DNA of 50,275 nt from an uncultured Clostridia bacterium (lineage in GTDB: Bacteria > Bacillota > Clostridia > Christensenellales > Borkfalkiaceae), in NCBI GenBank assembly GCA_944341075.1, contig CALVLV010000015.1, positions 1 through 50,275 of the forward strand, given 5' to 3'. The notes under the pieces were generated by a model. The model searched no databases. It was not told the DNA's origin and worked only from the letters and a program-made list of their open reading frames with translations. Made by a program: the position numbers and the translations under genes. Below are positions 1-50,275 of this stretch, piece by piece (within the stretch, counting starts at the first letter, position 1; each line of letters opens with the position of its first letter).

Positions 1-1
1 C

Positions 2-961
2 CTGACGGAAAAGGGCGTCACTTATCACGGTAAACCGTTTGCGCTTAACACATTGTACGGAATGCTGCGCCTGCGAAAATACATAGGCATCTGCAACTGC
101 GCCGGTACGGATTACGATAATATCTATCCGCCCATCGTCCCGACGGCGTTGTTTGAAGAAGTCGGACGCATCCTCGAAAAGAACAAAATAGGCTCCAAAA
201 GCCGCGAAGTCGAATTCATGTTAAAAGGAAAATTGATATGCGGTTACTGCGGAAAGAGCTTGCAGGGCGACAGCGGCACTTCCAAAAACGGAACAGTCAA
301 ATACTATTATAAGTGCATGGGGCGCAAGAAAATGAACATCTGCGAAAAGGATATCATGCCGAAAGAGAAATTGGAGCAAGCGATCCTTGACGCGACGATG
401 CAGGTATTCGGAACGCCGGACGGCATTTCCGCAATCGCAGACGAGATAATCAAAATACACGAAAAGCGGATGCACGACAGATCGGTGCTGACCATTCTCA
501 CGAATGAGAGGGACGCCATTAAAAAATCGCTTGCAAATATCTTGAAAGCAATCGAACAAGGCATTCTGACCGCCACAACAAAAAGCCGCATGGACGAGCT
601 GGAAGCACAACTTTCCGAAGTGGAAGATAAAATCGTCGTGGAGCAATACAAAGCGCAAAATCAGTTAAAGAAGGAAGAAGTCGTCGAATATCTGACGCAT
701 ACCATCAAGCAGCAACCGAAACTGCTGATAAAGAACCTGATACAGAAAATCGTGCTTTACGACGACCGCTTTGAGATCTACTACAACTATCTGAATCATA
801 TGCCGCCGACAGAGGATGACCCCGATAAAACCATTCGGGAATTATCTTTAAGCGGGTGTTCGGACACGTCACCTTTGTGTCCACCACACGATACCCAGTC
901 GAACTTATTTGTCACAGGCAAAGAGTTTTGGCTGGGTATTTCCTTTTCTGATTTGAAATAG
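2..961 (+). CDS. Large serine recombinase, C-terminal part (partial, runs off the left edge)
   Basis: The frame is open from the window edge, so this is the 3' part of a longer gene. The visible part begins in a stretch typical of the large serine recombinase 'Recombinase' domain (LNTLYGMLRLRKYIGI), followed by a zinc ribbon (GKLICGYCGKSL, then Cys residues in KCMGRKKMNICEKD), and then a long charged, probably coiled-coil segment. The catalytic N-terminal resolvase domain lies outside the window. Such enzymes integrate and excise phages and integrative conjugative elements, and their gene often sits at one end of the element next to the attachment site. Here the gene is followed within 400 bp by a broken chromosomal-type gene, consistent with an element end. 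Family call is secure; which element it belongs to cannot be seen. Confidence 0.9.
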   Translation: MTEKGVTYHGKPFALNTLYGMLRLRKYIGICNCAGTDYDNIYPPIVPTALFEEVGRILEKNKIGSKSREVEFMLKGKLICGYCGKSLQGDSGTSKNGTVKYYYKCMGRKKMNICEKDIMPKEKLEQAILDATMQVFGTPDGISAIADEIIKIHEKRMHDRSVLTILTNERDAIKKSLANILKAIEQGILTATTKSRMDELEAQLSEVEDKIVVEQYKAQNQLKKEEVVEYLTHTIKQQPKLLIKNLIQKIVLYDDRFEIYYNYLNHMPPTEDDPDKTIRELSLSGCSDTSPLCPPHDTQSNLFVTGKEFWLGISFSDLK

Positions 962-982
962 CCGCTGTTTTTCTTTTTGATA

Positions 983-1075
983 TACCATATTGCCCTCTGA
1001 ATTTGCGCTTTTTCGGTCGGCTATGGTAGCATAGCCTGACCGAAAAAGCAAATTCAAGAGGTACAATGAATGGTA
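983..1075. repeat. Large imperfect inverted repeat downstream of the recombinase
   Basis: The arms meet around GGCTATG gtag CATAGCC at about 1019-1035 and extend outward through TTTTTCGGTC/GACCGAAAAA, GAATTTGC/GCAAATTC and CCTCT/AGAGG to TACCAT/ATGGTA. Several one- or two-base bulges interrupt about 40 bp per arm. There is no T-run on either side of the full palindrome, so it is not a simple terminator. It may be an element-end structure or recombinase recognition region; this is inference from its place right after the recombinase gene. Confidence 0.6.
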
Positions 1076-1204
1076 AAAACCAAGAATAGAAAGCCATGCG
1101 CGGCGGAAAAAGCGGCAGCCGATCCCCAAAGCGGGTTAGCGGGGGCGGCTCCGCGCCGCCGCGCTTTCGGTTTGGTTTTCCGTGTTGTTCTTGTTTGCTT
1201 TTTC

Positions 1205-1268
1205 GTGGCGTGTGCTTGGCTGCGGCGAGCGCAGCGAGCCGCACTTGTCTATGCCAAGCACACGCCAC
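1205..1268. repeat. 16-bp perfect inverted repeat with an inner GC-rich palindrome
   Basis: GTGGCGTGTGCTTGGC (1205-1220) is matched exactly by its complement at 1253-1268. The 32-bp centre contains a second small inverted repeat, TGCGGC (1221-1226) with GCCGCA (1238-1243). The whole stretch 961-1336 otherwise holds no convincing gene: the short ORFs crossing it are basic, low-complexity readings of the GC-rich palindromes. It probably belongs to the mobile element that ends here. Confidence 0.6.
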
Positions 1269-1336
1269 AGTGCCAAATGAATTCCAAAACTATTTTTGAA
1301 TTAATATAAACATACGAGCACTAAACATAATCCGTA

Positions 1337-2545
1337 ATGCAGCATGTAGCCGCTGTCGCCGCCACCTGCACAGAGGGAGGCAACTCGGAATATTGGACCT
1401 GCTCGGCGTGCGGCAAATATTTTTCCGATGCCGAAGGAAAAAAAGAGATTACAGACAAATCCTCCACTATCATTTCCGCAACGGGTCACAGCTGGGGCGA
1501 ATGGACGACGCTCAAAGAGGCAACCTGCACGGGAGACGGCTATAAGGAATGCGAATGCTCCGGCTGCCGCGATACCCAACGGGAAACGATAAAGGCAACA
1601 GGGCATACCTTCTCGGAAGATTGGACTTATGACGAAAAATACCATTGGCACGCCGCCACATGCGAGCATTCCGATCAGGTGAGCGACAGAGCCGAGCACA
1701 CTTTTGCAAACGGCATCTGTTCGGTCTGCGACGCCCATAAAATAAGCACGGGACTGCTTTATTCGCTGAATAACGACGAGGCCAGTTATTCGGTTACTGG
1801 CATCGGAACATGTACCGATACCAGCATTGCTATTCCATCCGTATACAATGGACTTCCCGTGACTGCAATCGGGAAACGTGCGTTTTTTGATTGCAGTTCT
1901 CTTATAAGCGTCATTATCCCCGACAGCGTGATAAGTATAAGCGATTATGCGTTAGGGTATTGCACCTCGCTTTCAAGCGTCAACATTCCCGACGGCGTGA
2001 CAAGCATAGGAAATTATGCGTTAGAATATTGCACCTCGCTTACAAGCATCGGCATCCCGGATACAGTTACGAGTATGGGCAACGGCATCTTCTATTACTG
2101 CTCATCACTTTCAAACGTCAACATTCCCGACAATGTGACTCTTATAGGCTATGATGCGTTCCATGGTTGCAGTTCATTGGAAAGCATAACCCTTCCCGAC
2201 GGCGTAACAAGTATCGGTAGCGGCGCATTCTATTACTGCACCTCTCTTACAAGCATAAACATACCCGACCGCATTACAAGTATCGGAAGTTCTGCGTTCA
2301 GAAATTGCGATTTGCTCACGAGCATCACTATCCCCGAGAGCGTGACACTTATCGAAGCGTATGCGTTCTCAGGTTGCAGAGCACTTACGAGCGTAACATT
2401 TGAAAATACAGACGGCTGGTGGGGTTCCTCTAAAAGCGATTCAACGAGCGGAACAAGCTTTTCCGAAAGCGATCTTACAGATCCTTCCACTGCGGCGACC
2501 TATCTTGCATCCACTTATGATTATTGCTATTGGAAGCGCGGATAA
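1337..2545 (+). pseudogene. BspA-type leucine-rich-repeat surface protein, 5'-truncated remnant
   Basis: The translated product starts inside a cysteine-containing module (TCTEGGNSEYWTCSACGKYF) and a second similar module, then carries about eight 23-residue repeats of the BspA/LRR_5 type (pattern IPDGVTSIGxxAFxxCxSLTS) and ends in YWKRG, a usual end for these proteins. Family members are exported and cell-surface bound, but there is no signal peptide here, no ribosome binding site before the first ATG, and the frame is closed by a stop nine bases upstream. The 3' end looks native and is followed by a hairpin. The simplest reading is a surface-protein gene whose first part was lost when the neighbouring element inserted or recombined, with the junction near 1334. 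If expressed at all, the product would stay in the cytoplasm. Confidence 0.8.
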
Positions 2546-2597
2546 AAATCTGTTTAACGATCGCTTTCAAAACAAAAAATTAATACAGTTCATTAAG

Positions 2598-2629
2598 GCC
2601 AAGCCGCTTTCTTCCGAGAGCGGCTTGGC
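2598..2629 (+). terminator. Hairpin after the LRR gene
   Basis: GCCAAGCCGCT (2598-2608) pairs perfectly with AGCGGCTTGGC (2619-2629) across a 10-base loop. It lies about 50 bp after the LRR stop codon. No clear T-run follows, so it may be an inefficient terminator. Confidence 0.5.
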
Positions 2630-2679
2630 TCTGCTGATAAGAGTTTATAAAAGAGCATAAACAAATGTTCGTATTTTGC

Positions 2680-2709
2680 TTGACAAGCAGGATCGTGCCG
2701 TGATATAAT
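2680..2709 (+). promoter_or_regulatory. Strong sigma-A promoter
   Basis: TTGACA at 2680-2685 and TATAAT at 2704-2709 are separated by 18 bp; both hexamers are perfect. Transcription would start near 2716. There is no convincing coding region for the next 500 bp, which points to a non-coding transcript. Confidence 0.8.
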
Positions 2710-2715
2710 GCGAAT

Positions 2716-3220
2716 GTATCGGAGAAGATGCAAGCAGGATGCCCGTATCGGTGTAAGAAACGAGGAATTATGTGTTTGTTCCCATTGCCTTATGCAGTTT
2801 GCGACTGTTCGGCTATATGGCTTTAACGGACAAATTGGCTGGCGACTATCGGTCGCAAAGGCGGTATTCTGCGGACAAAAAACGGTACCCGAGCGGTCTG
2901 GTTTCCGATAAAACCCCTACATCATTTTATGGTTCTGGCGGCAAGCAGTTTTTGCGTTGCCGAGGCTTGCGAAGATGGGTTCAAAAGAATAACTTGCTTG
3001 TTGAGCTGTGACCTGAGCGAAAGCTCAGTAGCCGACGGCGGTTATCACTGTTTATAATAAGCGGCTTTTCAACCGTTTACGGTGGAGCTTTCTGCTCCCA
3101 CCGTTGCTTTTGCTATGCGTTTTATCGCATAGGCAAGAGCGTTATAAGCATACCGTTTTTTGGGCAATTCATAATTATTTCAGTCCATAGGAAGGTAGCT
3201 TTCTATGGACTTTTTGTTTT
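2716..3220 (+). ncRNA. Candidate structured non-coding RNA, class unknown
   Basis: This stretch lies between a consensus promoter and a strong intrinsic terminator. It holds many local hairpins: TGTTCG/CGGACA (2806-2832), GCGAC/GTCGC (2842-2856), GGCAA-GCA/TGC-TTGCC (2940-2961), CTGAGC closed by a GNRA-type GAAA loop with GCTCAG (3013-3028), CGGTGGAGC/GCTCCCACCG followed by TTGCTTTTG (3080-3110), and CTATGCG/CGCATAG (about 3114-3133). A first termination point near 3110 would give an RNA of about 395 nt, the second about 500 nt. I found no conserved RNase P, tmRNA, SRP or T-box core. Possible families, including the raiA motif, need a covariance-model search. Short ORFs inside it have no family resemblance and poor starts. 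A tiny 18-codon frame at 2770 follows GAGG and cannot be excluded. Confidence 0.5.
3182..3220 (+). terminator. Intrinsic terminator of the candidate RNA
   Basis: AGTCCATAG (3182-3190) pairs with CTATGGACT (3203-3211) and is followed by TTTTTGTTTTATTT. It ends exactly where the truncated ABC gene on the other strand begins to lose its family sequence. Confidence 0.8.
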
Positions 3221-3586
3221 ATTTCGCATGCGCACTATTTTAAGCACGCGCTGCAACTCGCCTGCGCGGTCTTTGAGTCCTAAATTTATCGCCTGCATCA
3301 TCAGATTGTCCCACACGGAAGAACCGGGGAAACAGCCCGTATTTTCAATCAGCGCACCCACGCGGCTGCGCACTCCCGCGTCGGTATAGTCTTTCCCAAA
3401 CAGCTTTATCGTGCCGCCGTTTGGAACCAGGTGGCCGCAGATGAGCTTTTCGGTCGTAGACTTGCCGCTGCCGTTTTCGCCGATAAAACCGTATATGGCG
3501 CCCTGCGGAACGGTCATATTCAGCCCGTCGAGGGCATACAGCCCGCGGAAACTCTTTTTAAGTCCGCGTATTTCTATTGCGTTCAT
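3203..3586 (-). pseudogene. ABC transporter ATP-binding protein (BcrA-like), 3'-truncated
   Basis: The start is well supported: AAAGGAG lies 6-7 bases before the ATG. The product begins as a normal ABC ATPase (EIRGLKKSF, then Walker A GENGSGKST at about residues 37-45) and continues with the IENTGCFPGSSVWDNL segment seen in bacitracin/lantibiotic-type ATPases. It stops at residue 127, before the signature motif, Walker B and H-loop; family members are about 230-300 residues. The last 10-12 residues are unrelated sequence that reads through the neighbouring terminator hairpin. No membrane partner gene is present. It cannot hydrolyse ATP as a complete NBD, so it is a broken gene left by a deletion or insertion near 3225. 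Confidence 0.85.
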
Positions 3587-3610
3587 AACTATCTCCTTTG
3601 CGCGGTGCCA

Positions 3611-4711
3611 TTAAAGCGTTTCGAACTTTTCGCCCGTGAGAACTTCGTCTGAATAGAGTTCGCGCGGCAGAATATTGGGATACGCGTGCCACTGCCTTAC
3701 CGACATTGTGCCCCTGCCGCCCGTAAGAGTGCGCACATTTCCGTAGTTATCTGTGAAAGTGCCTTCTACCCTGTCGAATATAAGCACCGCCACAGGGTTA
3801 TCGGGAACCTTGAAAGTTACGCCCCACGTGCGCGCGTTGCCGACATGGGCGTTTACCTCGTAAATACCGCCCTCGGTCTGTATCTTTATGTTGTATATTA
3901 TGGGCACAAAGCCGTCCAGCTCACGCATGAATGCCCAGTCGCCGTGCGTTATCTCCATCTTGCCTTCGGGGTAGTACTTTTTATTTTCAATGTCATAGAC
4001 GGCAAAGTCCTTCATTCCGAGGCGCATATTGTACATTGAGGAGTGTATCTGATCGAAGGTGATATATCCCCAGTCCTCCCATCCGCCGAGTTCTGCCGCA
4101 GAACTGTCTACCGCGACATATCTTTCGCGCTGGCCCGTGCCCTTGACTTTGACTGTTTTGCCCTTATAAGTGAACTCACCCTCAACGTCGCCCGCGGTGT
4201 TGTAGCCGTAAGTTATGGAATGCTGGGTAAGGTAAGAGGGCTTTTCCCTGCCGTACCACAAGGGATAGCCACAGGCGCGGTGCCAAAGGTCTGCCTTGTA
4301 CTCTCCGTCGAGCGTATCCACCATTATGTGCCACGAATAGTCGTCGAAGCACTCTACTTTATACTGTTCGCCGCAGGTTACGAACACGCTGTGCTCGCGC
4401 CTTTCGATTTTCAGTGTGCCCTGCGGGTTGCGGTAGAACTTGTTCATGCAGCCGCCGGGAAACTGCGTGAGTTTGTAGATGGAGTTTTTGAGCTGCTTTA
4501 CGCTGCCCGTGCCCTTTGCCATGCACAGCGTTGCAAGGTCTATCTTTTCGAGCGCGAGCGAGAGAATGGAGCCGCCGAGGGCATAGTGCTCGCCGTCGTC
4601 GCCCGTCACGTTGAACTCGAACAGCCAGTCTAAAAAGCCGCTGCGCACTTCTTCTTTTACTCCGTTCCTTGCCTCGTCGGCCAAAGTTATCTGTGGATCT
4701 TTTATTTTCAT
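3611..4711 (-). CDS. Lipocalin-like protein of the CrtC/AttH type, possible hydratase or lipid-binding protein
   Basis: The 366-residue product has no signal peptide or membrane segment. Two similar halves are suggested: an N-terminal part with LDWLFEFNVTGDDGEHYALG and WHRACGYPLWYGRE, and a central part with VKVKGTGQRERYV and WGYITFDQIHSSMYNMRLG. This resembles the double lipocalin fold of carotenoid 1,2-hydratase (CrtC) and AttH/Svf1-like proteins, in which a Trp/Tyr-rich barrel binds a lipid-like molecule. No carotenoid genes are nearby, so the CrtC reaction should not be assumed. The start is supported by AGGGAGA 8 bases upstream. It lies 24 bp after the truncated ABC gene in the opposite reading sense (that is, upstream of it on the minus strand), so the two may once have formed one operon. 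Family assignment is moderate, function unknown. Confidence 0.55.
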   Translation of the reverse strand: MKIKDPQITLADEARNGVKEEVRSGFLDWLFEFNVTGDDGEHYALGGSILSLALEKIDLATLCMAKGTGSVKQLKNSIYKLTQFPGGCMNKFYRNPQGTLKIERREHSVFVTCGEQYKVECFDDYSWHIMVDTLDGEYKADLWHRACGYPLWYGREKPSYLTQHSITYGYNTAGDVEGEFTYKGKTVKVKGTGQRERYVAVDSSAAELGGWEDWGYITFDQIHSSMYNMRLGMKDFAVYDIENKKYYPEGKMEITHGDWAFMRELDGFVPIIYNIKIQTEGGIYEVNAHVGNARTWGVTFKVPDNPVAVLIFDRVEGTFTDNYGNVRTLTGGRGTMSVRQWHAYPNILPRELYSDEVLTGEKFETL

Positions 4712-4898
4712 GATAGTTTCTCCCTGAATTTATTTACATGCTTATTTTATAGCTGAAATTTTTATAAATTGATAAAGCGAGGTTGCCGTTCTGTAAAAAT
4801 ATTGTTGCTGTTTTGTAAATACCGGAGAATTTTGTGTATTGACGGCGGAGGAGACGCCGGAAAATTAAAACAGATCTTACAGTTTGTTTTATAAGCAG

Positions 4899-4940
4899 AA
4901 AGCCTCCGGCGCAGCTTTTTAGCTGCGCCGGAGGCTTTTA
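4899..4940 (-). terminator. Terminator after the activase operon (probably bidirectional)
   Basis: A perfect 16-bp stem, AGCCTCCGGCGCAGCT (4901-4916) with its complement (4921-4936), has a TTTT loop and T-rich flanks on both sides. It lies 38 bp beyond the stop codon of the minus-strand dehydratase-like gene. Confidence 0.8.
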
Positions 4941-4974
4941 TAATAATATTACGATATGCCGAATATCGGCAAAC

Positions 4975-6255
4975 TCACTGCTCAGACATGTGCTCGCGGG
5001 CAGTTGCCAGCATAAGCTTTATGCGGTTTTCCTGGTTTACCCTTGTTGCCGAGGGATCGTAGTCCACCGCCACTATATTTTCGCCCTGATACATATTTTT
5101 TAGCGTGCGTATGGCGCCCTTGCCGGCTATGTGGTTGGGCAGGCAGCCGAAGGGCTGGGCACACACTATGTTTTCGGTACCCGTTTCTGCGAGCGCGGCC
5201 ATCTCGGCGGGGATAAGCCAGCCTTCACCCATTTTTACGCCCTGATTGAGCACCTTATCGGCGCACTTTCTGAGGTGTTCGAAGTCGTGGATAGGTTCAA
5301 AAGTTCCGTCTTCTTCAAACAGCTTTATTATATTTTTCTGCATGCGGTGCAGTATGCGGTACAGTATTTTGTTTACCGTTATGAACACGCCCTTTTTGCC
5401 GTAGAGCTTGCCGTCGTTTATGTTGTTCACCACGCAGTAGAGCACATAGTCCATGAGCACCGGCACCACCGGTTCGCAATCTTCCGAAAGCAGGAACTCT
5501 TCAAGATGGTTGTTGCCGAGGGCGGAGTACTTTACGTATATTTCGCCGACTATGCCCACCTTTACCTTTTTGACGTTTTTGCGGGGAACGGCGGCAAAGC
5601 CCTTTATTATGGCGGAGATTATCTTTTTGTAGCGCGCATAGCCGCCCTTTTCGAACCGCGACATTACAAGGTTCATGGCTTCGTCGCGCGCCCTGTCGGC
5701 TTTGCCCGCCTCCTCCTCGTAGGGCTTGGTCTGGTTGTAGCACCACATTATGGCGTCGCCGTAAAAAATTGCAAACACCAGCTTTAACAAAAGCTTTGCG
5801 CCTATGGGGAAGGACGAGTCTTTCTCCAGTCCCGAAAAGTTTAAAGACAGCACGGGCACCTGCGGAAATTCGGCTTTGAGCGCCTTGCGTATGAGCGGTA
5901 TATAGTTTGAAGCCCTGCACCCGCCGCCAGACTGGCTCATGAGCACGGCGGTGTGATTTACGTCGTACTTGCCGCTTTTGAGCGCGTCTATATACTGCCC
6001 GACAGTGCACAGGCAGGGGTAACAGGTATCGTTGTGGACGTGCTTGAGCCCCTCGTCTATTACGGCGCGACTGTCGTTTTTGAGCACCTCCACCTTGTAA
6101 CCTTCAAGCTTTAAAAGGCGCTCTATTATGGCGAAGTGCCACGGGAGCATGTCGGGGATGAGTATGGTGTAGCTCTCCTTCATCCACGGCTGCCAGCGGG
6201 GGTAATCGTTGGTATAGTCCCTTGTATTCTTTTGTATATCTTGCTTTTTACTCAT
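4975..6255 (-). CDS. 2-hydroxyacyl-CoA dehydratase-like protein (C-terminal half of the usual activase polyprotein)
   Basis: This 426-residue protein corresponds to the C-terminal part of the very large (about 1400-residue) acyl-CoA dehydratase activase proteins of Clostridia. It carries HNDTCYPCLCTVGQYIDAL, SQSGGGCRASNY and CAQPFGCLPNHIAGKG, segments with conserved cysteines typical of the HgdB/D-component-like fold that holds a [4Fe-4S] cluster. In this organism it is a separate gene whose start lies 20 bp after the stop of the activase gene. No strong ribosome binding site precedes the ATG, so translation may be coupled. Together with the upstream gene it probably forms an ATP-driven, low-potential electron-transfer system; the actual substrate is not known for this subfamily. 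Confidence 0.8.
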   Translation of the reverse strand: MSKKQDIQKNTRDYTNDYPRWQPWMKESYTILIPDMLPWHFAIIERLLKLEGYKVEVLKNDSRAVIDEGLKHVHNDTCYPCLCTVGQYIDALKSGKYDVNHTAVLMSQSGGGCRASNYIPLIRKALKAEFPQVPVLSLNFSGLEKDSSFPIGAKLLLKLVFAIFYGDAIMWCYNQTKPYEEEAGKADRARDEAMNLVMSRFEKGGYARYKKIISAIIKGFAAVPRKNVKKVKVGIVGEIYVKYSALGNNHLEEFLLSEDCEPVVPVLMDYVLYCVVNNINDGKLYGKKGVFITVNKILYRILHRMQKNIIKLFEEDGTFEPIHDFEHLRKCADKVLNQGVKMGEGWLIPAEMAALAETGTENIVCAQPFGCLPNHIAGKGAIRTLKNMYQGENIVAVDYDPSATRVNQENRIKLMLATAREHMSEQ

Positions 6256-6275
6256 AGTGTTTTATACCGTAAAAA

Positions 6276-9206
6276 TCAGACGGTCTTGTTCTTTTTGCCC
6301 TCTTCTATTGCCGCGAGCATGCTGCGCAGGCGGATCTTTACTACGCCGAGGTTGTTTATTTCGTCTATCTTTATCTGGGTGTACAGCCTGTCGTTCTTTT
6401 CCATTATGGAGCGCACCTCGTCGGTGGTAATTGCGTCCAGGCCGCAGCCGAAGGAGACGAGCTGGACGAGGTTGACGTCCTCATGCCTGCAGGCATATTC
6501 GGCCGCGCGGTACAGCCTTGCATGGTAAGTCCACTGGTTGAGAACGTTCACCTTTACAAGGTCGGCTTCGTCGAACACGGCGTCCTCAGACAGTACTGCG
6601 AGCCCGAGCGAGGTGAGCAGCTTGTTTATGCCGTGGTTTATTTCGTTATCCACGTGGTAGGGCCTGCCGGCAAGTATTATTATCTGCTTGCCCTGCGAAC
6701 GCGCCTTCTGCATTATTTCCATGCCCTTTGCGCGCACATCGGCATGGTATTTATTGAACCGCGCAAAGCCTTCTTTGAGCGCGGCGTCTGCCGCCCTTCT
6801 CTTTACCTTATATTTTTTAAGCGCGGCGCACAGCTTTTTTACCGTATTGCCCCACATGTTCAGGTCGATATACGGCATTATAAAGTTCTCTTCGTTCAGC
6901 CGCTCGTTGTTGGCCTTTAAAAGTTCGGGGTAATATGCAACTATCGGGCAGTTGTAGTGGTTTACCGAATCGTGCTCGTCCAGGTTATAACTTTCGCAGG
7001 GCATAAATATGAAGTCGACGCCCTTATCGAGCAAACTCTCTATATGCCCGTGTATGAGCTTGGCGGGGTAACATGCCGTGTCGGACGCCACAGTGTGCTG
7101 GCCGCGGAAATACAACTCGCGCGAGGACTTGTCTGACAGCACCACCTCAAAGCCAAGGCTTTCGAAGAAGCCCGCCCATATGGGAAGCTGTTCGTACATG
7201 CCCAGCTGAAGGGGCAGCCCTACCTTTACCTTGCCCTTATTGGCGCCCGTTATGCACTGCGTGAGCCGTTCTTGCTTGTAGGAATAGATATCGAGCTCGG
7301 TAGAAGCCTGCTTGCGGCCGGCGCCCCTTTCGCACTTATTGCCGGATATGTAGCGGGAGCCATCGGCAAAGGTGACGATATTTACGTTGCACTTTGAAGT
7401 ACAGCCGCGGCACACGGTGGAATTTGACTTGTATGAGAAGTTTTCAAGTTCCTGCGCGCCGAGCGTAGTTGAAGTGCCGACGCTCATCTCCTTGGCATAG
7501 AGGGCCGCGCCGAACGCGCCCATAAGCCCCGCAATGCCCGGGCGGATGACGTTTTTGCTCGTCTCCCTTTCAAACGCGCGCAGAACGGCGTCGTTTAAAA
7601 ATGTGCCGCCCTGCACAACTATGTTGTCGCCCAGGTCGTCTGCGCTGGCAGCGCGGATGACCTTGTATATGGCGTTTTTGACTATTGAGATGGACAGCCC
7701 GGCAGAGATATCTTCAACCGAAGAGCCCTCCTTCTGCGCCTGTTTTACGGCGCTGTTCATGAACACGGTGCAGCGCGAGCCGAGCTCCACAGGGTGCGGG
7801 GCAAACAGGCCAAGCTGGGAGAACTTATCTATCTCCATGCCCATGGCGCGGGCAAACGTCTGTATGAACGAGCCGCAGCCGGAGGAACATGCCTCGTTGA
7901 GCATTATCGAGTCTATGGCGCGGTTCTTTATTTTGAAGCACTTTATATCCTGCCCGCCGATGTCTATTATAAAATCTACGTTGGGGTTGAAGTGCAGCGC
8001 CGCCTTGAAGTGTGCCACCGTTTCCACTATGCCGAAGTCGGCCTTTATTGCAGCCTTGATAAGGTCTTCGCCGTAGCCTGTGACCGCGCTGCCCTTTATT
8101 GTTATGCGCCCCTGCGCAAGCGAATAAATTTCTTTGAGCTTTTCGACTATTATATCCACCGGCTGGCCGTTGTTGGACTGGTAATGCGAATAGAGTATGC
8201 GGCAGTCGGGCGATATAAGTATGAGCTTTGTGGTGGTAGAGCCGCTGTCTATGCCCAGGTATGCGTCGCCCTGATATGTTGCGATATCAGCAAACTTGAG
8301 GTCGGTGGCACGGTGGCGCTTTACAAAGGCGGAATACTCCTCCTTATCCTTAAAGAGCGGTTCGCCCGTTACAACCTCGTCGGTGCCCTCTGCCTTTTCG
8401 ATGCGGTCTATGATCTCCGCAATGGGCATGGGCTTTACGCCCGCCGAGTGCAGGGCCGCGCCTATCGACATGAAGCAGGGGGCGTCTTCCGGAAATAAGG
8501 CGTTCTCTTCAGTGAGGTTGAGCGTGCGCACAAAGGCACGGCGCAACCCCTTTAAAAAGTAGAGCGGGCCGCCGAGAAAGAGCACCTTGCCCTTTATTCT
8601 TCTGCCCTGGGCGAGGCCGGACACCGTCTGGTCGACGACGGCCTGGAATATGGAGGCCGAGATATCTTCTTTGCGGGCGCCCTGGTTTATCAGCGGCTGG
8701 ATATCAGACTTGGCGAACACGCCGCAGCGCGAAGCTATCGGATATATCTTTTCGGCGCGCAGGGCATACTCGTCCATCTCCTGCACGGTGATATTGAGGA
8801 GGGTGGCCATCTGGTCGATGAACGCGCCCGTGCCGCCCGCACAGCTGCCGTTCATGCGCTGTTCGGTGCCGCCCGTTATAAATATTATTTTGGCATCTTC
8901 GCCGCCAAGCTCTATAGCGGCGTCGGCGTCCGGGTAGAAGCGGCGTATGGCGACGAATGCCGCCTGCACTTCCTGCACGAAGTTTATTCCGCTGCGCTGC
9001 GAAAGCCCCAGCCCCGCGCTGCCAGTTATAGACGCGCAGTATTCGCCGCCGTGCTCCTTTTCGATCTTTTTGAGTTCGCTTAAAACAGTTTCGCGCACCT
9101 GAGCAAAGTGGCGCTCGTAAGATTTATAAAGAACTTTGCCGTCTTCATCCACCACCGTTACCTTTACGGTAGTAGAGCCGACGTCTATACCCATTAATTT
9201 TGCCAT
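6276..9206 (-). CDS. Acyl-CoA dehydratase activase, two ASKHA ATPase domains plus DUF2229
   Basis: The 976-residue product has two consecutive BadF/BadG/BcrA/BcrD-type ATPase domains. The first starts with GIDVGSTTVKV at residue 6 and has the Fe-S loop NGSCAGGTGAFIDQ; the second starts with GIDSGSTTTKL near residue 318 and has EACSSGCGSFIQTF. A CRGCTSKCNVN cysteine cluster and a DUF2229 domain (YEQLPIWAGFFESLGF, CYPAKLIHGH) follow. These proteins couple ATP hydrolysis to one-electron reduction of an Fe-S partner, as in activation of 2-hydroxyglutaryl-CoA dehydratase. Most relatives have this fused to the dehydratase-like part; here the fusion is split into two genes. No dehydratase A/B subunits are nearby, so it is likely the stand-alone housekeeping form rather than part of an amino-acid fermentation operon. 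Confidence 0.9.
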   Translation of the reverse strand: MAKLMGIDVGSTTVKVTVVDEDGKVLYKSYERHFAQVRETVLSELKKIEKEHGGEYCASITGSAGLGLSQRSGINFVQEVQAAFVAIRRFYPDADAAIELGGEDAKIIFITGGTEQRMNGSCAGGTGAFIDQMATLLNITVQEMDEYALRAEKIYPIASRCGVFAKSDIQPLINQGARKEDISASIFQAVVDQTVSGLAQGRRIKGKVLFLGGPLYFLKGLRRAFVRTLNLTEENALFPEDAPCFMSIGAALHSAGVKPMPIAEIIDRIEKAEGTDEVVTGEPLFKDKEEYSAFVKRHRATDLKFADIATYQGDAYLGIDSGSTTTKLILISPDCRILYSHYQSNNGQPVDIIVEKLKEIYSLAQGRITIKGSAVTGYGEDLIKAAIKADFGIVETVAHFKAALHFNPNVDFIIDIGGQDIKCFKIKNRAIDSIMLNEACSSGCGSFIQTFARAMGMEIDKFSQLGLFAPHPVELGSRCTVFMNSAVKQAQKEGSSVEDISAGLSISIVKNAIYKVIRAASADDLGDNIVVQGGTFLNDAVLRAFERETSKNVIRPGIAGLMGAFGAALYAKEMSVGTSTTLGAQELENFSYKSNSTVCRGCTSKCNVNIVTFADGSRYISGNKCERGAGRKQASTELDIYSYKQERLTQCITGANKGKVKVGLPLQLGMYEQLPIWAGFFESLGFEVVLSDKSSRELYFRGQHTVASDTACYPAKLIHGHIESLLDKGVDFIFMPCESYNLDEHDSVNHYNCPIVAYYPELLKANNERLNEENFIMPYIDLNMWGNTVKKLCAALKKYKVKRRAADAALKEGFARFNKYHADVRAKGMEIMQKARSQGKQIIILAGRPYHVDNEINHGINKLLTSLGLAVLSEDAVFDEADLVKVNVLNQWTYHARLYRAAEYACRHEDVNLVQLVSFGCGLDAITTDEVRSIMEKNDRLYTQIKIDEINNLGVVKIRLRSMLAAIEEGKKNKTV

Positions 9207-9318
9207 AGTACCTGCCGTTGAAAGAGCGGAAACGGTTTGCCGCTGCCGCCGCCGCTTGCTGCGGCCTTTTCAGTAGTAAATTTCTGCCGTATTGTACAGA
9301 CATATTATTTCATTATGC

Positions 9319-9347
9319 ATTATAACACAATATACTGAAATATTCAA
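9319..9347 (-). promoter_or_regulatory. Sigma-A promoter of the activase operon
   Basis: On the minus strand TTGAAT (9342-9347) and TATAAT (9319-9324) are 17 bp apart. The transcript would start near 9312, about 105 bases before the activase ATG. The rest of 9207-9482 is AT-rich intergenic DNA in which I see nothing else. Confidence 0.65.
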
Positions 9348-9482
9348 ACTTTAGGCGGCGGCATTTGTATTAAAATTTTGTGATAAATATATAAAAATCC
9401 GTATGCGGCAGAATACATTTTCCAATTGTGCCATATACGCGCATTTATGGTAAATCTGACCTTTTAAAATAAAGAGATCAAA

Positions 9483-9517
9483 TAAAAACGCCGCGGGGCA
9501 TTCAGGCGCACCGCGGC
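9483..9517 (-). terminator. Terminator after spoIIID
   Basis: On the minus strand GCCGCGG and CCGCGGC (9511-9517 and 9490-9496) form a stem followed by GTTTTTATTT. It lies about 22 bp beyond the spoIIID stop. Confidence 0.7.
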
Positions 9518-9539
9518 AGATAAGAATATTACAGACATA

Positions 9540-9923
9540 TCACTCATCTTTTGTAGCGGCGCAGTCGCACATGCCTTTACGGCAACCCTCGGCCCCGCCG
9601 CACGACCCTACGCATGCACGGCCGCACTCATGTTCATCTGCGCAACTGTTGCGGCACGAATTGCGGCCGAGATACTTTTTGCGCGTTGCTATGCCGCCGC
9701 GTATGTGCCGTTCCGACAGGTTTTTGTTGAGCACTGCGCGCACTTTTTTAAAGAGAGCGCCGTCTATCCGGGCGAGGCGCTCGGCAACGTCCTTATGCAC
9801 GCCCGACTTGCTTGTTCCGAAGTAGTGCGCACAGGCGCGCACGGTGGCACCTGTTGCCACTATGTACTCCCCTTCGCGCACAGCCCGCCGGGCTATATTT
9901 TCCCAATTGTTGTTTTCAGGCAT
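9540..9923 (-). CDS. spoIIID: Stage III sporulation regulator SpoIIID with a cysteine-rich C-terminal tail
   Basis: Residues 1-90 match SpoIIID closely: EGEYIVATGATVRACAHYFG, the recognition region TSKSGVHKDVAERL and the hallmark ERHIRGGIATRKKYLG. SpoIIID is a small DNA-binding protein that activates and represses mother-cell genes after engulfment, including sigK. The ATG at 9923 is chosen because GGGGGA lies 5 bases upstream; a start seven codons earlier lacks this. SpoIIID is normally about 80-95 residues. This one is 127 residues because of a tail of about 35 residues with eight cysteines (CRNSC, HEC, RAC, GSC, GC, MCDC), which could bind a metal or be redox-sensitive. The gene stands alone between two terminators. 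Confidence 0.93.
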   Translation of the reverse strand: MPENNNWENIARRAVREGEYIVATGATVRACAHYFGTSKSGVHKDVAERLARIDGALFKKVRAVLNKNLSERHIRGGIATRKKYLGRNSCRNSCADEHECGRACVGSCGGAEGCRKGMCDCAATKDE

Positions 9924-9976
9924 AGAATTCCCCCATTGGCACACGCAAAGCTGAGTGCGCCGATATTTACAATAGA

Positions 9977-10005
9977 ATAATATGCCGTATTTTGCCGCAT
10001 TATGC
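9977..10005 (-). promoter_or_regulatory. Possible sigma-E-type promoter of spoIIID
   Basis: On the minus strand GCATAATG (9998-10005) and CATATTAT (9977-9984) are 13 bp apart. These resemble the sigma-E consensus (GHATANNT and CATACAHT). In Bacillus subtilis spoIIID is transcribed by sigma-E, so the match fits, but the motif is short and degenerate. Confidence 0.35.
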
Positions 10006-10040
10006 AGTTTTTGAGAGCAACAAACTTACAAACGGACAAT

Positions 10041-10078
10041 ACAAAAAAAGCCGCGGGCAGGTTTTGCCTGCCCGCGGC
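10041..10078 (-). terminator. Terminator after rsfS
   Basis: A 12-bp perfect stem (GCCGCGGGCAGG, 10050-10061, with 10067-10078) is followed on the minus strand by a run of seven T, ending the nadD-rsfS transcript. Confidence 0.88.
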
Positions 10079-10125
10079 CACTATGCTAAAAATTGAATGC
10101 GTCGCGTAAAATGAATGTTATACGG

Positions 10126-10476
10126 TCAGTCGCGGTATGCGGTAAGGTTTTCGCCGTTTTCCCAAAGGCGCTCAAGGTTATAAAAGTCGCGCATTTCGTC
10201 GTTGAAGACATGCACGATGACGTCGCCGTAGTCTATAACGTTCCAGCGGCCCTCCCTTCCGCCGTCTCTGCGGCCCGGAACTTCGCCGAATTGCTTTTCC
10301 ATCTTTTCTTCAAGATTTTCGCATATGGCACGCACCGCCGTAGACGACCTTGCGCCCGCTATAACAAAGTAATCGCACAGCGAACTTTTTTCGGCCACGT
10401 CTATATATACTATGTTTTCCGCCTTTTTATCTGATAATATCTTGCACACGGCAAGCACCTTTTCTTTACTTGTCAT
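10126..10476 (-). CDS. rsfS: Ribosomal silencing factor RsfS (Iojap family)
   Basis: The 116-residue product covers a full RsfS domain: VCKILSDKKAENIVYIDV, SSLCDYFVIAGARSSTAVRAI and the C-terminal WNVIDYGDVIVHVFNDEMRDFYNLERLW. RsfS binds ribosomal protein uL14 and prevents joining of the 50S and 30S subunits, which lowers translation in stationary phase or starvation. The start is preceded by AAGGAAG. It follows nadD-yqeK by 49 bp in the same direction, the usual order in Bacillota. Length and motifs are normal. Confidence 0.95.
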   Translation of the reverse strand: MTSKEKVLAVCKILSDKKAENIVYIDVAEKSSLCDYFVIAGARSSTAVRAICENLEEKMEKQFGEVPGRRDGGREGRWNVIDYGDVIVHVFNDEMRDFYNLERLWENGENLTAYRD

Positions 10477-10525
10477 TTATTTTAAACTTCCTTAAATTAT
10501 AAGTTTTATATGCAACACTGCAGTA

Positions 10526-11668
10526 TTATTCGATATTTTCTTTGCAATTTTTGTGTGCATGAATGTAGTTGTAAGCCTCTTGCGTGAGCGGATAGATATA
10601 TTTGCCCTCCGCACTTAAATAATCCAGCTCCTGCCTTAGGGCAAGCTCCAAGCACTCGTCTATATCGCGCGCGAAAACTTTACGCAACCCGTCAACGCCG
10701 TCAAAGTCCCTGCCCTCTTCAAGCATGTCACAGAGGAATATCAGCTTTTCAAGGTCAGACATGCCCGGCCTGCCGCTGGTGTGGTAGCTTATGGCATTCA
10801 AGATATCTTCGTCGGTGACGCCGAATACATGCTCGGCAAGGTATGCGCCGCTGTATTGGTGCATAACGCTTTCGGGCACGCCCTCGGGGGGAACAAAGCC
10901 CTTGAGGTGTTTATCTGTGAGCTTTAAATTTTTAGCAGCGTCGTGCAGGCCTGCGGCAGTGAGCGCCTTTTTTTCGTGTATGCCGAACCTGCGGCAATTT
11001 TCAGCTGCCATAAACGCCACGCGCAGGGTGTGAGCGGCACGCTTTTCATTCATCAGCTTTTGCGCCTTTGCCACCTCGGGCAGGCAGTACAGCCCTTCAG
11101 ACTTTATGTACTTTGCAATGGCAGGCGGCACCATGCCGGCAGTGTCTGCGCCAAGCGCCGCGCATGTGCGGACGCGCGTAGACGACACCCTTGCACCCGT
11201 ATAGCCGACCAGGACGGCATCCTGCCCGAACTGTTCTGTGAATTGTCTGCGCGCCTCACCGACATCCGAACTGCCTTCGCGGGCGCACACAGCAAGCTTT
11301 ACGTCCTTAAGTATACGCTCGGGGTACACCCACTGCGAAAAGCACGCAAACATGTCCGCACCCATGAGAAAATAAATTTCGTCGTCAGGGTACTTGTGCC
11401 TGAGATAATCGCAGGTTATGTATGAATAGCTTGCCCCGCCCTTGTTCACTTCAAAGTCAGAGACCTCGCCAAGGCCCTCGAAGGCTATGCGGCACATTTC
11501 AAGCCGCGCGGAAGGAGGCGCCGTTATAAACCCGCTTTTGTGCGGCGACACGGCGGTGGGCATGATGATAACCTTGTCCGCGCCGAGGCGCTCCTTTGCC
11601 GCCTTAAGCATTGCAACATGTTCGTTGTGTACGGGGTTGAACGCCCCGCCGAAAAGAATGATTTTCAT
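10526..11668 (-). CDS. nadD-yqeK: Nicotinate-nucleotide adenylyltransferase fused to YqeK HD phosphohydrolase
   Basis: Residues 1-195 form NadD: the nucleotidyltransferase motif GGAFNPVHNEH (residues 7-17), PHKSG, and SSTRVR (162-167). NadD makes nicotinate adenine dinucleotide from nicotinate mononucleotide and ATP in NAD synthesis. Residues 205-375 form a YqeK-type HD domain with His213, His242-Asp243 (LHDAAKNL), His270 and His296; YqeK proteins hydrolyse diadenosine tetraphosphate symmetrically to ADP. In many Bacillota these are two adjacent genes; here one reading frame encodes both. No clear ribosome binding site precedes the ATG, and a weak start or leaderless transcription from the short divergent region to the next gene is possible. 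Confidence 0.93.
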   Translation of the reverse strand: MKIILFGGAFNPVHNEHVAMLKAAKERLGADKVIIMPTAVSPHKSGFITAPPSARLEMCRIAFEGLGEVSDFEVNKGGASYSYITCDYLRHKYPDDEIYFLMGADMFACFSQWVYPERILKDVKLAVCAREGSSDVGEARRQFTEQFGQDAVLVGYTGARVSSTRVRTCAALGADTAGMVPPAIAKYIKSEGLYCLPEVAKAQKLMNEKRAAHTLRVAFMAAENCRRFGIHEKKALTAAGLHDAAKNLKLTDKHLKGFVPPEGVPESVMHQYSGAYLAEHVFGVTDEDILNAISYHTSGRPGMSDLEKLIFLCDMLEEGRDFDGVDGLRKVFARDIDECLELALRQELDYLSAEGKYIYPLTQEAYNYIHAHKNCKENIE

Positions 11669-11754
11669 AGCAAAAAAATAATCGTTGTTTGTAAATTTTC
11701 GACCGGCGGGAGCAAAGCGTTTAAAATGCCGGGCATGAGGGAATAATAATACAC

Positions 11755-12498
11755 ATGAAAAAATTACCCGTAATTTCAGACGCGCTGCTTGCCGCAGTAT
11801 GCGCGTTTTTATTGTTTTTTACGCTGACGAGATACTATATTTCCGCCGCCGCGGGGCTTGCCGCAGGCATATGCGCAGGGCTTGCGGCCGGCGTGGCGGC
11901 CTTTTTGTACATAGGAAAAAGGCACAGGCTCAACTACGACAAAACCACCGTAAAGGCAGACGCAGAGAAACTTGCCGCACACCTTGCCATTCTGCCGAAA
12001 GAGCAGTCTGCCGAACTGTTCGAAAAGTCGCTGAGCGGCGCAAAAGAGACAGAAGACGGCCTTGAAACAGAGGACGGCGTATATTTTTTATGTTTTAAAT
12101 TTGAGCCCGCCACCCGCGACGACATGCTGCCCGCCGCGCGCAGCAAAAGTCAAAAAACAAAGTACTTTGTGTGCTGTACGGCAGATGGTAAATGCGCCGC
12201 ATTTGCCGCCGCGGCAAAGATAACCATACTCGACGCCGACGATGTGTATTCGATGCTTAAAGAGCACGACGCGCTGCCCGAAAAGTATATTCCCGCAGTT
12301 GAGGGCAAAAGCAAATTTTTTGCACGCATAAGGGCGAGGTTTTCACGGCGGCTGTGCCTGCCGTGCTTCTGGTCGGGTACGGCGCTGCTGTTCTTCAGCT
12401 ACTTCACCTACTTTCCGATATACTATATTGTAAGCGGATCGCTGCTGCTTGCGCTGTGCGCGGCGGCTGCGATTTTCGGTAAAAGGCGCGGAACTTAA
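11755..12498 (+). CDS. Membrane protein of unknown function, four predicted TM segments around a soluble domain
   Basis: I do not recognise the family. The 247-residue product has two hydrophobic segments near the N-terminus (about residues 8-27 and 30-52), a soluble domain of about 130 residues, and two more hydrophobic segments near the C-terminus (about 198-214 and 219-240). The soluble part contains KYFVCCTADGKCAAF and ITILDADDVYSMLKEH, an alpha/beta pattern that faintly resembles restriction-endonuclease-like folds of membrane-anchored Mrr-type proteins, but no catalytic motif is clear. It stands alone on the plus strand inside a minus-strand cluster, divergent from nadD. The ribosome binding site is poor (GAGGG, 13-14 bases before the ATG). 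Confidence 0.7.
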   Translation: MKKLPVISDALLAAVCAFLLFFTLTRYYISAAAGLAAGICAGLAAGVAAFLYIGKRHRLNYDKTTVKADAEKLAAHLAILPKEQSAELFEKSLSGAKETEDGLETEDGVYFLCFKFEPATRDDMLPAARSKSQKTKYFVCCTADGKCAAFAAAAKITILDADDVYSMLKEHDALPEKYIPAVEGKSKFFARIRARFSRRLCLPCFWSGTALLFFSYFTYFPIYYIVSGSLLLALCAAAAIFGKRRGT

Positions 12499-12588
12499 CA
12501 GATCTTTGATATGTCCGAAAACGGCATTGCCTGCGGCATATATGGCACCTTATAATTTTTTTGCAATTAATTTATAGTTTTATTTAAA

Positions 12589-12885
12589 TCAATTCAATTG
12601 AATGTGCTCTATACCCTTTTTATTCGACCTGCGGTAGAGCACGGCCTTTCTGCCGATGACTATCACGCACTCGGCGCCCAGCCTTGCGGCAAGTTCCTCG
12701 CCTATCTCGCGGGGAACGCCGTCGGCATTTTCAAGAATATTTATTTTAATAAGCTCGCGCGCTTCAAGGCAATCGGAAAAACTTTTGAGCATGTTTTCGC
12801 CGATACCCTCTTTGCCTACCTGCCCTATGGGCGAAAGGTTAGCCGCGAGCGATTTTAATTTACTTCTCTGTTTACTTGTAAGCAT
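12589..12885 (-). CDS. yhbY: YhbY-type RNA-binding protein (CRM domain)
   Basis: The 98-residue protein is a single CRM domain: LTSKQRSKLKSLAANLSPIG, VGKEGIGENMLKSF, LEARELIKINILEN and the C-terminal GRKAVLYRRS. YhbY-family proteins associate with pre-50S ribosomal particles. Length is normal. GGGG lies 7 bases before the ATG. In most Bacillota the gene lies directly next to obg and nadD as here, but in this genome a repeat-filled gap of 378 bp separates it from obg and a plus-strand gene separates it from nadD. Confidence 0.95.
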   Translation of the reverse strand: MLTSKQRSKLKSLAANLSPIGQVGKEGIGENMLKSFSDCLEARELIKINILENADGVPREIGEELAARLGAECVIVIGRKAVLYRRSNKKGIEHIQLN

Positions 12886-12978
12886 TATTTACCCCGATTA
12901 TTGTATTATTGTGCCGCGGACGCTGCCGTAGGGACGCAACTGTCGTACCCCTCCGACAGTAAAAAAATTTTACTGCCA

Positions 12979-13000
12979 CCTCCCCTTAGGCAGGGGAGGC
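12979..13000. repeat. Small GC-rich palindrome
   Basis: CCTCCCCT (12979-12986) faces AGGGGAGG (12992-12999) across TAGGC. With the 90-bp direct repeat that follows, it suggests a composite intergenic repeat unit inserted between yhbY and obg. Confidence 0.5.
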
Positions 13001-13005
13001 AAGGA

Positions 13006-13095
13006 AGCGTGCGGAATGTTGCGAGGGAGTTTACTAAGCCGTAAATGACCGAGCAAACCCGCAAGCGCGACAATGTAATGCGCCGCATATATGGA
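13006..13095. repeat. 90-bp direct repeat, copy 1
   Basis: This unit runs from AGCGTGCGGAATGTTGCGAG to GCGCCGCATATATGGA. It recurs at 13170-13259 with a single difference (GCAAGCGCGA here, GCATGCGCGA in copy 2). It codes for nothing recognisable on either strand. Confidence 0.9.
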
Positions 13096-13169
13096 ATTCT
13101 GAATAATTAACGTGCGCAAGCAGGGTTCATTTGTAATTCAAAAAATTCATAGATGCAAGCAGGACGCGG

Positions 13170-13259
13170 AGCGTGCGGAATGTTGCGAGGGAGTTTACTA
13201 AGCCGTAAATGACCGAGCAAACCCGCATGCGCGACAATGTAATGCGCCGCATATATGGA
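13170..13259. repeat. 90-bp direct repeat, copy 2
   Basis: Identical to 13006-13095 at 89 of 90 positions. The 74-bp spacer between the copies is AT-rich. Copy 2 ends five bases before the obg stop codon region, so it lies in the obg 3' flank. Confidence 0.9.
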
Positions 13260-13263
13260 TTTT

Positions 13264-14544
13264 TTACTCTACGAAGTCGAACTCAACATCCCCTATCGAC
13301 ACCGTATCCCCTTCCTTTATGCCCATTTCTTTGAGCTTTGCTATAACGCCCTTTTCGCGCAATATCTTCTGGAAATATGCCATTGAGTCGGGGTCGTTTA
13401 AAACCACGTTGCGGCAGAGCATATCTACAAGCGTTCCCACCACCACGTACACGCCGTCGTCCATATAAATTTCAAAGCCGAGCCCTGCGGGCGTGCGGTA
13501 TGTGAAACTTTCATCCGCCTCCTCGCGCGAGACGGGGGGAAGGCTTTCAAGCTTGGCAACAAGCTCGTCCAAAAGGGGCTGCAGCCCCTCGCCCGAAACT
13601 GCGGTTATGGGGAAAATTTTATACTTTTTGCCGTACTTGCGCTTAAACGCCTTTAAATGCTCTTCGGCGCCGTACACGTCGCACTTGTTGAGCGCGATGA
13701 CCTGCGGCAATGCAGCAAGTTTTTTTGAATAGCCGGCAAGCTCGGCATTTATCTTGGCAAAGTCCTCCACGGGGTCGCGCCCCTCACTGCCCGAGATATC
13801 CACAACATGCAGAAGCAGGCGGGTACGTTCGATATGGCGCAGAAAATCGTGCCCGAGGCCCGCGCCTTCGGCGGCGCCCTCTATAAGCCCGGGGATATCC
13901 GCCGCGACAAAACTTTTATCGTACACCTTTACCACGCCCAGGTTGGGGGAAAGGGTGGTGAAGTGGTAATTTGCTATCTTGGGGCGGGCTGCCGATATCT
14001 TTGAAAGCAGAGTGCTCTTGCCCACATTGGGGAAGCCTATTATGCCGACATCTGCAATGACCTTGAGTTCGAGCACGAGCACGTGCGGCTGGGTCTTTTC
14101 GCCCTTCTGCGCAAAATTTGGCGCATGGCGGCGGCTGGTAGTAAAGCGCACGTTGCCCTTGCCGCCCCTGCCGCCTTCCGCCACCAGCTTTTTCTGTCCG
14201 TCTTCAAACATGTCGGCGATGACGGTGCCCGTTTCATAGTCGCGCACCACGGTGCCGACGGGCACTTTTATTATAACGTCTTTTCCGCTTCTGCCAAAGC
14301 ACTGGTTGGTGCCGCCGCGTTCGCCGTTTTCGGCAAAATATTTGCTTGTAAAACGAAAAGGCAGAAGGTCGTTAAGCCCTCTGTCTGCAACGATCACAAC
14401 GTCGCCGCCCTTTCCGCCGTCGCCGCCGTCGGGCCCGCACGCGGGCTTGCCCTTATACGACTTGAATGAATTCATTCCGTCGCCGCCGTCGCCGGACTTT
14501 ATTGTTATTCTGACCTTGTCGGTAAAAACATTCTTATCTATCAT
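13264..14544 (-). CDS. obg: GTPase Obg
   Basis: The 426-residue protein has all three parts of Gram-positive Obg. The glycine-rich Obg fold comes first (residues 1-158, with CGPDGGDGGKGGDV), then the G domain with G1 GFPNVGKST (170-178), G3 DIPG (216-219) and G4 NKCD (286-289), and a C-terminal OCT domain (about 345-426, SFTYRTPAGLGFEIYMDDGV). Obg acts in late 50S assembly and stress responses and is needed for sporulation in Bacillus. Its start overlaps the end of rho by 11 bp, so the two are translated from one mRNA and probably coupled. Confidence 0.97.
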   Translation of the reverse strand: MIDKNVFTDKVRITIKSGDGGDGMNSFKSYKGKPACGPDGGDGGKGGDVVIVADRGLNDLLPFRFTSKYFAENGERGGTNQCFGRSGKDVIIKVPVGTVVRDYETGTVIADMFEDGQKKLVAEGGRGGKGNVRFTTSRRHAPNFAQKGEKTQPHVLVLELKVIADVGIIGFPNVGKSTLLSKISAARPKIANYHFTTLSPNLGVVKVYDKSFVAADIPGLIEGAAEGAGLGHDFLRHIERTRLLLHVVDISGSEGRDPVEDFAKINAELAGYSKKLAALPQVIALNKCDVYGAEEHLKAFKRKYGKKYKIFPITAVSGEGLQPLLDELVAKLESLPPVSREEADESFTYRTPAGLGFEIYMDDGVYVVVGTLVDMLCRNVVLNDPDSMAYFQKILREKGVIAKLKEMGIKEGDTVSIGDVEFDFVE

Positions 14545-16000
14545 TATTATAAATTCTCACCCACTCGTCTGCGCGGGCGCAGAGTTCGGCGTTATTTTTT
14601 GTTTTGCCCATCATTGCATACAGGCTTTCGGCAGTCACCTGCCTGCCGAGAAGCTGGCGGAACTTATACGAGGCGCTCAGTTCTTCGGGGCTAAGCAAAA
14701 GCTCCTCCTTGCGCGCACCCGAGGCCTTTATGTCTATTGCGGGGAACACGCGGCGCTCGGCAAGCTCGCGCGATAAAACTATCTCCATATTGCCCGCGGA
14801 CTTGAACTCTTCGTAGATGACGTCGTCAAGCCTGCTGCCCGTATCTATCAGGGCGGTGGCGATTATGGTGAGGGAGCCGCCCTCTTCAAGGTTGCGCGCC
14901 GCGCCGAAAAATTTGCGCGGTTCAGTGAGCGCCTGCGGATCCAGCCCGCCGGAGAGCATTCTGCCTGAATTTGTTACGGAGTTATAGGCGCGGGTGAGCC
15001 TTGTTATGCTGTCCATGAGCAGCACCACGTCCCTGCCCGTTTCCACAAGCCTTTTGGCGTGTTCGAGCGCAAGCATGGCGGCATGTATGTGATGCTGTTC
15101 GCCGCGGTCGAACGTGGAATAGACCACGCGCGCGTTGTTGACCGAGCGCTTTAAATCCGTAACCTCTTCGGGGCGCTCGTCTATGAGAAGCACTATCACC
15201 TCGGCTTCGGGATACCCGCGCGAAATGGCGCAGGCTATGGTTTTGAGCATGGTGGTTTTGCCCGCTTTGGGCGGTGATACAATTAAAGCGCGCTGACCTT
15301 TGCCCACAGGCGAAAACAGGTCTATTACGCGCTCGGTAAGCCCGCCGCCCTCGCCCGAAAGCGTATAGCGCGAATCGGGATAGCACGGCGTAAGCCTTTC
15401 AAATACGGGGCGCGGGTTTAACATGTCGGGCCGCACGCCGTTTACACTTACTATATATGTCACGCCGGGGCACTCGCCCTCTTTACGGCGCTTTGCTTTG
15501 CACACTATCATATCGCCTTCGCGCAGGCGGAAGCGATTGACGAAAGAGACGTGGACGAACACGTCGCCGCCGGAAGTTATTTCAAAGTTATGCGTGCGCA
15601 AAAACCAGAACTTTTCGGTATATTCAAGTATGCCCGTATATACCTTTTCGTCGTTTTCTTCGTAGTCGGCGCGGACTTCCATCTCCCTTCTCTCTTCCGG
15701 CTGCCCTTCGCTCTTTTGCTCGGAAGAAGGCTGTTCGCCGCCCGCGCTGTTCCTGCACTGCTCGATGAGCGCGACTACATCCTTATCGAAAAACTCCGAC
15801 TTGGGGGGCGCGCCCTTTGTTGAACGGGGCACAGGCTGGATTTTGCCTTCGGCTATATCCATGATACAGCCTACAAGCAAATCTTTGCGCATATCGGCTG
15901 GGCGCTTGACGCCTGCCGCCCTGCCGATCTGTCTCAGATCGTAGATGCTGCGTTTTTCAAGTTCTGCCCGTAGTTTCTGCAATAATTCGCTTACTATCAA
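14534..16000 (-). CDS. rho: Transcription termination factor Rho
   Basis: The 488-residue protein begins with a Rho N-terminal helical domain ([25 protein letters not shown]), has a charged linker (about 60-120), an RNA-binding cold-shock-like domain ([15 protein letters not shown]), and a RecA-type motor. Walker A is PPKAGKTT (243-250), Walker B VVLLMDS (325-331), and SGGLDP lies in the RNA-contact loop region. Rho is a hexameric RNA helicase that ends transcription. The start is a TTG that overlaps the upstream TGA as TTGA, with GGAG about 11 bases before it. The linker is longer than in compact Rho proteins. Confidence 0.97.
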
Positions 16001-16650
16001 TCTTCGACTTTCTCCATAACTATTATTTTTGTGCTGTCGCCGCCGAGATCCTCGCGCGAGATGTCTATTTCGCAGCCGCCTTCGCTGTCCACTTCCTCTT
16101 CGTCGAACAGGTCGGTGAACTCTTCCACGCGGTCAACATCAAGCTTTTTGCCCTTTTCGCGGTAGTGCATCGGTATTACTATGTCGGGCATTATCCTGTC
16201 TACGTATTCCTTGGCCTGCTCGGCGTCTATGGTGTAGTTTCCGCCTACGGGAATGAGCAACACGTCTACGGGCAGAAGCGCTTCGATAAGCTCGGTAGAG
16301 CACTCCTCGCCTATGTCGCCGAGGTGGCAGACTTCGATGCCGTCCATGCTGAATTTGAAGATTATGTTTTCACCGCGCTGTTTGCCCTCTTCGTTGTCGT
16401 GAAAGCTCTTTATGGAGTTTATCTCCACGCCGGGAAGGTCGTAGCTGCCCTCCCTGTCTATCACCACGGGCGAACCGCCTATCTTTTCAACGGCGTCGTG
16501 GTCGTAGTGATGGTGCGACACGGTGACCGCGTCGGCCGAAACTTTGGGCATTGCGCAACCTAAATTGTTTGAATAGGGGTCGGTGACTATGGTAGTGCCG
16601 GTACTCTCTATAAGCTGGAAGCTGGAATGTCCTAAATACCTGATTTTCAT
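15997..16650 (-). CDS. Metallo-beta-lactamase-fold hydrolase (UlaG/UPF0173 type)
   Basis: The 217-residue product begins MKIRYLGHSSFQL and contains the metal-binding motif HHHYDHD (H-X-H-X-D-H type) near residue 46, GDIGE near 110, GGNYTID and PMHYREKGKKLD near the C-terminus. These are marks of the UPF0173/UlaG-like metal-dependent hydrolases, cytoplasmic enzymes that often act on sugar lactones or phosphodiesters; the substrate here is unknown. It is the first gene of the hydrolase-rho-obg operon, overlapping rho by 4 bp. The length is typical of the family. Confidence 0.9.
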   Translation of the reverse strand: MKIRYLGHSSFQLIESTGTTIVTDPYSNNLGCAMPKVSADAVTVSHHHYDHDAVEKIGGSPVVIDREGSYDLPGVEINSIKSFHDNEEGKQRGENIIFKFSMDGIEVCHLGDIGEECSTELIEALLPVDVLLIPVGGNYTIDAEQAKEYVDRIMPDIVIPMHYREKGKKLDVDRVEEFTDLFDEEEVDSEGGCEIDISREDLGGDSTKIIVMEKVED

Positions 16651-16750
16651 AAAATGTTGATTTTACTCCTGAAACAAAAAGAAAGAATGCTTTCTGTAAA
16701 TTTTTCTGTTAACTATATGTTTATGTATGCGGCGCCGCCGGCACAGGCCC

Positions 16751-17143
16751 TCAGCGCATGCCGCGCTTTTCTATGGCTGCGGCGGTAAAGGCAAGCTGCG
16801 AAAGCACGCCCTCTTCGCCCTGAAGGTAGGTGAGCGTAACGCTGCAGCCGCCATCTGTAAGGCTTACGCCCAGAACGCGGGTGAATATGGGGTAAGAAAA
16901 CGACGCGCCCCCTTCTTCAAGCACGCACTGCGTGCACTCCCCTTCGGCAAACGTCATGGTAAAAGTCAGGTTGCCCCGCCTTTTTTGCGTGACCACGCCG
17001 CGGCGGACGTGCAGAAGACATTCGTCCCCCTCCACAAAATAGCGGACGGAAAAATCGTCCTCGCCGATAGACAGTTCGCCCACCGAGCTGCTGCTGAATT
17101 TTTCGCCCCCTATTACAGAGGATACGGCTATCATTACTCTCAT
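16751..17143 (-). CDS. DUF1934 (YwiB-like) beta-barrel protein
   Basis: About 130 residues, no signal peptide or membrane segment. The middle, LHVRRGVVTQKRRGNLTFTM, matches the DUF1934 pattern in which an R-x-G strand is followed by a strand ending in FEEGE-like sequence (here FAEGE). Members form calycin-like barrels of unknown role. The ATG at 17143 is preferred over one 12 codons earlier because the family starts at the first beta strand; no strong ribosome binding site helps. It follows tyrA by 40 bp in the same direction and probably shares its transcript. Confidence 0.65.
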   Translation of the reverse strand: MRVMIAVSSVIGGEKFSSSSVGELSIGEDDFSVRYFVEGDECLLHVRRGVVTQKRRGNLTFTMTFAEGECTQCVLEEGGASFSYPIFTRVLGVSLTDGGCSVTLTYLQGEEGVLSQLAFTAAAIEKRGMR

Positions 17144-17183
17144 AGATCTTTCGCGGTATGCGGCGTTTGCCGGCCGCATGTTT

Positions 17184-18035
17184 TTATTTCAGCCGCGTAA
17201 CTTTTATGTCGTCGTCTGCGAGGTTTTCTGTCGGGCGCGTAAATATTGCGCGCCCCTCTTTCAGCAGGGCGGCCAGCGCGTTCGCGTCGCCCTTTTCCAC
17301 AGCCGACTTTATAACCGAAAGGTTTTTGATGAGCGTGTCTATGCGCCCCGAAAGGTTTGCGCTGTTTAAAAGATACAGTTCCGACCACACGCCCTCGTCT
17401 ACGCCGGCGATCCTGGTCATATCCTGAAAGCTGCCGCCGGTAAAGCCCGCGCAGCCGGCAATTTCGCCGTCTTTGACGTAGGCGTTGGAGACAACGTGGG
17501 CAAGCTGCGAGGTGTAGGCTATCTTTCTGTCGTGCACCTCTGCCGAGCACTCCACAATGCGGGCAAAGCCCATTTTGCGGGTGAGTTCCTTGATAAGCTC
17601 CAGGGCAGGCGCGTGCGTTGCAGGGCAAGTAGTTATTACCATATTTGCCCTGTCAAAAAGGTCGGCGCAGGCATTTTTTATGCCCGAAACTTCCTTGCCC
17701 GCCATGGGGTGGGTGCCCACATAGTAAAAATTGCGCAGCTGCGAATATACAGCCCTTTCGATAAACTGCTTTACGCCGCAGATATCGGCGACAACAGCGC
17801 CGTCTTTGAATGCCGTGCCGCAGATGAAGTCTGCGCTTGCGCGCGGAGGCAGGGCAACGAAGACCACGTCGTACAGGGAAAAATCTGTGGCTACTCCCCC
17901 GATTATTGCATTTTTTAGCGCATACTCAACGGGCGCAGGCGAACGGTTCCAGCCATCGGGCATAAAGCCCGCACGGCCGAGGGCCATGCACAGGGAACCG
18001 CCTATAAGGCCAAGCCCCGCTACGCAGATCTTCAT
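17184..18035 (-). CDS. tyrA: Prephenate dehydrogenase
   Basis: The 283-residue protein starts with a Rossmann motif (VAGLGLIGGSLCMAL) and has VADICGVKQ, the THPMAGKE substrate-loop motif and the C-terminal helical dimer domain (FTGGSFQDMTRIA). It oxidises and decarboxylates prephenate to 4-hydroxyphenylpyruvate, the precursor of tyrosine. There is no ACT domain, so it is the short form without the usual feedback-regulatory domain. Other shikimate-pathway genes are not in the window. A consensus promoter lies 37-65 bp upstream. Confidence 0.95.
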   Translation of the reverse strand: MKICVAGLGLIGGSLCMALGRAGFMPDGWNRSPAPVEYALKNAIIGGVATDFSLYDVVFVALPPRASADFICGTAFKDGAVVADICGVKQFIERAVYSQLRNFYYVGTHPMAGKEVSGIKNACADLFDRANMVITTCPATHAPALELIKELTRKMGFARIVECSAEVHDRKIAYTSQLAHVVSNAYVKDGEIAGCAGFTGGSFQDMTRIAGVDEGVWSELYLLNSANLSGRIDTLIKNLSVIKSAVEKGDANALAALLKEGRAIFTRPTENLADDDIKVTRLK

Positions 18036-18071
18036 ATACTCGTCCCCATGATATCTATAGTATTCTAAGAC

Positions 18072-18100
18072 ATTATATCATACAAATCGGTTTAATTCAA
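18072..18100 (-). promoter_or_regulatory. Sigma-A promoter of tyrA
   Basis: On the minus strand TTGAAT (18095-18100) and TATAAT (18072-18077) are 17 bp apart. The start would be near 18065, about 30 bases before the tyrA ATG. Confidence 0.7.
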
Positions 18101-18277
18101 TTAAATTGACTATATTGTAAAAAAATCTTTTGCCTGTGCACGCAGCCATGCAGGGCCGCATACTAAGCCGCGCACGGCGCAGACGCGCTTTTAAGGCGGT
18201 GCGCGCGGCGTTTTGCGCATATTTTTTGCAGGCTTGCAAAATATTTGAGTTTGCGGGCGCATTTTGCCTTTCTGCGG

Positions 18278-18306
18278 TTGACTTTCGCGCCGCAAATATT
18301 TATAAT
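18278..18306 (+). promoter_or_regulatory. Sigma-A promoter of pgk
   Basis: TTGACT (18278-18283) and TATAAT (18301-18306) are 17 bp apart, directing transcription toward pgk with a leader of about 37 bases. Between this and the tyrA promoter (18101-18277) I see no gene. Confidence 0.8.
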
Positions 18307-18349
18307 GGAAGTCGATAAAAAATTATTGATTCAAGGAGAATTGTTTTTT

Positions 18350-19660
18350 ATGAACAAAATGTCTGTAAAAGACCTCAAGGATCTCAAAGGCAAAAAAGTA
18401 CTTGTACGCTGCGACTTCAACGTACCCATGAAGGACGGCAAGATCACCGACGAAAACAGGATTCAGGGCGCGCTGCCCACCATCAAATATCTGCTTGACG
18501 CAGGCGCGAAAGTTACGCTCTGCTCGCACCTCGGCAAGCCCCACTCCATCTTCTCCGCCGAGTTCAAACTCAACAAAAAGGACAAGAAGAAGGTAGACGC
18601 AGGCGAAACCACCGCAGAGGCCATAGAGGAAAAGGCCCGCAAGGAGGAACCCGTAAAGCTCACCCTTGCGCCCGTTGCCGCAAGGCTTAACGAGCTTTTG
18701 GGCGGCAAGGTCACTTTTGCAAAGGACGTTATAGGCCCCGACGCAAAGGCAAAGCGCGACGCGCTTAAAGAGGGCGAAGCCGTTCTGCTTGAAAACCTGC
18801 GCTTCCATTGGGAAGAGGAAAAGAACGACGAGGGCTTCTGCAAAGAGCTTGCATACGACGCCGAGATATATGTAAACGACGCGTTCGGCACGGCCCACCG
18901 CGCACACGCCTCTACCGCCGGCATCGTACAGTACGGCATAATAAAGACGGCCGTTTGCGGCTTCCTCATCGAAAAGGAACTTACCGTTATGGCAGACACG
19001 CTTGAGCACCCCGTACGCCCCTTTGTTGCAATACTCGGCGGCGCAAAGGTTGCAGACAAGCTCAACGTTATAAACAACCTGCTTGAAAAGTGCGACACGC
19101 TTATAATCGGCGGCGGCATGGCATACACCTTCCTCAAGGCAAAGGGCTACGAAGTGGGCACCTCCCTTTTAGACGAGGAAAAGATAGACTACTGCAAGCA
19201 GATGATGGAAAAGGCCGAAAAGCTTGGCAAGGAACTGCTGCTGCCCATAGACACTGTTGTGACCGCCTCCTTCCCCGACCCCATAGACGCCGATATAGAG
19301 GTTGAGACCGTGCCTTCAGACAAGATACCCGCAGACAAGATGGGCATGGACATAGGCGAAAAGACCAGGGCGCTTTATGCAAGCAAAGTTCACACCGCAA
19401 AGTCGGTTATATGGAACGGCCCCATGGGCGTGTTCGAGAACCCCACCCTTGCAAAGGGCACTATAGCCGTTGCACAGGCGCTTGCAGACGTATACGGAAA
19501 GTGCACCACCATAATCGGCGGCGGCGACAGCGCGGCAGCCATTCAGCAGCTCGGCTTTGCCGATAAGGTAACGCACATTTCCACCGGCGGCGGCGCTTCG
19601 CTTGAGCTGTTCGAGGGCAAAGTGCTCCCCGGCATCGACTGCCTGAACGACAAAAACTAA
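18350..19660 (+). CDS. pgk: Phosphoglycerate kinase with an internal insertion
   Basis: The protein has [13 protein letters not shown], the basic loop [33 protein letters not shown], the lid [12 protein letters not shown] and the C-terminal nucleotide-binding GGGDSAAA and STGGGASLE. It makes ATP and 3-phosphoglycerate from 1,3-bisphosphoglycerate. At 436 residues it is about 40 longer than usual; the extra part is a Lys/Glu-rich insertion at about residues 64-100, after LGKP, where other PGKs continue directly with SLAPVA-like sequence (here LTLAPVA). The start at 18350 is chosen because AAGGAG lies 11 bases before it; an upstream TTG-started frame would include the promoter. tpiA follows 113 bp downstream. 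Confidence 0.96.
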
Positions 19661-19676
19661 AAATACCGGCACAGAC

Positions 19677-19704
19677 TGCGGCGGCGGGGTCATCCCTCCG
19701 CCGC
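19677..19704 (+). terminator. GC-rich hairpin between pgk and tpiA
   Basis: TGCGGCGG and CCGCCGCA pair across a 12-base loop. There is no following T-run, so this may be an attenuating or mRNA-processing hairpin rather than a full terminator. Confidence 0.4.
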
Positions 19705-19773
19705 ATATAAAAGTTTTATAAAGTAAAAGTATAATTGACCCAATAATATATTTGAATCGACGAGGAATTTATC

Positions 19774-20520
19774 ATGGAGAGAAAACCTTTTATTGCAGGC
19801 AACTGGAAGATGAACATGACCGCCGAGAGCGGCGCAAAGCTCATCAAAGAGCTTATACCCCTGGTAAAAGACGCGGACTGCGACGTGGCGCTGTGCGTGT
19901 CTGCCATACTCATCCCCGCAATGACCGAAGCCGCAAAGGGCAGCAACATTGCCATAGGCGCGCAGAACATGCACTGGGAACCCAAGGGCGCATACACGGG
20001 AGAGATTTCCGCCGACATGCTCAAGGAATACGGCGTAAAATACGTTATAATAGGCCACAGCGAAAGAAGGCAGTATTTCGGCGAGACCGACGAGACGGTG
20101 AACAAGCGCACAAAGGCCGTGCTCGCCGCGGGCATGACCCCCATTATGTGCATAGGCGAAACGCTTGCCGAGCGCGAGGGCGGCATAACCGAACAGGTGC
20201 TTGCAAAGCAGCTTGAAACCGACCTTGCCGGCATTGAGGACGTGACCAAGGTAGTCATAGCATACGAACCTGTATGGGCGATAGGCACAGGCAGGACTGC
20301 CACCGACGAGCAGGCTCAGGAGACCATTGCCTTTATACGCAAAAAGATAGGCGAACTTTTCTGCCCCAAGTGCGCGGAAAAGGTTATAATTCAATACGGC
20401 GGCTCTATGAACGCAGGCAACTGCAAGGGCCTTATGGCTCAGCCCGACATAGACGGTGGCCTTATAGGCGGCGCCTCATTAAAGCTTGACTTTGCCACCA
20501 TAGTAAATTATAACAAGTAA
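19774..20520 (+). CDS. tpiA: Triosephosphate isomerase
   Basis: The 248-residue protein carries Lys12 in NWKMNM, the electrophile His95 in IGHSERR, the catalytic base Glu165 in AYEPVWAIGTG, and the phosphate-binding YGGSMN and GGLIGGASL loops. It interconverts dihydroxyacetone phosphate and glyceraldehyde 3-phosphate. The start follows GAGGA by 7-8 bases. It probably shares the pgk transcript and ends at a strong terminator 20 bp downstream. Confidence 0.98.
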   Translation: MERKPFIAGNWKMNMTAESGAKLIKELIPLVKDADCDVALCVSAILIPAMTEAAKGSNIAIGAQNMHWEPKGAYTGEISADMLKEYGVKYVIIGHSERRQYFGETDETVNKRTKAVLAAGMTPIMCIGETLAEREGGITEQVLAKQLETDLAGIEDVTKVVIAYEPVWAIGTGRTATDEQAQETIAFIRKKIGELFCPKCAEKVIIQYGGSMNAGNCKGLMAQPDIDGGLIGGASLKLDFATIVNYNK

Positions 20521-20540
20521 TAACATATACAAATACTTAA

Positions 20541-20573
20541 GCCCTCTGCCGTTGCGGCGGAGGGCTTTTTTTG
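20541..20573 (+). terminator. Terminator after tpiA
   Basis: GCCCTCTGCC and GGCGGAGGGC form a stem with a GTTGC loop, followed by TTTTTTTG. Confidence 0.9.
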
Positions 20574-20581
20574 TTATTTAA

Positions 20582-20600
20582 GGCATATATGCGGGGCAAT
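20582..20600. repeat. 19-bp sequence shared with 34269-34287
   Basis: GGCATATATGCGGGGCAAT occurs here and again, exactly, at 34269-34287. Both copies lie near gene 3' ends. An exact 19-mer is not expected twice by chance in 50 kb. Confidence 0.6.
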
Positions 20601-20616
20601 TGAAATAAATATAAGA

Positions 20617-20645
20617 AAAGCGGGGCTTAAACGCTCCGCTTTTTG
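20617..20645 (-). terminator. Terminator after the membrane-protein pair
   Basis: On the minus strand AAAAAGCGGAGCG pairs with CCCCGCTTTT across a TTTAAG loop and is followed by CTTATATTTATT. It ends the transcript of the two membrane-protein genes. Confidence 0.65.
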
Positions 20646-20660
20646 CTGTTTTTATAAATA

Positions 20661-21182
20661 TCAATAATAATCTTTAGGGCCACTCTTGCCAAAATCAAGT
20701 TTAGCAAACCTGATTATCCAAATTACCGCCCACAGGGTTGCTATACAGCCGACAACGCCGAGGGCTATTGCATTGTTTCCGAAAAGCTCATAGTTGAGCA
20801 ATGGAAGGACAACGGCGGCAACAAGGCCGCCGCCGAGCGTACCCCAAAAACCACCCTTACTCTTTAATGTATCGGTAACAACTATATCATCATCCCATGT
20901 TGCACGCGCCCTGCGCTCTACGTAATATTCCTTTTCAAACGCAATGCCAGCGCACAGAAATACCACAAACGCAAATATGCATATGCATTGAGCAATTACC
21001 CAGTCCCAATTCAGCTCACCGTTGCTTGCCTCCGGCATAGCAAACGATGAAACAACAATACCTATTGCCGAAAGAAGCTCAAGGCCAAGTTGCAGATATA
21101 TAAATTTAGCGCACAATTTAAGCAGAACGGCAAGCAATATAAGCGCGCCTATGCCGCAGCCTATTATAAGACCCCAATCCAT
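20661..21182 (-). CDS. Small integral membrane protein, unknown function
   Basis: I do not recognise the family. The product of 173 residues has about five hydrophobic segments (about residues 4-21, 30-48, 62-83, 112-131 and 138-160) with a charged loop FEKEYYVERRARATWDDDIVVTDTLKS between the third and fourth. The ATG at 21182 is chosen over a GTG three codons earlier because GGGGG lies 8 bases before it. It starts 14 bp after the stop of the upstream membrane-protein gene, so the two form an operon, which is divergent from an XRE regulator. Confidence 0.75.
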   Translation of the reverse strand: MDWGLIIGCGIGALILLAVLLKLCAKFIYLQLGLELLSAIGIVVSSFAMPEASNGELNWDWVIAQCICIFAFVVFLCAGIAFEKEYYVERRARATWDDDIVVTDTLKSKGGFWGTLGGGLVAAVVLPLLNYELFGNNAIALGVVGCIATLWAVIWIIRFAKLDFGKSGPKDYY

Positions 21183-21196
21183 ATTCAGCACCCCCT

Positions 21197-21874
21197 TTAT
21201 TCGCCGAATTTCTTCGATTTGATAGATTTTTTCAGGTGGCGATCCTTGGCTTTGAACATAAAGCCGCAGTATATTGCACCGACTATGCCGGCAGGTATAA
21301 AGATCAGCCCTAATATACCGGCTAGGAACGGGCCAACACCCTCACCCTGTAAGGTAAACAACATTACGGCGCCGAGCACTGTCAATAATATTCCTCCGCC
21401 TATGCCAAGGCCGAAGTTGCGCTTTTGCTTAAAAAGCAGGTCGCGGTGAAGGTTGCGCCAGTCCTCCTCGTCAAAGTTCTGCGAATCCATGCCGAGAAAC
21501 TCGTTGAGGTCGCCGATGAGAATGGTCAGCACGGCGAGCACCATAGACGCCGTGTGGGGTATTTTGCTCTTTTCAAAGTCGCACGATACGAACATGCTGC
21601 CCTCTTCCGATGTCCACAGCCCGAAATATGTATATTTGTCTGTGAACGCGTCGGCAAACTGTTCGTAGCTGGCAAACTTGTGCGAAGCGTATTCGTTGTA
21701 CACGTCCTCAAGCTGAAAAAGCACGCTGTGCGACTGCCTTTTTTTGAAGAAGGCGAGCACGGTTATGTTGCTTCTGTCGCCATAGGGAAATTCGCAGTTG
21801 AGAACTTCCTTGTCTTTGGTCACCTTTGAGCCGGTGAGCTTGAAAACATGCCTTACAAGGGCATAATCTTTCAT
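21197..21874 (-). CDS. Membrane-anchored protein of unknown function with two C-terminal TM segments
   Basis: The 225-residue product has a soluble N-terminal domain of about 150 residues (MKDYALVRHVFKLTG, LAFFKKRQSHSVLFQLEDV, TYFGLWTSEEGSMFVSCDFEKS) and two hydrophobic segments at about 157-177 and 185-208, followed by a Lys-rich tail. The family is not known to me. GGAGGAG lies 7 bases before this ATG; the longer frame has no such site. It is the first gene of a two-gene operon whose promoter region holds two copies of a 19-bp operator shared with the divergent XRE gene. Confidence 0.75.
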   Translation of the reverse strand: MKDYALVRHVFKLTGSKVTKDKEVLNCEFPYGDRSNITVLAFFKKRQSHSVLFQLEDVYNEYASHKFASYEQFADAFTDKYTYFGLWTSEEGSMFVSCDFEKSKIPHTASMVLAVLTILIGDLNEFLGMDSQNFDEEDWRNLHRDLLFKQKRNFGLGIGGGILLTVLGAVMLFTLQGEGVGPFLAGILGLIFIPAGIVGAIYCGFMFKAKDRHLKKSIKSKKFGE

Positions 21875-22046
21875 AAACTTCTCCTCCCGATAAGTAAAAA
21901 TATTGCTTATATACTTCCCGACGACGTACAAGTATCTGCACATTGTATAACTATACTTATATTTTCATACACACAGCCACACAGATAGTTTAAAAATATC
22001 CGCCGAAGAAGTTTTGCCGCCGTTATTATGCAAAGTGCAACACATG

Positions 22047-22065
22047 TTGTCCTATTACAGGACAA
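22047..22065. promoter_or_regulatory. Operator 1 in the XRE divergent region
   Basis: TTGTCCTATTACAGGACAA is a perfect 7-bp inverted repeat (TTGTCCT/AGGACAA) with a 5-base centre. It matches operator 2 at 22096-22114 in overall form. Confidence 0.7.
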
Positions 22066-22095
22066 ATAACTACGGTAATTATTCTATCATTCTTC

Positions 22096-22114
22096 TTGTC
22101 CTGTGTCAAGACAA
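22096..22114. promoter_or_regulatory. Operator 2 in the XRE divergent region
   Basis: TTGTCCTGTGTCAAGACAA shares 15 of 19 positions with operator 1, and its outer arms TTGTC/GACAA are symmetric. The two centres are 49 bp apart, close to five helical turns, which would allow cooperative binding on one face. Confidence 0.65.
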
Positions 22115-22150
22115 TTTTTTTGTAAAAACTGCAGGATAGCGGAGAAAATC

Positions 22151-22435
22151 ATGGCAAGAATAATAGACGGAGACAGAAACAACCTTATAGGCGCAAACGT
22201 TGCAAAAAGGCGGATGCAGCTTAACATGAGCCAGAGAGAACTTTCGGAAAAGCTTGAGCTTTATGCGGTGTATATATGCCGCGGTTCGATTTCGCGCATA
22301 GAGGACTTTTCGCGCACGGTTACAGACATTGAGCTGTATGCGCTGGCAAAGGCGCTTAAAACGAGCATGGAAGACCTTATAGACCTCAGCCTTATACCGT
22401 ACAACCGCGCAAACCGTGCGGCAGCCCTTACCTGA
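22151..22435 (+). CDS. XRE-family transcriptional regulator
   Basis: The 94-residue protein is little more than one helix-turn-helix domain: LIGANVAKRRMQLNMSQRELSEKLELYAVYICRGSISRIEDFSRTVTDIELYALAKALKTSMEDL. Such single-domain Cro/C1-type proteins bind inverted repeats as dimers. ATG at 22151 is preferred because CGGAGA lies 7 bases before it. Two 19-bp inverted repeats lie 38-104 bp upstream, between it and two membrane-protein genes read the other way, so it probably controls both itself and them. The inducer is unknown. Confidence 0.88.
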   Translation: MARIIDGDRNNLIGANVAKRRMQLNMSQRELSEKLELYAVYICRGSISRIEDFSRTVTDIELYALAKALKTSMEDLIDLSLIPYNRANRAAALT

Positions 22436-22504
22436 CGCGGGCGGCGCATGCTGTTGCCATGCGCCGCATTTTTTGGGCACTCGCAAAAAATTGCCTTAAT
22501 AGAG

Positions 22505-22534
22505 TTGCTTAAAACGCGCGTTGTGGTTTATAAT
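22505..22534 (+). promoter_or_regulatory. Sigma-A promoter of gpmI
   Basis: TTGCTT (22505-22510) and TATAAT (22529-22534) are 18 bp apart, giving a leader of about 30 bases before gpmI. Confidence 0.65.
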
Positions 22535-22571
22535 ACCAAGTGGAAAGACATTTTTTACGAGGTATTATTTT

Positions 22572-24128
22572 ATGGCAAAAAAAGTGCCCTATGCGATCAT
22601 CATCATGGACGGCTACGGACTTGCGCCCGCAGGCCCCGGCAACGCCATTGCGCTTGACGGCAGCAAGAACGTGAACGAACTAATGAAGCAGTACCCCTCC
22701 GCCACCTTGGGCGCAAGCGGCCTTTCGGTAGGCCTGCCCGAAGGACAGATGGGCAACAGCGAAGTCGGCCACCTGAACATGGGCGCCGGCAGGATAGTTT
22801 ATCAGGATCTGACAAGGATAACCAAGTCTATCGAAGACGGCGACTTTTTTGAAAACCCCGAACTTTTAAAGGCGATGAACAACGCCAAAAACGGCAAAAA
22901 GCTGCACCTTTACGGACTTTTATCAGACGGCGGCGTGCACAGCCACATAACACACCTTTATGCCCTTTTGAAGATGGCAAAGATAAACGGCGTTAAGGAC
23001 GTGTTTGTGCACTGCTTTACCGACGGCAGAGACGTTTCACCCACATCGGGCGCGGGCTTTGTGCGCGCCCTTCAGGCAGAGATGGACAAGATAGGCTGCG
23101 GCAAGATAGCATCTGTATGCGGCCGCTACTACGCAATGGACAGGGACAACAACTGGGACCGCGTTGAAAAGGCCTACGACATGCTGACTTTGGGCGAAGG
23201 CATAAAGTGCGAAGACGCCGCCGACGCGCTTGAAGAGAGCTATAAAGAGGGCGTGACCGACGAATTTATAAAGCCCACCAAGGTATATGAAGACGGAAAA
23301 CCCGTGGGCCTTTTGGAAAAGGGCGACAGCGTGATATTCTTCAACTTCCGCCCCGACCGCGCAAGGGAGATAACGCGCGCCGTATCGCAGCGCGAGTTTG
23401 TGGTGCCCAAGGGAACGGCGTTTGAAAGAAAGACGGGCTTCCTTGAGCCTGTATACGTATGCTTCACGGTATACGACGCGCAGTTCAGCGGCGTTGAGAT
23501 AGCCTTCCCCGAAAAGCACATAAAGAACACGCTTGGCGAATACCTTGCCGCGCTCGGCAAAAAGCAGCTGAGAATTGCCGAAACGGAGAAGTATGCCCAT
23601 GTGACATTCTTCTTCAACGGCGGCGTGGAAAAACCCAACGAAAACGAGGTGCGCGACCTTATACCCTCACCCAAGGTTGCAACATACGATTTGCAGCCAG
23701 AGATGAGCGCATACCTTGTGACCGACAAGGTGATAGAGGAGCTTGACACAGGCGATTTTGACGTTGTTATACTCAACTTTGCCAACTGCGACATGGTTGG
23801 CCACACGGGCGTTATACCCGCGGCGGAAAAGGCCGTTCATGTGGTTGACGAATGTGTAAAGCGCGTTACCGATAAAATTCTTGAGATGGGCGGCGCGGCG
23901 CTTGTTACCGCCGACCACGGCAATGCCGACAAGATGATAGGCGAAGACGGAAAGCCCTTCACCGCGCACACCACCAACCGCGTGCCCGTTATACTCGTTT
24001 CTGAAAAGTACAAGGGCGCAAAGCTGCGCGAAGACGGCATACTTGCCGACCTTGCCCCCACTCTTTTAACCATTATGGGCGAGCGCATACCCGAAGAAAT
24101 GACCGGCAAGAGCCTTATTGCAGAATAA
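22572..24128 (+). CDS. gpmI: 2,3-bisphosphoglycerate-independent phosphoglycerate mutase
   Basis: The 518-residue protein has the alkaline-phosphatase-like metal and nucleophile sites: Asp13 in IIIMDGYG, the phosphorylated Ser63 in MGNSEVGHLN, HCFTDGRDVSP, and the C-terminal metal ligands NFANCDMVGHTG and TADHGNADKM. It interconverts 3- and 2-phosphoglycerate using two manganese ions. The ATG at 22572 is chosen because the promoter and a CGAGG site lie just before it; the longer frame starts inside the -10 region. It has its own promoter and terminator, so it is separate from pgk-tpiA; no enolase gene follows. Confidence 0.97.
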   Translation: MAKKVPYAIIIMDGYGLAPAGPGNAIALDGSKNVNELMKQYPSATLGASGLSVGLPEGQMGNSEVGHLNMGAGRIVYQDLTRITKSIEDGDFFENPELLKAMNNAKNGKKLHLYGLLSDGGVHSHITHLYALLKMAKINGVKDVFVHCFTDGRDVSPTSGAGFVRALQAEMDKIGCGKIASVCGRYYAMDRDNNWDRVEKAYDMLTLGEGIKCEDAADALEESYKEGVTDEFIKPTKVYEDGKPVGLLEKGDSVIFFNFRPDRAREITRAVSQREFVVPKGTAFERKTGFLEPVYVCFTVYDAQFSGVEIAFPEKHIKNTLGEYLAALGKKQLRIAETEKYAHVTFFFNGGVEKPNENEVRDLIPSPKVATYDLQPEMSAYLVTDKVIEELDTGDFDVVILNFANCDMVGHTGVIPAAEKAVHVVDECVKRVTDKILEMGGAALVTADHGNADKMIGEDGKPFTAHTTNRVPVILVSEKYKGAKLREDGILADLAPTLLTIMGERIPEEMTGKSLIAE

Positions 24129-24148
24129 AAAGCATAACATAATATTAA

Positions 24149-24184
24149 ACGTCCCCGACACTTCAACGTGTCGGGGACGTTTCT
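24149..24184 (+). terminator. Terminator after gpmI
   Basis: ACGTCCCCGACAC (24149-24161) pairs with its perfect complement at 24168-24180, followed by TTCTG. The stem is very strong, the T-run short. Confidence 0.75.
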
Positions 24185-24327
24185 GTACGGGGAAGATATC
24201 GCCCGCACAATATACATTTATTCGCCAAGGATCTGAGCTTTATAAGCATACATTCATACAGATACGAACAGGCGCCGCGCGGCGCCATTTTTTACATTTT
24301 TATTACACTTTTACTACACCACCGCCG

Positions 24328-24356
24328 TTGACAAACATATTCGGGCGTGATATATT
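24328..24356 (+). promoter_or_regulatory. Sigma-A promoter of the padR operon
   Basis: TTGACA (24328-24333) and TATATT (24351-24356) are 17 bp apart, about 44 bp before the PadR ATG. Confidence 0.75.
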
Positions 24357-24399
24357 TAAATCAGTTCCTTGCAATACAAGTAACACTGAGGTAATTACC

Positions 24400-24726
24400 A
24401 TGGCATTCGATTCACAACTTGGCAAGGGCGTGCTTGAAGGCTGTATTTTAAAGTTGCTTGAAAGCGGCTTCCGCTATTCGGGCGAAATAGTAATGCTTAT
24501 GCGCGAATGCGGATTTGCAGACTTTTCCGAAGGCACGCTGTATCCCATGCTTCTGAGGCTGGAAAAAGCGGGGTGCTTTGTAACGGAAAAGCGGGCAACG
24601 AGCAACAGCCCGCCCAAAAAGTACTACAAGCTATCCGCAACGGGACTTGAAAGGCTGAAAACCTTTGAGAACATGTGGAACGAGCTTGTAGGCAGCGTTG
24701 AAAAAGTTTTTAAAAGAGAAAACTGA
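24400..24726 (+). CDS. PadR-family transcriptional regulator
   Basis: The 108-residue protein is a typical short PadR: GVLEGCILKLLESGFRYSGEI, the winged helix FSEGTLYPMLLRLEKAGCFVTEK, and PPKKYYKLSATGLERLKTFENMW. PadR proteins are usually repressors of adjacent membrane or efflux genes. The ATG follows GAGG by 8 bases. The next gene starts 19 bp after its stop and has a domain that commonly accompanies PadR regulators. Confidence 0.92.
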   Translation: MAFDSQLGKGVLEGCILKLLESGFRYSGEIVMLMRECGFADFSEGTLYPMLLRLEKAGCFVTEKRATSNSPPKKYYKLSATGLERLKTFENMWNELVGSVEKVFKREN

Positions 24727-24745
24727 AACATTGACGAGGTTAAAA

Positions 24746-26620
24746 ATGAGACTTAGCAGAGAGAACAGAGCTATTTTGAAATCGCTCGGCGGCGAATACA
24801 AAAAATTCGGTAAAAGGCTTAAGTCGGCGGTATTTTCGCACTGCAAGGGCGATGACGAGATAAACGACTGCCTTGGCGACATGCTTGGCGGACTTTCAGA
24901 AGCGCAGGAAGCGGGCAGGCCGCTTGCCGACGTTATACCCGACGAGGCAAAGACGATACACGAAACGGTTGTATGCCTGCCGCTGAAAAAGATACCGCAC
25001 ACGGGACTGATATTCGGACTTTTATCTGCAGCGCTTGCCGCCATGTGCATAGCGGCTTTGCTGTGGTACTTTTTGGCGCCGTTGCCCGTGGGCGACATAA
25101 ACTATATACGCTACAGCAGCGAAGACGGCGGCAGAATATACTGGAACGACCTGCCCAATGCCGCCAGATACGAAGTTGATATAGACTTTGGTGACAAGGT
25201 GACGGAGACCGAAGACAGTGAACTGTTTTTAACGCTTGACGCGGGCGGACACCGTGTTAAAGTGACGGCATACGGCGAGGGCAGATATTCTGAGCCCGTG
25301 ACTTACTACGAGCACATAGATGTAGTCTACCCGGTAATCGAGGGCGGGATAAGCGACTTTATAAGCGTTTCCGCAGATACGCTTGACGATGACAACTACT
25401 CCCACTTTTTACAGATATATTCAAGAAACTACTTCAGCGCAACAACAAATAACTACGTTGTGACATTTACGCCCGAAATAACCTTTTACGGCAAATATTT
25501 TTTATACAACGGCTGGACGGTGCACTCGCTTACCGTGGGCGGGCTGGCCACCGACGCAGGCGCCGAAAACGGCGAGATGCAGTTTATAGAGGGCCTCACC
25601 TACACATTTACGCTGAGCGGAAAGAATGGCCCCGCTCTGCTGATGAACATAGGGCTGCTTAAAGCCTACGGGTTGCCCGGGGAGGACGGCGAATACAACC
25701 GCTGCCCGAGCGGAGAAACGCTGTTTTCGCTTTCGGGCACAGAGAGCGGCGCCGTGTATGCCGACTCCCGCCACAACGAAAATCTCCGCTTTGCCGCATA
25801 CGACAAAAGCGAACTGACAGACAGGTTTGAATCCGGCTTCGGCAAAGAGCTATACCACAACGTAAACACAGCGTTCCGCGAGTGGCACCGCTTTGACGAA
25901 ACGGGAGGCATAAGCTACAGCCCGGCATATCTGCTTGTTAAAAACGACAGCGACAACGAGCAGTATCTGCACCTTGCCGAGCAGCAGGCGGTTACGGCGG
26001 ACAGCCGCGGCGTTATCGAGGTCGGGGCGGGCTATACGGTCATAGAACTGAACAATGCCGATTATAAAAACCATGATTTTGTTATGTATGCGGACGATAT
26101 AAGATATTCTGACGACTTTGTAAAGATAAACGCGCTTGTGCCTGTGACATATACCGACGGCAGCACGGGCGTAAGAGCGCAGGAACTTTTAGCCGTAAAT
26201 AAAGGCGAATGTTTTATAGCCACAGATTATGTTGCAGGCACAAAAATAGTTGTGCTCAGCCAAACCGACAGAAAGTTTGCGTACGCGGCGATAAACATAT
26301 TCAACGGCAGCGAAGAAAATTATATTGATGTATACGACTTCTTCGATGACGGCGGCAGCGATACGCTGCAATTCGTTTTAAAACCGGGTATAACCCGAAT
26401 ATACGGCGGGATATGGTATTCCTATGCCGACCAGAAGGTATCACATATAGACTGCATGTTTGTACAGACTGTAAACGAAGGCGATGCGTTTGATTTTATC
26501 GGCGGCGGAGACGGCGGCACAACGGCGGCATTAATAATAGACGGCTATCTGATAAACTTAGGCGGCGGTGACATTATGCTTGAGGCAAAGAACGCAAGCT
26601 TCTACCCGCGGAGTATATAA
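24746..26620 (+). CDS. PadR-linked anchored protein: DUF1048-like N-terminus, one TM segment, large extracytoplasmic region
   Basis: The first 85 residues (EYKKFGKRLKSAVF, INDCLGDMLGGLSEAQEAGRPLADVIPDEAK) resemble DUF1048, a small helical domain usually encoded next to PadR. A hydrophobic segment follows (about 88-112), then about 510 residues that would lie outside the membrane. The first outer part (GRIYWNDLPNAARYEVDIDF to VTAYGEGRYSEPVTYY) looks like a fibronectin type III-like domain; the rest is rich in Tyr, Asp and Gly and I do not recognise it. The start at 24746 is chosen because GAGG precedes it and because the longer frame overlaps padR. It may sense or bind something at the cell surface and pass a signal to PadR through the inner domain; this is inference. 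Confidence 0.75.
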   Translation: MRLSRENRAILKSLGGEYKKFGKRLKSAVFSHCKGDDEINDCLGDMLGGLSEAQEAGRPLADVIPDEAKTIHETVVCLPLKKIPHTGLIFGLLSAALAAMCIAALLWYFLAPLPVGDINYIRYSSEDGGRIYWNDLPNAARYEVDIDFGDKVTETEDSELFLTLDAGGHRVKVTAYGEGRYSEPVTYYEHIDVVYPVIEGGISDFISVSADTLDDDNYSHFLQIYSRNYFSATTNNYVVTFTPEITFYGKYFLYNGWTVHSLTVGGLATDAGAENGEMQFIEGLTYTFTLSGKNGPALLMNIGLLKAYGLPGEDGEYNRCPSGETLFSLSGTESGAVYADSRHNENLRFAAYDKSELTDRFESGFGKELYHNVNTAFREWHRFDETGGISYSPAYLLVKNDSDNEQYLHLAEQQAVTADSRGVIEVGAGYTVIELNNADYKNHDFVMYADDIRYSDDFVKINALVPVTYTDGSTGVRAQELLAVNKGECFIATDYVAGTKIVVLSQTDRKFAYAAINIFNGSEENYIDVYDFFDDGGSDTLQFVLKPGITRIYGGIWYSYADQKVSHIDCMFVQTVNEGDAFDFIGGGDGGTTAALIIDGYLINLGGGDIMLEAKNASFYPRSI

Positions 26621-26648
26621 CCGTGTAAACTGAGACAACCATTTAAAG

Positions 26649-26678
26649 AGGCCGCGCGGCACAATTGCCGCGCGGCGC
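26649..26678. terminator. Hairpin between convergent genes
   Basis: GCCGCGCGGCA (26651-26661) pairs with TGCCGCGCGGC (26666-26676) around CAAT. It lies between the converging anchored-protein gene and a membrane-protein gene and could serve both directions; T-runs are weak. Confidence 0.6.
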
Positions 26679-26720
26679 CTTGCTTTAAAAGCGATAACAT
26701 TTAAGCCGGATAATACAAAA

Positions 26721-27110
26721 TTACTTATCCTCTTCCTCTTTTTCAGCCGGCTCTTCTTTGGAGCGGGCAGGGGCCGACGGGGTATCTGCAGGCTTTTGCT
26801 CGGTAGCGCCGCCGATGGGGAATATGCCTGCATAGCCGTTCCAGTATTCGTTGAGCTCCTTGCTTTCTATGCCGTACATTTTATTGCGCATGAGCTTTAC
26901 ATCCACCAGGTAAGAGAGCACAAGCGGAACTATAAAGGCATACAGCGCAAGCGTCGCAAGGCTGGTAAACAGCGAGATGAGCCCGCTTATTGCACCCGCG
27001 CCTATAAACGTTATTATTACCGTTATAAGGGCGATGACCGCGAGCACGATAAACAGTATAAAGAATACTGTTTTTGCCTTCATTAAAAACTTGTCGTTGT
27101 TATTGAACAT
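26721..27110 (-). CDS. Small membrane protein with acidic tail, unknown function
   Basis: The product is 129 residues, starting MFNNNDKFLMKAK after GGAGG at 7 bases; the longer frame has no support. It has hydrophobic segments at about residues 14-37, 38-52 and 54-70, then a soluble part with NEYWNGYAGIFPIGG, and ends in an acidic, low-complexity tail (SKEEPAEKEEEDK). The family is not known to me. It stands alone with its own promoter and converges on the PadR operon. Confidence 0.7.
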   Translation of the reverse strand: MFNNNDKFLMKAKTVFFILFIVLAVIALITVIITFIGAGAISGLISLFTSLATLALYAFIVPLVLSYLVDVKLMRNKMYGIESKELNEYWNGYAGIFPIGGATEQKPADTPSAPARSKEEPAEKEEEDK

Positions 27111-27137
27111 GATCTGCCTCCACAATATCTTTATTAT

Positions 27138-27167
27138 ATGATAGGCCATTTTATGGCAACTTGTCAA
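27138..27167 (-). promoter_or_regulatory. Sigma-A promoter of the small membrane-protein gene
   Basis: On the minus strand TTGACA (27162-27167) and TATCAT (27138-27143) are 18 bp apart, 28 bp before the ATG. Confidence 0.6.
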
Positions 27168-27206
27168 ATATTTTGCCGATATCGGCGATTTACACGCCGA
27201 ATACAT

Positions 27207-27235
27207 TTGCAAAAACGGCGGCATATGAATATAAT
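27207..27235 (+). promoter_or_regulatory. Sigma-A promoter of the EamA transporter gene
   Basis: TTGCAA (27207-27212) and TATAAT (27230-27235) are 17 bp apart, pointing toward the transporter gene about 50 bp downstream. Confidence 0.55.
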
Positions 27236-27283
27236 TGATAGCATAATTTTACGTTTGCCGCGCAGGCGGCCGTTTTGTTTTGC

Positions 27284-28303
27284 ATGATAAAGTTTGAAGC
27301 AGATAAATTTTTTTCAAAAAACATAGTAGTGGTTTTCGGCGCGCTGATATGCTGCATGCTGTGGGGCAGCGCCTTCCCCTGCGTAAAGCTGGGCTATACG
27401 CTGTGGAACGTGGACTCCGCCTCCTACCCCTCGCTGATACTTTTCGCCGGCGTGCGGTTCAGCCTTGCGGGCGTGCTGGTGCTCGCCTTTGGCAGCATTT
27501 CCCAGAAAAAACTGCTTTTGCCCAGGCGCGAAAACATATGGCGCGTGGCGGTTGTGGCGATATTTCAGACGGCGCTGCAATACACCTGCTTTTACATTGG
27601 ACTTGCACACCTTTCAGGCGTGAAGAGTTCGGTACTCAACGGGCTGGGGGTATTTTTTACTATAATAGGCGCCTGCTTTATATTCCGCACCGAAAGGTTT
27701 TCGCTTGTAAAACTTTTGGGGTGCGTGCTGGGATTCGGCGGCGTGCTTATAATGAACCTTGACGGACTGGACTTTGAATTTACGTTCACTGGCGAGGGGC
27801 TTATAATTTTAAGCGGCCTGTCCGCGGCGATGGCGGCGGGATTCGTAAAGATATTTTCGCGCAAAGAGAACACCACCACGCTGTGCGGCTGGCAGTTTTT
27901 TTGCGGCGGGCTGGCGCTTACCGTTATAGGCGCGGCGGCGGGCGGAAGCATACGGCCGCAGTCGGGCGCAAGCTTTGCCATGCTGTTTTACCTTGCCTTT
28001 CTTTCGGCGTGCGCGTTCACGCTGCAGGGCTACCTTTTAAAGTACAACCCCGTTTCCAAGGTGGCGGTATTCAAGAGCACAAACCCCCTTTTCGGCGCAA
28101 TGTTTTCCGCCATGATACTCGGCGAGACCGAGCAACTTTTGCACTACAACACGCTTATAGCGCTGGCGCTGGTGTGCGGAGGCATACTTGTGATAAACCT
28201 GCTTGGCGAACGCAGGCTTGTGCCTGTGAGCGAAAGCGACCGCCTGCGCAGGGAAGTTTTAAAATTCCGCACAAGACTGCCGCATGAGCGCCGCCACGAA
28301 TGA
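27284..28303 (+). CDS. EamA/DMT-family transporter
   Basis: The 339-residue protein has about ten hydrophobic segments arranged as two EamA repeats. The first begins GALICCMLWGSAFPCVKLG and includes the ALQYTCFYIGLAHLSGVKSSVLNGLGVFFT segment; the second includes FTLQGYLLKYNPVSKVAVFKSTNPLFGAMFSAMILGE. DMT transporters export or import metabolites such as amino acids or nucleotide sugars; the substrate cannot be told. The ATG at 27284 is chosen over a TTG three codons earlier. No good ribosome binding site is visible. The cytoplasmic tail after the last segment is basic. Confidence 0.88.
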   Translation: MIKFEADKFFSKNIVVVFGALICCMLWGSAFPCVKLGYTLWNVDSASYPSLILFAGVRFSLAGVLVLAFGSISQKKLLLPRRENIWRVAVVAIFQTALQYTCFYIGLAHLSGVKSSVLNGLGVFFTIIGACFIFRTERFSLVKLLGCVLGFGGVLIMNLDGLDFEFTFTGEGLIILSGLSAAMAAGFVKIFSRKENTTTLCGWQFFCGGLALTVIGAAAGGSIRPQSGASFAMLFYLAFLSACAFTLQGYLLKYNPVSKVAVFKSTNPLFGAMFSAMILGETEQLLHYNTLIALALVCGGILVINLLGERRLVPVSESDRLRREVLKFRTRLPHERRHE

Positions 28304-28406
28304 CGAATACGGCACACAGACAGGCGGCCATACAGCAATTGCGCGGTGCAAAAAACTAAAACGGCAAAAATGTGGCAGAAATTTTTAAAAGCATGCCTTT
28401 TTTTGT

Positions 28407-28435
28407 TTGTGTAAACGCGCGCTTTGTGTTATAAT
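28407..28435 (+). promoter_or_regulatory. Sigma-A promoter of secG
   Basis: TTGTGT (28407-28412) and TATAAT (28430-28435) are 17 bp apart. The leader to secG would be about 32 bases and contains GCGAGGG. Confidence 0.65.
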
Positions 28436-28473
28436 TCTATTCGCGTAATAAATCAGGCGAGGGAAATTATACT

Positions 28474-28746
28474 ATGAATAATCCCCAATATACACTCTAT
28501 ATAACATTTACACTTATATTTGTGGCACTTTTGTTTATTGCCGCAATAATCGCCATTCTTGTTGTGCTTTTCCAGAAGAGCAATTCAGACGGCATTCAGG
28601 GCATTACCGCCACCAGCGAGACCTTTTTCGGCAAGAACAAGGGCCGCAGCATAGAGAGCAAGCTTAAAAAATGGGCTTGGATATCGCTTATAGTGCTGGG
28701 CATACTCTCCATAGTAGTTTACATTGTGCAGATAATTGCTCCCTGA
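28474..28746 (+). CDS. secG: Preprotein translocase subunit SecG
   Basis: The 90-residue protein has two membrane segments (about 10-33 and 66-88) joined by the SecG loop: VLFQKSNSDGIQGITATSETFFGKNKG. SecG joins SecY and SecE in the protein-export channel of the cytoplasmic membrane. The usual neighbours rnr and smpB follow in the usual order. Length and topology are normal. Confidence 0.93.
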   Translation: MNNPQYTLYITFTLIFVALLFIAAIIAILVVLFQKSNSDGIQGITATSETFFGKNKGRSIESKLKKWAWISLIVLGILSIVVYIVQIIAP

Positions 28747-28766
28747 CGGCAAAACTGAACTTGATT

Positions 28767-28797
28767 TAAGGCGGCTTTTTTTAAGCCGCTTTTATTT
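28767..28797 (+). terminator. Terminator after secG
   Basis: GCGGCTT and AAGCCGC form a stem with a T-rich loop, followed by TTTTATTTTA. It would separate secG from rnr at least in part. Confidence 0.75.
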
Positions 28798-28864
28798 TAC
28801 CCGACATTTCCGCAAAATAAACAGTGAAAAACTTAACGCATACACAACAAATTTTTAACTGCAT

Positions 28865-31129
28865 ATGAATTTACGCGAACAGATAATACAGCTTTTTGAA
28901 GACGGAAAGCTGGCATTTAAAACAGAAAAACAGATATTCGCCGCCATGCACATTTCGCCCGCCGAAAGAAAGGCGGCAAAAAAAGTGCTGGACGTGCTTG
29001 AAAACGACGGCGTGATATTCGCCGACGGGCACGGGCGCTACTCCACCCCCGCCCAGGCAGGCGTGATAACGGGAACGATAGCCGCCAACGCCCGCGGGTT
29101 TGCCTTTCTGATACCCGAAGATAAAGAGGAACACGACGGAGATTACTTTATTTCCAGAAGTTCGCTGCACGGGGCGCTTGACGGCGACAGGGTGCTTGCC
29201 TTAAAGGTAAGGGGCACCGAGGACGAGGCGAGCGTTGTGAAGATACTTTCGCGCGGGCGCACGCAGGTTGCGGGCACGTTTGAAAGGATGGGCGGCGCCT
29301 GCTACGTTATACCCGATTCGGCAAAATTTGCCCCCAGAATATTTGTGCCCGCCGCCCTTTCGATGAACGCGCAGGCGGGCGACAAGGTGGTTTGCCGCAT
29401 AACCGCCTACCCCGACGGCAAAGCGCCCAACGGCAAGGTGGTAGAAATACTCGGCCGCGGCGGAGATTTTTATGCCGAGGAACTTTCTGTAATACGCAAC
29501 TACGGACTTTACGAGGAGTTTCCCAAAGAGGTCGAGCGCGAGGCAGCCGAAGCCGCAAAGCAAGTTATAGCAGTCGGCAGAAGGCGCGACCTGCGCGGGC
29601 TTTTTACCGTTACCATAGACGGCGAGGACACGCGTGACATAGACGACGCAGTATCTATAGAGCGGCAGGGCGAAAACTTTGTGCTGGGCGTGCACATTGC
29701 CGACGTAAGCCACTACGTTAAGCGCGGGAGCAAACTCGACCGCGAGGCATACGACCGCGGCACGAGCGTATACTTCCCCGACAGAGTGCTGCCCATGCTG
29801 CCGCGCTCGCTTTCAAACGGGGCATGCAGCCTTAATCAGGGTGAGGACAGGTACGCTTTGAGCTGCATAATGACAATTTCGCCCGAGGGCGAAAGATTGC
29901 ACAGCGAGATATGCGAAAGCGTGATAAACAGCGACCGCAGGCTTACGTATACCTATGTAAACGGCATATTGCGCGGCGAAGAGGCCGCCGATGAAAAATT
30001 GCAGCGGATGTGCCGCGACATGAGCGCGCTGCGCACCGCACTCGAGGGCCGCCGCGACAGGCTTGGGAACATTGACCTGAGCATAAAAGAGGCGCATATA
30101 TACGTAAACGAACGGGGCGACATAGTCATACCCGACTACAGCCGCGGCGAGGCGGAAAAGATAATAGAGCAGTTTATGATATGCGCCAACGAGGCCGTTG
30201 CCGAGCGCATGCAAAGGGCGGGCGTGCCGTTTATGTACAGGGTGCACGAACAGCCGCTGCCCGAGAAGGTGAACGCCTTTATGGACTTTATAGCCGACAT
30301 GGGCATAGGCGGCAGGGTAGACGCAGACGAGCCGCAGCCGCGCCAGTTTCAGGCGATAATCAAGAGCGTGAGCGGAAAGCCCTGCGAGGACGCCGTGAAC
30401 AAGGTGATGCTGCGCACAATGCAGAAGGCACGCTACTGCGAGAGCAATAAAGGACACTTCGGCATAGCCAGCGGGTGCTACTGCCACTTCACCTCCCCCA
30501 TCCGCCGCTACCCCGACCTGTTCATACACCGCATAATAAAGGGCGTGCTGCACGGAGATGCCGACAGCATGAAGGCGATATACGGGCCGATCGCCGCCGA
30601 AGAGGCCGCGCACTGTTCGCTGTGCGAGCGCAACGCAGACGCCGCCGAACGCGACGTGGACAGCCTTTACAAGGTAGTTTACATGAGCGACCACATCGGC
30701 GAGGAATACCCCGCCACCGTTTCGGGCGTGACGGCATTCGGCGTGTTTGCCGAACTTGACAACACCATAGAGGGACTTATACGCATTGAAAGGCTGCCCG
30801 GCGGCAGCTACGAATTGCTTGAGGACAAGTTCATGCTGCTGGGAGAGCGCACCTTCCGCCTGGGCGACAGGATACGCGTTCGCGTGGACGGCTGCGACTG
30901 GGGCAACATGCGCCCCGAATTTTCGCTTGCGGACGAAGAAGGCGAAAAACGGCAGAGCGCCGCCGGCGCCGAAGATACGCCCGCAAAACACGACAGAAAA
31001 AAGCAGAGAACGCCCAAAGAGCGCGCAAAGCATGGCAAAAAGCATGCAGGCGCGCATAAAAAGAGCGCGGGCCGCGCCGCCACGGCAAAGTTTGTGCGCA
31101 AAAAGGGCAGCCGCAGAAAAAGCCGATAA
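28865..31129 (+). CDS. rnr: Ribonuclease R
   Basis: The 754-residue protein has an N-terminal helix-turn-helix-like region (about 1-60), cold-shock domains (about 65-200), the RNB catalytic domain with DTRDIDDAVS (255-264), an S1 domain (about 640-715, YPATVSGVTAFGVFAELDNTIEGLIRI) and a Lys/Arg-rich tail (about 716-754). It is a processive 3'-5' exonuclease that degrades structured RNA and works with tmRNA-SmpB in ribosome rescue; smpB is the next gene. No clear ribosome binding site precedes the ATG. The basic tail is typical and helps bind RNA and ribosomes. Confidence 0.97.
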   Translation: MNLREQIIQLFEDGKLAFKTEKQIFAAMHISPAERKAAKKVLDVLENDGVIFADGHGRYSTPAQAGVITGTIAANARGFAFLIPEDKEEHDGDYFISRSSLHGALDGDRVLALKVRGTEDEASVVKILSRGRTQVAGTFERMGGACYVIPDSAKFAPRIFVPAALSMNAQAGDKVVCRITAYPDGKAPNGKVVEILGRGGDFYAEELSVIRNYGLYEEFPKEVEREAAEAAKQVIAVGRRRDLRGLFTVTIDGEDTRDIDDAVSIERQGENFVLGVHIADVSHYVKRGSKLDREAYDRGTSVYFPDRVLPMLPRSLSNGACSLNQGEDRYALSCIMTISPEGERLHSEICESVINSDRRLTYTYVNGILRGEEAADEKLQRMCRDMSALRTALEGRRDRLGNIDLSIKEAHIYVNERGDIVIPDYSRGEAEKIIEQFMICANEAVAERMQRAGVPFMYRVHEQPLPEKVNAFMDFIADMGIGGRVDADEPQPRQFQAIIKSVSGKPCEDAVNKVMLRTMQKARYCESNKGHFGIASGCYCHFTSPIRRYPDLFIHRIIKGVLHGDADSMKAIYGPIAAEEAAHCSLCERNADAAERDVDSLYKVVYMSDHIGEEYPATVSGVTAFGVFAELDNTIEGLIRIERLPGGSYELLEDKFMLLGERTFRLGDRIRVRVDGCDWGNMRPEFSLADEEGEKRQSAAGAEDTPAKHDRKKQRTPKERAKHGKKHAGAHKKSAGRAATAKFVRKKGSRRKSR

Positions 31130-31136
31130 AAATTGT

Positions 31137-31164
31137 TTTACAAGGGCGGCGGCTGTGGTATAAT
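31137..31164 (+). promoter_or_regulatory. Promoter of smpB, possibly giving a leaderless mRNA
   Basis: TTTACA (31137-31142) and TATAAT (31159-31164) are 16 bp apart. Transcription would start at about 31170-31173 and the smpB ATG is at 31174, so the message would have almost no leader. No ribosome binding site is seen. Confidence 0.6.
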
Positions 31165-31173
31165 AGATTAAAT

Positions 31174-31626
31174 ATGAAAAAGACCATTACAGTAAACAGA
31201 CAGGCTTCTTACGAATATTTTATAGAGGACAAGTTTGAAGCGGGAATAGTGCTTGAGGGCGCGGAAGTAAAATCTTTAAGGCAGGGCAACTGCAACCTTA
31301 AAGACAGCTTCTGCTTTTTGCACGGCGGCGAGATATACATTAAAAACATGCACATAGCCGTGTACGACAAGGCGGGCGCATTCAACAGCAAAAATTCCAA
31401 GCGCGACAGAAAACTGCTTTTGCATAAATATGAAATTGCCCGCATTGCAGGCAAGGTGAACGCAAAGGGCATGACGGTAGTGCCCCTTTCCCTCTACTTT
31501 TCCGACGGGCTTGTAAAGGCGGAGATAGCACTTTGCCGAGGCAAGCAGAACTACGATAAAAAGCGCTCTATAGCCGAAAAAGACAGAAAGCGCGAAATGG
31601 AGCGCGAACTTAAAAACTACAGCTGA
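31174..31626 (+). CDS. smpB: SsrA-binding protein SmpB
   Basis: The 150-residue protein shows the whole SmpB fold: NRQASYEYFIEDKFEAGIVLEGAEVKSLRQG, the tmRNA-contact strand, NSKRDRKLLLHK, LYFSDGLVKAEIALCRGKQNYDKR-like (here YDKKRSIAEKDRKREMERELK). It binds tmRNA and brings it to stalled ribosomes. The C-terminal basic helix that enters the mRNA channel is present. tmRNA itself was not found in the window. It lies 44 bp after rnr with a promoter in between. Confidence 0.97.
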   Translation: MKKTITVNRQASYEYFIEDKFEAGIVLEGAEVKSLRQGNCNLKDSFCFLHGGEIYIKNMHIAVYDKAGAFNSKNSKRDRKLLLHKYEIARIAGKVNAKGMTVVPLSLYFSDGLVKAEIALCRGKQNYDKKRSIAEKDRKREMERELKNYS

Positions 31627-31695
31627 AACCGAAGATTGGTACCCTGCCGCACGGCGCAAGCGGCCGCGCGGCGCAATTTATACAGGTGATACATT

Positions 31696-32604
31696 ATGCC
31701 CATAGTAATTGACAGAGATATACCGGCATTCGGCATACTTACTGCCGAAAGATGCTTTGTAATGGACAAGCAGAGGGCGCACTCGCAGGAGATACGCCCG
31801 ATAGAGATAGCCATACTAAACCTTATGCCCACAAAGGAGACGACCGAAACGCAGTTCATGCGGCTGCTTTCCAACAGCCCGCTGCAGGTGAACATAACGC
31901 TTATAAAGACTGCCACCTACCGCAGCACGCACACCGAGGCGACCCACCTTGAAAGGTTTTACCAGAATTTTGAAGACATAAAGGGCAAGCGGTTCGACGG
32001 CATGATAGTTACGGGAGCGCCAGTAGAGAACATGGAGTTTGAAGAGGTTGCATACTGGGACGAGCTGAAGGAGATACTCGACTGGACAAGCGGCCACGTT
32101 ACCTCCACCCTGTTCATATGCTGGGGCGCGCAGGCGGCGCTGCACTATTTTTACGACATAAAGAAGCACCCGCTGAGAAAGAAGTGCTTCGGCATATTTG
32201 CCCACCACCGCATACGCGGCGACAAGCCCGAACCGCTGATGAGAGGCATATCGGACGAGTTCCACATGCCCCACTCCCGCCATACCGTTGTGTACGCAAA
32301 GGATATACAGCACATAGACGATTTAGAGATACTTGCATACTCAAAGCGCGCGGGGGCTTCGATAATAAAGAGCAAAGACAACAGGCGGGTGTTTGTTATG
32401 GGGCACATGGAGTACGACCGCGACACGCTGAAAAACGAATACGAGCGCGACCTTGCCAAGGGACTTGACATAGACGTGCCCGTAAACTACTTTACCGACT
32501 CCACCCACAGCGAAGTGAAGATGAACTGGACATCCACCGCCAATCTGTTCTATATAAACTGGCTGAACTACTATGTATACCAGGTTACGCCTTACGTACT
32601 GTAA
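31696..32604 (+). CDS. metA: Homoserine O-acetyltransferase (MetA family)
   Basis: The 302-residue protein has the MetA signature: NLMPTKETTETQFMRLL, the nucleophile Cys142 in FICWGAQAALH, and the catalytic His237 and Glu239 in MGHMEYDRDT. It acylates homoserine in the first step of methionine synthesis. Residue 111 is Glu in GAPVENMEFEEV. Work on the Bacillus cereus enzyme links Glu111 to acetyl-CoA use and Gly111 to succinyl-CoA use, so O-acetylhomoserine is the likely product. AGGTGA lies about 7 bases before the ATG. No SAM riboswitch is visible in the 69-bp gap after smpB. Confidence 0.95.
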   Translation: MPIVIDRDIPAFGILTAERCFVMDKQRAHSQEIRPIEIAILNLMPTKETTETQFMRLLSNSPLQVNITLIKTATYRSTHTEATHLERFYQNFEDIKGKRFDGMIVTGAPVENMEFEEVAYWDELKEILDWTSGHVTSTLFICWGAQAALHYFYDIKKHPLRKKCFGIFAHHRIRGDKPEPLMRGISDEFHMPHSRHTVVYAKDIQHIDDLEILAYSKRAGASIIKSKDNRRVFVMGHMEYDRDTLKNEYERDLAKGLDIDVPVNYFTDSTHSEVKMNWTSTANLFYINWLNYYVYQVTPYVL

Positions 32605-32640
32605 AGTTGTGTTCCGCACGGCGGGGCGAAAATACACAAA

Positions 32641-32680
32641 GCCGCGGGCGCGCAGTTTTTTCTGCGCGCACGCGGCTTTT
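32641..32680. terminator. Bidirectional terminator between metA and the HtrA-like gene
   Basis: GCCGCGGGCGCGCAG pairs with CTGCGCGC-ACGCGGC around TTTTTT, with CTTTT on one side and GGCTTTGTG on the other when read in reverse. It serves convergent genes. Confidence 0.85.
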
Positions 32681-32715
32681 ACCTATGAAATTTTTGGTCA
32701 TTGCTTAAAGATAAG

Positions 32716-34128
32716 TCATTCTATAGAAATTCTGTTTGAATTGCCCGAAAAAACAAAATATGCGTAATATGTTGCGCCGTCGCGCTCTATTTCAACGCAC
32801 ACGGTGTCGCCCGAGCGCACTGAAAACATTGCATCGCGGATCATATACTCTCTTGTAACGTCGAATTCAAAGTAGTGCTGCGCAACGGTATACGACTGTA
32901 CTGGCACAGTAAACGACGATTCTGCCTGCGACGACAGAACGCTTCTGCCGAGGTCTGAAGTGCCCACCGCAAACGACTTAATAATGTCGCCCGTCTGAAT
33001 AATGCCGTTTGCCGCACCCGAAACTTTGCCGACAGTGACCACCTCGGTTATTTCCGTAAGGCCCGTCCGGTCGTCTGTATAGGCATACGAACCCGACACG
33101 ACGGCATCAATACCTATCTGATATCTGAAAACCCTGCGCGAAGCGCCCGACGTTTCGTAGTTATCTATTATTGACTGCACCACCCTGCGCGCATAGGAAG
33201 AGGGAAGCGCAAAGCCGATGTTGTCGGTGCCCTTCTCCTCGTCCTTAGAGTTGACTATGCCGACTATCTGTCCGTCGTAATTGAACAGGCCGCCGCCTGA
33301 GTTGCCGCCGTTTATGGCCGTATCGGTGCGCATTACGCGGTATTCGCGGATATCGTCTACCATGACGGAGATATATTCCGAATCGCGGCTGATTATGCCC
33401 GTGGTTGCCGAAAGGCCTGCGCCGTCGGGGTTGCCTATGGCGTACACCTCCTCGCCGACGTTGTATACGTCTTCCTGCACGAACTGCGCGGCAACTGCGC
33501 GGCTGTTTTTGATCGCGTCGCTGTCGTCCACCCTGAGCACGGCCAGGTCATACGCGAGAGATATACCGATAAGCTGTATGTCTTCCGCCTCCACGCCCGT
33601 GTAGTTTATGACCTCGCCAGAGGTAGTAGCGGCATAATCTACGCCCGCAGTATCGGCTCCGTAGAAGTAGATATAGAACCGGTTGCAGTAGCTCATGGTG
33701 ACTTCGGTATCGTAGGCAACGTGGGCATTGGTGACGATATAGGCGTCGCCTGCCTCTCTGTCGATATCCACTATAACGCCCGAACCTGCGTACACATTGT
33801 ACTTACTGCCGGATGAATACTGCGAAAGTATGGCTACAGAACTTAAAAGCGAGCGGTTTATTGCCGCCTGGCGGCTGAGAGTCTGTTCAACGTCGGGAGA
33901 GATATAATCCATATACATCTCCACGAACTGACTTACGGTGAGCGGCTCTTCGCCGTTGGCCTCGCGCTCGGCGTTCAACGCGTCGAACAGGTCGTAAAAG
34001 TCCAGGTCGTCGCCCTTGGGCCCCGCAGGGCCGGGTACAAGCTGAATACAGCCAGCTGAAAATATACACGCCGCAGATACAACTGCGGCCGACACGGCTA
34101 CGGCGGCGCGCCTTAAAAATTTTTTCAT
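32716..34128 (-). CDS. HtrA-like trypsin-fold serine protease, predicted lipoprotein
   Basis: The 470-residue protein begins with a signal peptide (KKFLRRAAVAVSAAVVSAA) ending in a lipobox FSAGC with Cys27, so it is probably anchored outside the membrane. A short collagen-like GPAGPKGD follows. The protease domain carries the triad His136 (TNAHV), Asp194 (YDLAVLRV) and Ser277 (INGGNSGGGL), the last two motifs as in HtrA/DegP. The C-terminal part (about 330-470) would be a PDZ-like region with GIIQTGDIIKSF. Such proteases degrade or check misfolded exported proteins. AAGGT precedes the ATG. It is a single-gene unit. Confidence 0.9.
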   Translation of the reverse strand: MKKFLRRAAVAVSAAVVSAACIFSAGCIQLVPGPAGPKGDDLDFYDLFDALNAEREANGEEPLTVSQFVEMYMDYISPDVEQTLSRQAAINRSLLSSVAILSQYSSGSKYNVYAGSGVIVDIDREAGDAYIVTNAHVAYDTEVTMSYCNRFYIYFYGADTAGVDYAATTSGEVINYTGVEAEDIQLIGISLAYDLAVLRVDDSDAIKNSRAVAAQFVQEDVYNVGEEVYAIGNPDGAGLSATTGIISRDSEYISVMVDDIREYRVMRTDTAINGGNSGGGLFNYDGQIVGIVNSKDEEKGTDNIGFALPSSYARRVVQSIIDNYETSGASRRVFRYQIGIDAVVSGSYAYTDDRTGLTEITEVVTVGKVSGAANGIIQTGDIIKSFAVGTSDLGRSVLSSQAESSFTVPVQSYTVAQHYFEFDVTREYMIRDAMFSVRSGDTVCVEIERDGATYYAYFVFSGNSNRISIE

Positions 34129-34206
34129 TGCATTTACCTTAAAGATATGTAATATTTATTTACAAGCTGAATAAGTTTATTAACAAAGCCCGGAATATAA
34201 AACCTT

Positions 34207-34238
34207 TGCGCCGCCTGTGCGCATGCGCAGGCGGCGCA
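34207..34238 (-). terminator. Hairpin after the UDP-sugar pyrophosphorylase gene
   Basis: TGCGCCGCCTG and its complement CAGGCGGCGCA form a long stem about 50 bp beyond the stop; on the minus strand it is followed by AAGGTTTTAT. Confidence 0.6.
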
Positions 34239-34268
34239 GTTTAATACGGTATTATATGCGTTGGTTTG

Positions 34269-34287
34269 GGCATATATGCGGGGCAAT
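34269..34287. repeat. 19-bp sequence shared with 20582-20600
   Basis: Exact second copy of GGCATATATGCGGGGCAAT. Its last base is the last base of the stop codon of the neighbouring minus-strand gene. Confidence 0.6.
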
Positions 34288-35507
34288 CAAAGCTTTACAC
34301 CGTTTTTAACAAGCAGGGCGCGGGCGGTATCTACACTGTCTGTGCCCGTTCTGTTCTTTACGGGGGCAAACTCCCTTTCGCGCACCACCTCCACCGCAAG
34401 GCAGCTGCCCATCAGCTTTATCATGTCAAGCACAAGGTATTCAAACTTATAGCCGTTTGGCTCTTCCGGCTTTACAAGCACGCCGTCCTCTATGTGCGGT
34501 ATCTTTTTTAGCGAGAGGTGCACGGGAAGGCGCTTATCCGTAGTTTTATTGAGAAGATCTACCCTGAACAGGTAGTTGAGTATTACCCCATACGGGAACT
34601 TCAGCTCGCCGTCGGGGCGGCGGAGCGAAGCCAGCTCGGGGGGCATTTCGTAATATTCGACTATTGCGGGGGCGCCGTCCTCCATGCAGAGCACGCCTAC
34701 CTTTTCTTCGGGGGCGACTTTTTTTACCACCTTTGCACCGCAGCCGGCGCCGCCGTTTATTGTTGCGCCCACAAATACGGGGTCGCATATGCGCTGAAGA
34801 ACGTTATCCACGCTGTATACGTTGAGCCACTCTATGCCCTCGCGCGAGAGAATGTCGCCTTCGCCGTTTTTGAGGAGCGAGGCATACCAGCCGCCGTTGC
34901 CGTTGGGCGACATGGATATCCTGCCCTTTTCTTCAAGGAATATCTTTCCGTTCAAATCGCACGTGGCGGCCATATCCTGCACAAAGAAATGCACCTTTTC
35001 GGAAGGGTATCCGAAGAAATTTTTCTGTCTGAAGAACTGCACGGTGGCGCTGTTGTTGACTTCGCTTGTCATTATAAAGATGTGGAAGTAGGCGCCCGCC
35101 TTGCGCGTGACTTCAGAAATGTTTACAAACTGCTGTTCGAATATTGAAAGTTCGCGGGTGATGCCTATGTTGAACATGCCCTTGGGGTTATCGCTGCCAA
35201 GGCGCGTGCCCTGGCCGCCCGCAAGCAGCACCGCCGCCACCTTGCCCGCCCTTATTGCGGCAAGGCCGATATCTTCAAACTCAGCGCGGCGAAGCTCTAC
35301 ATCGTGCACGGTGACCGCGGGCACGGGCGAAAGCTTGCCTATCTTGCGCTCTCCGCCCGCGTCAAGCGCATGAAATACAGAAAAATTGATGCCTGCTATC
35401 TGATTAAGCAATACTTCGCGCTCCTGCGGAGAGAGCTGGTCGTAATACTTTAAAAGATGTTCCTGTCCGTGTTCGCGCAGAACTGCGCGAGCTTCATCAA
35501 GGTTCAT
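34287..35507 (-). CDS. UTP--sugar-1-phosphate uridylyltransferase (UDPGP type 1 family)
   Basis: The 406-residue protein belongs to the eukaryotic-like UDPGP family: the nucleotide loop LLAGGQGTRLGSDNPKGMFNIG (about residues 94-115), IMTSEVN, FFVQDM, PNGNGGWY, and the uridine site VYSVDNVLQRICDPVFVG. It makes UDP-glucose or UDP-N-acetylglucosamine from the sugar 1-phosphate; the two cannot be told apart by eye. The relation to the human UAP1/AGX enzymes is closer than to bacterial GalU or GlmU. It has its own consensus promoter embedded in a 10-bp inverted repeat, and no sugar genes lie next to it. Confidence 0.92.
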   Translation of the reverse strand: MNLDEARAVLREHGQEHLLKYYDQLSPQEREVLLNQIAGINFSVFHALDAGGERKIGKLSPVPAVTVHDVELRRAEFEDIGLAAIRAGKVAAVLLAGGQGTRLGSDNPKGMFNIGITRELSIFEQQFVNISEVTRKAGAYFHIFIMTSEVNNSATVQFFRQKNFFGYPSEKVHFFVQDMAATCDLNGKIFLEEKGRISMSPNGNGGWYASLLKNGEGDILSREGIEWLNVYSVDNVLQRICDPVFVGATINGGAGCGAKVVKKVAPEEKVGVLCMEDGAPAIVEYYEMPPELASLRRPDGELKFPYGVILNYLFRVDLLNKTTDKRLPVHLSLKKIPHIEDGVLVKPEEPNGYKFEYLVLDMIKLMGSCLAVEVVREREFAPVKNRTGTDSVDTARALLVKNGVKL

Positions 35508-35530
35508 ACAAAAATACCCCGCTTATATTG

Positions 35531-35566
35531 TTTTTGGCTACATTTATTATATATTATAGCCAAAAA
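35531..35566. promoter_or_regulatory. Inverted repeat around the -10 of the UDP-sugar pyrophosphorylase promoter (candidate operator)
   Basis: TTTTTGGCTA (35531-35540) and TAGCCAAAAA (35557-35566) are perfect complements 16 bp apart and bracket the -10 hexamer. A dimeric repressor bound here would block RNA polymerase. Confidence 0.55.
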
Positions 35567-35574
35567 TATGTCAA
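35546..35574 (-). promoter_or_regulatory. Consensus sigma-A promoter of the UDP-sugar pyrophosphorylase gene
   Basis: On the minus strand TTGACA (35569-35574) and TATAAT (35546-35551) are 17 bp apart, a perfect match to the consensus. Confidence 0.85.
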
Positions 35575-35601
35575 GCCTGTAAAAATTTACCCGTCAATAT
35601 G

Positions 35602-35630
35602 TTGAAAATTTAGAAATTTAGTTTTATAAT
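35602..35630 (+). promoter_or_regulatory. Sigma-A promoter of the Nudix gene
   Basis: TTGAAA (35602-35607) and TATAAT (35625-35630) are 17 bp apart, diverging from the promoter above. The leader to the ATG is about 85 bases. Confidence 0.75.
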
Positions 35631-35721
35631 AATTGTATTGAATAAAATAAAAAGAAAAATTTATGCCGCGGGCACAGACGGGGGCTTACGCCGAAGGAGC
35701 GGCAGAATAAGGAGGTAAAAC

Positions 35722-36219
35722 ATGTATTGCGTAGAATGTGGCGAAAAACTTTCGCTTGTATTCAACCACAGGGAAGGACTTGTGCCCTTTTGCAAAAAAT
35801 GCAACGAATACCGCTTTCCGCAGTTTGCAACTGCCGTAAGCATGGTGGTGACAGACAGAAATAAAGAAAAGATACTTTTGGCAAGGCACAAAGACCAGAG
35901 CGACTTTATTTTATTTGCGGGCTACATTAAAAAGGGCGAAACGGCAGAAAAGGCCGTAACGCGCGAATTTAAGGAAGAGACAAAGCTGAACACGGTAAAA
36001 TATAAGTTCATGAGCTCGCGCTATCACGAGCCGAGGAACGTGCTGATGCTGAACTTCCTCTCCATGGCGGAAAACGGCGAGCCGGAGATAGACGCCGAGG
36101 AGATAGACGAAATAAAGTGGTTTACGTTTGACGAGGCGCTGCAGGCCATACGCAAGGACAGCACCGCCGAACACTTTTTGAAGAATGCGATAGCCGAACT
36201 TAAAAAGGGCGCGTTCTGA
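35722..36219 (+). CDS. Nudix hydrolase with an N-terminal zinc ribbon
   Basis: The 165-residue protein begins with a zinc ribbon (CVECGEKL and CKKCNEYRFPQF, residues 3-33) and continues with a Nudix domain whose box is GYIKKGETAEKAVTREFKEETKL (the usual EEXG is EETK). The zinc ribbon plus Nudix layout resembles NudC-type NADH pyrophosphatases, but the protein is shorter and lacks the NudC N-terminal domain. It probably hydrolyses a nucleoside diphosphate derivative; the substrate is unknown. AAGGAGG lies 6-7 bases before the ATG. Confidence 0.9.
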   Translation: MYCVECGEKLSLVFNHREGLVPFCKKCNEYRFPQFATAVSMVVTDRNKEKILLARHKDQSDFILFAGYIKKGETAEKAVTREFKEETKLNTVKYKFMSSRYHEPRNVLMLNFLSMAENGEPEIDAEEIDEIKWFTFDEALQAIRKDSTAEHFLKNAIAELKKGAF

Positions 36220-36238
36220 TAGCGGAAACAAATTTTAA

Positions 36239-36278
36239 GGCCGCGGGCAATTACAATGCCCGCGGCCCTTTCTTTTTT
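36239..36278 (+). terminator. Terminator after the Nudix gene
   Basis: GGCCGCGGGCA and TGCCCGCGGCC form a perfect 11-bp stem, followed by CTTTCTTTTTT. It lies between convergent genes and could also stop mazF transcripts. Confidence 0.85.
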
Positions 36279-36299
36279 AAACACATATTCTGCCCGCCT

Positions 36300-36650
36300 T
36301 CAGTTGGGATCGAAGCCGAGGCTTATGAGTATTGCCCTGTCTACCCGGTGCATGGTGCCCTCGCTCAACTCGCCTATGCGCTCCTTTAAACGGCGCTTGT
36401 CAAGCGTGCGGATCTGTTCAAGCAGTATAACAGAATCTTTTACAAGGCCGTAGGCGCTTTTTGGCAATTCTATATGCGTGGGCAGTTTAGCCTTGTTTAT
36501 TTTGCTTGTGACCGCCGCCGCGATTATTGTGGGCGAATACTTGTTGCCCACGTCGTTTTGCACAATGAGTACGGGGCGCACCCCGCCCTGTTCGCTGCCG
36601 ACAACGGGCGACAGGTCAGCATAGTAAAGTTCTCCGCGCTTGACGTTCAT
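36300..36650 (-). CDS. mazF: MazF/PemK-family endoribonuclease
   Basis: The 116-residue protein is a complete MazF of the Gram-positive EndoA/NdoA type: [33 protein letters not shown], the catalytic-region Arg and Thr (VTSKINK), and [13 protein letters not shown]. Such enzymes cut single-stranded mRNA at short sequence sites. GAGG precedes the ATG. In Bacillus the antitoxin gene lies directly upstream; here the 111 bp upstream hold no such ORF and the next gene is nnrE-nnrD. Confidence 0.93.
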
Positions 36651-36761
36651 AACAACCTCTTTCCGGCAGTCCGTATGCGGGAACGTTGGATCGTATGCCC
36701 TATACTATATTATATGTAACCGCCTGATTATATTGTTGACACAAAGGCGGAAATTATACCT

Positions 36762-38198
36762 TCAGCCGCGCGCTTTGATAACATTTTTTACGGCAGCGGG
36801 TATCTTGTCAAGCCCATCCTTTGCCGTAACGCAGTATTCGGTGAGCTCTGCGGCGGCAAGTTCGGCGGCCGCGCCCATGATATATGCCGCGCATGCCGCT
36901 CCGCTGAAAGGAGTAAGGCCGCGCGCTATGCTGCCGCACATGAACCCCGCAAGCATGTCGCCGCTGCCCGCCTTTGCCTGCGCCGAGCTGCCACGCACAT
37001 TTATGACCGTGCTGACGCCGTCGGCTATTACCGAACCCGCACCCTTTAAAAGCACCGTTACGTCGTATTCGCGCGCAAACTCCTGCGCGGCGCCCACGGG
37101 GTCGGCGAGTATATCTGCAACCGTTTTGCCCGTTAGGCGGGAAAATTCTTTGACGTGCGGCGTTACCACCACGCCGCACTTTTTTTCTTTTAAAAGGCTA
37201 ACGCCGAACTCAGCAAGGCTGTTGAGCCCGTCCGCGTCTATTATCAGCGTGCCTGCATAATTTTTGAGCAAGCCGCCTATCTCTTCATACAGTGCGCGCG
37301 ATATGCCGCAGCCCATTCCTATGGCGATAGCCTGCGAAGACAGATCGCACCGTTCGCAAAAGATGGCCTGCGGACAATTTTGCACTATTGCCGCTTTTGC
37401 CCCCTGCGGGCATACCGCCTTTACGTAGCCGCATCCGCTTTTGAGCGCGGAAGATACTGCCATAACGGCCGCGCCTACATACTGCGGGCTGCCGCACACG
37501 AGCGTTGCCGTGCCGAAGGTGCCCTTGTGAGAATTGCGCGGGCGCGCGGGAAAGAGGGCGGCTATGTCCTCATCGTCATACACGGTGGCAAAACCGCCTT
37601 CGGCGGGGGATATACCAATATCTTTTAAAACTATGCGACCGCAACAGTCGAGCCCGTCCGACAGCATAAACCCCTGTTTGAGCTGTGCTATGCACACTGT
37701 GAGGTCGGCCCTGACGGCCGTGCCGAGCGCAAGCCCGCTGTCAGACGACAGCCCGCTTGGAATATCGGCGGAGACGACGTATGCCCCGCTTGCATTTATT
37801 TTATCTATCATATCGGCAAAATTGCCCGTGACCTCGCGTGCAAGCCCCGTGCCGAAGATGCAGTCGACGATGATATCGCCTGCGATCTCCAAAGCATACG
37901 GGCCGCCGTAGCGCCCTTTTTCGCGCTGGCAATCGGCCGAGAGCCTGCCTTCTGCGGCATATACCGCGACGTTGAGGCCGCGGGAGAGCAGTTCGCGCGC
38001 GCAGACATACCCGTCGCCGCCGTTGTTACCCGTGCCGCACACTACAAGAATGGCAGCGCCCGGTTTTGCCTCCCGTGCGACTTCATCGGCTATCGCCTTG
38101 CCCGCGCGGCGCATGAGCTCTTCGGAAGAAACGCCAAGCGCGTCTATAGTGTAACTGTCTGCCGCGCGCATCTGCGCGGCCGTAAGCAAAATGCGCAT
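36762..38198 (-). CDS. nnr: Bifunctional NAD(P)H-hydrate epimerase / ADP-dependent dehydratase
   Basis: The 478-residue protein has two parts. The N-terminal NnrE (YjeF) epimerase domain covers about 1-205, with GTGNNGGDGYVCAREL near residue 55 and DCIFGTGL near 112. The C-terminal NnrD dehydratase domain covers about 210-478, with SHKGTFGTATLVCGS, IDADGLN and the catalytic AKAGSGDMLAG. Together they repair NADH and NADPH hydrates. GGGGGG lies 5-6 bases before the ATG. The usual GTGD of the dehydratase active site reads GSGD here, a conservative change. recX lies 27 bp upstream in the same direction, so they probably share an mRNA. Confidence 0.95.
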   Translation of the reverse strand: MRILLTAAQMRAADSYTIDALGVSSEELMRRAGKAIADEVAREAKPGAAILVVCGTGNNGGDGYVCARELLSRGLNVAVYAAEGRLSADCQREKGRYGGPYALEIAGDIIVDCIFGTGLAREVTGNFADMIDKINASGAYVVSADIPSGLSSDSGLALGTAVRADLTVCIAQLKQGFMLSDGLDCCGRIVLKDIGISPAEGGFATVYDDEDIAALFPARPRNSHKGTFGTATLVCGSPQYVGAAVMAVSSALKSGCGYVKAVCPQGAKAAIVQNCPQAIFCERCDLSSQAIAIGMGCGISRALYEEIGGLLKNYAGTLIIDADGLNSLAEFGVSLLKEKKCGVVVTPHVKEFSRLTGKTVADILADPVGAAQEFAREYDVTVLLKGAGSVIADGVSTVINVRGSSAQAKAGSGDMLAGFMCGSIARGLTPFSGAACAAYIMGAAAELAAAELTEYCVTAKDGLDKIPAAVKNVIKARG

Positions 38199-38225
38199 AC
38201 CATGCCCCCCTTTGCAATAAAATGA

Positions 38226-38831
38226 TCAGTCGTCGTCTTCGGCGCCCACGGCCCGTTTTGCCGTATCGTAGCTGTAGCCGCGCGAAACGAGGTATTTTAC
38301 CGCCTTATACAAATTTTCGCGGGTGCGCTCCTTGCCGCGCAGATATTTTTCGGCTACGGCGCGCGCGCCTTCGCCATCCTCTTCTACCTCTTCAAGCGCC
38401 CTGTCTATGGCGCTGCGCGAAGCCCCGCGCTTTATCAGGTCGGCCTCTAAAAGGCGCTTGCCGCGGCCGCTGCAGCCCGAGATATACGCCTTGCAGTAGG
38501 CGTAGTCGTCTATAAAGCCGTAATATGCCATGCGCTCGAGCACATAGTCGCAGACGGGCTGCGTATAGCCCTTTTTATTTAAAAAGTCGCGTATCTGCTT
38601 TTCCGTCTTCATAGAGGCGGATATATGCGTGAGCGCCTTATCGAGGGCGGTATTTTTATCCGTTTCAAGCTGGATCTCGTCCAGAAAGGGCTTTTCGACA
38701 TGCATGCCTGCCTTTAAGCGGTACTTTACGGCCGCCTGAAGGGTAAGCCCGCAGTAAAACCTGCCGTCTATGAATATGTTGCACCTGTTTTTATCTTTTT
38801 TTTGCGGTTCTATGGAAGTTATTTCCGCCAC
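38226..38831 (-). CDS. recX: Regulatory protein RecX
   Basis: The 201-residue protein has the three-helix repeats of RecX: ALDKALTHISASMKTEKQIRDFLNKKGYT, VLERMAYYGFIDDYAYCKAYI, GKRLLEADLIKRGASRSAIDRALEE. RecX limits RecA filaments during recombination and repair. The start is a GTG with AGGAGG 7 bases before it. It is the first gene of a pair with nnr. Confidence 0.92.
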   Translation of the reverse strand: MAEITSIEPQKKDKNRCNIFIDGRFYCGLTLQAAVKYRLKAGMHVEKPFLDEIQLETDKNTALDKALTHISASMKTEKQIRDFLNKKGYTQPVCDYVLERMAYYGFIDDYAYCKAYISGCSGRGKRLLEADLIKRGASRSAIDRALEEVEEDGEGARAVAEKYLRGKERTRENLYKAVKYLVSRGYSYDTAKRAVGAEDDD

Positions 38832-38942
38832 AAGTTTCCTCCTATGGAACGACTGCCCGCCGTTTACAGCAGAATTATAACCGATAAGCTGTGGTTATAT
38901 GGTATATTTTAACACGCAATATAATTTATTGTCAATCGGCAA

Positions 38943-38971
38943 TTGACAACGTGGCGCGGCGGTTGTATAAT
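38943..38971 (+). promoter_or_regulatory. Consensus sigma-A promoter of ilvE
   Basis: TTGACA (38943-38948) and TATAAT (38966-38971) are 17 bp apart, a perfect consensus. The leader is about 75 bases and contains a strong hairpin. Confidence 0.85.
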
Positions 38972-38991
38972 TATAGCATATAAAAATTTAA

Positions 38992-39023
38992 GGCGGCGCG
39001 GCGTTTTACCACACCGCGCCGCC
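38992..39023 (+). promoter_or_regulatory. 5' leader hairpin of ilvE
   Basis: GGCGGCGCGG (38992-39001) pairs with CCGCGCCGCC (39014-39023). There is no T-run after it, and the ribosome binding site GAGAGG lies 15 bases further on. It may stabilise or slow translation of the message; it is not a T-box. Confidence 0.5.
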
Positions 39024-39052
39024 ATTCGCATAAAAAAGAGAGGTAACAGAAT

Positions 39053-40075
39053 ATGAGCGCTGATCTTGACTGGGGCAGCCTTGGATTCGGCTATGTTAAG
39101 ACGCCCTACCGCTATGTAAGCAAGTTTGAAAACGGAAAATGGGACGAAGGCGTGCTGACCGAGGACGATAAAATAGTGCTTTCTGAATGTGCCGGTGTGC
39201 TGCAGTATGCGCAGACATGCTTTGAGGGGCTGAAGGCGTACACCACCGCCGACGGCAGAATAGTTACGTTCCGCCCCGACCTGAACGCCGAGAGAATGGA
39301 AGATTCGGCAAGGCGGCTGGAGATGCCCGTATTCCCCAAGGAGCGCTTTTTAGAGGCCGTTGACAAGGTGGTTGCCGCCAACCGCGACTATGTTCCGCCC
39401 TACGGCAGCGGGGCTACGCTGTACATAAGGCCGTTTATGTTCGGCTCTTCAGAGGTGATAGGCGTAAAGCCCGCAAGGGACTATCAGTTCAGAATGTTCT
39501 GCACGCCCGTAGGCCCCTACTTTAAAGAGGGCGTAAAGCCCATTGTTATACGCGTTTCAGACTTCGACCGCGCCGCACCGCGCGGCACGGGGCACATTAA
39601 GGCGGGACTGAACTACGCAATGAGCCTGCACGCGATCGTGGACGCGCACAACAAGGGCTTTGAGGAGAACATGTACCTTGACCCCGCCACGCGCACGTTC
39701 GTTGAAGAGACGGGCGGCGCAAACTTTATATTCATAACAAAGGACGGCAAGGTGGTAACTCCCCTTTCAGACTCCATACTCCCCTCCATAACCAGGCGTT
39801 CGCTGTGCTATGTGGCAGAGCACTACCTGGGGCTTAAAGTTGAGCACAGAAAGGTGCGCCTTGACGAAGTGAAGGACTTTGCCGAGTGCGGACTGTGCGG
39901 CACGGCGGCGGTTATTTCGCCCGTGGGCATAATAAACGACCACGGCAAAGAGATAAAACTGCCCTCCGGCATGGAGAAGATGGGCCCCGTTACGCAGAAG
40001 CTTTACGACACGCTCACCGGCATACAGATGGGCAGGATAGAGGCGCCCGAAGGCTGGATAAGAGAGATAAAGTAA
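39053..40075 (+). CDS. ilvE: Branched-chain amino acid aminotransferase
   Basis: The 340-residue PLP enzyme has YAQTCFEGLKAYTTADG, RPFMFGSSEVIGVKPA, the lysine that binds PLP at about Lys183 (HIKAGLNYAMS), EETGGANFIFI and CGTAAVISPVG. It transfers amino groups between glutamate and the keto acids of leucine, isoleucine and valine. The sequence is the longer, class IV fungal/mitochondrial-like BCAT-II type. It is expressed alone, from a perfect promoter, and ends at a strong terminator. Confidence 0.96.
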   Translation: MSADLDWGSLGFGYVKTPYRYVSKFENGKWDEGVLTEDDKIVLSECAGVLQYAQTCFEGLKAYTTADGRIVTFRPDLNAERMEDSARRLEMPVFPKERFLEAVDKVVAANRDYVPPYGSGATLYIRPFMFGSSEVIGVKPARDYQFRMFCTPVGPYFKEGVKPIVIRVSDFDRAAPRGTGHIKAGLNYAMSLHAIVDAHNKGFEENMYLDPATRTFVEETGGANFIFITKDGKVVTPLSDSILPSITRRSLCYVAEHYLGLKVEHRKVRLDEVKDFAECGLCGTAAVISPVGIINDHGKEIKLPSGMEKMGPVTQKLYDTLTGIQMGRIEAPEGWIREIK

Positions 40076-40102
40076 ATACAATATTTAATATTTTTGAAAA
40101 TG

Positions 40103-40138
40103 AGGCGCGGCCGCAAAATGCGGCCGCGCCACTTTGTT
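40103..40138 (+). terminator. Terminator after ilvE
   Basis: GGCGCGGCCGCA (40103-40114) pairs perfectly with 40119-40130 around AAAA, followed by ACTTTGTTT. Confidence 0.75.
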
Positions 40139-40202
40139 TATTTTTGAATTGACATTAGAATTATTTGATTGACCGCAACATATGCCCGAACGACGGCCTT
40201 TT

Positions 40203-40829
40203 TTACAATTTAAAACCGCACACAAATTCGCGCAGTTTTTTTATTGTCACCCTGCCGTTCAATCTGTCGCGCAATGCGGCGTTAAAGTCTTCGGCAAGCT
40301 GCTTTTTTACGGCGACGGTGAAGGTGACTTCGGAAAAATACTCCGCTCCCTTTACCTCGCAGTCGCTTTTTTCAAAAAAGCGGTTACAGATATCTATGCT
40401 GTCGTAGCCGACGGTATAGGCGCTCTCCACGCAATCGAGATACATGAGCTTTGTGGCGCCTTCAAGGTTTTCTGCCGCACAGCCAGAATAGGCGCGCACC
40501 AGCCCGCCCGCGCCCAGCTTTATGCCGCCGAAATAGCGGGTGACCACCACCACCGAACACATAAGCTTTTTATTTTTAAGCACATCTAAAATTGGCATGC
40601 CCGCCGTGCCAGAAGGTTCGCCGTCATCTGAAAACCGCGGAAAATTACCCGTTGGATCGGCTATATATGCATAGCAATTGTGTGTGGCGTCGCTGTACTT
40701 TGCGCTGACGCGCGCAATAAATTCACGCGCCTGCTCCTCTCCCTCCACGTGCGCGGAAGTTGTTATAAAGCGGGAACGCTCTATTACCTTTTCGGTGACG
40801 TGCTCGCCGCCGAGCGAAAGGTAGCCCAT
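40203..40829 (-). CDS. yigZ: IMPACT-family protein YigZ
   Basis: The 208-residue protein begins with an IMPACT N-terminal domain: SRFITTSAHVEGEEQAREFI, THNCYAYI, FSDDGEPSGTAGMPIL, VVVVTRYFGGIKLGAGGLVRAY. A small C-terminal domain follows (DUF1949-type). The biochemical role of this conserved family is not settled. Its ATG overlaps the tyrS stop by one base (TAATG), so it is translated from the tyrS mRNA. Confidence 0.93.
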   Translation of the reverse strand: MGYLSLGGEHVTEKVIERSRFITTSAHVEGEEQAREFIARVSAKYSDATHNCYAYIADPTGNFPRFSDDGEPSGTAGMPILDVLKNKKLMCSVVVVTRYFGGIKLGAGGLVRAYSGCAAENLEGATKLMYLDCVESAYTVGYDSIDICNRFFEKSDCEVKGAEYFSEVTFTVAVKKQLAEDFNAALRDRLNGRVTIKKLREFVCGFKL

Positions 40830-42013
40830 TACTTTAAAATTACCTTTATGTGTTGTTTTTTGCCCTTATGAATGATATCTCCGCTGTTTACGGGCGCGTT
40901 TATATCGGTCACTTTGCTGTCGCCTATGGAAACGCCGCCCTGCTGTATAAGCCTGCGCGCCTCGCCGTTGGAAGAGCACAGTTTGGCAGCAACAAGCACG
41001 GGGATTATTGTGGGCGTTTCGACCGATATCTCCACTTCGGGCAGCTCGCCGCCTCCGCCGAAGGCAGCCTTGGCCTGCGCCATGGCCTTCTGTGCCTTTT
41101 CCTCGCCGTGGACAAGCTTTGTAAGTTCGTAGGCAAGTATCTCCTTCTTTTCGTTTATGCGGCCTGAGTCCCACGCCTCCATCTTTTCGATCTCGTCGAG
41201 CGGGATGAAGGTGAGCATCTTTATGCACTTCATAACGTCGGCGTCGTCTATGTTGCGCCAGTACTGGTAGAACTCGTAGGGGGTGGTCTTGTTTTCGTCC
41301 AGCCATACGGCGCCCTTTGCCGTCTTGCCCATCTTTTTGCCCTCGCTGTTCAAAAGCAGGGTGATGGTCATGGCGTAGGCGTCCTTTCCGCTCTTTTTGC
41401 GTATCAGCTCGGTGCCGGCAAGCATGTTGCTCCACTGGTCGTCGCCGCCGAACTGCATGTTGCAGCCGTAGTGGGTGTTCAGGTACCAGAAGTCGTACGC
41501 CTGCATTATCATATAGTTGAACTCAAGGAAGGAAAGGCCTTTTTCCATGCGCTGTTTATAGCACTCTGCGCGCAGCATGTTGTTTACGGTGAAGCATGCG
41601 CCCACTTCGCGCAGAAGATCGACATAGTTGAGCTTTAACAGCCAGTCGGCATTGTTGACCATTATGGCCTTGCCCTCGCCGAAGTCGATGAAGCGCTCCA
41701 TCTGTTTTTTAAAGCACTCGCAGTTGTGGTTGATGACTTCGTCCGCCATCATCGTGCGCATGTCGGTGCGGCCGGAGGGGTCGCCTATGTGACCTGTGCC
41801 GCCGCCGACGAGCACAACGGGCTTGTTGCCCGCCATCTGCAACCTCTTCATAAGGCAGAGCGCCATAAAGTGGCCTACGTGCAGGCTGTCTGCCGTGGGG
41901 TCAAAGCCTATATAAAAGCGGGCGCCGCCGCCGTTGATAAGTTCGCGTATCTCCTCTTCGTCGGTTACCTGAGCTATAAGCCCGCGCGCCTTAAGTTCTT
42001 CATAAATTCCCAT
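40829..42013 (-). CDS. tyrS: Tyrosyl-tRNA synthetase
   Basis: The 394-residue class I synthetase has HVGH (45-48, the HIGH motif), GGTGHIGDPSG, the tyrosine-pocket segment MIMQAYDFWYL, GGDDQWSN, KMGKT (227-231, the KMSKS motif) and a C-terminal S4 RNA-binding domain (about 330-394). It charges tRNA-Tyr. AAGGAAAG lies 7-8 bases before the ATG. It has a leader of about 200 bases with a short Tyr-containing ORF and an intrinsic terminator, so expression is probably controlled by attenuation. yigZ follows in the same mRNA. Confidence 0.97.
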   Translation of the reverse strand: MGIYEELKARGLIAQVTDEEEIRELINGGGARFYIGFDPTADSLHVGHFMALCLMKRLQMAGNKPVVLVGGGTGHIGDPSGRTDMRTMMADEVINHNCECFKKQMERFIDFGEGKAIMVNNADWLLKLNYVDLLREVGACFTVNNMLRAECYKQRMEKGLSFLEFNYMIMQAYDFWYLNTHYGCNMQFGGDDQWSNMLAGTELIRKKSGKDAYAMTITLLLNSEGKKMGKTAKGAVWLDENKTTPYEFYQYWRNIDDADVMKCIKMLTFIPLDEIEKMEAWDSGRINEKKEILAYELTKLVHGEEKAQKAMAQAKAAFGGGGELPEVEISVETPTIIPVLVAAKLCSSNGEARRLIQQGGVSIGDSKVTDINAPVNSGDIIHKGKKQHIKVILK

Positions 42014-42076
42014 AACTATCTTTCCTTAAATTTATTTTTCATGATTATTTTAACATTGAAAGGCAAAAAATGCAAT

Positions 42077-42106
42077 AAAAAAGCGGTCTGCCCGCAGGCA
42101 AACCGC
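42077..42106 (-). terminator. Attenuator terminator in the tyrS leader
   Basis: On the minus strand GCGGTTTGCC (42106-42097) pairs with GGCAGACCGC (42092-42083) with one U-G wobble and a TGCG loop, followed by TTTTTT. It lies 64 bp before the tyrS ATG and inside the same transcript. Its 5' strand also overlaps a sequence that can pair with an upstream segment (see findings). Confidence 0.8.
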
Positions 42107-42141
42107 AATATTGCAGCATAAAAATACCCACGGCAAAAGAC

Positions 42142-42163
42142 GTATTACCTTGCAAGGCAATAC
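42142..42163 (-). promoter_or_regulatory. Leader hairpin P1 at the end of the tyrS leader ORF
   Basis: GTATTGCCT (42163-42155) and AGGTAATAC (42150-42142) form nine pairs around TGCA. The 5' strand contains Tyr codon 19 of the leader ORF and the 3' strand its stop codon, so a ribosome paused at this Tyr codon would prevent the hairpin. Confidence 0.5.
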
Positions 42164-42216
42164 GAATAGCCGAAGAATATTGCGTTTGAATAAAATGCGC
42201 ACTTTCTTGCTTCCAT
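42145..42216 (-). CDS. Putative tyrS leader peptide (23 residues, three Tyr)
   Basis: The ORF starts at an ATG located seven bases after the last base of the -10 hexamer, that is at the predicted transcription start, so it would be translated from a leaderless message. It begins MEARKCAFYSNAIFF and ends GYSYCLAR. Tyr occurs at codons 9, 17 and 19 (all TAT) and Phe at 8, 14 and 15. A short ORF rich in the cognate amino acid before an intrinsic terminator and a tRNA synthetase gene is the classic arrangement of ribosome-mediated attenuation. Translation is not proven; the ORF is short and could be chance. Confidence 0.45.
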   Translation of the reverse strand: MEARKCAFYSNAIFFGYSYCLAR

Positions 42217-42222
42217 ATGCCC

Positions 42223-42251
42223 AGTTTACCACAAACGCCGTGCCATGTCAA
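42223..42251 (-). promoter_or_regulatory. Sigma-A promoter of the tyrS leader
   Basis: On the minus strand TTGACA (42251-42246) and TAAACT (42228-42223) are 17 bp apart. The -35 begins three bases after the sigK stop codon. The transcription start is expected near 42216. Confidence 0.75.
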
Positions 42252-42253
42252 GC

Positions 42254-42958
42254 TCAGTCGGTGAAAAAGTCGTCGCGGCTGAGGTTTTTGCGCGCCCGCT
42301 CTATGGCGCGCTTTTCTATGCGCGATATGTATGAACGCGATATGCCGAGCTTTTTTGCCACCTCACGCTGGGGAAGGGGATTGCCGTCTTCAAGGCCGTA
42401 CCGCATGGAGATGATGGCAAACTCCCGCTCGGAAAGTATGCCGCGCAGAAGCTTTACGAACTTTTCGCGCTGAACGGACTTTTCTACCTGCGCGAATACA
42501 CTGTCTTCCTTTTCGGCAAGAAGATCGAGCAGGGTAAGCTCGTTGCCGTCCTTATCTACGCCGACGGGCTCGGTGAGTGACAGATTGTTTTTGTGCTTTT
42601 TGCTTGCGCGGATGAGCATTAAAATTTCGTTCTCTATACAGCGGGCGGTGTAAGTGGCAAGCTGGGTGCCCTTGCCCTCGCGGTAGGTATTGATGGCCTT
42701 GATGAGCCCGATAGAGCCGACGGACATAAGATCGTCGGTTTCCGCCGCTCCGCTGTACTTTTTTACGATGTGCGCCACAAGGCGCATGTTGTGCTTTATG
42801 AGGATATTTTTTGCCTCTTTATCGCCTGAGCGGGCGCGGGCAAGGTACAACTTTTCCTCTTCGGGAGGGAGCGGCTTGGGAAAGGAACCCTTGCCCTGGA
42901 CTGCGCCCGTAAAGAAAAATATTTTGCCGAATAACAGACTTAAAAAATCAAAAAACAT
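42254..42958 (-). CDS. sigK: Sporulation sigma factor SigK (mother cell, late)
   Basis: The 234-residue protein matches SigK closely: a hydrophobic pro-sequence-like start (FFDFLSLLFGKIFFFTG), FPKPLPPEEEKLYL, KNILIKHNMRLVAHIVKKYSG, region 2 MSVGSIGLIKAINTYREGKGTQLATYTARCIENEILM, and the region 4 helix-turn-helix REVAKKLGISRSYISRIEKRA. SigK directs late mother-cell genes for coat and cortex. The hydrophobic N-terminus suggests that, as in Bacillus, it is made as an inactive membrane-linked precursor needing proteolysis. The gene is uninterrupted, so there is no skin-type element here. Confidence 0.95.
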   Translation of the reverse strand: MFFDFLSLLFGKIFFFTGAVQGKGSFPKPLPPEEEKLYLARARSGDKEAKNILIKHNMRLVAHIVKKYSGAAETDDLMSVGSIGLIKAINTYREGKGTQLATYTARCIENEILMLIRASKKHKNNLSLTEPVGVDKDGNELTLLDLLAEKEDSVFAQVEKSVQREKFVKLLRGILSEREFAIISMRYGLEDGNPLPQREVAKKLGISRSYISRIEKRAIERARKNLSRDDFFTD

Positions 42959-43010
42959 AAGCCACCTTTGCGCGGCGCGGACACTCAGCCGCTACGATCC
43001 GCCACAGAGA

Positions 43011-43041
43011 TAGCTTATGTTTTGTAAAGGTTGTACTATTC
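43011..43041 (-). promoter_or_regulatory. Possible sigma-E/sigma-K-type promoter of sigK
   Basis: On the minus strand CATAAGCTA (43019-43011) matches the sigma-K -10 pattern CATANNNTA, and GAATAGTA (43041-43034) resembles a sigma-E -35 (GHATANNT) 14 bp upstream. In Bacillus sigK is read by sigma-E and later by sigma-K itself, so the match is in the right place. Confidence 0.4.
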
Positions 43042-43069
43042 GGTAAATACTTATATCGGTAAGAAAAAA

Positions 43070-43810
43070 TTATTTTTTGAAGACAAAAAGATATTCATGT
43101 GCGAGTAGCAGAAAATTATATTTAACACTGTTTGTTTTCCAATACCCTGTAGCTTTACAGTTATGTTGCTCTTTTATAATTATTTCTTTGAGCTTAAAGC
43201 CTGCAAGTTTGAAAAGGTTCATGGTTTCAAATGCAAGCGGTTGAACCATACCTTTTTTACGTATATCCCCCATTAAGATAGCACAGAACTTGTCTTTTCT
43301 TAAAACCCTATAAAATTGTTGCGCAACAATTCCCATTTCACGCAAAAAATCTCTATATGGAAGTAATGACAAATCACCTTCTATATCTTCACTATAATGA
43401 ATAATGTCTGCATAAGGTGGGTGAGCACATAACAGGTCTATAGAGCTATCCTCAAGGGGCAATGCCCTCGCATCGGCGACCGCTAATTGTATCGTAGCAG
43501 AAGTTTCAAAACTAAACTGGCATTTCTTTTCGGATAACTCTATTGCCGCAGGATTTATATCAAAACCGAAAAAGTTTCTGTGTGTAAGCTTCGCCTCGAC
43601 AGCTGTTGTGCCGCCTCCAACAAATGGATCGAGCACAACATCTCCTTCATTTGAATATCTTAAAATGATATTACGTGGAATATACGGCGACCAGTTTCCT
43701 CTGTACTTTGCATCATGAGTAGCCCACTTCCCTCTATCAGGAAATGCCCACACTGTATTAGTTTCCAATTCAAAATTGTCAGGTTGTAAAGGTATTTTTT
43801 TATTTGCCAT
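43070..43810 (-). CDS. Site-specific DNA methyltransferase (N6-adenine or N4-cytosine, beta-class layout)
   Basis: The 246-residue protein has the catalytic motif IV as LLCAHPPYADIIHY (a TSPPY/DPPY variant) after the AdoMet motif I VLDPFVGGGTTAVEAKL, with motif I first. Between and after them are FFGFDINPAAIEL and IALMGDIRKK-like sequence (here ILMGDIRKKGM). Together with the Dam-like enzyme two genes upstream it would protect host DNA; DpnII-type systems also carry a second methylase of a different class. The gap to the endonuclease gene is one base. AT-rich compared with its neighbours. Confidence 0.85.
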   Translation of the reverse strand: MANKKIPLQPDNFELETNTVWAFPDRGKWATHDAKYRGNWSPYIPRNIILRYSNEGDVVLDPFVGGGTTAVEAKLTHRNFFGFDINPAAIELSEKKCQFSFETSATIQLAVADARALPLEDSSIDLLCAHPPYADIIHYSEDIEGDLSLLPYRDFLREMGIVAQQFYRVLRKDKFCAILMGDIRKKGMVQPLAFETMNLFKLAGFKLKEIIIKEQHNCKATGYWKTNSVKYNFLLLAHEYLFVFKK

Positions 43811-43811
43811 G

Positions 43812-44351
43812 TCAGTCTTCTATTAATTCAGTGGGAACGGGAAGGCCCAACCTTTTCAACGGAATATATTCGAAATAATAGTCACAATTAACCGACTGAA
43901 TATAATCAAGGACATCCTTATATTGGGGTTTACGAAACCATTCGTCCAGCAAATAAATATATTCAACGTCAATATTTGCAGCGGCCATGAGTTTTTTATA
44001 TTGCTTCCTTTTAAAATCACAGGTCTGTAATTTTTCATCGACAGAGCCAGCAACCTGTTGATGCTTACACTCAATTATGTATAGCGTGTTATTCAATAAA
44101 ACAAATATGCTATCATCAGGCAATAATTTCTTTGATATATATTTATTCCATTCAATATTTAATTCAGCCAGAAAAATACTGTAAAAGCTATTCTTTTTAT
44201 ATATTTCTGCGACCTTTTCATTATCATAGAAAACATTATGTCCAATGACAGCGTAATGAGGTTGTCCATTAAGAAAAGTTGCCAAATCGGTCTTGCCTTC
44301 AAATACTAAACCAGTCCTTGTGTTTCCACCACCCTTGCCACTTTTAATCAT
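43812..44351 (-). CDS. Putative type II restriction endonuclease (PD-(D/E)XK type)
   Basis: The 179-residue product lies between two DNA methylases in one operon. It starts SGKGGGNTRTGLVFEGKTDL and carries PDDSIFVLLNNTLYIIECKHQ at about residues 77-97, which fits a PD-(D/E)XK active site: an acidic D, then E-C-K with hydrophobic residues before the E. The following QTCDFKRKQYKKL resembles the helix after the catalytic strand. The recognition sequence cannot be read from the protein. AAGGAG lies 6 bases before the ATG. Identification rests on the motif and on the flanking methylases. Confidence 0.75.
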   Translation of the reverse strand: MIKSGKGGGNTRTGLVFEGKTDLATFLNGQPHYAVIGHNVFYDNEKVAEIYKKNSFYSIFLAELNIEWNKYISKKLLPDDSIFVLLNNTLYIIECKHQQVAGSVDEKLQTCDFKRKQYKKLMAAANIDVEYIYLLDEWFRKPQYKDVLDYIQSVNCDYYFEYIPLKRLGLPVPTELIED

Positions 44352-44360
44352 ATTTGCTCC

Positions 44361-45428
44361 TTATTGATTACTTATCATAAGTTCGTTTATTTTTCCGCGC
44401 TTTTCAGCATTGCTGTTTATCATTCTCGATGCCGAAACTCGCTGTATTTTATATGATTTATACAACTCGTCAAAAAAATTGTCTTCCGGGTTGACATTTT
44501 TCGGATCTGAATTGCTCAACACTATCTTTGCCCCTTTATCATTTATTTCATCTATGAATAAAGCCAACCGACGCTGTTCGGAATCATCAAAACAATCGGA
44601 ATTATACGAATTAAACGCAGAGGTCTGCGATATCGGCCTGTACGGCGGATCGATATATACAAATGTTTTGTCATCGATAAATTCCCTTGACAAAGTATAA
44701 TCACCGCAAACTATAATAACATTTTGCAATACAGTTGATATATTTCGAAGATTATTCTCATCACATATCTTAGGGTTCTTATATGCTCCCATAGGCACAT
44801 TAAATTGGCCATGCCTGTTTACACGATAGAGACCGTTGAAACATGTTTTGTTGAGAAAAATGAACAGGGCAGCTTTCTCAACGGCAGTTTGCTCATTCAA
44901 GGCTAAACTATTAAAGCGTTCTCTTGCCGTATAATAATGATATTTGCGTCCATTTTCGTCCATAGGAAGGAAAGCAAGTTGCATTTCTGAAAGTCGCGTT
45001 ATGAGTTCTTCAACATTGTCCCTTATAACCTTATATGCATTGATGAGTTCTGCATTGGTATCACTTATATAATATTCTTCAAAATTATATTTGCCGATAA
45101 CGCTGAAAAACAGCGCTCCGCCACCGACCATAGGTTCGGCGTATTTTATAAGCCCATTATCTTTTGTGGGAATTTTTTTTTCAAGTTCAGAAACGAGTTG
45201 GCTCTTCCCTCCAACCCACTTAACGAAAGGCTTCAATTCAATGTTATGCTCGCTTTCATAACGCGTAGTGCGTTTATCTGCCGGCTTTTCTGCAAATGAC
45301 GGTATTATCCACATATTTCCAACCATCATAGCGCCAGATATACGATTTTCCGAACATAAAATAGCCACCCTGCGCTGTGATATGCCCCATTTTTCGGCGG
45401 CCTCTTTAGCCGAAATATAACTTAACAT
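44361..45428 (-). CDS. Dam-family DNA adenine methyltransferase with an N-terminal helix-turn-helix domain
   Basis: The 355-residue protein has an excisionase/MerR-like DNA-binding region at the N-terminus (YISAKEAAEKWGISQRRVAILC to MWIIPSFAEKPADKR, about residues 4-57). A complete Dam (D12 class) methylase follows: FVKWVGGKSQL (about 70), EPMVGGGALFFSV, LFIFLNKTCFNGLYRVN, and motif IV FVYIDPPYRP. Dam enzymes methylate adenine, often in GATC. The added DNA-binding domain could regulate the operon or extend specificity. GGAG precedes the ATG by about 8 bases; a promoter (TTGCTA, 17 bp, TATAAT) lies just upstream. Confidence 0.88.
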   Translation of the reverse strand: MLSYISAKEAAEKWGISQRRVAILCSENRISGAMMVGNMWIIPSFAEKPADKRTTRYESEHNIELKPFVKWVGGKSQLVSELEKKIPTKDNGLIKYAEPMVGGGALFFSVIGKYNFEEYYISDTNAELINAYKVIRDNVEELITRLSEMQLAFLPMDENGRKYHYYTARERFNSLALNEQTAVEKAALFIFLNKTCFNGLYRVNRHGQFNVPMGAYKNPKICDENNLRNISTVLQNVIIVCGDYTLSREFIDDKTFVYIDPPYRPISQTSAFNSYNSDCFDDSEQRRLALFIDEINDKGAKIVLSNSDPKNVNPEDNFFDELYKSYKIQRVSASRMINSNAEKRGKINELMISNQ

Positions 45429-45460
45429 CTGTATACTCCATATACCGTATTATCATGTAT

Positions 45461-45489
45461 ATTATATTCGAAATCACGAATAATAGCAA
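45461..45489 (-). promoter_or_regulatory. Sigma-A promoter of the restriction-modification operon
   Basis: On the minus strand TTGCTA (45489-45484) and TATAAT (45466-45461) are 17 bp apart, 33 bp before the Dam-like gene. Confidence 0.65.
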
Positions 45490-45512
45490 GAAAAAGATTG
45501 TAAAATTCAAAT

Positions 45513-45546
45513 AAAAAATGCCGCGCACGGCCTGCGCGGCATTTTT
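45513..45546 (-). terminator. Terminator after the ABC exporter operon
   Basis: On the minus strand ATGCCGCGCA and TGCGCGGCAT form a 10-bp stem followed by TTTTTTATTT. It lies directly beyond the stop of the second ABC gene. Confidence 0.88.
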
Positions 45547-45552
45547 GTGAAC

Positions 45553-47550
45553 TCACTCTAATTCGAATGCGCCGGTGTACAACTGATAATACACACCCTT
45601 CTGCGCGATGAGCTGGTCGTGCGTGCCGCGCTCTATTATGCGGCCGTGATCGAGCACCATTATTGCCTGGCTGTTGCGCACGGTGGACAGGCGGTGCGCT
45701 ATTACAAACACGGTGCGGCCCTCCATCAGCTTATCCATGCCCTGCTCTATCAGCTTTTCGGTGCGGGTATCTATTGATGACGTGGCCTCGTCCAGAATGA
45801 GCACGGGGCACTCCGATACCATGGCGCGCGCTATTGCAAGCAGCTGGCGCTGGCCCTGCGAAAGGTTGCCGCCGTCGCCCTTTATAAGCGTATTGTAACC
45901 TTCGGGCAGGTGCGATATAAAGTAGTCGGCGTTGGCAAGTCTGGCGGCGGCTATGCACTCGTCGTCGGTGGCCGTAAGTCTGCCGTAGCGTATGTTATCC
46001 ATCACAGTGCCGGTGAACAGGTGAGTATCCTGCAGCACTATGCCGAGCGAACGCCTTAAATCGTCCTTGTTTATGCTCTTTATGTCAAGGCCGTCGTAGG
46101 TGATGGAGCCCGACTGAATATCGTAGAACCTGTTTATAAGGTTGGTTATCGTTGTCTTGCCCGCGCCCGTGGCGCCTACGAAGGCTATCTTCTGCCCGGG
46201 CTTTGCATAGAGCGATATGTCCTTTAAAATTATCTTTTCGGGAGTATAGCCGAAGATGACGTCCCTGAAGCGGATGTCGCCGCGCAGGGGAATATAGGTG
46301 AAAGTGCCGTCCTTTTCGGGCCTCTTCCAGCTCCACTTTTCAATTCCGCCCTCGCCGTAGACGAGCGTTATGTCGCCGCCCTTGTCCTCGTGAGGGGTAT
46401 CGAAAATCTCGAATATGCGCTCGGCGCCCGCAAGGCCCATTATTATGGCGTTGAACTGCTGCGTTACCTGCTGCACGGGCTGGTTGAACGAGCGGATGAG
46501 CGTTAAGAAAGCTATGAGCACGCCCACATCGCCCACGCCGAACGAACCGTTGCCGCCCGCCGCCACGCTGTAGAGCGAGAGCGCCGCCACGCTGTGCGTT
46601 GCAAAGAACACAGCGCCGACTATGGCGACCACGACATACTGGAAGTAGCTCAGGATATTGGACATGGGGCCGAGCATGTTGGTAAGCTGGTTGGCGCGCG
46701 TGCCGCTTATGCGCAGCTCTTCGTTTATGGCTTTGAACTTTTCCCTGGCCTTGTCTTCGTGGCAGAATACCTTTACTACCTTCTGCCCCTCCATCATCTC
46801 TTCAACATATCCGTTGACTTTACCGATGGAAACCTGCTGTTTTAAGAACTGCTTTGACGATTCCGCGCCGATAAACCTTATGCAGATTATGTTGATGCTG
46901 AGTATGGCAAGCATTACCAGCGTTAAAGTAAAGCTCATGAATATCATGCACAGGAGCACCACAACTATGGTGACGACTGCCGATATCATCTGCGGAACGG
47001 ACTGCGAAAGCATCTGGCGGAGAGTGTCTACATCGTTGGTGTAGCGGCTCATGAGTTCGCCGTGGGTGTGCGTATCGAAGTAGCGCAGGGAAAGATACTG
47101 CATGTTTACGAACATGTCGTCGCGCATGCGCTTGAGCGTGCCCTGGGCTATGAACATCATAAGCCTGTTATATGAGAACGTGCTTACAACGCCCACTACA
47201 TACACGCACGCCACAGCCACTATCCATGTGACGAGCAGCGAAAATTCGGCCTGGCCGCGGGCGATAGATTCTATTGCCCTTATTACGAACGTGAGAAGAA
47301 ATGAACCGACTGCGCCAGCCGCAGATGAGAGTATTATCAGCACCACCAGAAGAACTGCGGCAAGCTTGTTGCGGAAAGTGTAATTTAATACGCGCTTTAA
47401 TACCTTTACGGGATTTTCAGGCCCCGACCCCTTTATTTTTGCCACCCTGTGGCCGTGCTGCGTGCCTTGCTGCTGAACACGCCGCTTTGTGTCGGCGTCA
47501 AGGTTTTCAAACTGTTCTGCAAGTGAGGGCTGCTTAGTCTTCTTTGCCAT
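45553..47550 (-). CDS. ABC exporter half-transporter, canonical NBD
   Basis: The 665-residue protein has an N-terminal soluble stretch of about 55 residues, six membrane segments (about 62-365), and an ATPase domain with Walker A GATGAGKTT (about 459-467), signature LSQGQ, Walker B VLILDEATSS with the catalytic Glu, and H-loop IAHRLST. The ATG at 47550 is chosen because GGAGGTGA lies 5-6 bases before it; it overlaps the end of the partner gene by 17 bp. With the partner it should form a heterodimeric multidrug or lipid exporter. The direction and MarR control suggest drug or toxin efflux. Confidence 0.95.
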   Translation of the reverse strand: MAKKTKQPSLAEQFENLDADTKRRVQQQGTQHGHRVAKIKGSGPENPVKVLKRVLNYTFRNKLAAVLLVVLIILSSAAGAVGSFLLTFVIRAIESIARGQAEFSLLVTWIVAVACVYVVGVVSTFSYNRLMMFIAQGTLKRMRDDMFVNMQYLSLRYFDTHTHGELMSRYTNDVDTLRQMLSQSVPQMISAVVTIVVVLLCMIFMSFTLTLVMLAILSINIICIRFIGAESSKQFLKQQVSIGKVNGYVEEMMEGQKVVKVFCHEDKAREKFKAINEELRISGTRANQLTNMLGPMSNILSYFQYVVVAIVGAVFFATHSVAALSLYSVAAGGNGSFGVGDVGVLIAFLTLIRSFNQPVQQVTQQFNAIIMGLAGAERIFEIFDTPHEDKGGDITLVYGEGGIEKWSWKRPEKDGTFTYIPLRGDIRFRDVIFGYTPEKIILKDISLYAKPGQKIAFVGATGAGKTTITNLINRFYDIQSGSITYDGLDIKSINKDDLRRSLGIVLQDTHLFTGTVMDNIRYGRLTATDDECIAAARLANADYFISHLPEGYNTLIKGDGGNLSQGQRQLLAIARAMVSECPVLILDEATSSIDTRTEKLIEQGMDKLMEGRTVFVIAHRLSTVRNSQAIMVLDHGRIIERGTHDQLIAQKGVYYQLYTGAFELE

Positions 47551-49342
47551 CAGTCTCACCTCCGTCATCTTCGTCCGCCTTGCCCTTTACCTGCGACAGG
47601 TAGACTTCCTGATAAATTTCGTTGTTTGCAAGCAGCTCTTCGTGCGTGCCCACGCCGACTATTTTGCCTTCGTCCAGCACGACTATCCTGTCGGCATCTT
47701 CCACCGAGGCAACGCGCTGCGCTATTATTATTTTGGTAACTTCGGGCGCGTGTGTTCGGAGCGACTGCCTTATCATGGCGTCCGTCTTTGTATCCACCGC
47801 CGAAGTGGAGTCGTCGAAGATTATTACCTTGGGCTTGCGCAGAAGGGCGCGCGCAATGCACAGCCTCTGCTTCTGTCCGCCGGAGACGTTTACGCCGCCC
47901 TGGCCGAGGTCGTAGTTGTATCCGCCGGGAAGCTGCTGAATGAACTCGTCGGCGCACGCCTGACGGCATGCCTCCTCTATCTGCTCCTGAGTGGCGTTTT
48001 CATCGCCCCAGCGAAGGTTATCTATTATAGAACCGGAGAACAGCACGTTCTTCTGCAATACCATGGCTACCTTTGAGCGGAGCGCGTCGAGGTTGTAGTC
48101 GCGCACGTCCACGCCGCCCACCTTGACCGAGCCGGAGGCTACGTCGTAGAGCCTGGGAATGAGCGATACGAGCGATGATTTGCCCGAACCTGTGGCGCCG
48201 ATTATGCCTATAGTCTCGCCAGATTTAATGTGCAGGTCGATATCCTTGAGCACGGTGACGTCGGCCTTCTGCATGTACGACATGAACACGTCGTTGAAGT
48301 CTATGCTGCCGTCCTTTACCTCGTATACCGGTTTTACGGGCTTGGGAAGAGTGGTCTTTTCTTCAAGCACCTCGGCAATACGATCCATGGAACCCTTTGA
48401 AAGGGAAATGTATTGCAGGCACATGGCAACCAGCATTACCGCGGTGAGTATCTGCGTCATATATGTGAGCAGCGAAGTGAGGTTACCTGTTGACAGGCCG
48501 TGGAATATAAGTTCGCCGTTTACAAATTCGCTGGAACCTATTATCATGTCGCCGCCGATGAGCAGCAGAAGTATCATGGAAACATAGATGGTGCACTGCA
48601 CCACGGGGGTGAGCCAGTTGAGAAGTTTTTCTGCCTTTACCGAGTAGTTATAAACTTCCTGCGTGGCAAACTTCATCTTCTCCGTTTCGTGATCCTCGCG
48701 TACGTACGATTTGACCACCCTTATGGCGGTGAGGTCTTCCTGCACCACCCTGTTCAGGTTATCGTACTTTTTGAACATTATGCGGAAGGGTTTGGCAACG
48801 CGCACCATTATAAAGCCGACTATTACCGCAAGCACGAACGCCGCCGCCACGAATATGCCTCCTATGGTGGGCGAGATGACGAAGGACATTATCATTGCCG
48901 CTATGAAGAGTATCGGCGCGCGTATGAGCATGCGGATGCACATCTGGTAGGCAAGCTGAACGTTGCTGACATCGGTGGTGATGCGGGTTATAAGGCTGGC
49001 CGTTGAAAAGTTATCTATGTTTGCGAATGAATATGTCTGAATATTGTCGTACATATCATAGCGCAGGTTTGCGGCAAAGCCTGCCGAAGCTTTTGAAGCA
49101 AGCCGCCCGCCCATTATGCCGCAGAACAGCGCGAACGCCGCGCACGCGAGCATGGCAAGCCCGTACCAGATAACGTTCATGCTGAACGCGTCGGTGGCCT
49201 CTATCACGTATATCTCGTCTATGAGGAAGCCCATGAGAAAAGGTATTACAATTTCCATGGCGGCTTCGCCTATCATGACAAGGGGCGTGAGAACGGACAC
49301 CGTTTTGTACTGCTTGACGCTTTTTAAAAGTGTTTTAACCAT
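47534..49342 (-). CDS. ABC exporter half-transporter, degenerate NBD
   Basis: The 602-residue protein has six membrane segments and an ATPase domain with Walker A GATGSGKSS (about 382-390) and signature VSGGQ. The catalytic Glu after Walker B is Asp (VIIFDDSTSAVD, Asp511) and the H-loop His is Gln (IIAQRVAS, Gln542). These are the changes that mark the degenerate site in heterodimeric exporters such as TM287/288 and BmrC/BmrD, so the protein should pair with the canonical partner encoded downstream. The C-terminal tail is acidic (KADEDDGGETDGKED). It lies 78 bp after marR. Confidence 0.95.
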   Translation of the reverse strand: MVKTLLKSVKQYKTVSVLTPLVMIGEAAMEIVIPFLMGFLIDEIYVIEATDAFSMNVIWYGLAMLACAAFALFCGIMGGRLASKASAGFAANLRYDMYDNIQTYSFANIDNFSTASLITRITTDVSNVQLAYQMCIRMLIRAPILFIAAMIMSFVISPTIGGIFVAAAFVLAVIVGFIMVRVAKPFRIMFKKYDNLNRVVQEDLTAIRVVKSYVREDHETEKMKFATQEVYNYSVKAEKLLNWLTPVVQCTIYVSMILLLLIGGDMIIGSSEFVNGELIFHGLSTGNLTSLLTYMTQILTAVMLVAMCLQYISLSKGSMDRIAEVLEEKTTLPKPVKPVYEVKDGSIDFNDVFMSYMQKADVTVLKDIDLHIKSGETIGIIGATGSGKSSLVSLIPRLYDVASGSVKVGGVDVRDYNLDALRSKVAMVLQKNVLFSGSIIDNLRWGDENATQEQIEEACRQACADEFIQQLPGGYNYDLGQGGVNVSGGQKQRLCIARALLRKPKVIIFDDSTSAVDTKTDAMIRQSLRTHAPEVTKIIIAQRVASVEDADRIVVLDEGKIVGVGTHEELLANNEIYQEVYLSQVKGKADEDDGGETDGKED

Positions 49343-49420
49343 TCCGGAAAACTCCTTTTCAGATTGACTTGTCTGAACAAAACTAATTCAGTGCCGATAA
49401 TGCGGCATATCTATATAAAC

Positions 49421-49873
49421 TCAGCTGTTTATTCGATTAAATATTTTGATTAGCAATTCTTTGAACCTTTCCTGCTCTTCTTCGGTTAGCGCGTCCTGTA
49501 TCATAGCGTCGCACTTATCCATAAGTTCGCGGTTTATAAGGCAAAGATCTTCCCCTTTTTCTGTAAGCTCTATAAATTTTGTGCGGGCGTCGCCCTCTGC
49601 AAAGTTGCGGGTGATGTAGCCTTCTGCGGTGAGATTGGAAAGCATTGTTGAAACGGACGAGGCACGCAGGTTGAGTTCGCGCTCCACATCGCGCTGACAC
49701 ACTTTTTTGCCGCTGAGCGCGCTGCGATGAACAAATACAAGAGTCTGCAACTGGGCGCTGGTCAACCCGACCGCAGCAAGATTTTCGCTGTTGCGGCGCT
49801 CCATCTCCCTGTTCACATAACACATTAAACCAAACAACCTCCTGTTTTCCAACGGTGTCCTCCATTGCTCCAT
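49421..49873 (-). CDS. MarR-family transcriptional regulator
   Basis: The 150-residue protein has the MarR winged helix: GLTSAQLQTLVFVHR, KVCQRDVERELNLRASSVSTMLSNLTAEGYITRN, and the wing EGDARTKFIELTEKG, followed by the C-terminal dimer helices. MarR proteins usually repress an adjacent efflux operon until a small molecule binds. The upstream region holds an 18-bp inverted repeat that overlaps the -35 box, so it probably represses itself and the ABC exporter genes behind it. No clear ribosome binding site lies before the ATG. Confidence 0.94.
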   Translation of the reverse strand: MEQWRTPLENRRLFGLMCYVNREMERRNSENLAAVGLTSAQLQTLVFVHRSALSGKKVCQRDVERELNLRASSVSTMLSNLTAEGYITRNFAEGDARTKFIELTEKGEDLCLINRELMDKCDAMIQDALTEEEQERFKELLIKIFNRINS

Positions 49874-49925
49874 TTAAAGATATTGTCACAGCAAAAAGCG
49901 GCAATAATCATAAAAAAAGCAAAAA

Positions 49926-49954
49926 CATATATTTTACAGCAAGCAGTTAGACAA
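49926..49954 (-). promoter_or_regulatory. Promoter of the marR-ABC operon
   Basis: On the minus strand TTGTCT (49954-49949) and TATATG (49931-49926) are 17 bp apart. The -35 hexamer lies inside the inverted repeat listed separately. Confidence 0.55.
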
Positions 49955-49961
49955 CTAACTG
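49944..49961. promoter_or_regulatory. MarR operator
   Basis: CAGTTAGACAACTAACTG is a perfect 7-bp inverted repeat (CAGTTAG/CTAACTG) around ACAA. The size and AT-rich palindromic form fit MarR operators, and it overlaps the -35 box. A second near-palindrome, GTTTGTTAACGAAC, follows at 49961-49974. Confidence 0.65.
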
Positions 49962-50167
49962 TTTGTTAACGAACTTATTTTATATTAGATGGCGGCGCAT
50001 TGTCAAGCACAGCACAAAAAGATTTTTGCCGCGGATAAAATGTTAAAAACCGCATCGGCTCTGTTATTTTTTAGCAACAAAAACAAACGGTGATATGCCG
50101 CCACCGGGTATCTGCCGTTTACATTTGGGAGTATCTGCCGCTTCCGGCTTAACCCGGCAAGGCCACC

Positions 50168-50201
50168 ACAAAAAAAACGGACAGCAAACTGCTGTCCGTT
50201 T
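50168..50201 (-). terminator. Terminator pointing leftward from the right edge
   Basis: On the minus strand AAACGGACAGCA (50201-50190) pairs with TGCTGTCCGTTT (50186-50175), followed by more T residues. It implies a minus-strand gene ending in or just beyond the right edge (one frame there closes about 50252, too short to name). The stretch 49975-50167 shows no gene. Confidence 0.7.
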
Positions 50202-50275
50202 CGTGGTGACCCCTTTGAGGTTAAAGGCGAACTATTTACTTCTTCAAACGTTACCGTTTTGCTCTGGCCTTTGTA

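Follow-up and report, generated by a model that had tools for sequence, protein, structure and literature searches.

A Tyr-rich, probably leaderless short ORF and alternative RNA pairings upstream of tyrS point to ribosome-mediated transcription attenuation in a clostridial genus

The window analyzed here is the whole 50,275-nucleotide stretch of DNA from an uncultured Clostridia bacterium of the Borkfalkiaceae (GenBank assembly GCA_944341075.1, contig CALVLV010000015.1). On its minus strand, the gene for the sporulation sigma factor SigK is followed by a short structured leader and then by tyrS, which encodes a tyrosine--tRNA ligase (Table 1). The leader promoter lies directly 3' of the end of sigK, and a SigK-like match was obtained at 57 of the 63 genus loci carrying tyrS or the leader. 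The promoter, ATG, short ORF, hairpin P1, and intrinsic terminator that an earlier note had described on this DNA were all found on the minus strand at the positions it had given. On the other side of sigK, between it and an ABC transporter, the minus strand carries three genes (43070-45428), with matches to a D12-class adenine methyltransferase, an N6_N4 DNA methylase, and a short PD-(D/E)XK region, which look like a restriction-modification cluster.

Table 1. Features of the sigK-tyrS region of the window, in the order in which they would be transcribed
Feature	Position	Strand	Basis or remark
sigK, sporulation sigma factor	42254..42958	(-)	NCBIfam TIGR02846, 302.2 bits (cut-off 298.65); upstream neighbor of the leader
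Leader promoter TTGACA-17-TAAACT, TG before the -10	42223..42251	(-)	TTGACA 42251-42246, TAAACT 42228-42223
Leader ORF MEARKCAFYSNAIFFGYSYCLAR*, 23 codons, predicted leaderless	42145..42216	(-)	ATG 42216-42214, TAA 42147-42145
Tyr codons of the leader ORF	codon 9, 42192-42190; codon 17, 42168-42166; codon 19, 42162-42160	(-)	
Hairpin P1, over the ORF end and stop codon	42141..42164	(-)	5' strand contains Tyr codon 19
Segment 3, proposed antiterminator 5' strand (CCGTGGGTA)	42125..42133	(-)	Complementarity to segment 4
Segment 4, partner of segment 3, within the 5' arm and loop of the terminator	42092..42100	(-)	
Intrinsic terminator	42077..42106	(-)	Stem 42106-42083 (-19.2 kcal/mol), T-run to 42077
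Second promoter-like element TTGCAT-17-TAAAAT with TG	42047..42075	(-)	Between terminator and tyrS; absent from the earlier note
AAGGAAA, likely ribosome-binding site of tyrS	42027-42021	(-)	
tyrS, tyrosine--tRNA ligase	40829..42013	(-)	NCBIfam TIGR00234, 402.7 bits (cut-off 113.8); Pfam tRNA-synt_1b and S4

A tyrS gene was present in 99 of the 101 genomes searched, and upstream DNA was sampled at 58 loci of 57 genus genomes, the window's own included, and at 12 loci of other families; at L007 this DNA is missing, the contig end falling inside tyrS. A covariance model was built from 19 aligned leaders and run over 93 genus genomes, where it gave 25 matches, the 25th of which (L196, E 6.5e-4) was dropped as false because its locus has no tyrS. 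The other matches place the leader directly upstream of tyrS, once per genome, in 24 of the 93 genomes, again counting the window's own; five of these leaders (L175, L182, L190, L192, and L195) joined the set after the model had been built. The model found no leader in 69 of the 93 genomes, which are drafts and in some cases lack tyrS. Gathering tyrS leaders from relatives, as the earlier note had advised, thus shows the short Tyr-containing ORF to be kept across these 24 genomes, and on sequence grounds we take the window leader to be a real, conserved element. When 297 genomes of the order were scanned with the same model, matches were returned from the window's genome, one other genome of the genus, and one genome of another family (G192), and among 80 tyrS loci from named records a single one, L093, matched clearly; it is left out of the leader count because its contig and that of L014 are equal in length and it probably comes from the same genome.

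Across the 24 leaders, Tyr makes up 91 of the 514 residues after Met, compared with 3.8% in five proteins of the window, and every leader ORF has at least two Tyr; the window ORF by itself, with three Tyr in 22 residues after Met, reaches p ~0.05 against 3.8%. The peptides form groups characterized by ...NAIFFGYSY... (window group), ...FAHLYYR... and ...YCGYSYYR... (A2), ...GYSYCYY... (B), and MNI.AIKNGYVY... (C), the group labels, like the second tyrS type considered below, being our own assignments. Among the 11 leaders of A2, single-nucleotide codon differences are synonymous or not in a ratio of 101:69 in the ORF frame, the two shifted frames giving 46:156 and 21:195, and three leaders of the window group give 8:2 in frame against 0:8 and 1:5, leaders inside one group being related to each other. 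The window and its nearest partner show 1:1, too few differences to be informative, and the ratios are mixed in B (11:19 in frame against 0:16 and 18:17) and in C (9:11 in frame against 2:20 and 4:10). The ORF of L192 is shifted in frame by one base, which counts against function in every carrier. The Tyr-rich, homologous ORFs and the in-frame synonymous bias in two groups agree with the original proposal of a Tyr-sensitive leader peptide, a function that we infer from sequence.

The transcription start predicted for the window leader is 42216, the A of the ATG. In the 23 leaders with the promoter in sequence (L045 begins at a contig end and falls outside this count), the gap between the -10 element and the ATG, read by eye, is 6 nt in 22 and 7 nt in L009, and a pyrimidine precedes the ATG in all 23. 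We also collected genus-wide consensus promoters that have an ATG 2-14 nt downstream of the -10 element; among the matches listed (n = 150, from related genomes), a gap of 6 is the commonest, at 25 sites, and a pyrimidine stands at -1 in 25 of 25 of these sites, compared with 59 of 125 at other gaps. Such promoter spacing together with a pyrimidine at -1 is the pattern that would be expected of leaderless starts, and the near-constant 6-nt gap and its genus-wide peak fit the suggestion, made when the locus was first described, of a possibly leaderless tyrS leader mRNA, a reading that we consider probable. The same pattern with a short ORF occurs at five sites of the window's genome including the tyrS leader, the remaining four showing no obvious amino-acid leader; no other clear amino-acid leader appeared among the at most 29 loci read across the order, a minority of the sites counted; and among 20 pheS and trpS loci of ten genus genomes the leaderless pattern was seen once, without aromatic enrichment. 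In genus g40 of the same family, several genomes have at least 10 consensus promoters followed by an ATG 5-7 nt past the -10 element, mostly 6 by eye, a spacing that suggests frequent leaderless transcripts.

The window leader folds with z = -4.2. In the 19 aligned leaders, 92.8% of the cells of P1 and 96.8% of those of the terminator are paired, with four pairs changed on both sides in each stem, which gives 94.9% and eight such pairs for the two together. They hold 18 both-side-changed cells compared with 5.7 in shuffles (none of 500 reached 18), and sliding the partners drops pairing to 33-48%. The covariation that the earlier note had proposed to look for in its alternative stems is therefore present in P1 and the terminator, but the antiterminator pairing that it had put forward is not conserved. 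That pairing, between a segment inside the ORF (42187-42176) and 42112-42100, does exist in the window, with 12 bp and one bulge, at a duplex energy of -10.5 kcal/mol, but its closest homologues, the five further members of the window group, have only -2.3 to -8.7 kcal/mol; because of this weakening in relatives, the pairing is probably due to chance, and it was rejected as the antiterminator.

The antiterminator that we propose pairs segment 3, whose sequence is GCCGCGGGTAAA in several relatives, with segment 4. On a MAFFT alignment, 86.5% of their cells pair, compared with 31-49% when the partners are slid, and 8 cells are changed on both sides, compared with 3.0 in shuffles (7 of 500); the percentage paired and the covariation score are equalled by 50 and 60 of 500 shuffles, respectively, which is a moderate signal. 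Without an alignment, the best antiterminator duplex has a mean of -15.0 kcal/mol over the 24 leaders, whereas shuffled spacers give -10.2 kcal/mol (sd of the mean 0.46); it reaches p <0.05 singly in 14 of 24 leaders (p = 0.075 in the window). The leaders' own partners beat 2000 of 2000 random deals, in groups that are related and with the window represented by its best free duplex, which is located inside P1; because of this location, segment 3 of the window was set by hand for the fold model and the ORF-complementarity test described below. Over the leader set we thus find an alternative antiterminator that would exclude the terminator, moderate as it is on the alignment. Energies calculated for the window leader at full length are -51.3 kcal/mol for the terminator form, -41.0 kcal/mol for the segment 3/4 form, and -41.5 kcal/mol for the form with the earlier pairing forced. 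Given that the terminator form is more stable by ~10 kcal/mol, antitermination, if it occurs, has to be settled while the RNA is being made, and given the closeness of the last two values, energy alone cannot choose between the antiterminators; conservation does, and it makes a strand 3' of P1, segment 3, a more likely antiterminator strand than the segment inside the ORF.

In many leaders the Tyr-codon part of the ORF is itself complementary to segment 3 (e.g., UAUUACCGCGGC with GCCGCGGGUAA), this duplex reaching p <0.05 in only 7 of 24. We modeled the folding of the transcript up to segment 4, either free or with a ribosome edge 12 nt past the start of the A-site codon, taking the best of several Tyr codons at this one fixed edge. 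In this model, the best Tyr stall adds at least three antiterminator pairs over the free RNA in 18 of 24 leaders, and no such gain is obtained in L002 (the window), L009, L014, L052, L054, and L175. The window RNA without the terminator 3' arm already favors the antiterminator when free, with 8.4 antiterminator pairs compared with at best 7.3 when a ribosome is stalled, and the window copy is a weak example of the leader. The polarity of control had been left unsettled in the earlier note, where a ribosome stalled at the Tyr codons would have covered the antiterminator itself; with segment 3 placed downstream of P1 this problem disappears, so that the polarity would be the normal one of attenuation, a stall at Tyr codons freeing segment 3.

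The following scheme is inferred in its start site, its translation and pausing steps, and the direction and extent of control. RNA polymerase would start at or beside the A of the leader ATG, and the ribosome would therefore initiate at an AUG at the very 5' end. Under a shortage of charged tRNA-Tyr, it would pause at the Tyr codons and hold the ORF off segment 3, which could then pair with segment 4 before the terminator 3' arm exists, and transcription would enter tyrS. When Tyr is plentiful, the ribosome would finish and leave, the ORF could pair with segment 3, segment 4 would join the terminator 3' arm, and transcription would stop. In the four leaders of group B, segment 3 lies beneath a ribosome positioned on the stop codon, which would itself favor termination; in those of the window and A2, such a ribosome leaves segment 3 uncovered, and termination would need its departure. 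We consider it quite likely, from these features of the leader set, that the leader is a ribosome-mediated transcription attenuator of tyrS.

Synthetase genes of Bacillota are the usual territory of T-boxes, which exist elsewhere in the window's own genome (seven matches at E 0.001), at 2 of 10 pheS and 0 of 10 trpS loci of the genus, and just upstream of tyrS at 7 of 20 other clostridial loci, taken from the 80 named-record loci, with an eighth at L097 lying far from tyrS on the other strand. That the leader is itself a degenerate or unusual T-box is nevertheless scarcely credible, given that covariance-model scans returned no T-box at gathering score in the whole window, none among the five weak Rfam matches obtained in E-value mode for 41950-42350, and none at gathering score at 39 genus tyrS loci, 20 with the leader and 19 without; the earlier report that the window tyrS lacks a T-box holds. 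A T-box was also absent from one further locus without the leader, the tyrS of another family, and the leader, at ~140 nt, is shorter than the 219-position T-box model. Other Rfam families were ruled out for the leader, as none reached its gathering score in the window. A protein or other ligand, for example TyrS, might instead control the terminator by acting on the structured leader, the ORF being incidental or an aid to folding. The strong fold and the covariation of P1 would suit such a ligand, as would the window's fold model, in which the ribosome has no effect; we judge it very improbable even so, because what is conserved is the ORF frame, the start position, and the Tyr codons, and the match to the Ribosomal protein L20 leader (RF00558), at 20.5 bits (E 0.11), is far under its gathering cut-off of 58.7 bits.

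A different possibility is raised by the TAAAAT element, which 13 of the 24 leader loci, among them that of the window, have between the terminator and tyrS. The tyrS of this genome probably has, in this element, an additional promoter of its own after the terminator, from which basal tyrS transcription would probably come; the leader could then be an independent short transcript combined with the sigK terminator, and tyrS could be driven by the second promoter only. Two close relatives, L005 and L006, have the terminator and such an element in loci where the leader promoter with its ORF was not seen, and the terminator there can therefore serve sigK alone. However, the element is missing in 11 of 24 leaders (a weaker promoter-like site is present in L009), and in five of these the T-run and tyrS are just 16-32 nt apart, with no good promoter match between them, so that transcription most likely reaches tyrS at these loci through the terminator. 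A free RNA would also leave the Tyr enrichment, the in-frame synonymous bias, and the antiterminator unexplained. We regard an independent transcript as unlikely and continue to prefer attenuation of tyrS by a translating ribosome.

The leader occurs before both tyrS types of the genus, which share the site behind sigK and have ~55-67% and at least 81% identity to the window tyrS (tblastn); the divergent type is that of L046-L052, L054, and L195. On a SigK tree of 56 genus loci, 23 of them leader rows, the leader needs at least 8 changes, is clustered relative to shuffles (0 of 500 as low), and is forced by the well-supported branches to only 2 changes; tyrS type needs at least 7 changes on the same tree. 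The weak model scores of L005 and L006 (29.4 and 32.4 bits), where the terminator and second promoter-like element are kept, suggest that these are decayed leaders. With a leader that is patchy in one genus and stands before two tyrS types, change among T-box, leader peptide, and plain promoter becomes traceable, and, if the leader is leaderless, it provides a natural setting in which to test this mode of initiation in Clostridia. DAHP synthase of one type was absent from the 93 genus genomes when searched with a query from family f14 that matched 6 of 6 f14 genomes; because the query came from another family, this absence only suggests that the genus may depend on outside tyrosine.

The trp and pheST leaders of Escherichia coli are ribosome-mediated (leader peptide) attenuators. 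Like them, the tyrS leader has a short ORF with cognate codons, mutually exclusive antiterminator and terminator, and an intrinsic terminator, and, as in pheST, the gene under control would be a synthetase gene. Unlike them, it is found in Bacillota, is based on Tyr and predicted to be leaderless, has Tyr-codon regions that can mask the antiterminator strand, and often has a second promoter behind the terminator. The Tyr T-boxes of other Clostridia (RF00230) serve the same gene and presumably the same signal; T-boxes sense by tRNA binding, whereas the tyrS leader would sense by a translating ribosome. Closer in lineage are the His leader peptides at hisS*/hisZ and his operons in Firmicutes, which, in the available text of the reports (PMC2965389, PMC9413887), likewise place leader peptide attenuation at genes often under T-boxes; they differ in sensing histidine and in their genes and lineages, and that text does not state their ORFs to be leaderless. 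As for leaderless attenuators, the attenuator RNA of Sinorhizobium meliloti trpL, as described in the available text of PMC7298713, starts at the trpL ATG and has Trp codons, an antiterminator, and a terminator, thus opening with an ORF ATG as the tyrS leader is predicted to do, but it belongs to Trp biosynthesis in an Alphaproteobacterium. The mycobacterial poly-Cys attenuators (Canestrari et al. 2020, cited in PMC9031893, from the available text of which we take this account) also sense an amino acid through a leaderless short ORF; they differ in using Cys and are described there as acting on the translation of downstream genes.

The available text of a 2005 survey places no synthetase gene of Firmicutes under classical attenuation (PMC1262725), and the later exceptions that we found to this statement concern histidine only. 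No Tyr leader peptide before tyrS is described in the available text of PMC1262725, PMC9413887, or PMC3937554, nor was one found in the literature searched, a full-text collection with most subscription papers outside it. The tyrS leader is the first case of Tyr/tyrS attenuation that we have found for Bacillota, which is not proof of novelty.

The match in G192, a genome of family f14, is weak (E 3.8e-4) and corresponds to a Tyr-rich ORF, MKRNFVLNAYYYGYGYYYDGRCFDMR*, with a 6-nt gap, which precedes a DAHP synthase gene and then tyrA, the gene after DAHP synthase having been checked in G192 only. This DAHP synthase occurs at five f14 loci; a Tyr-rich ORF lies upstream at four of them (L252, L254, L255, and L256), and none was seen upstream of the gene at L253. 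In these four leaders, a strand at or near the end of the ORF can pair with both the terminator 5' arm and the Tyr-codon region of the ORF, as read without a shuffle control and with only five pairs to the 5' arm in L254; the tyrS leader has a similar three-strand arrangement. Among the four, the G192 copy alone has a leaderless appearance: an AAGGA-like site is present in L256, the start in L254 is farther from its -10 element, and the L255 ORF has an ambiguous start. We see about an even chance that these leaders and the tyrS leader represent a portable, often leaderless, Tyr-sensing attenuator of a clostridial order, in which Tyr codons mimic the terminator 5' arm and rival that arm for pairing with a single antiterminator strand, and which, before two tyrS types in one genus and DAHP synthase in another family, would have taken the role of the T-box for tyrosine while T-boxes are kept at, for example, pheS. 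A second DAHP synthase of f14 is preceded at five of six loci (L257-L260 and L262, with L259 partly seen; not L261) by an aromatic-rich ORF (e.g., MNRVLKNVYFAFSFFFGWFYFSRFLRCK*, FFFGWFYFSR-like), possibly a Phe/Tyr/Trp attenuator, and at L257 we recognized by eye aroB-like and aroA-like frames downstream.
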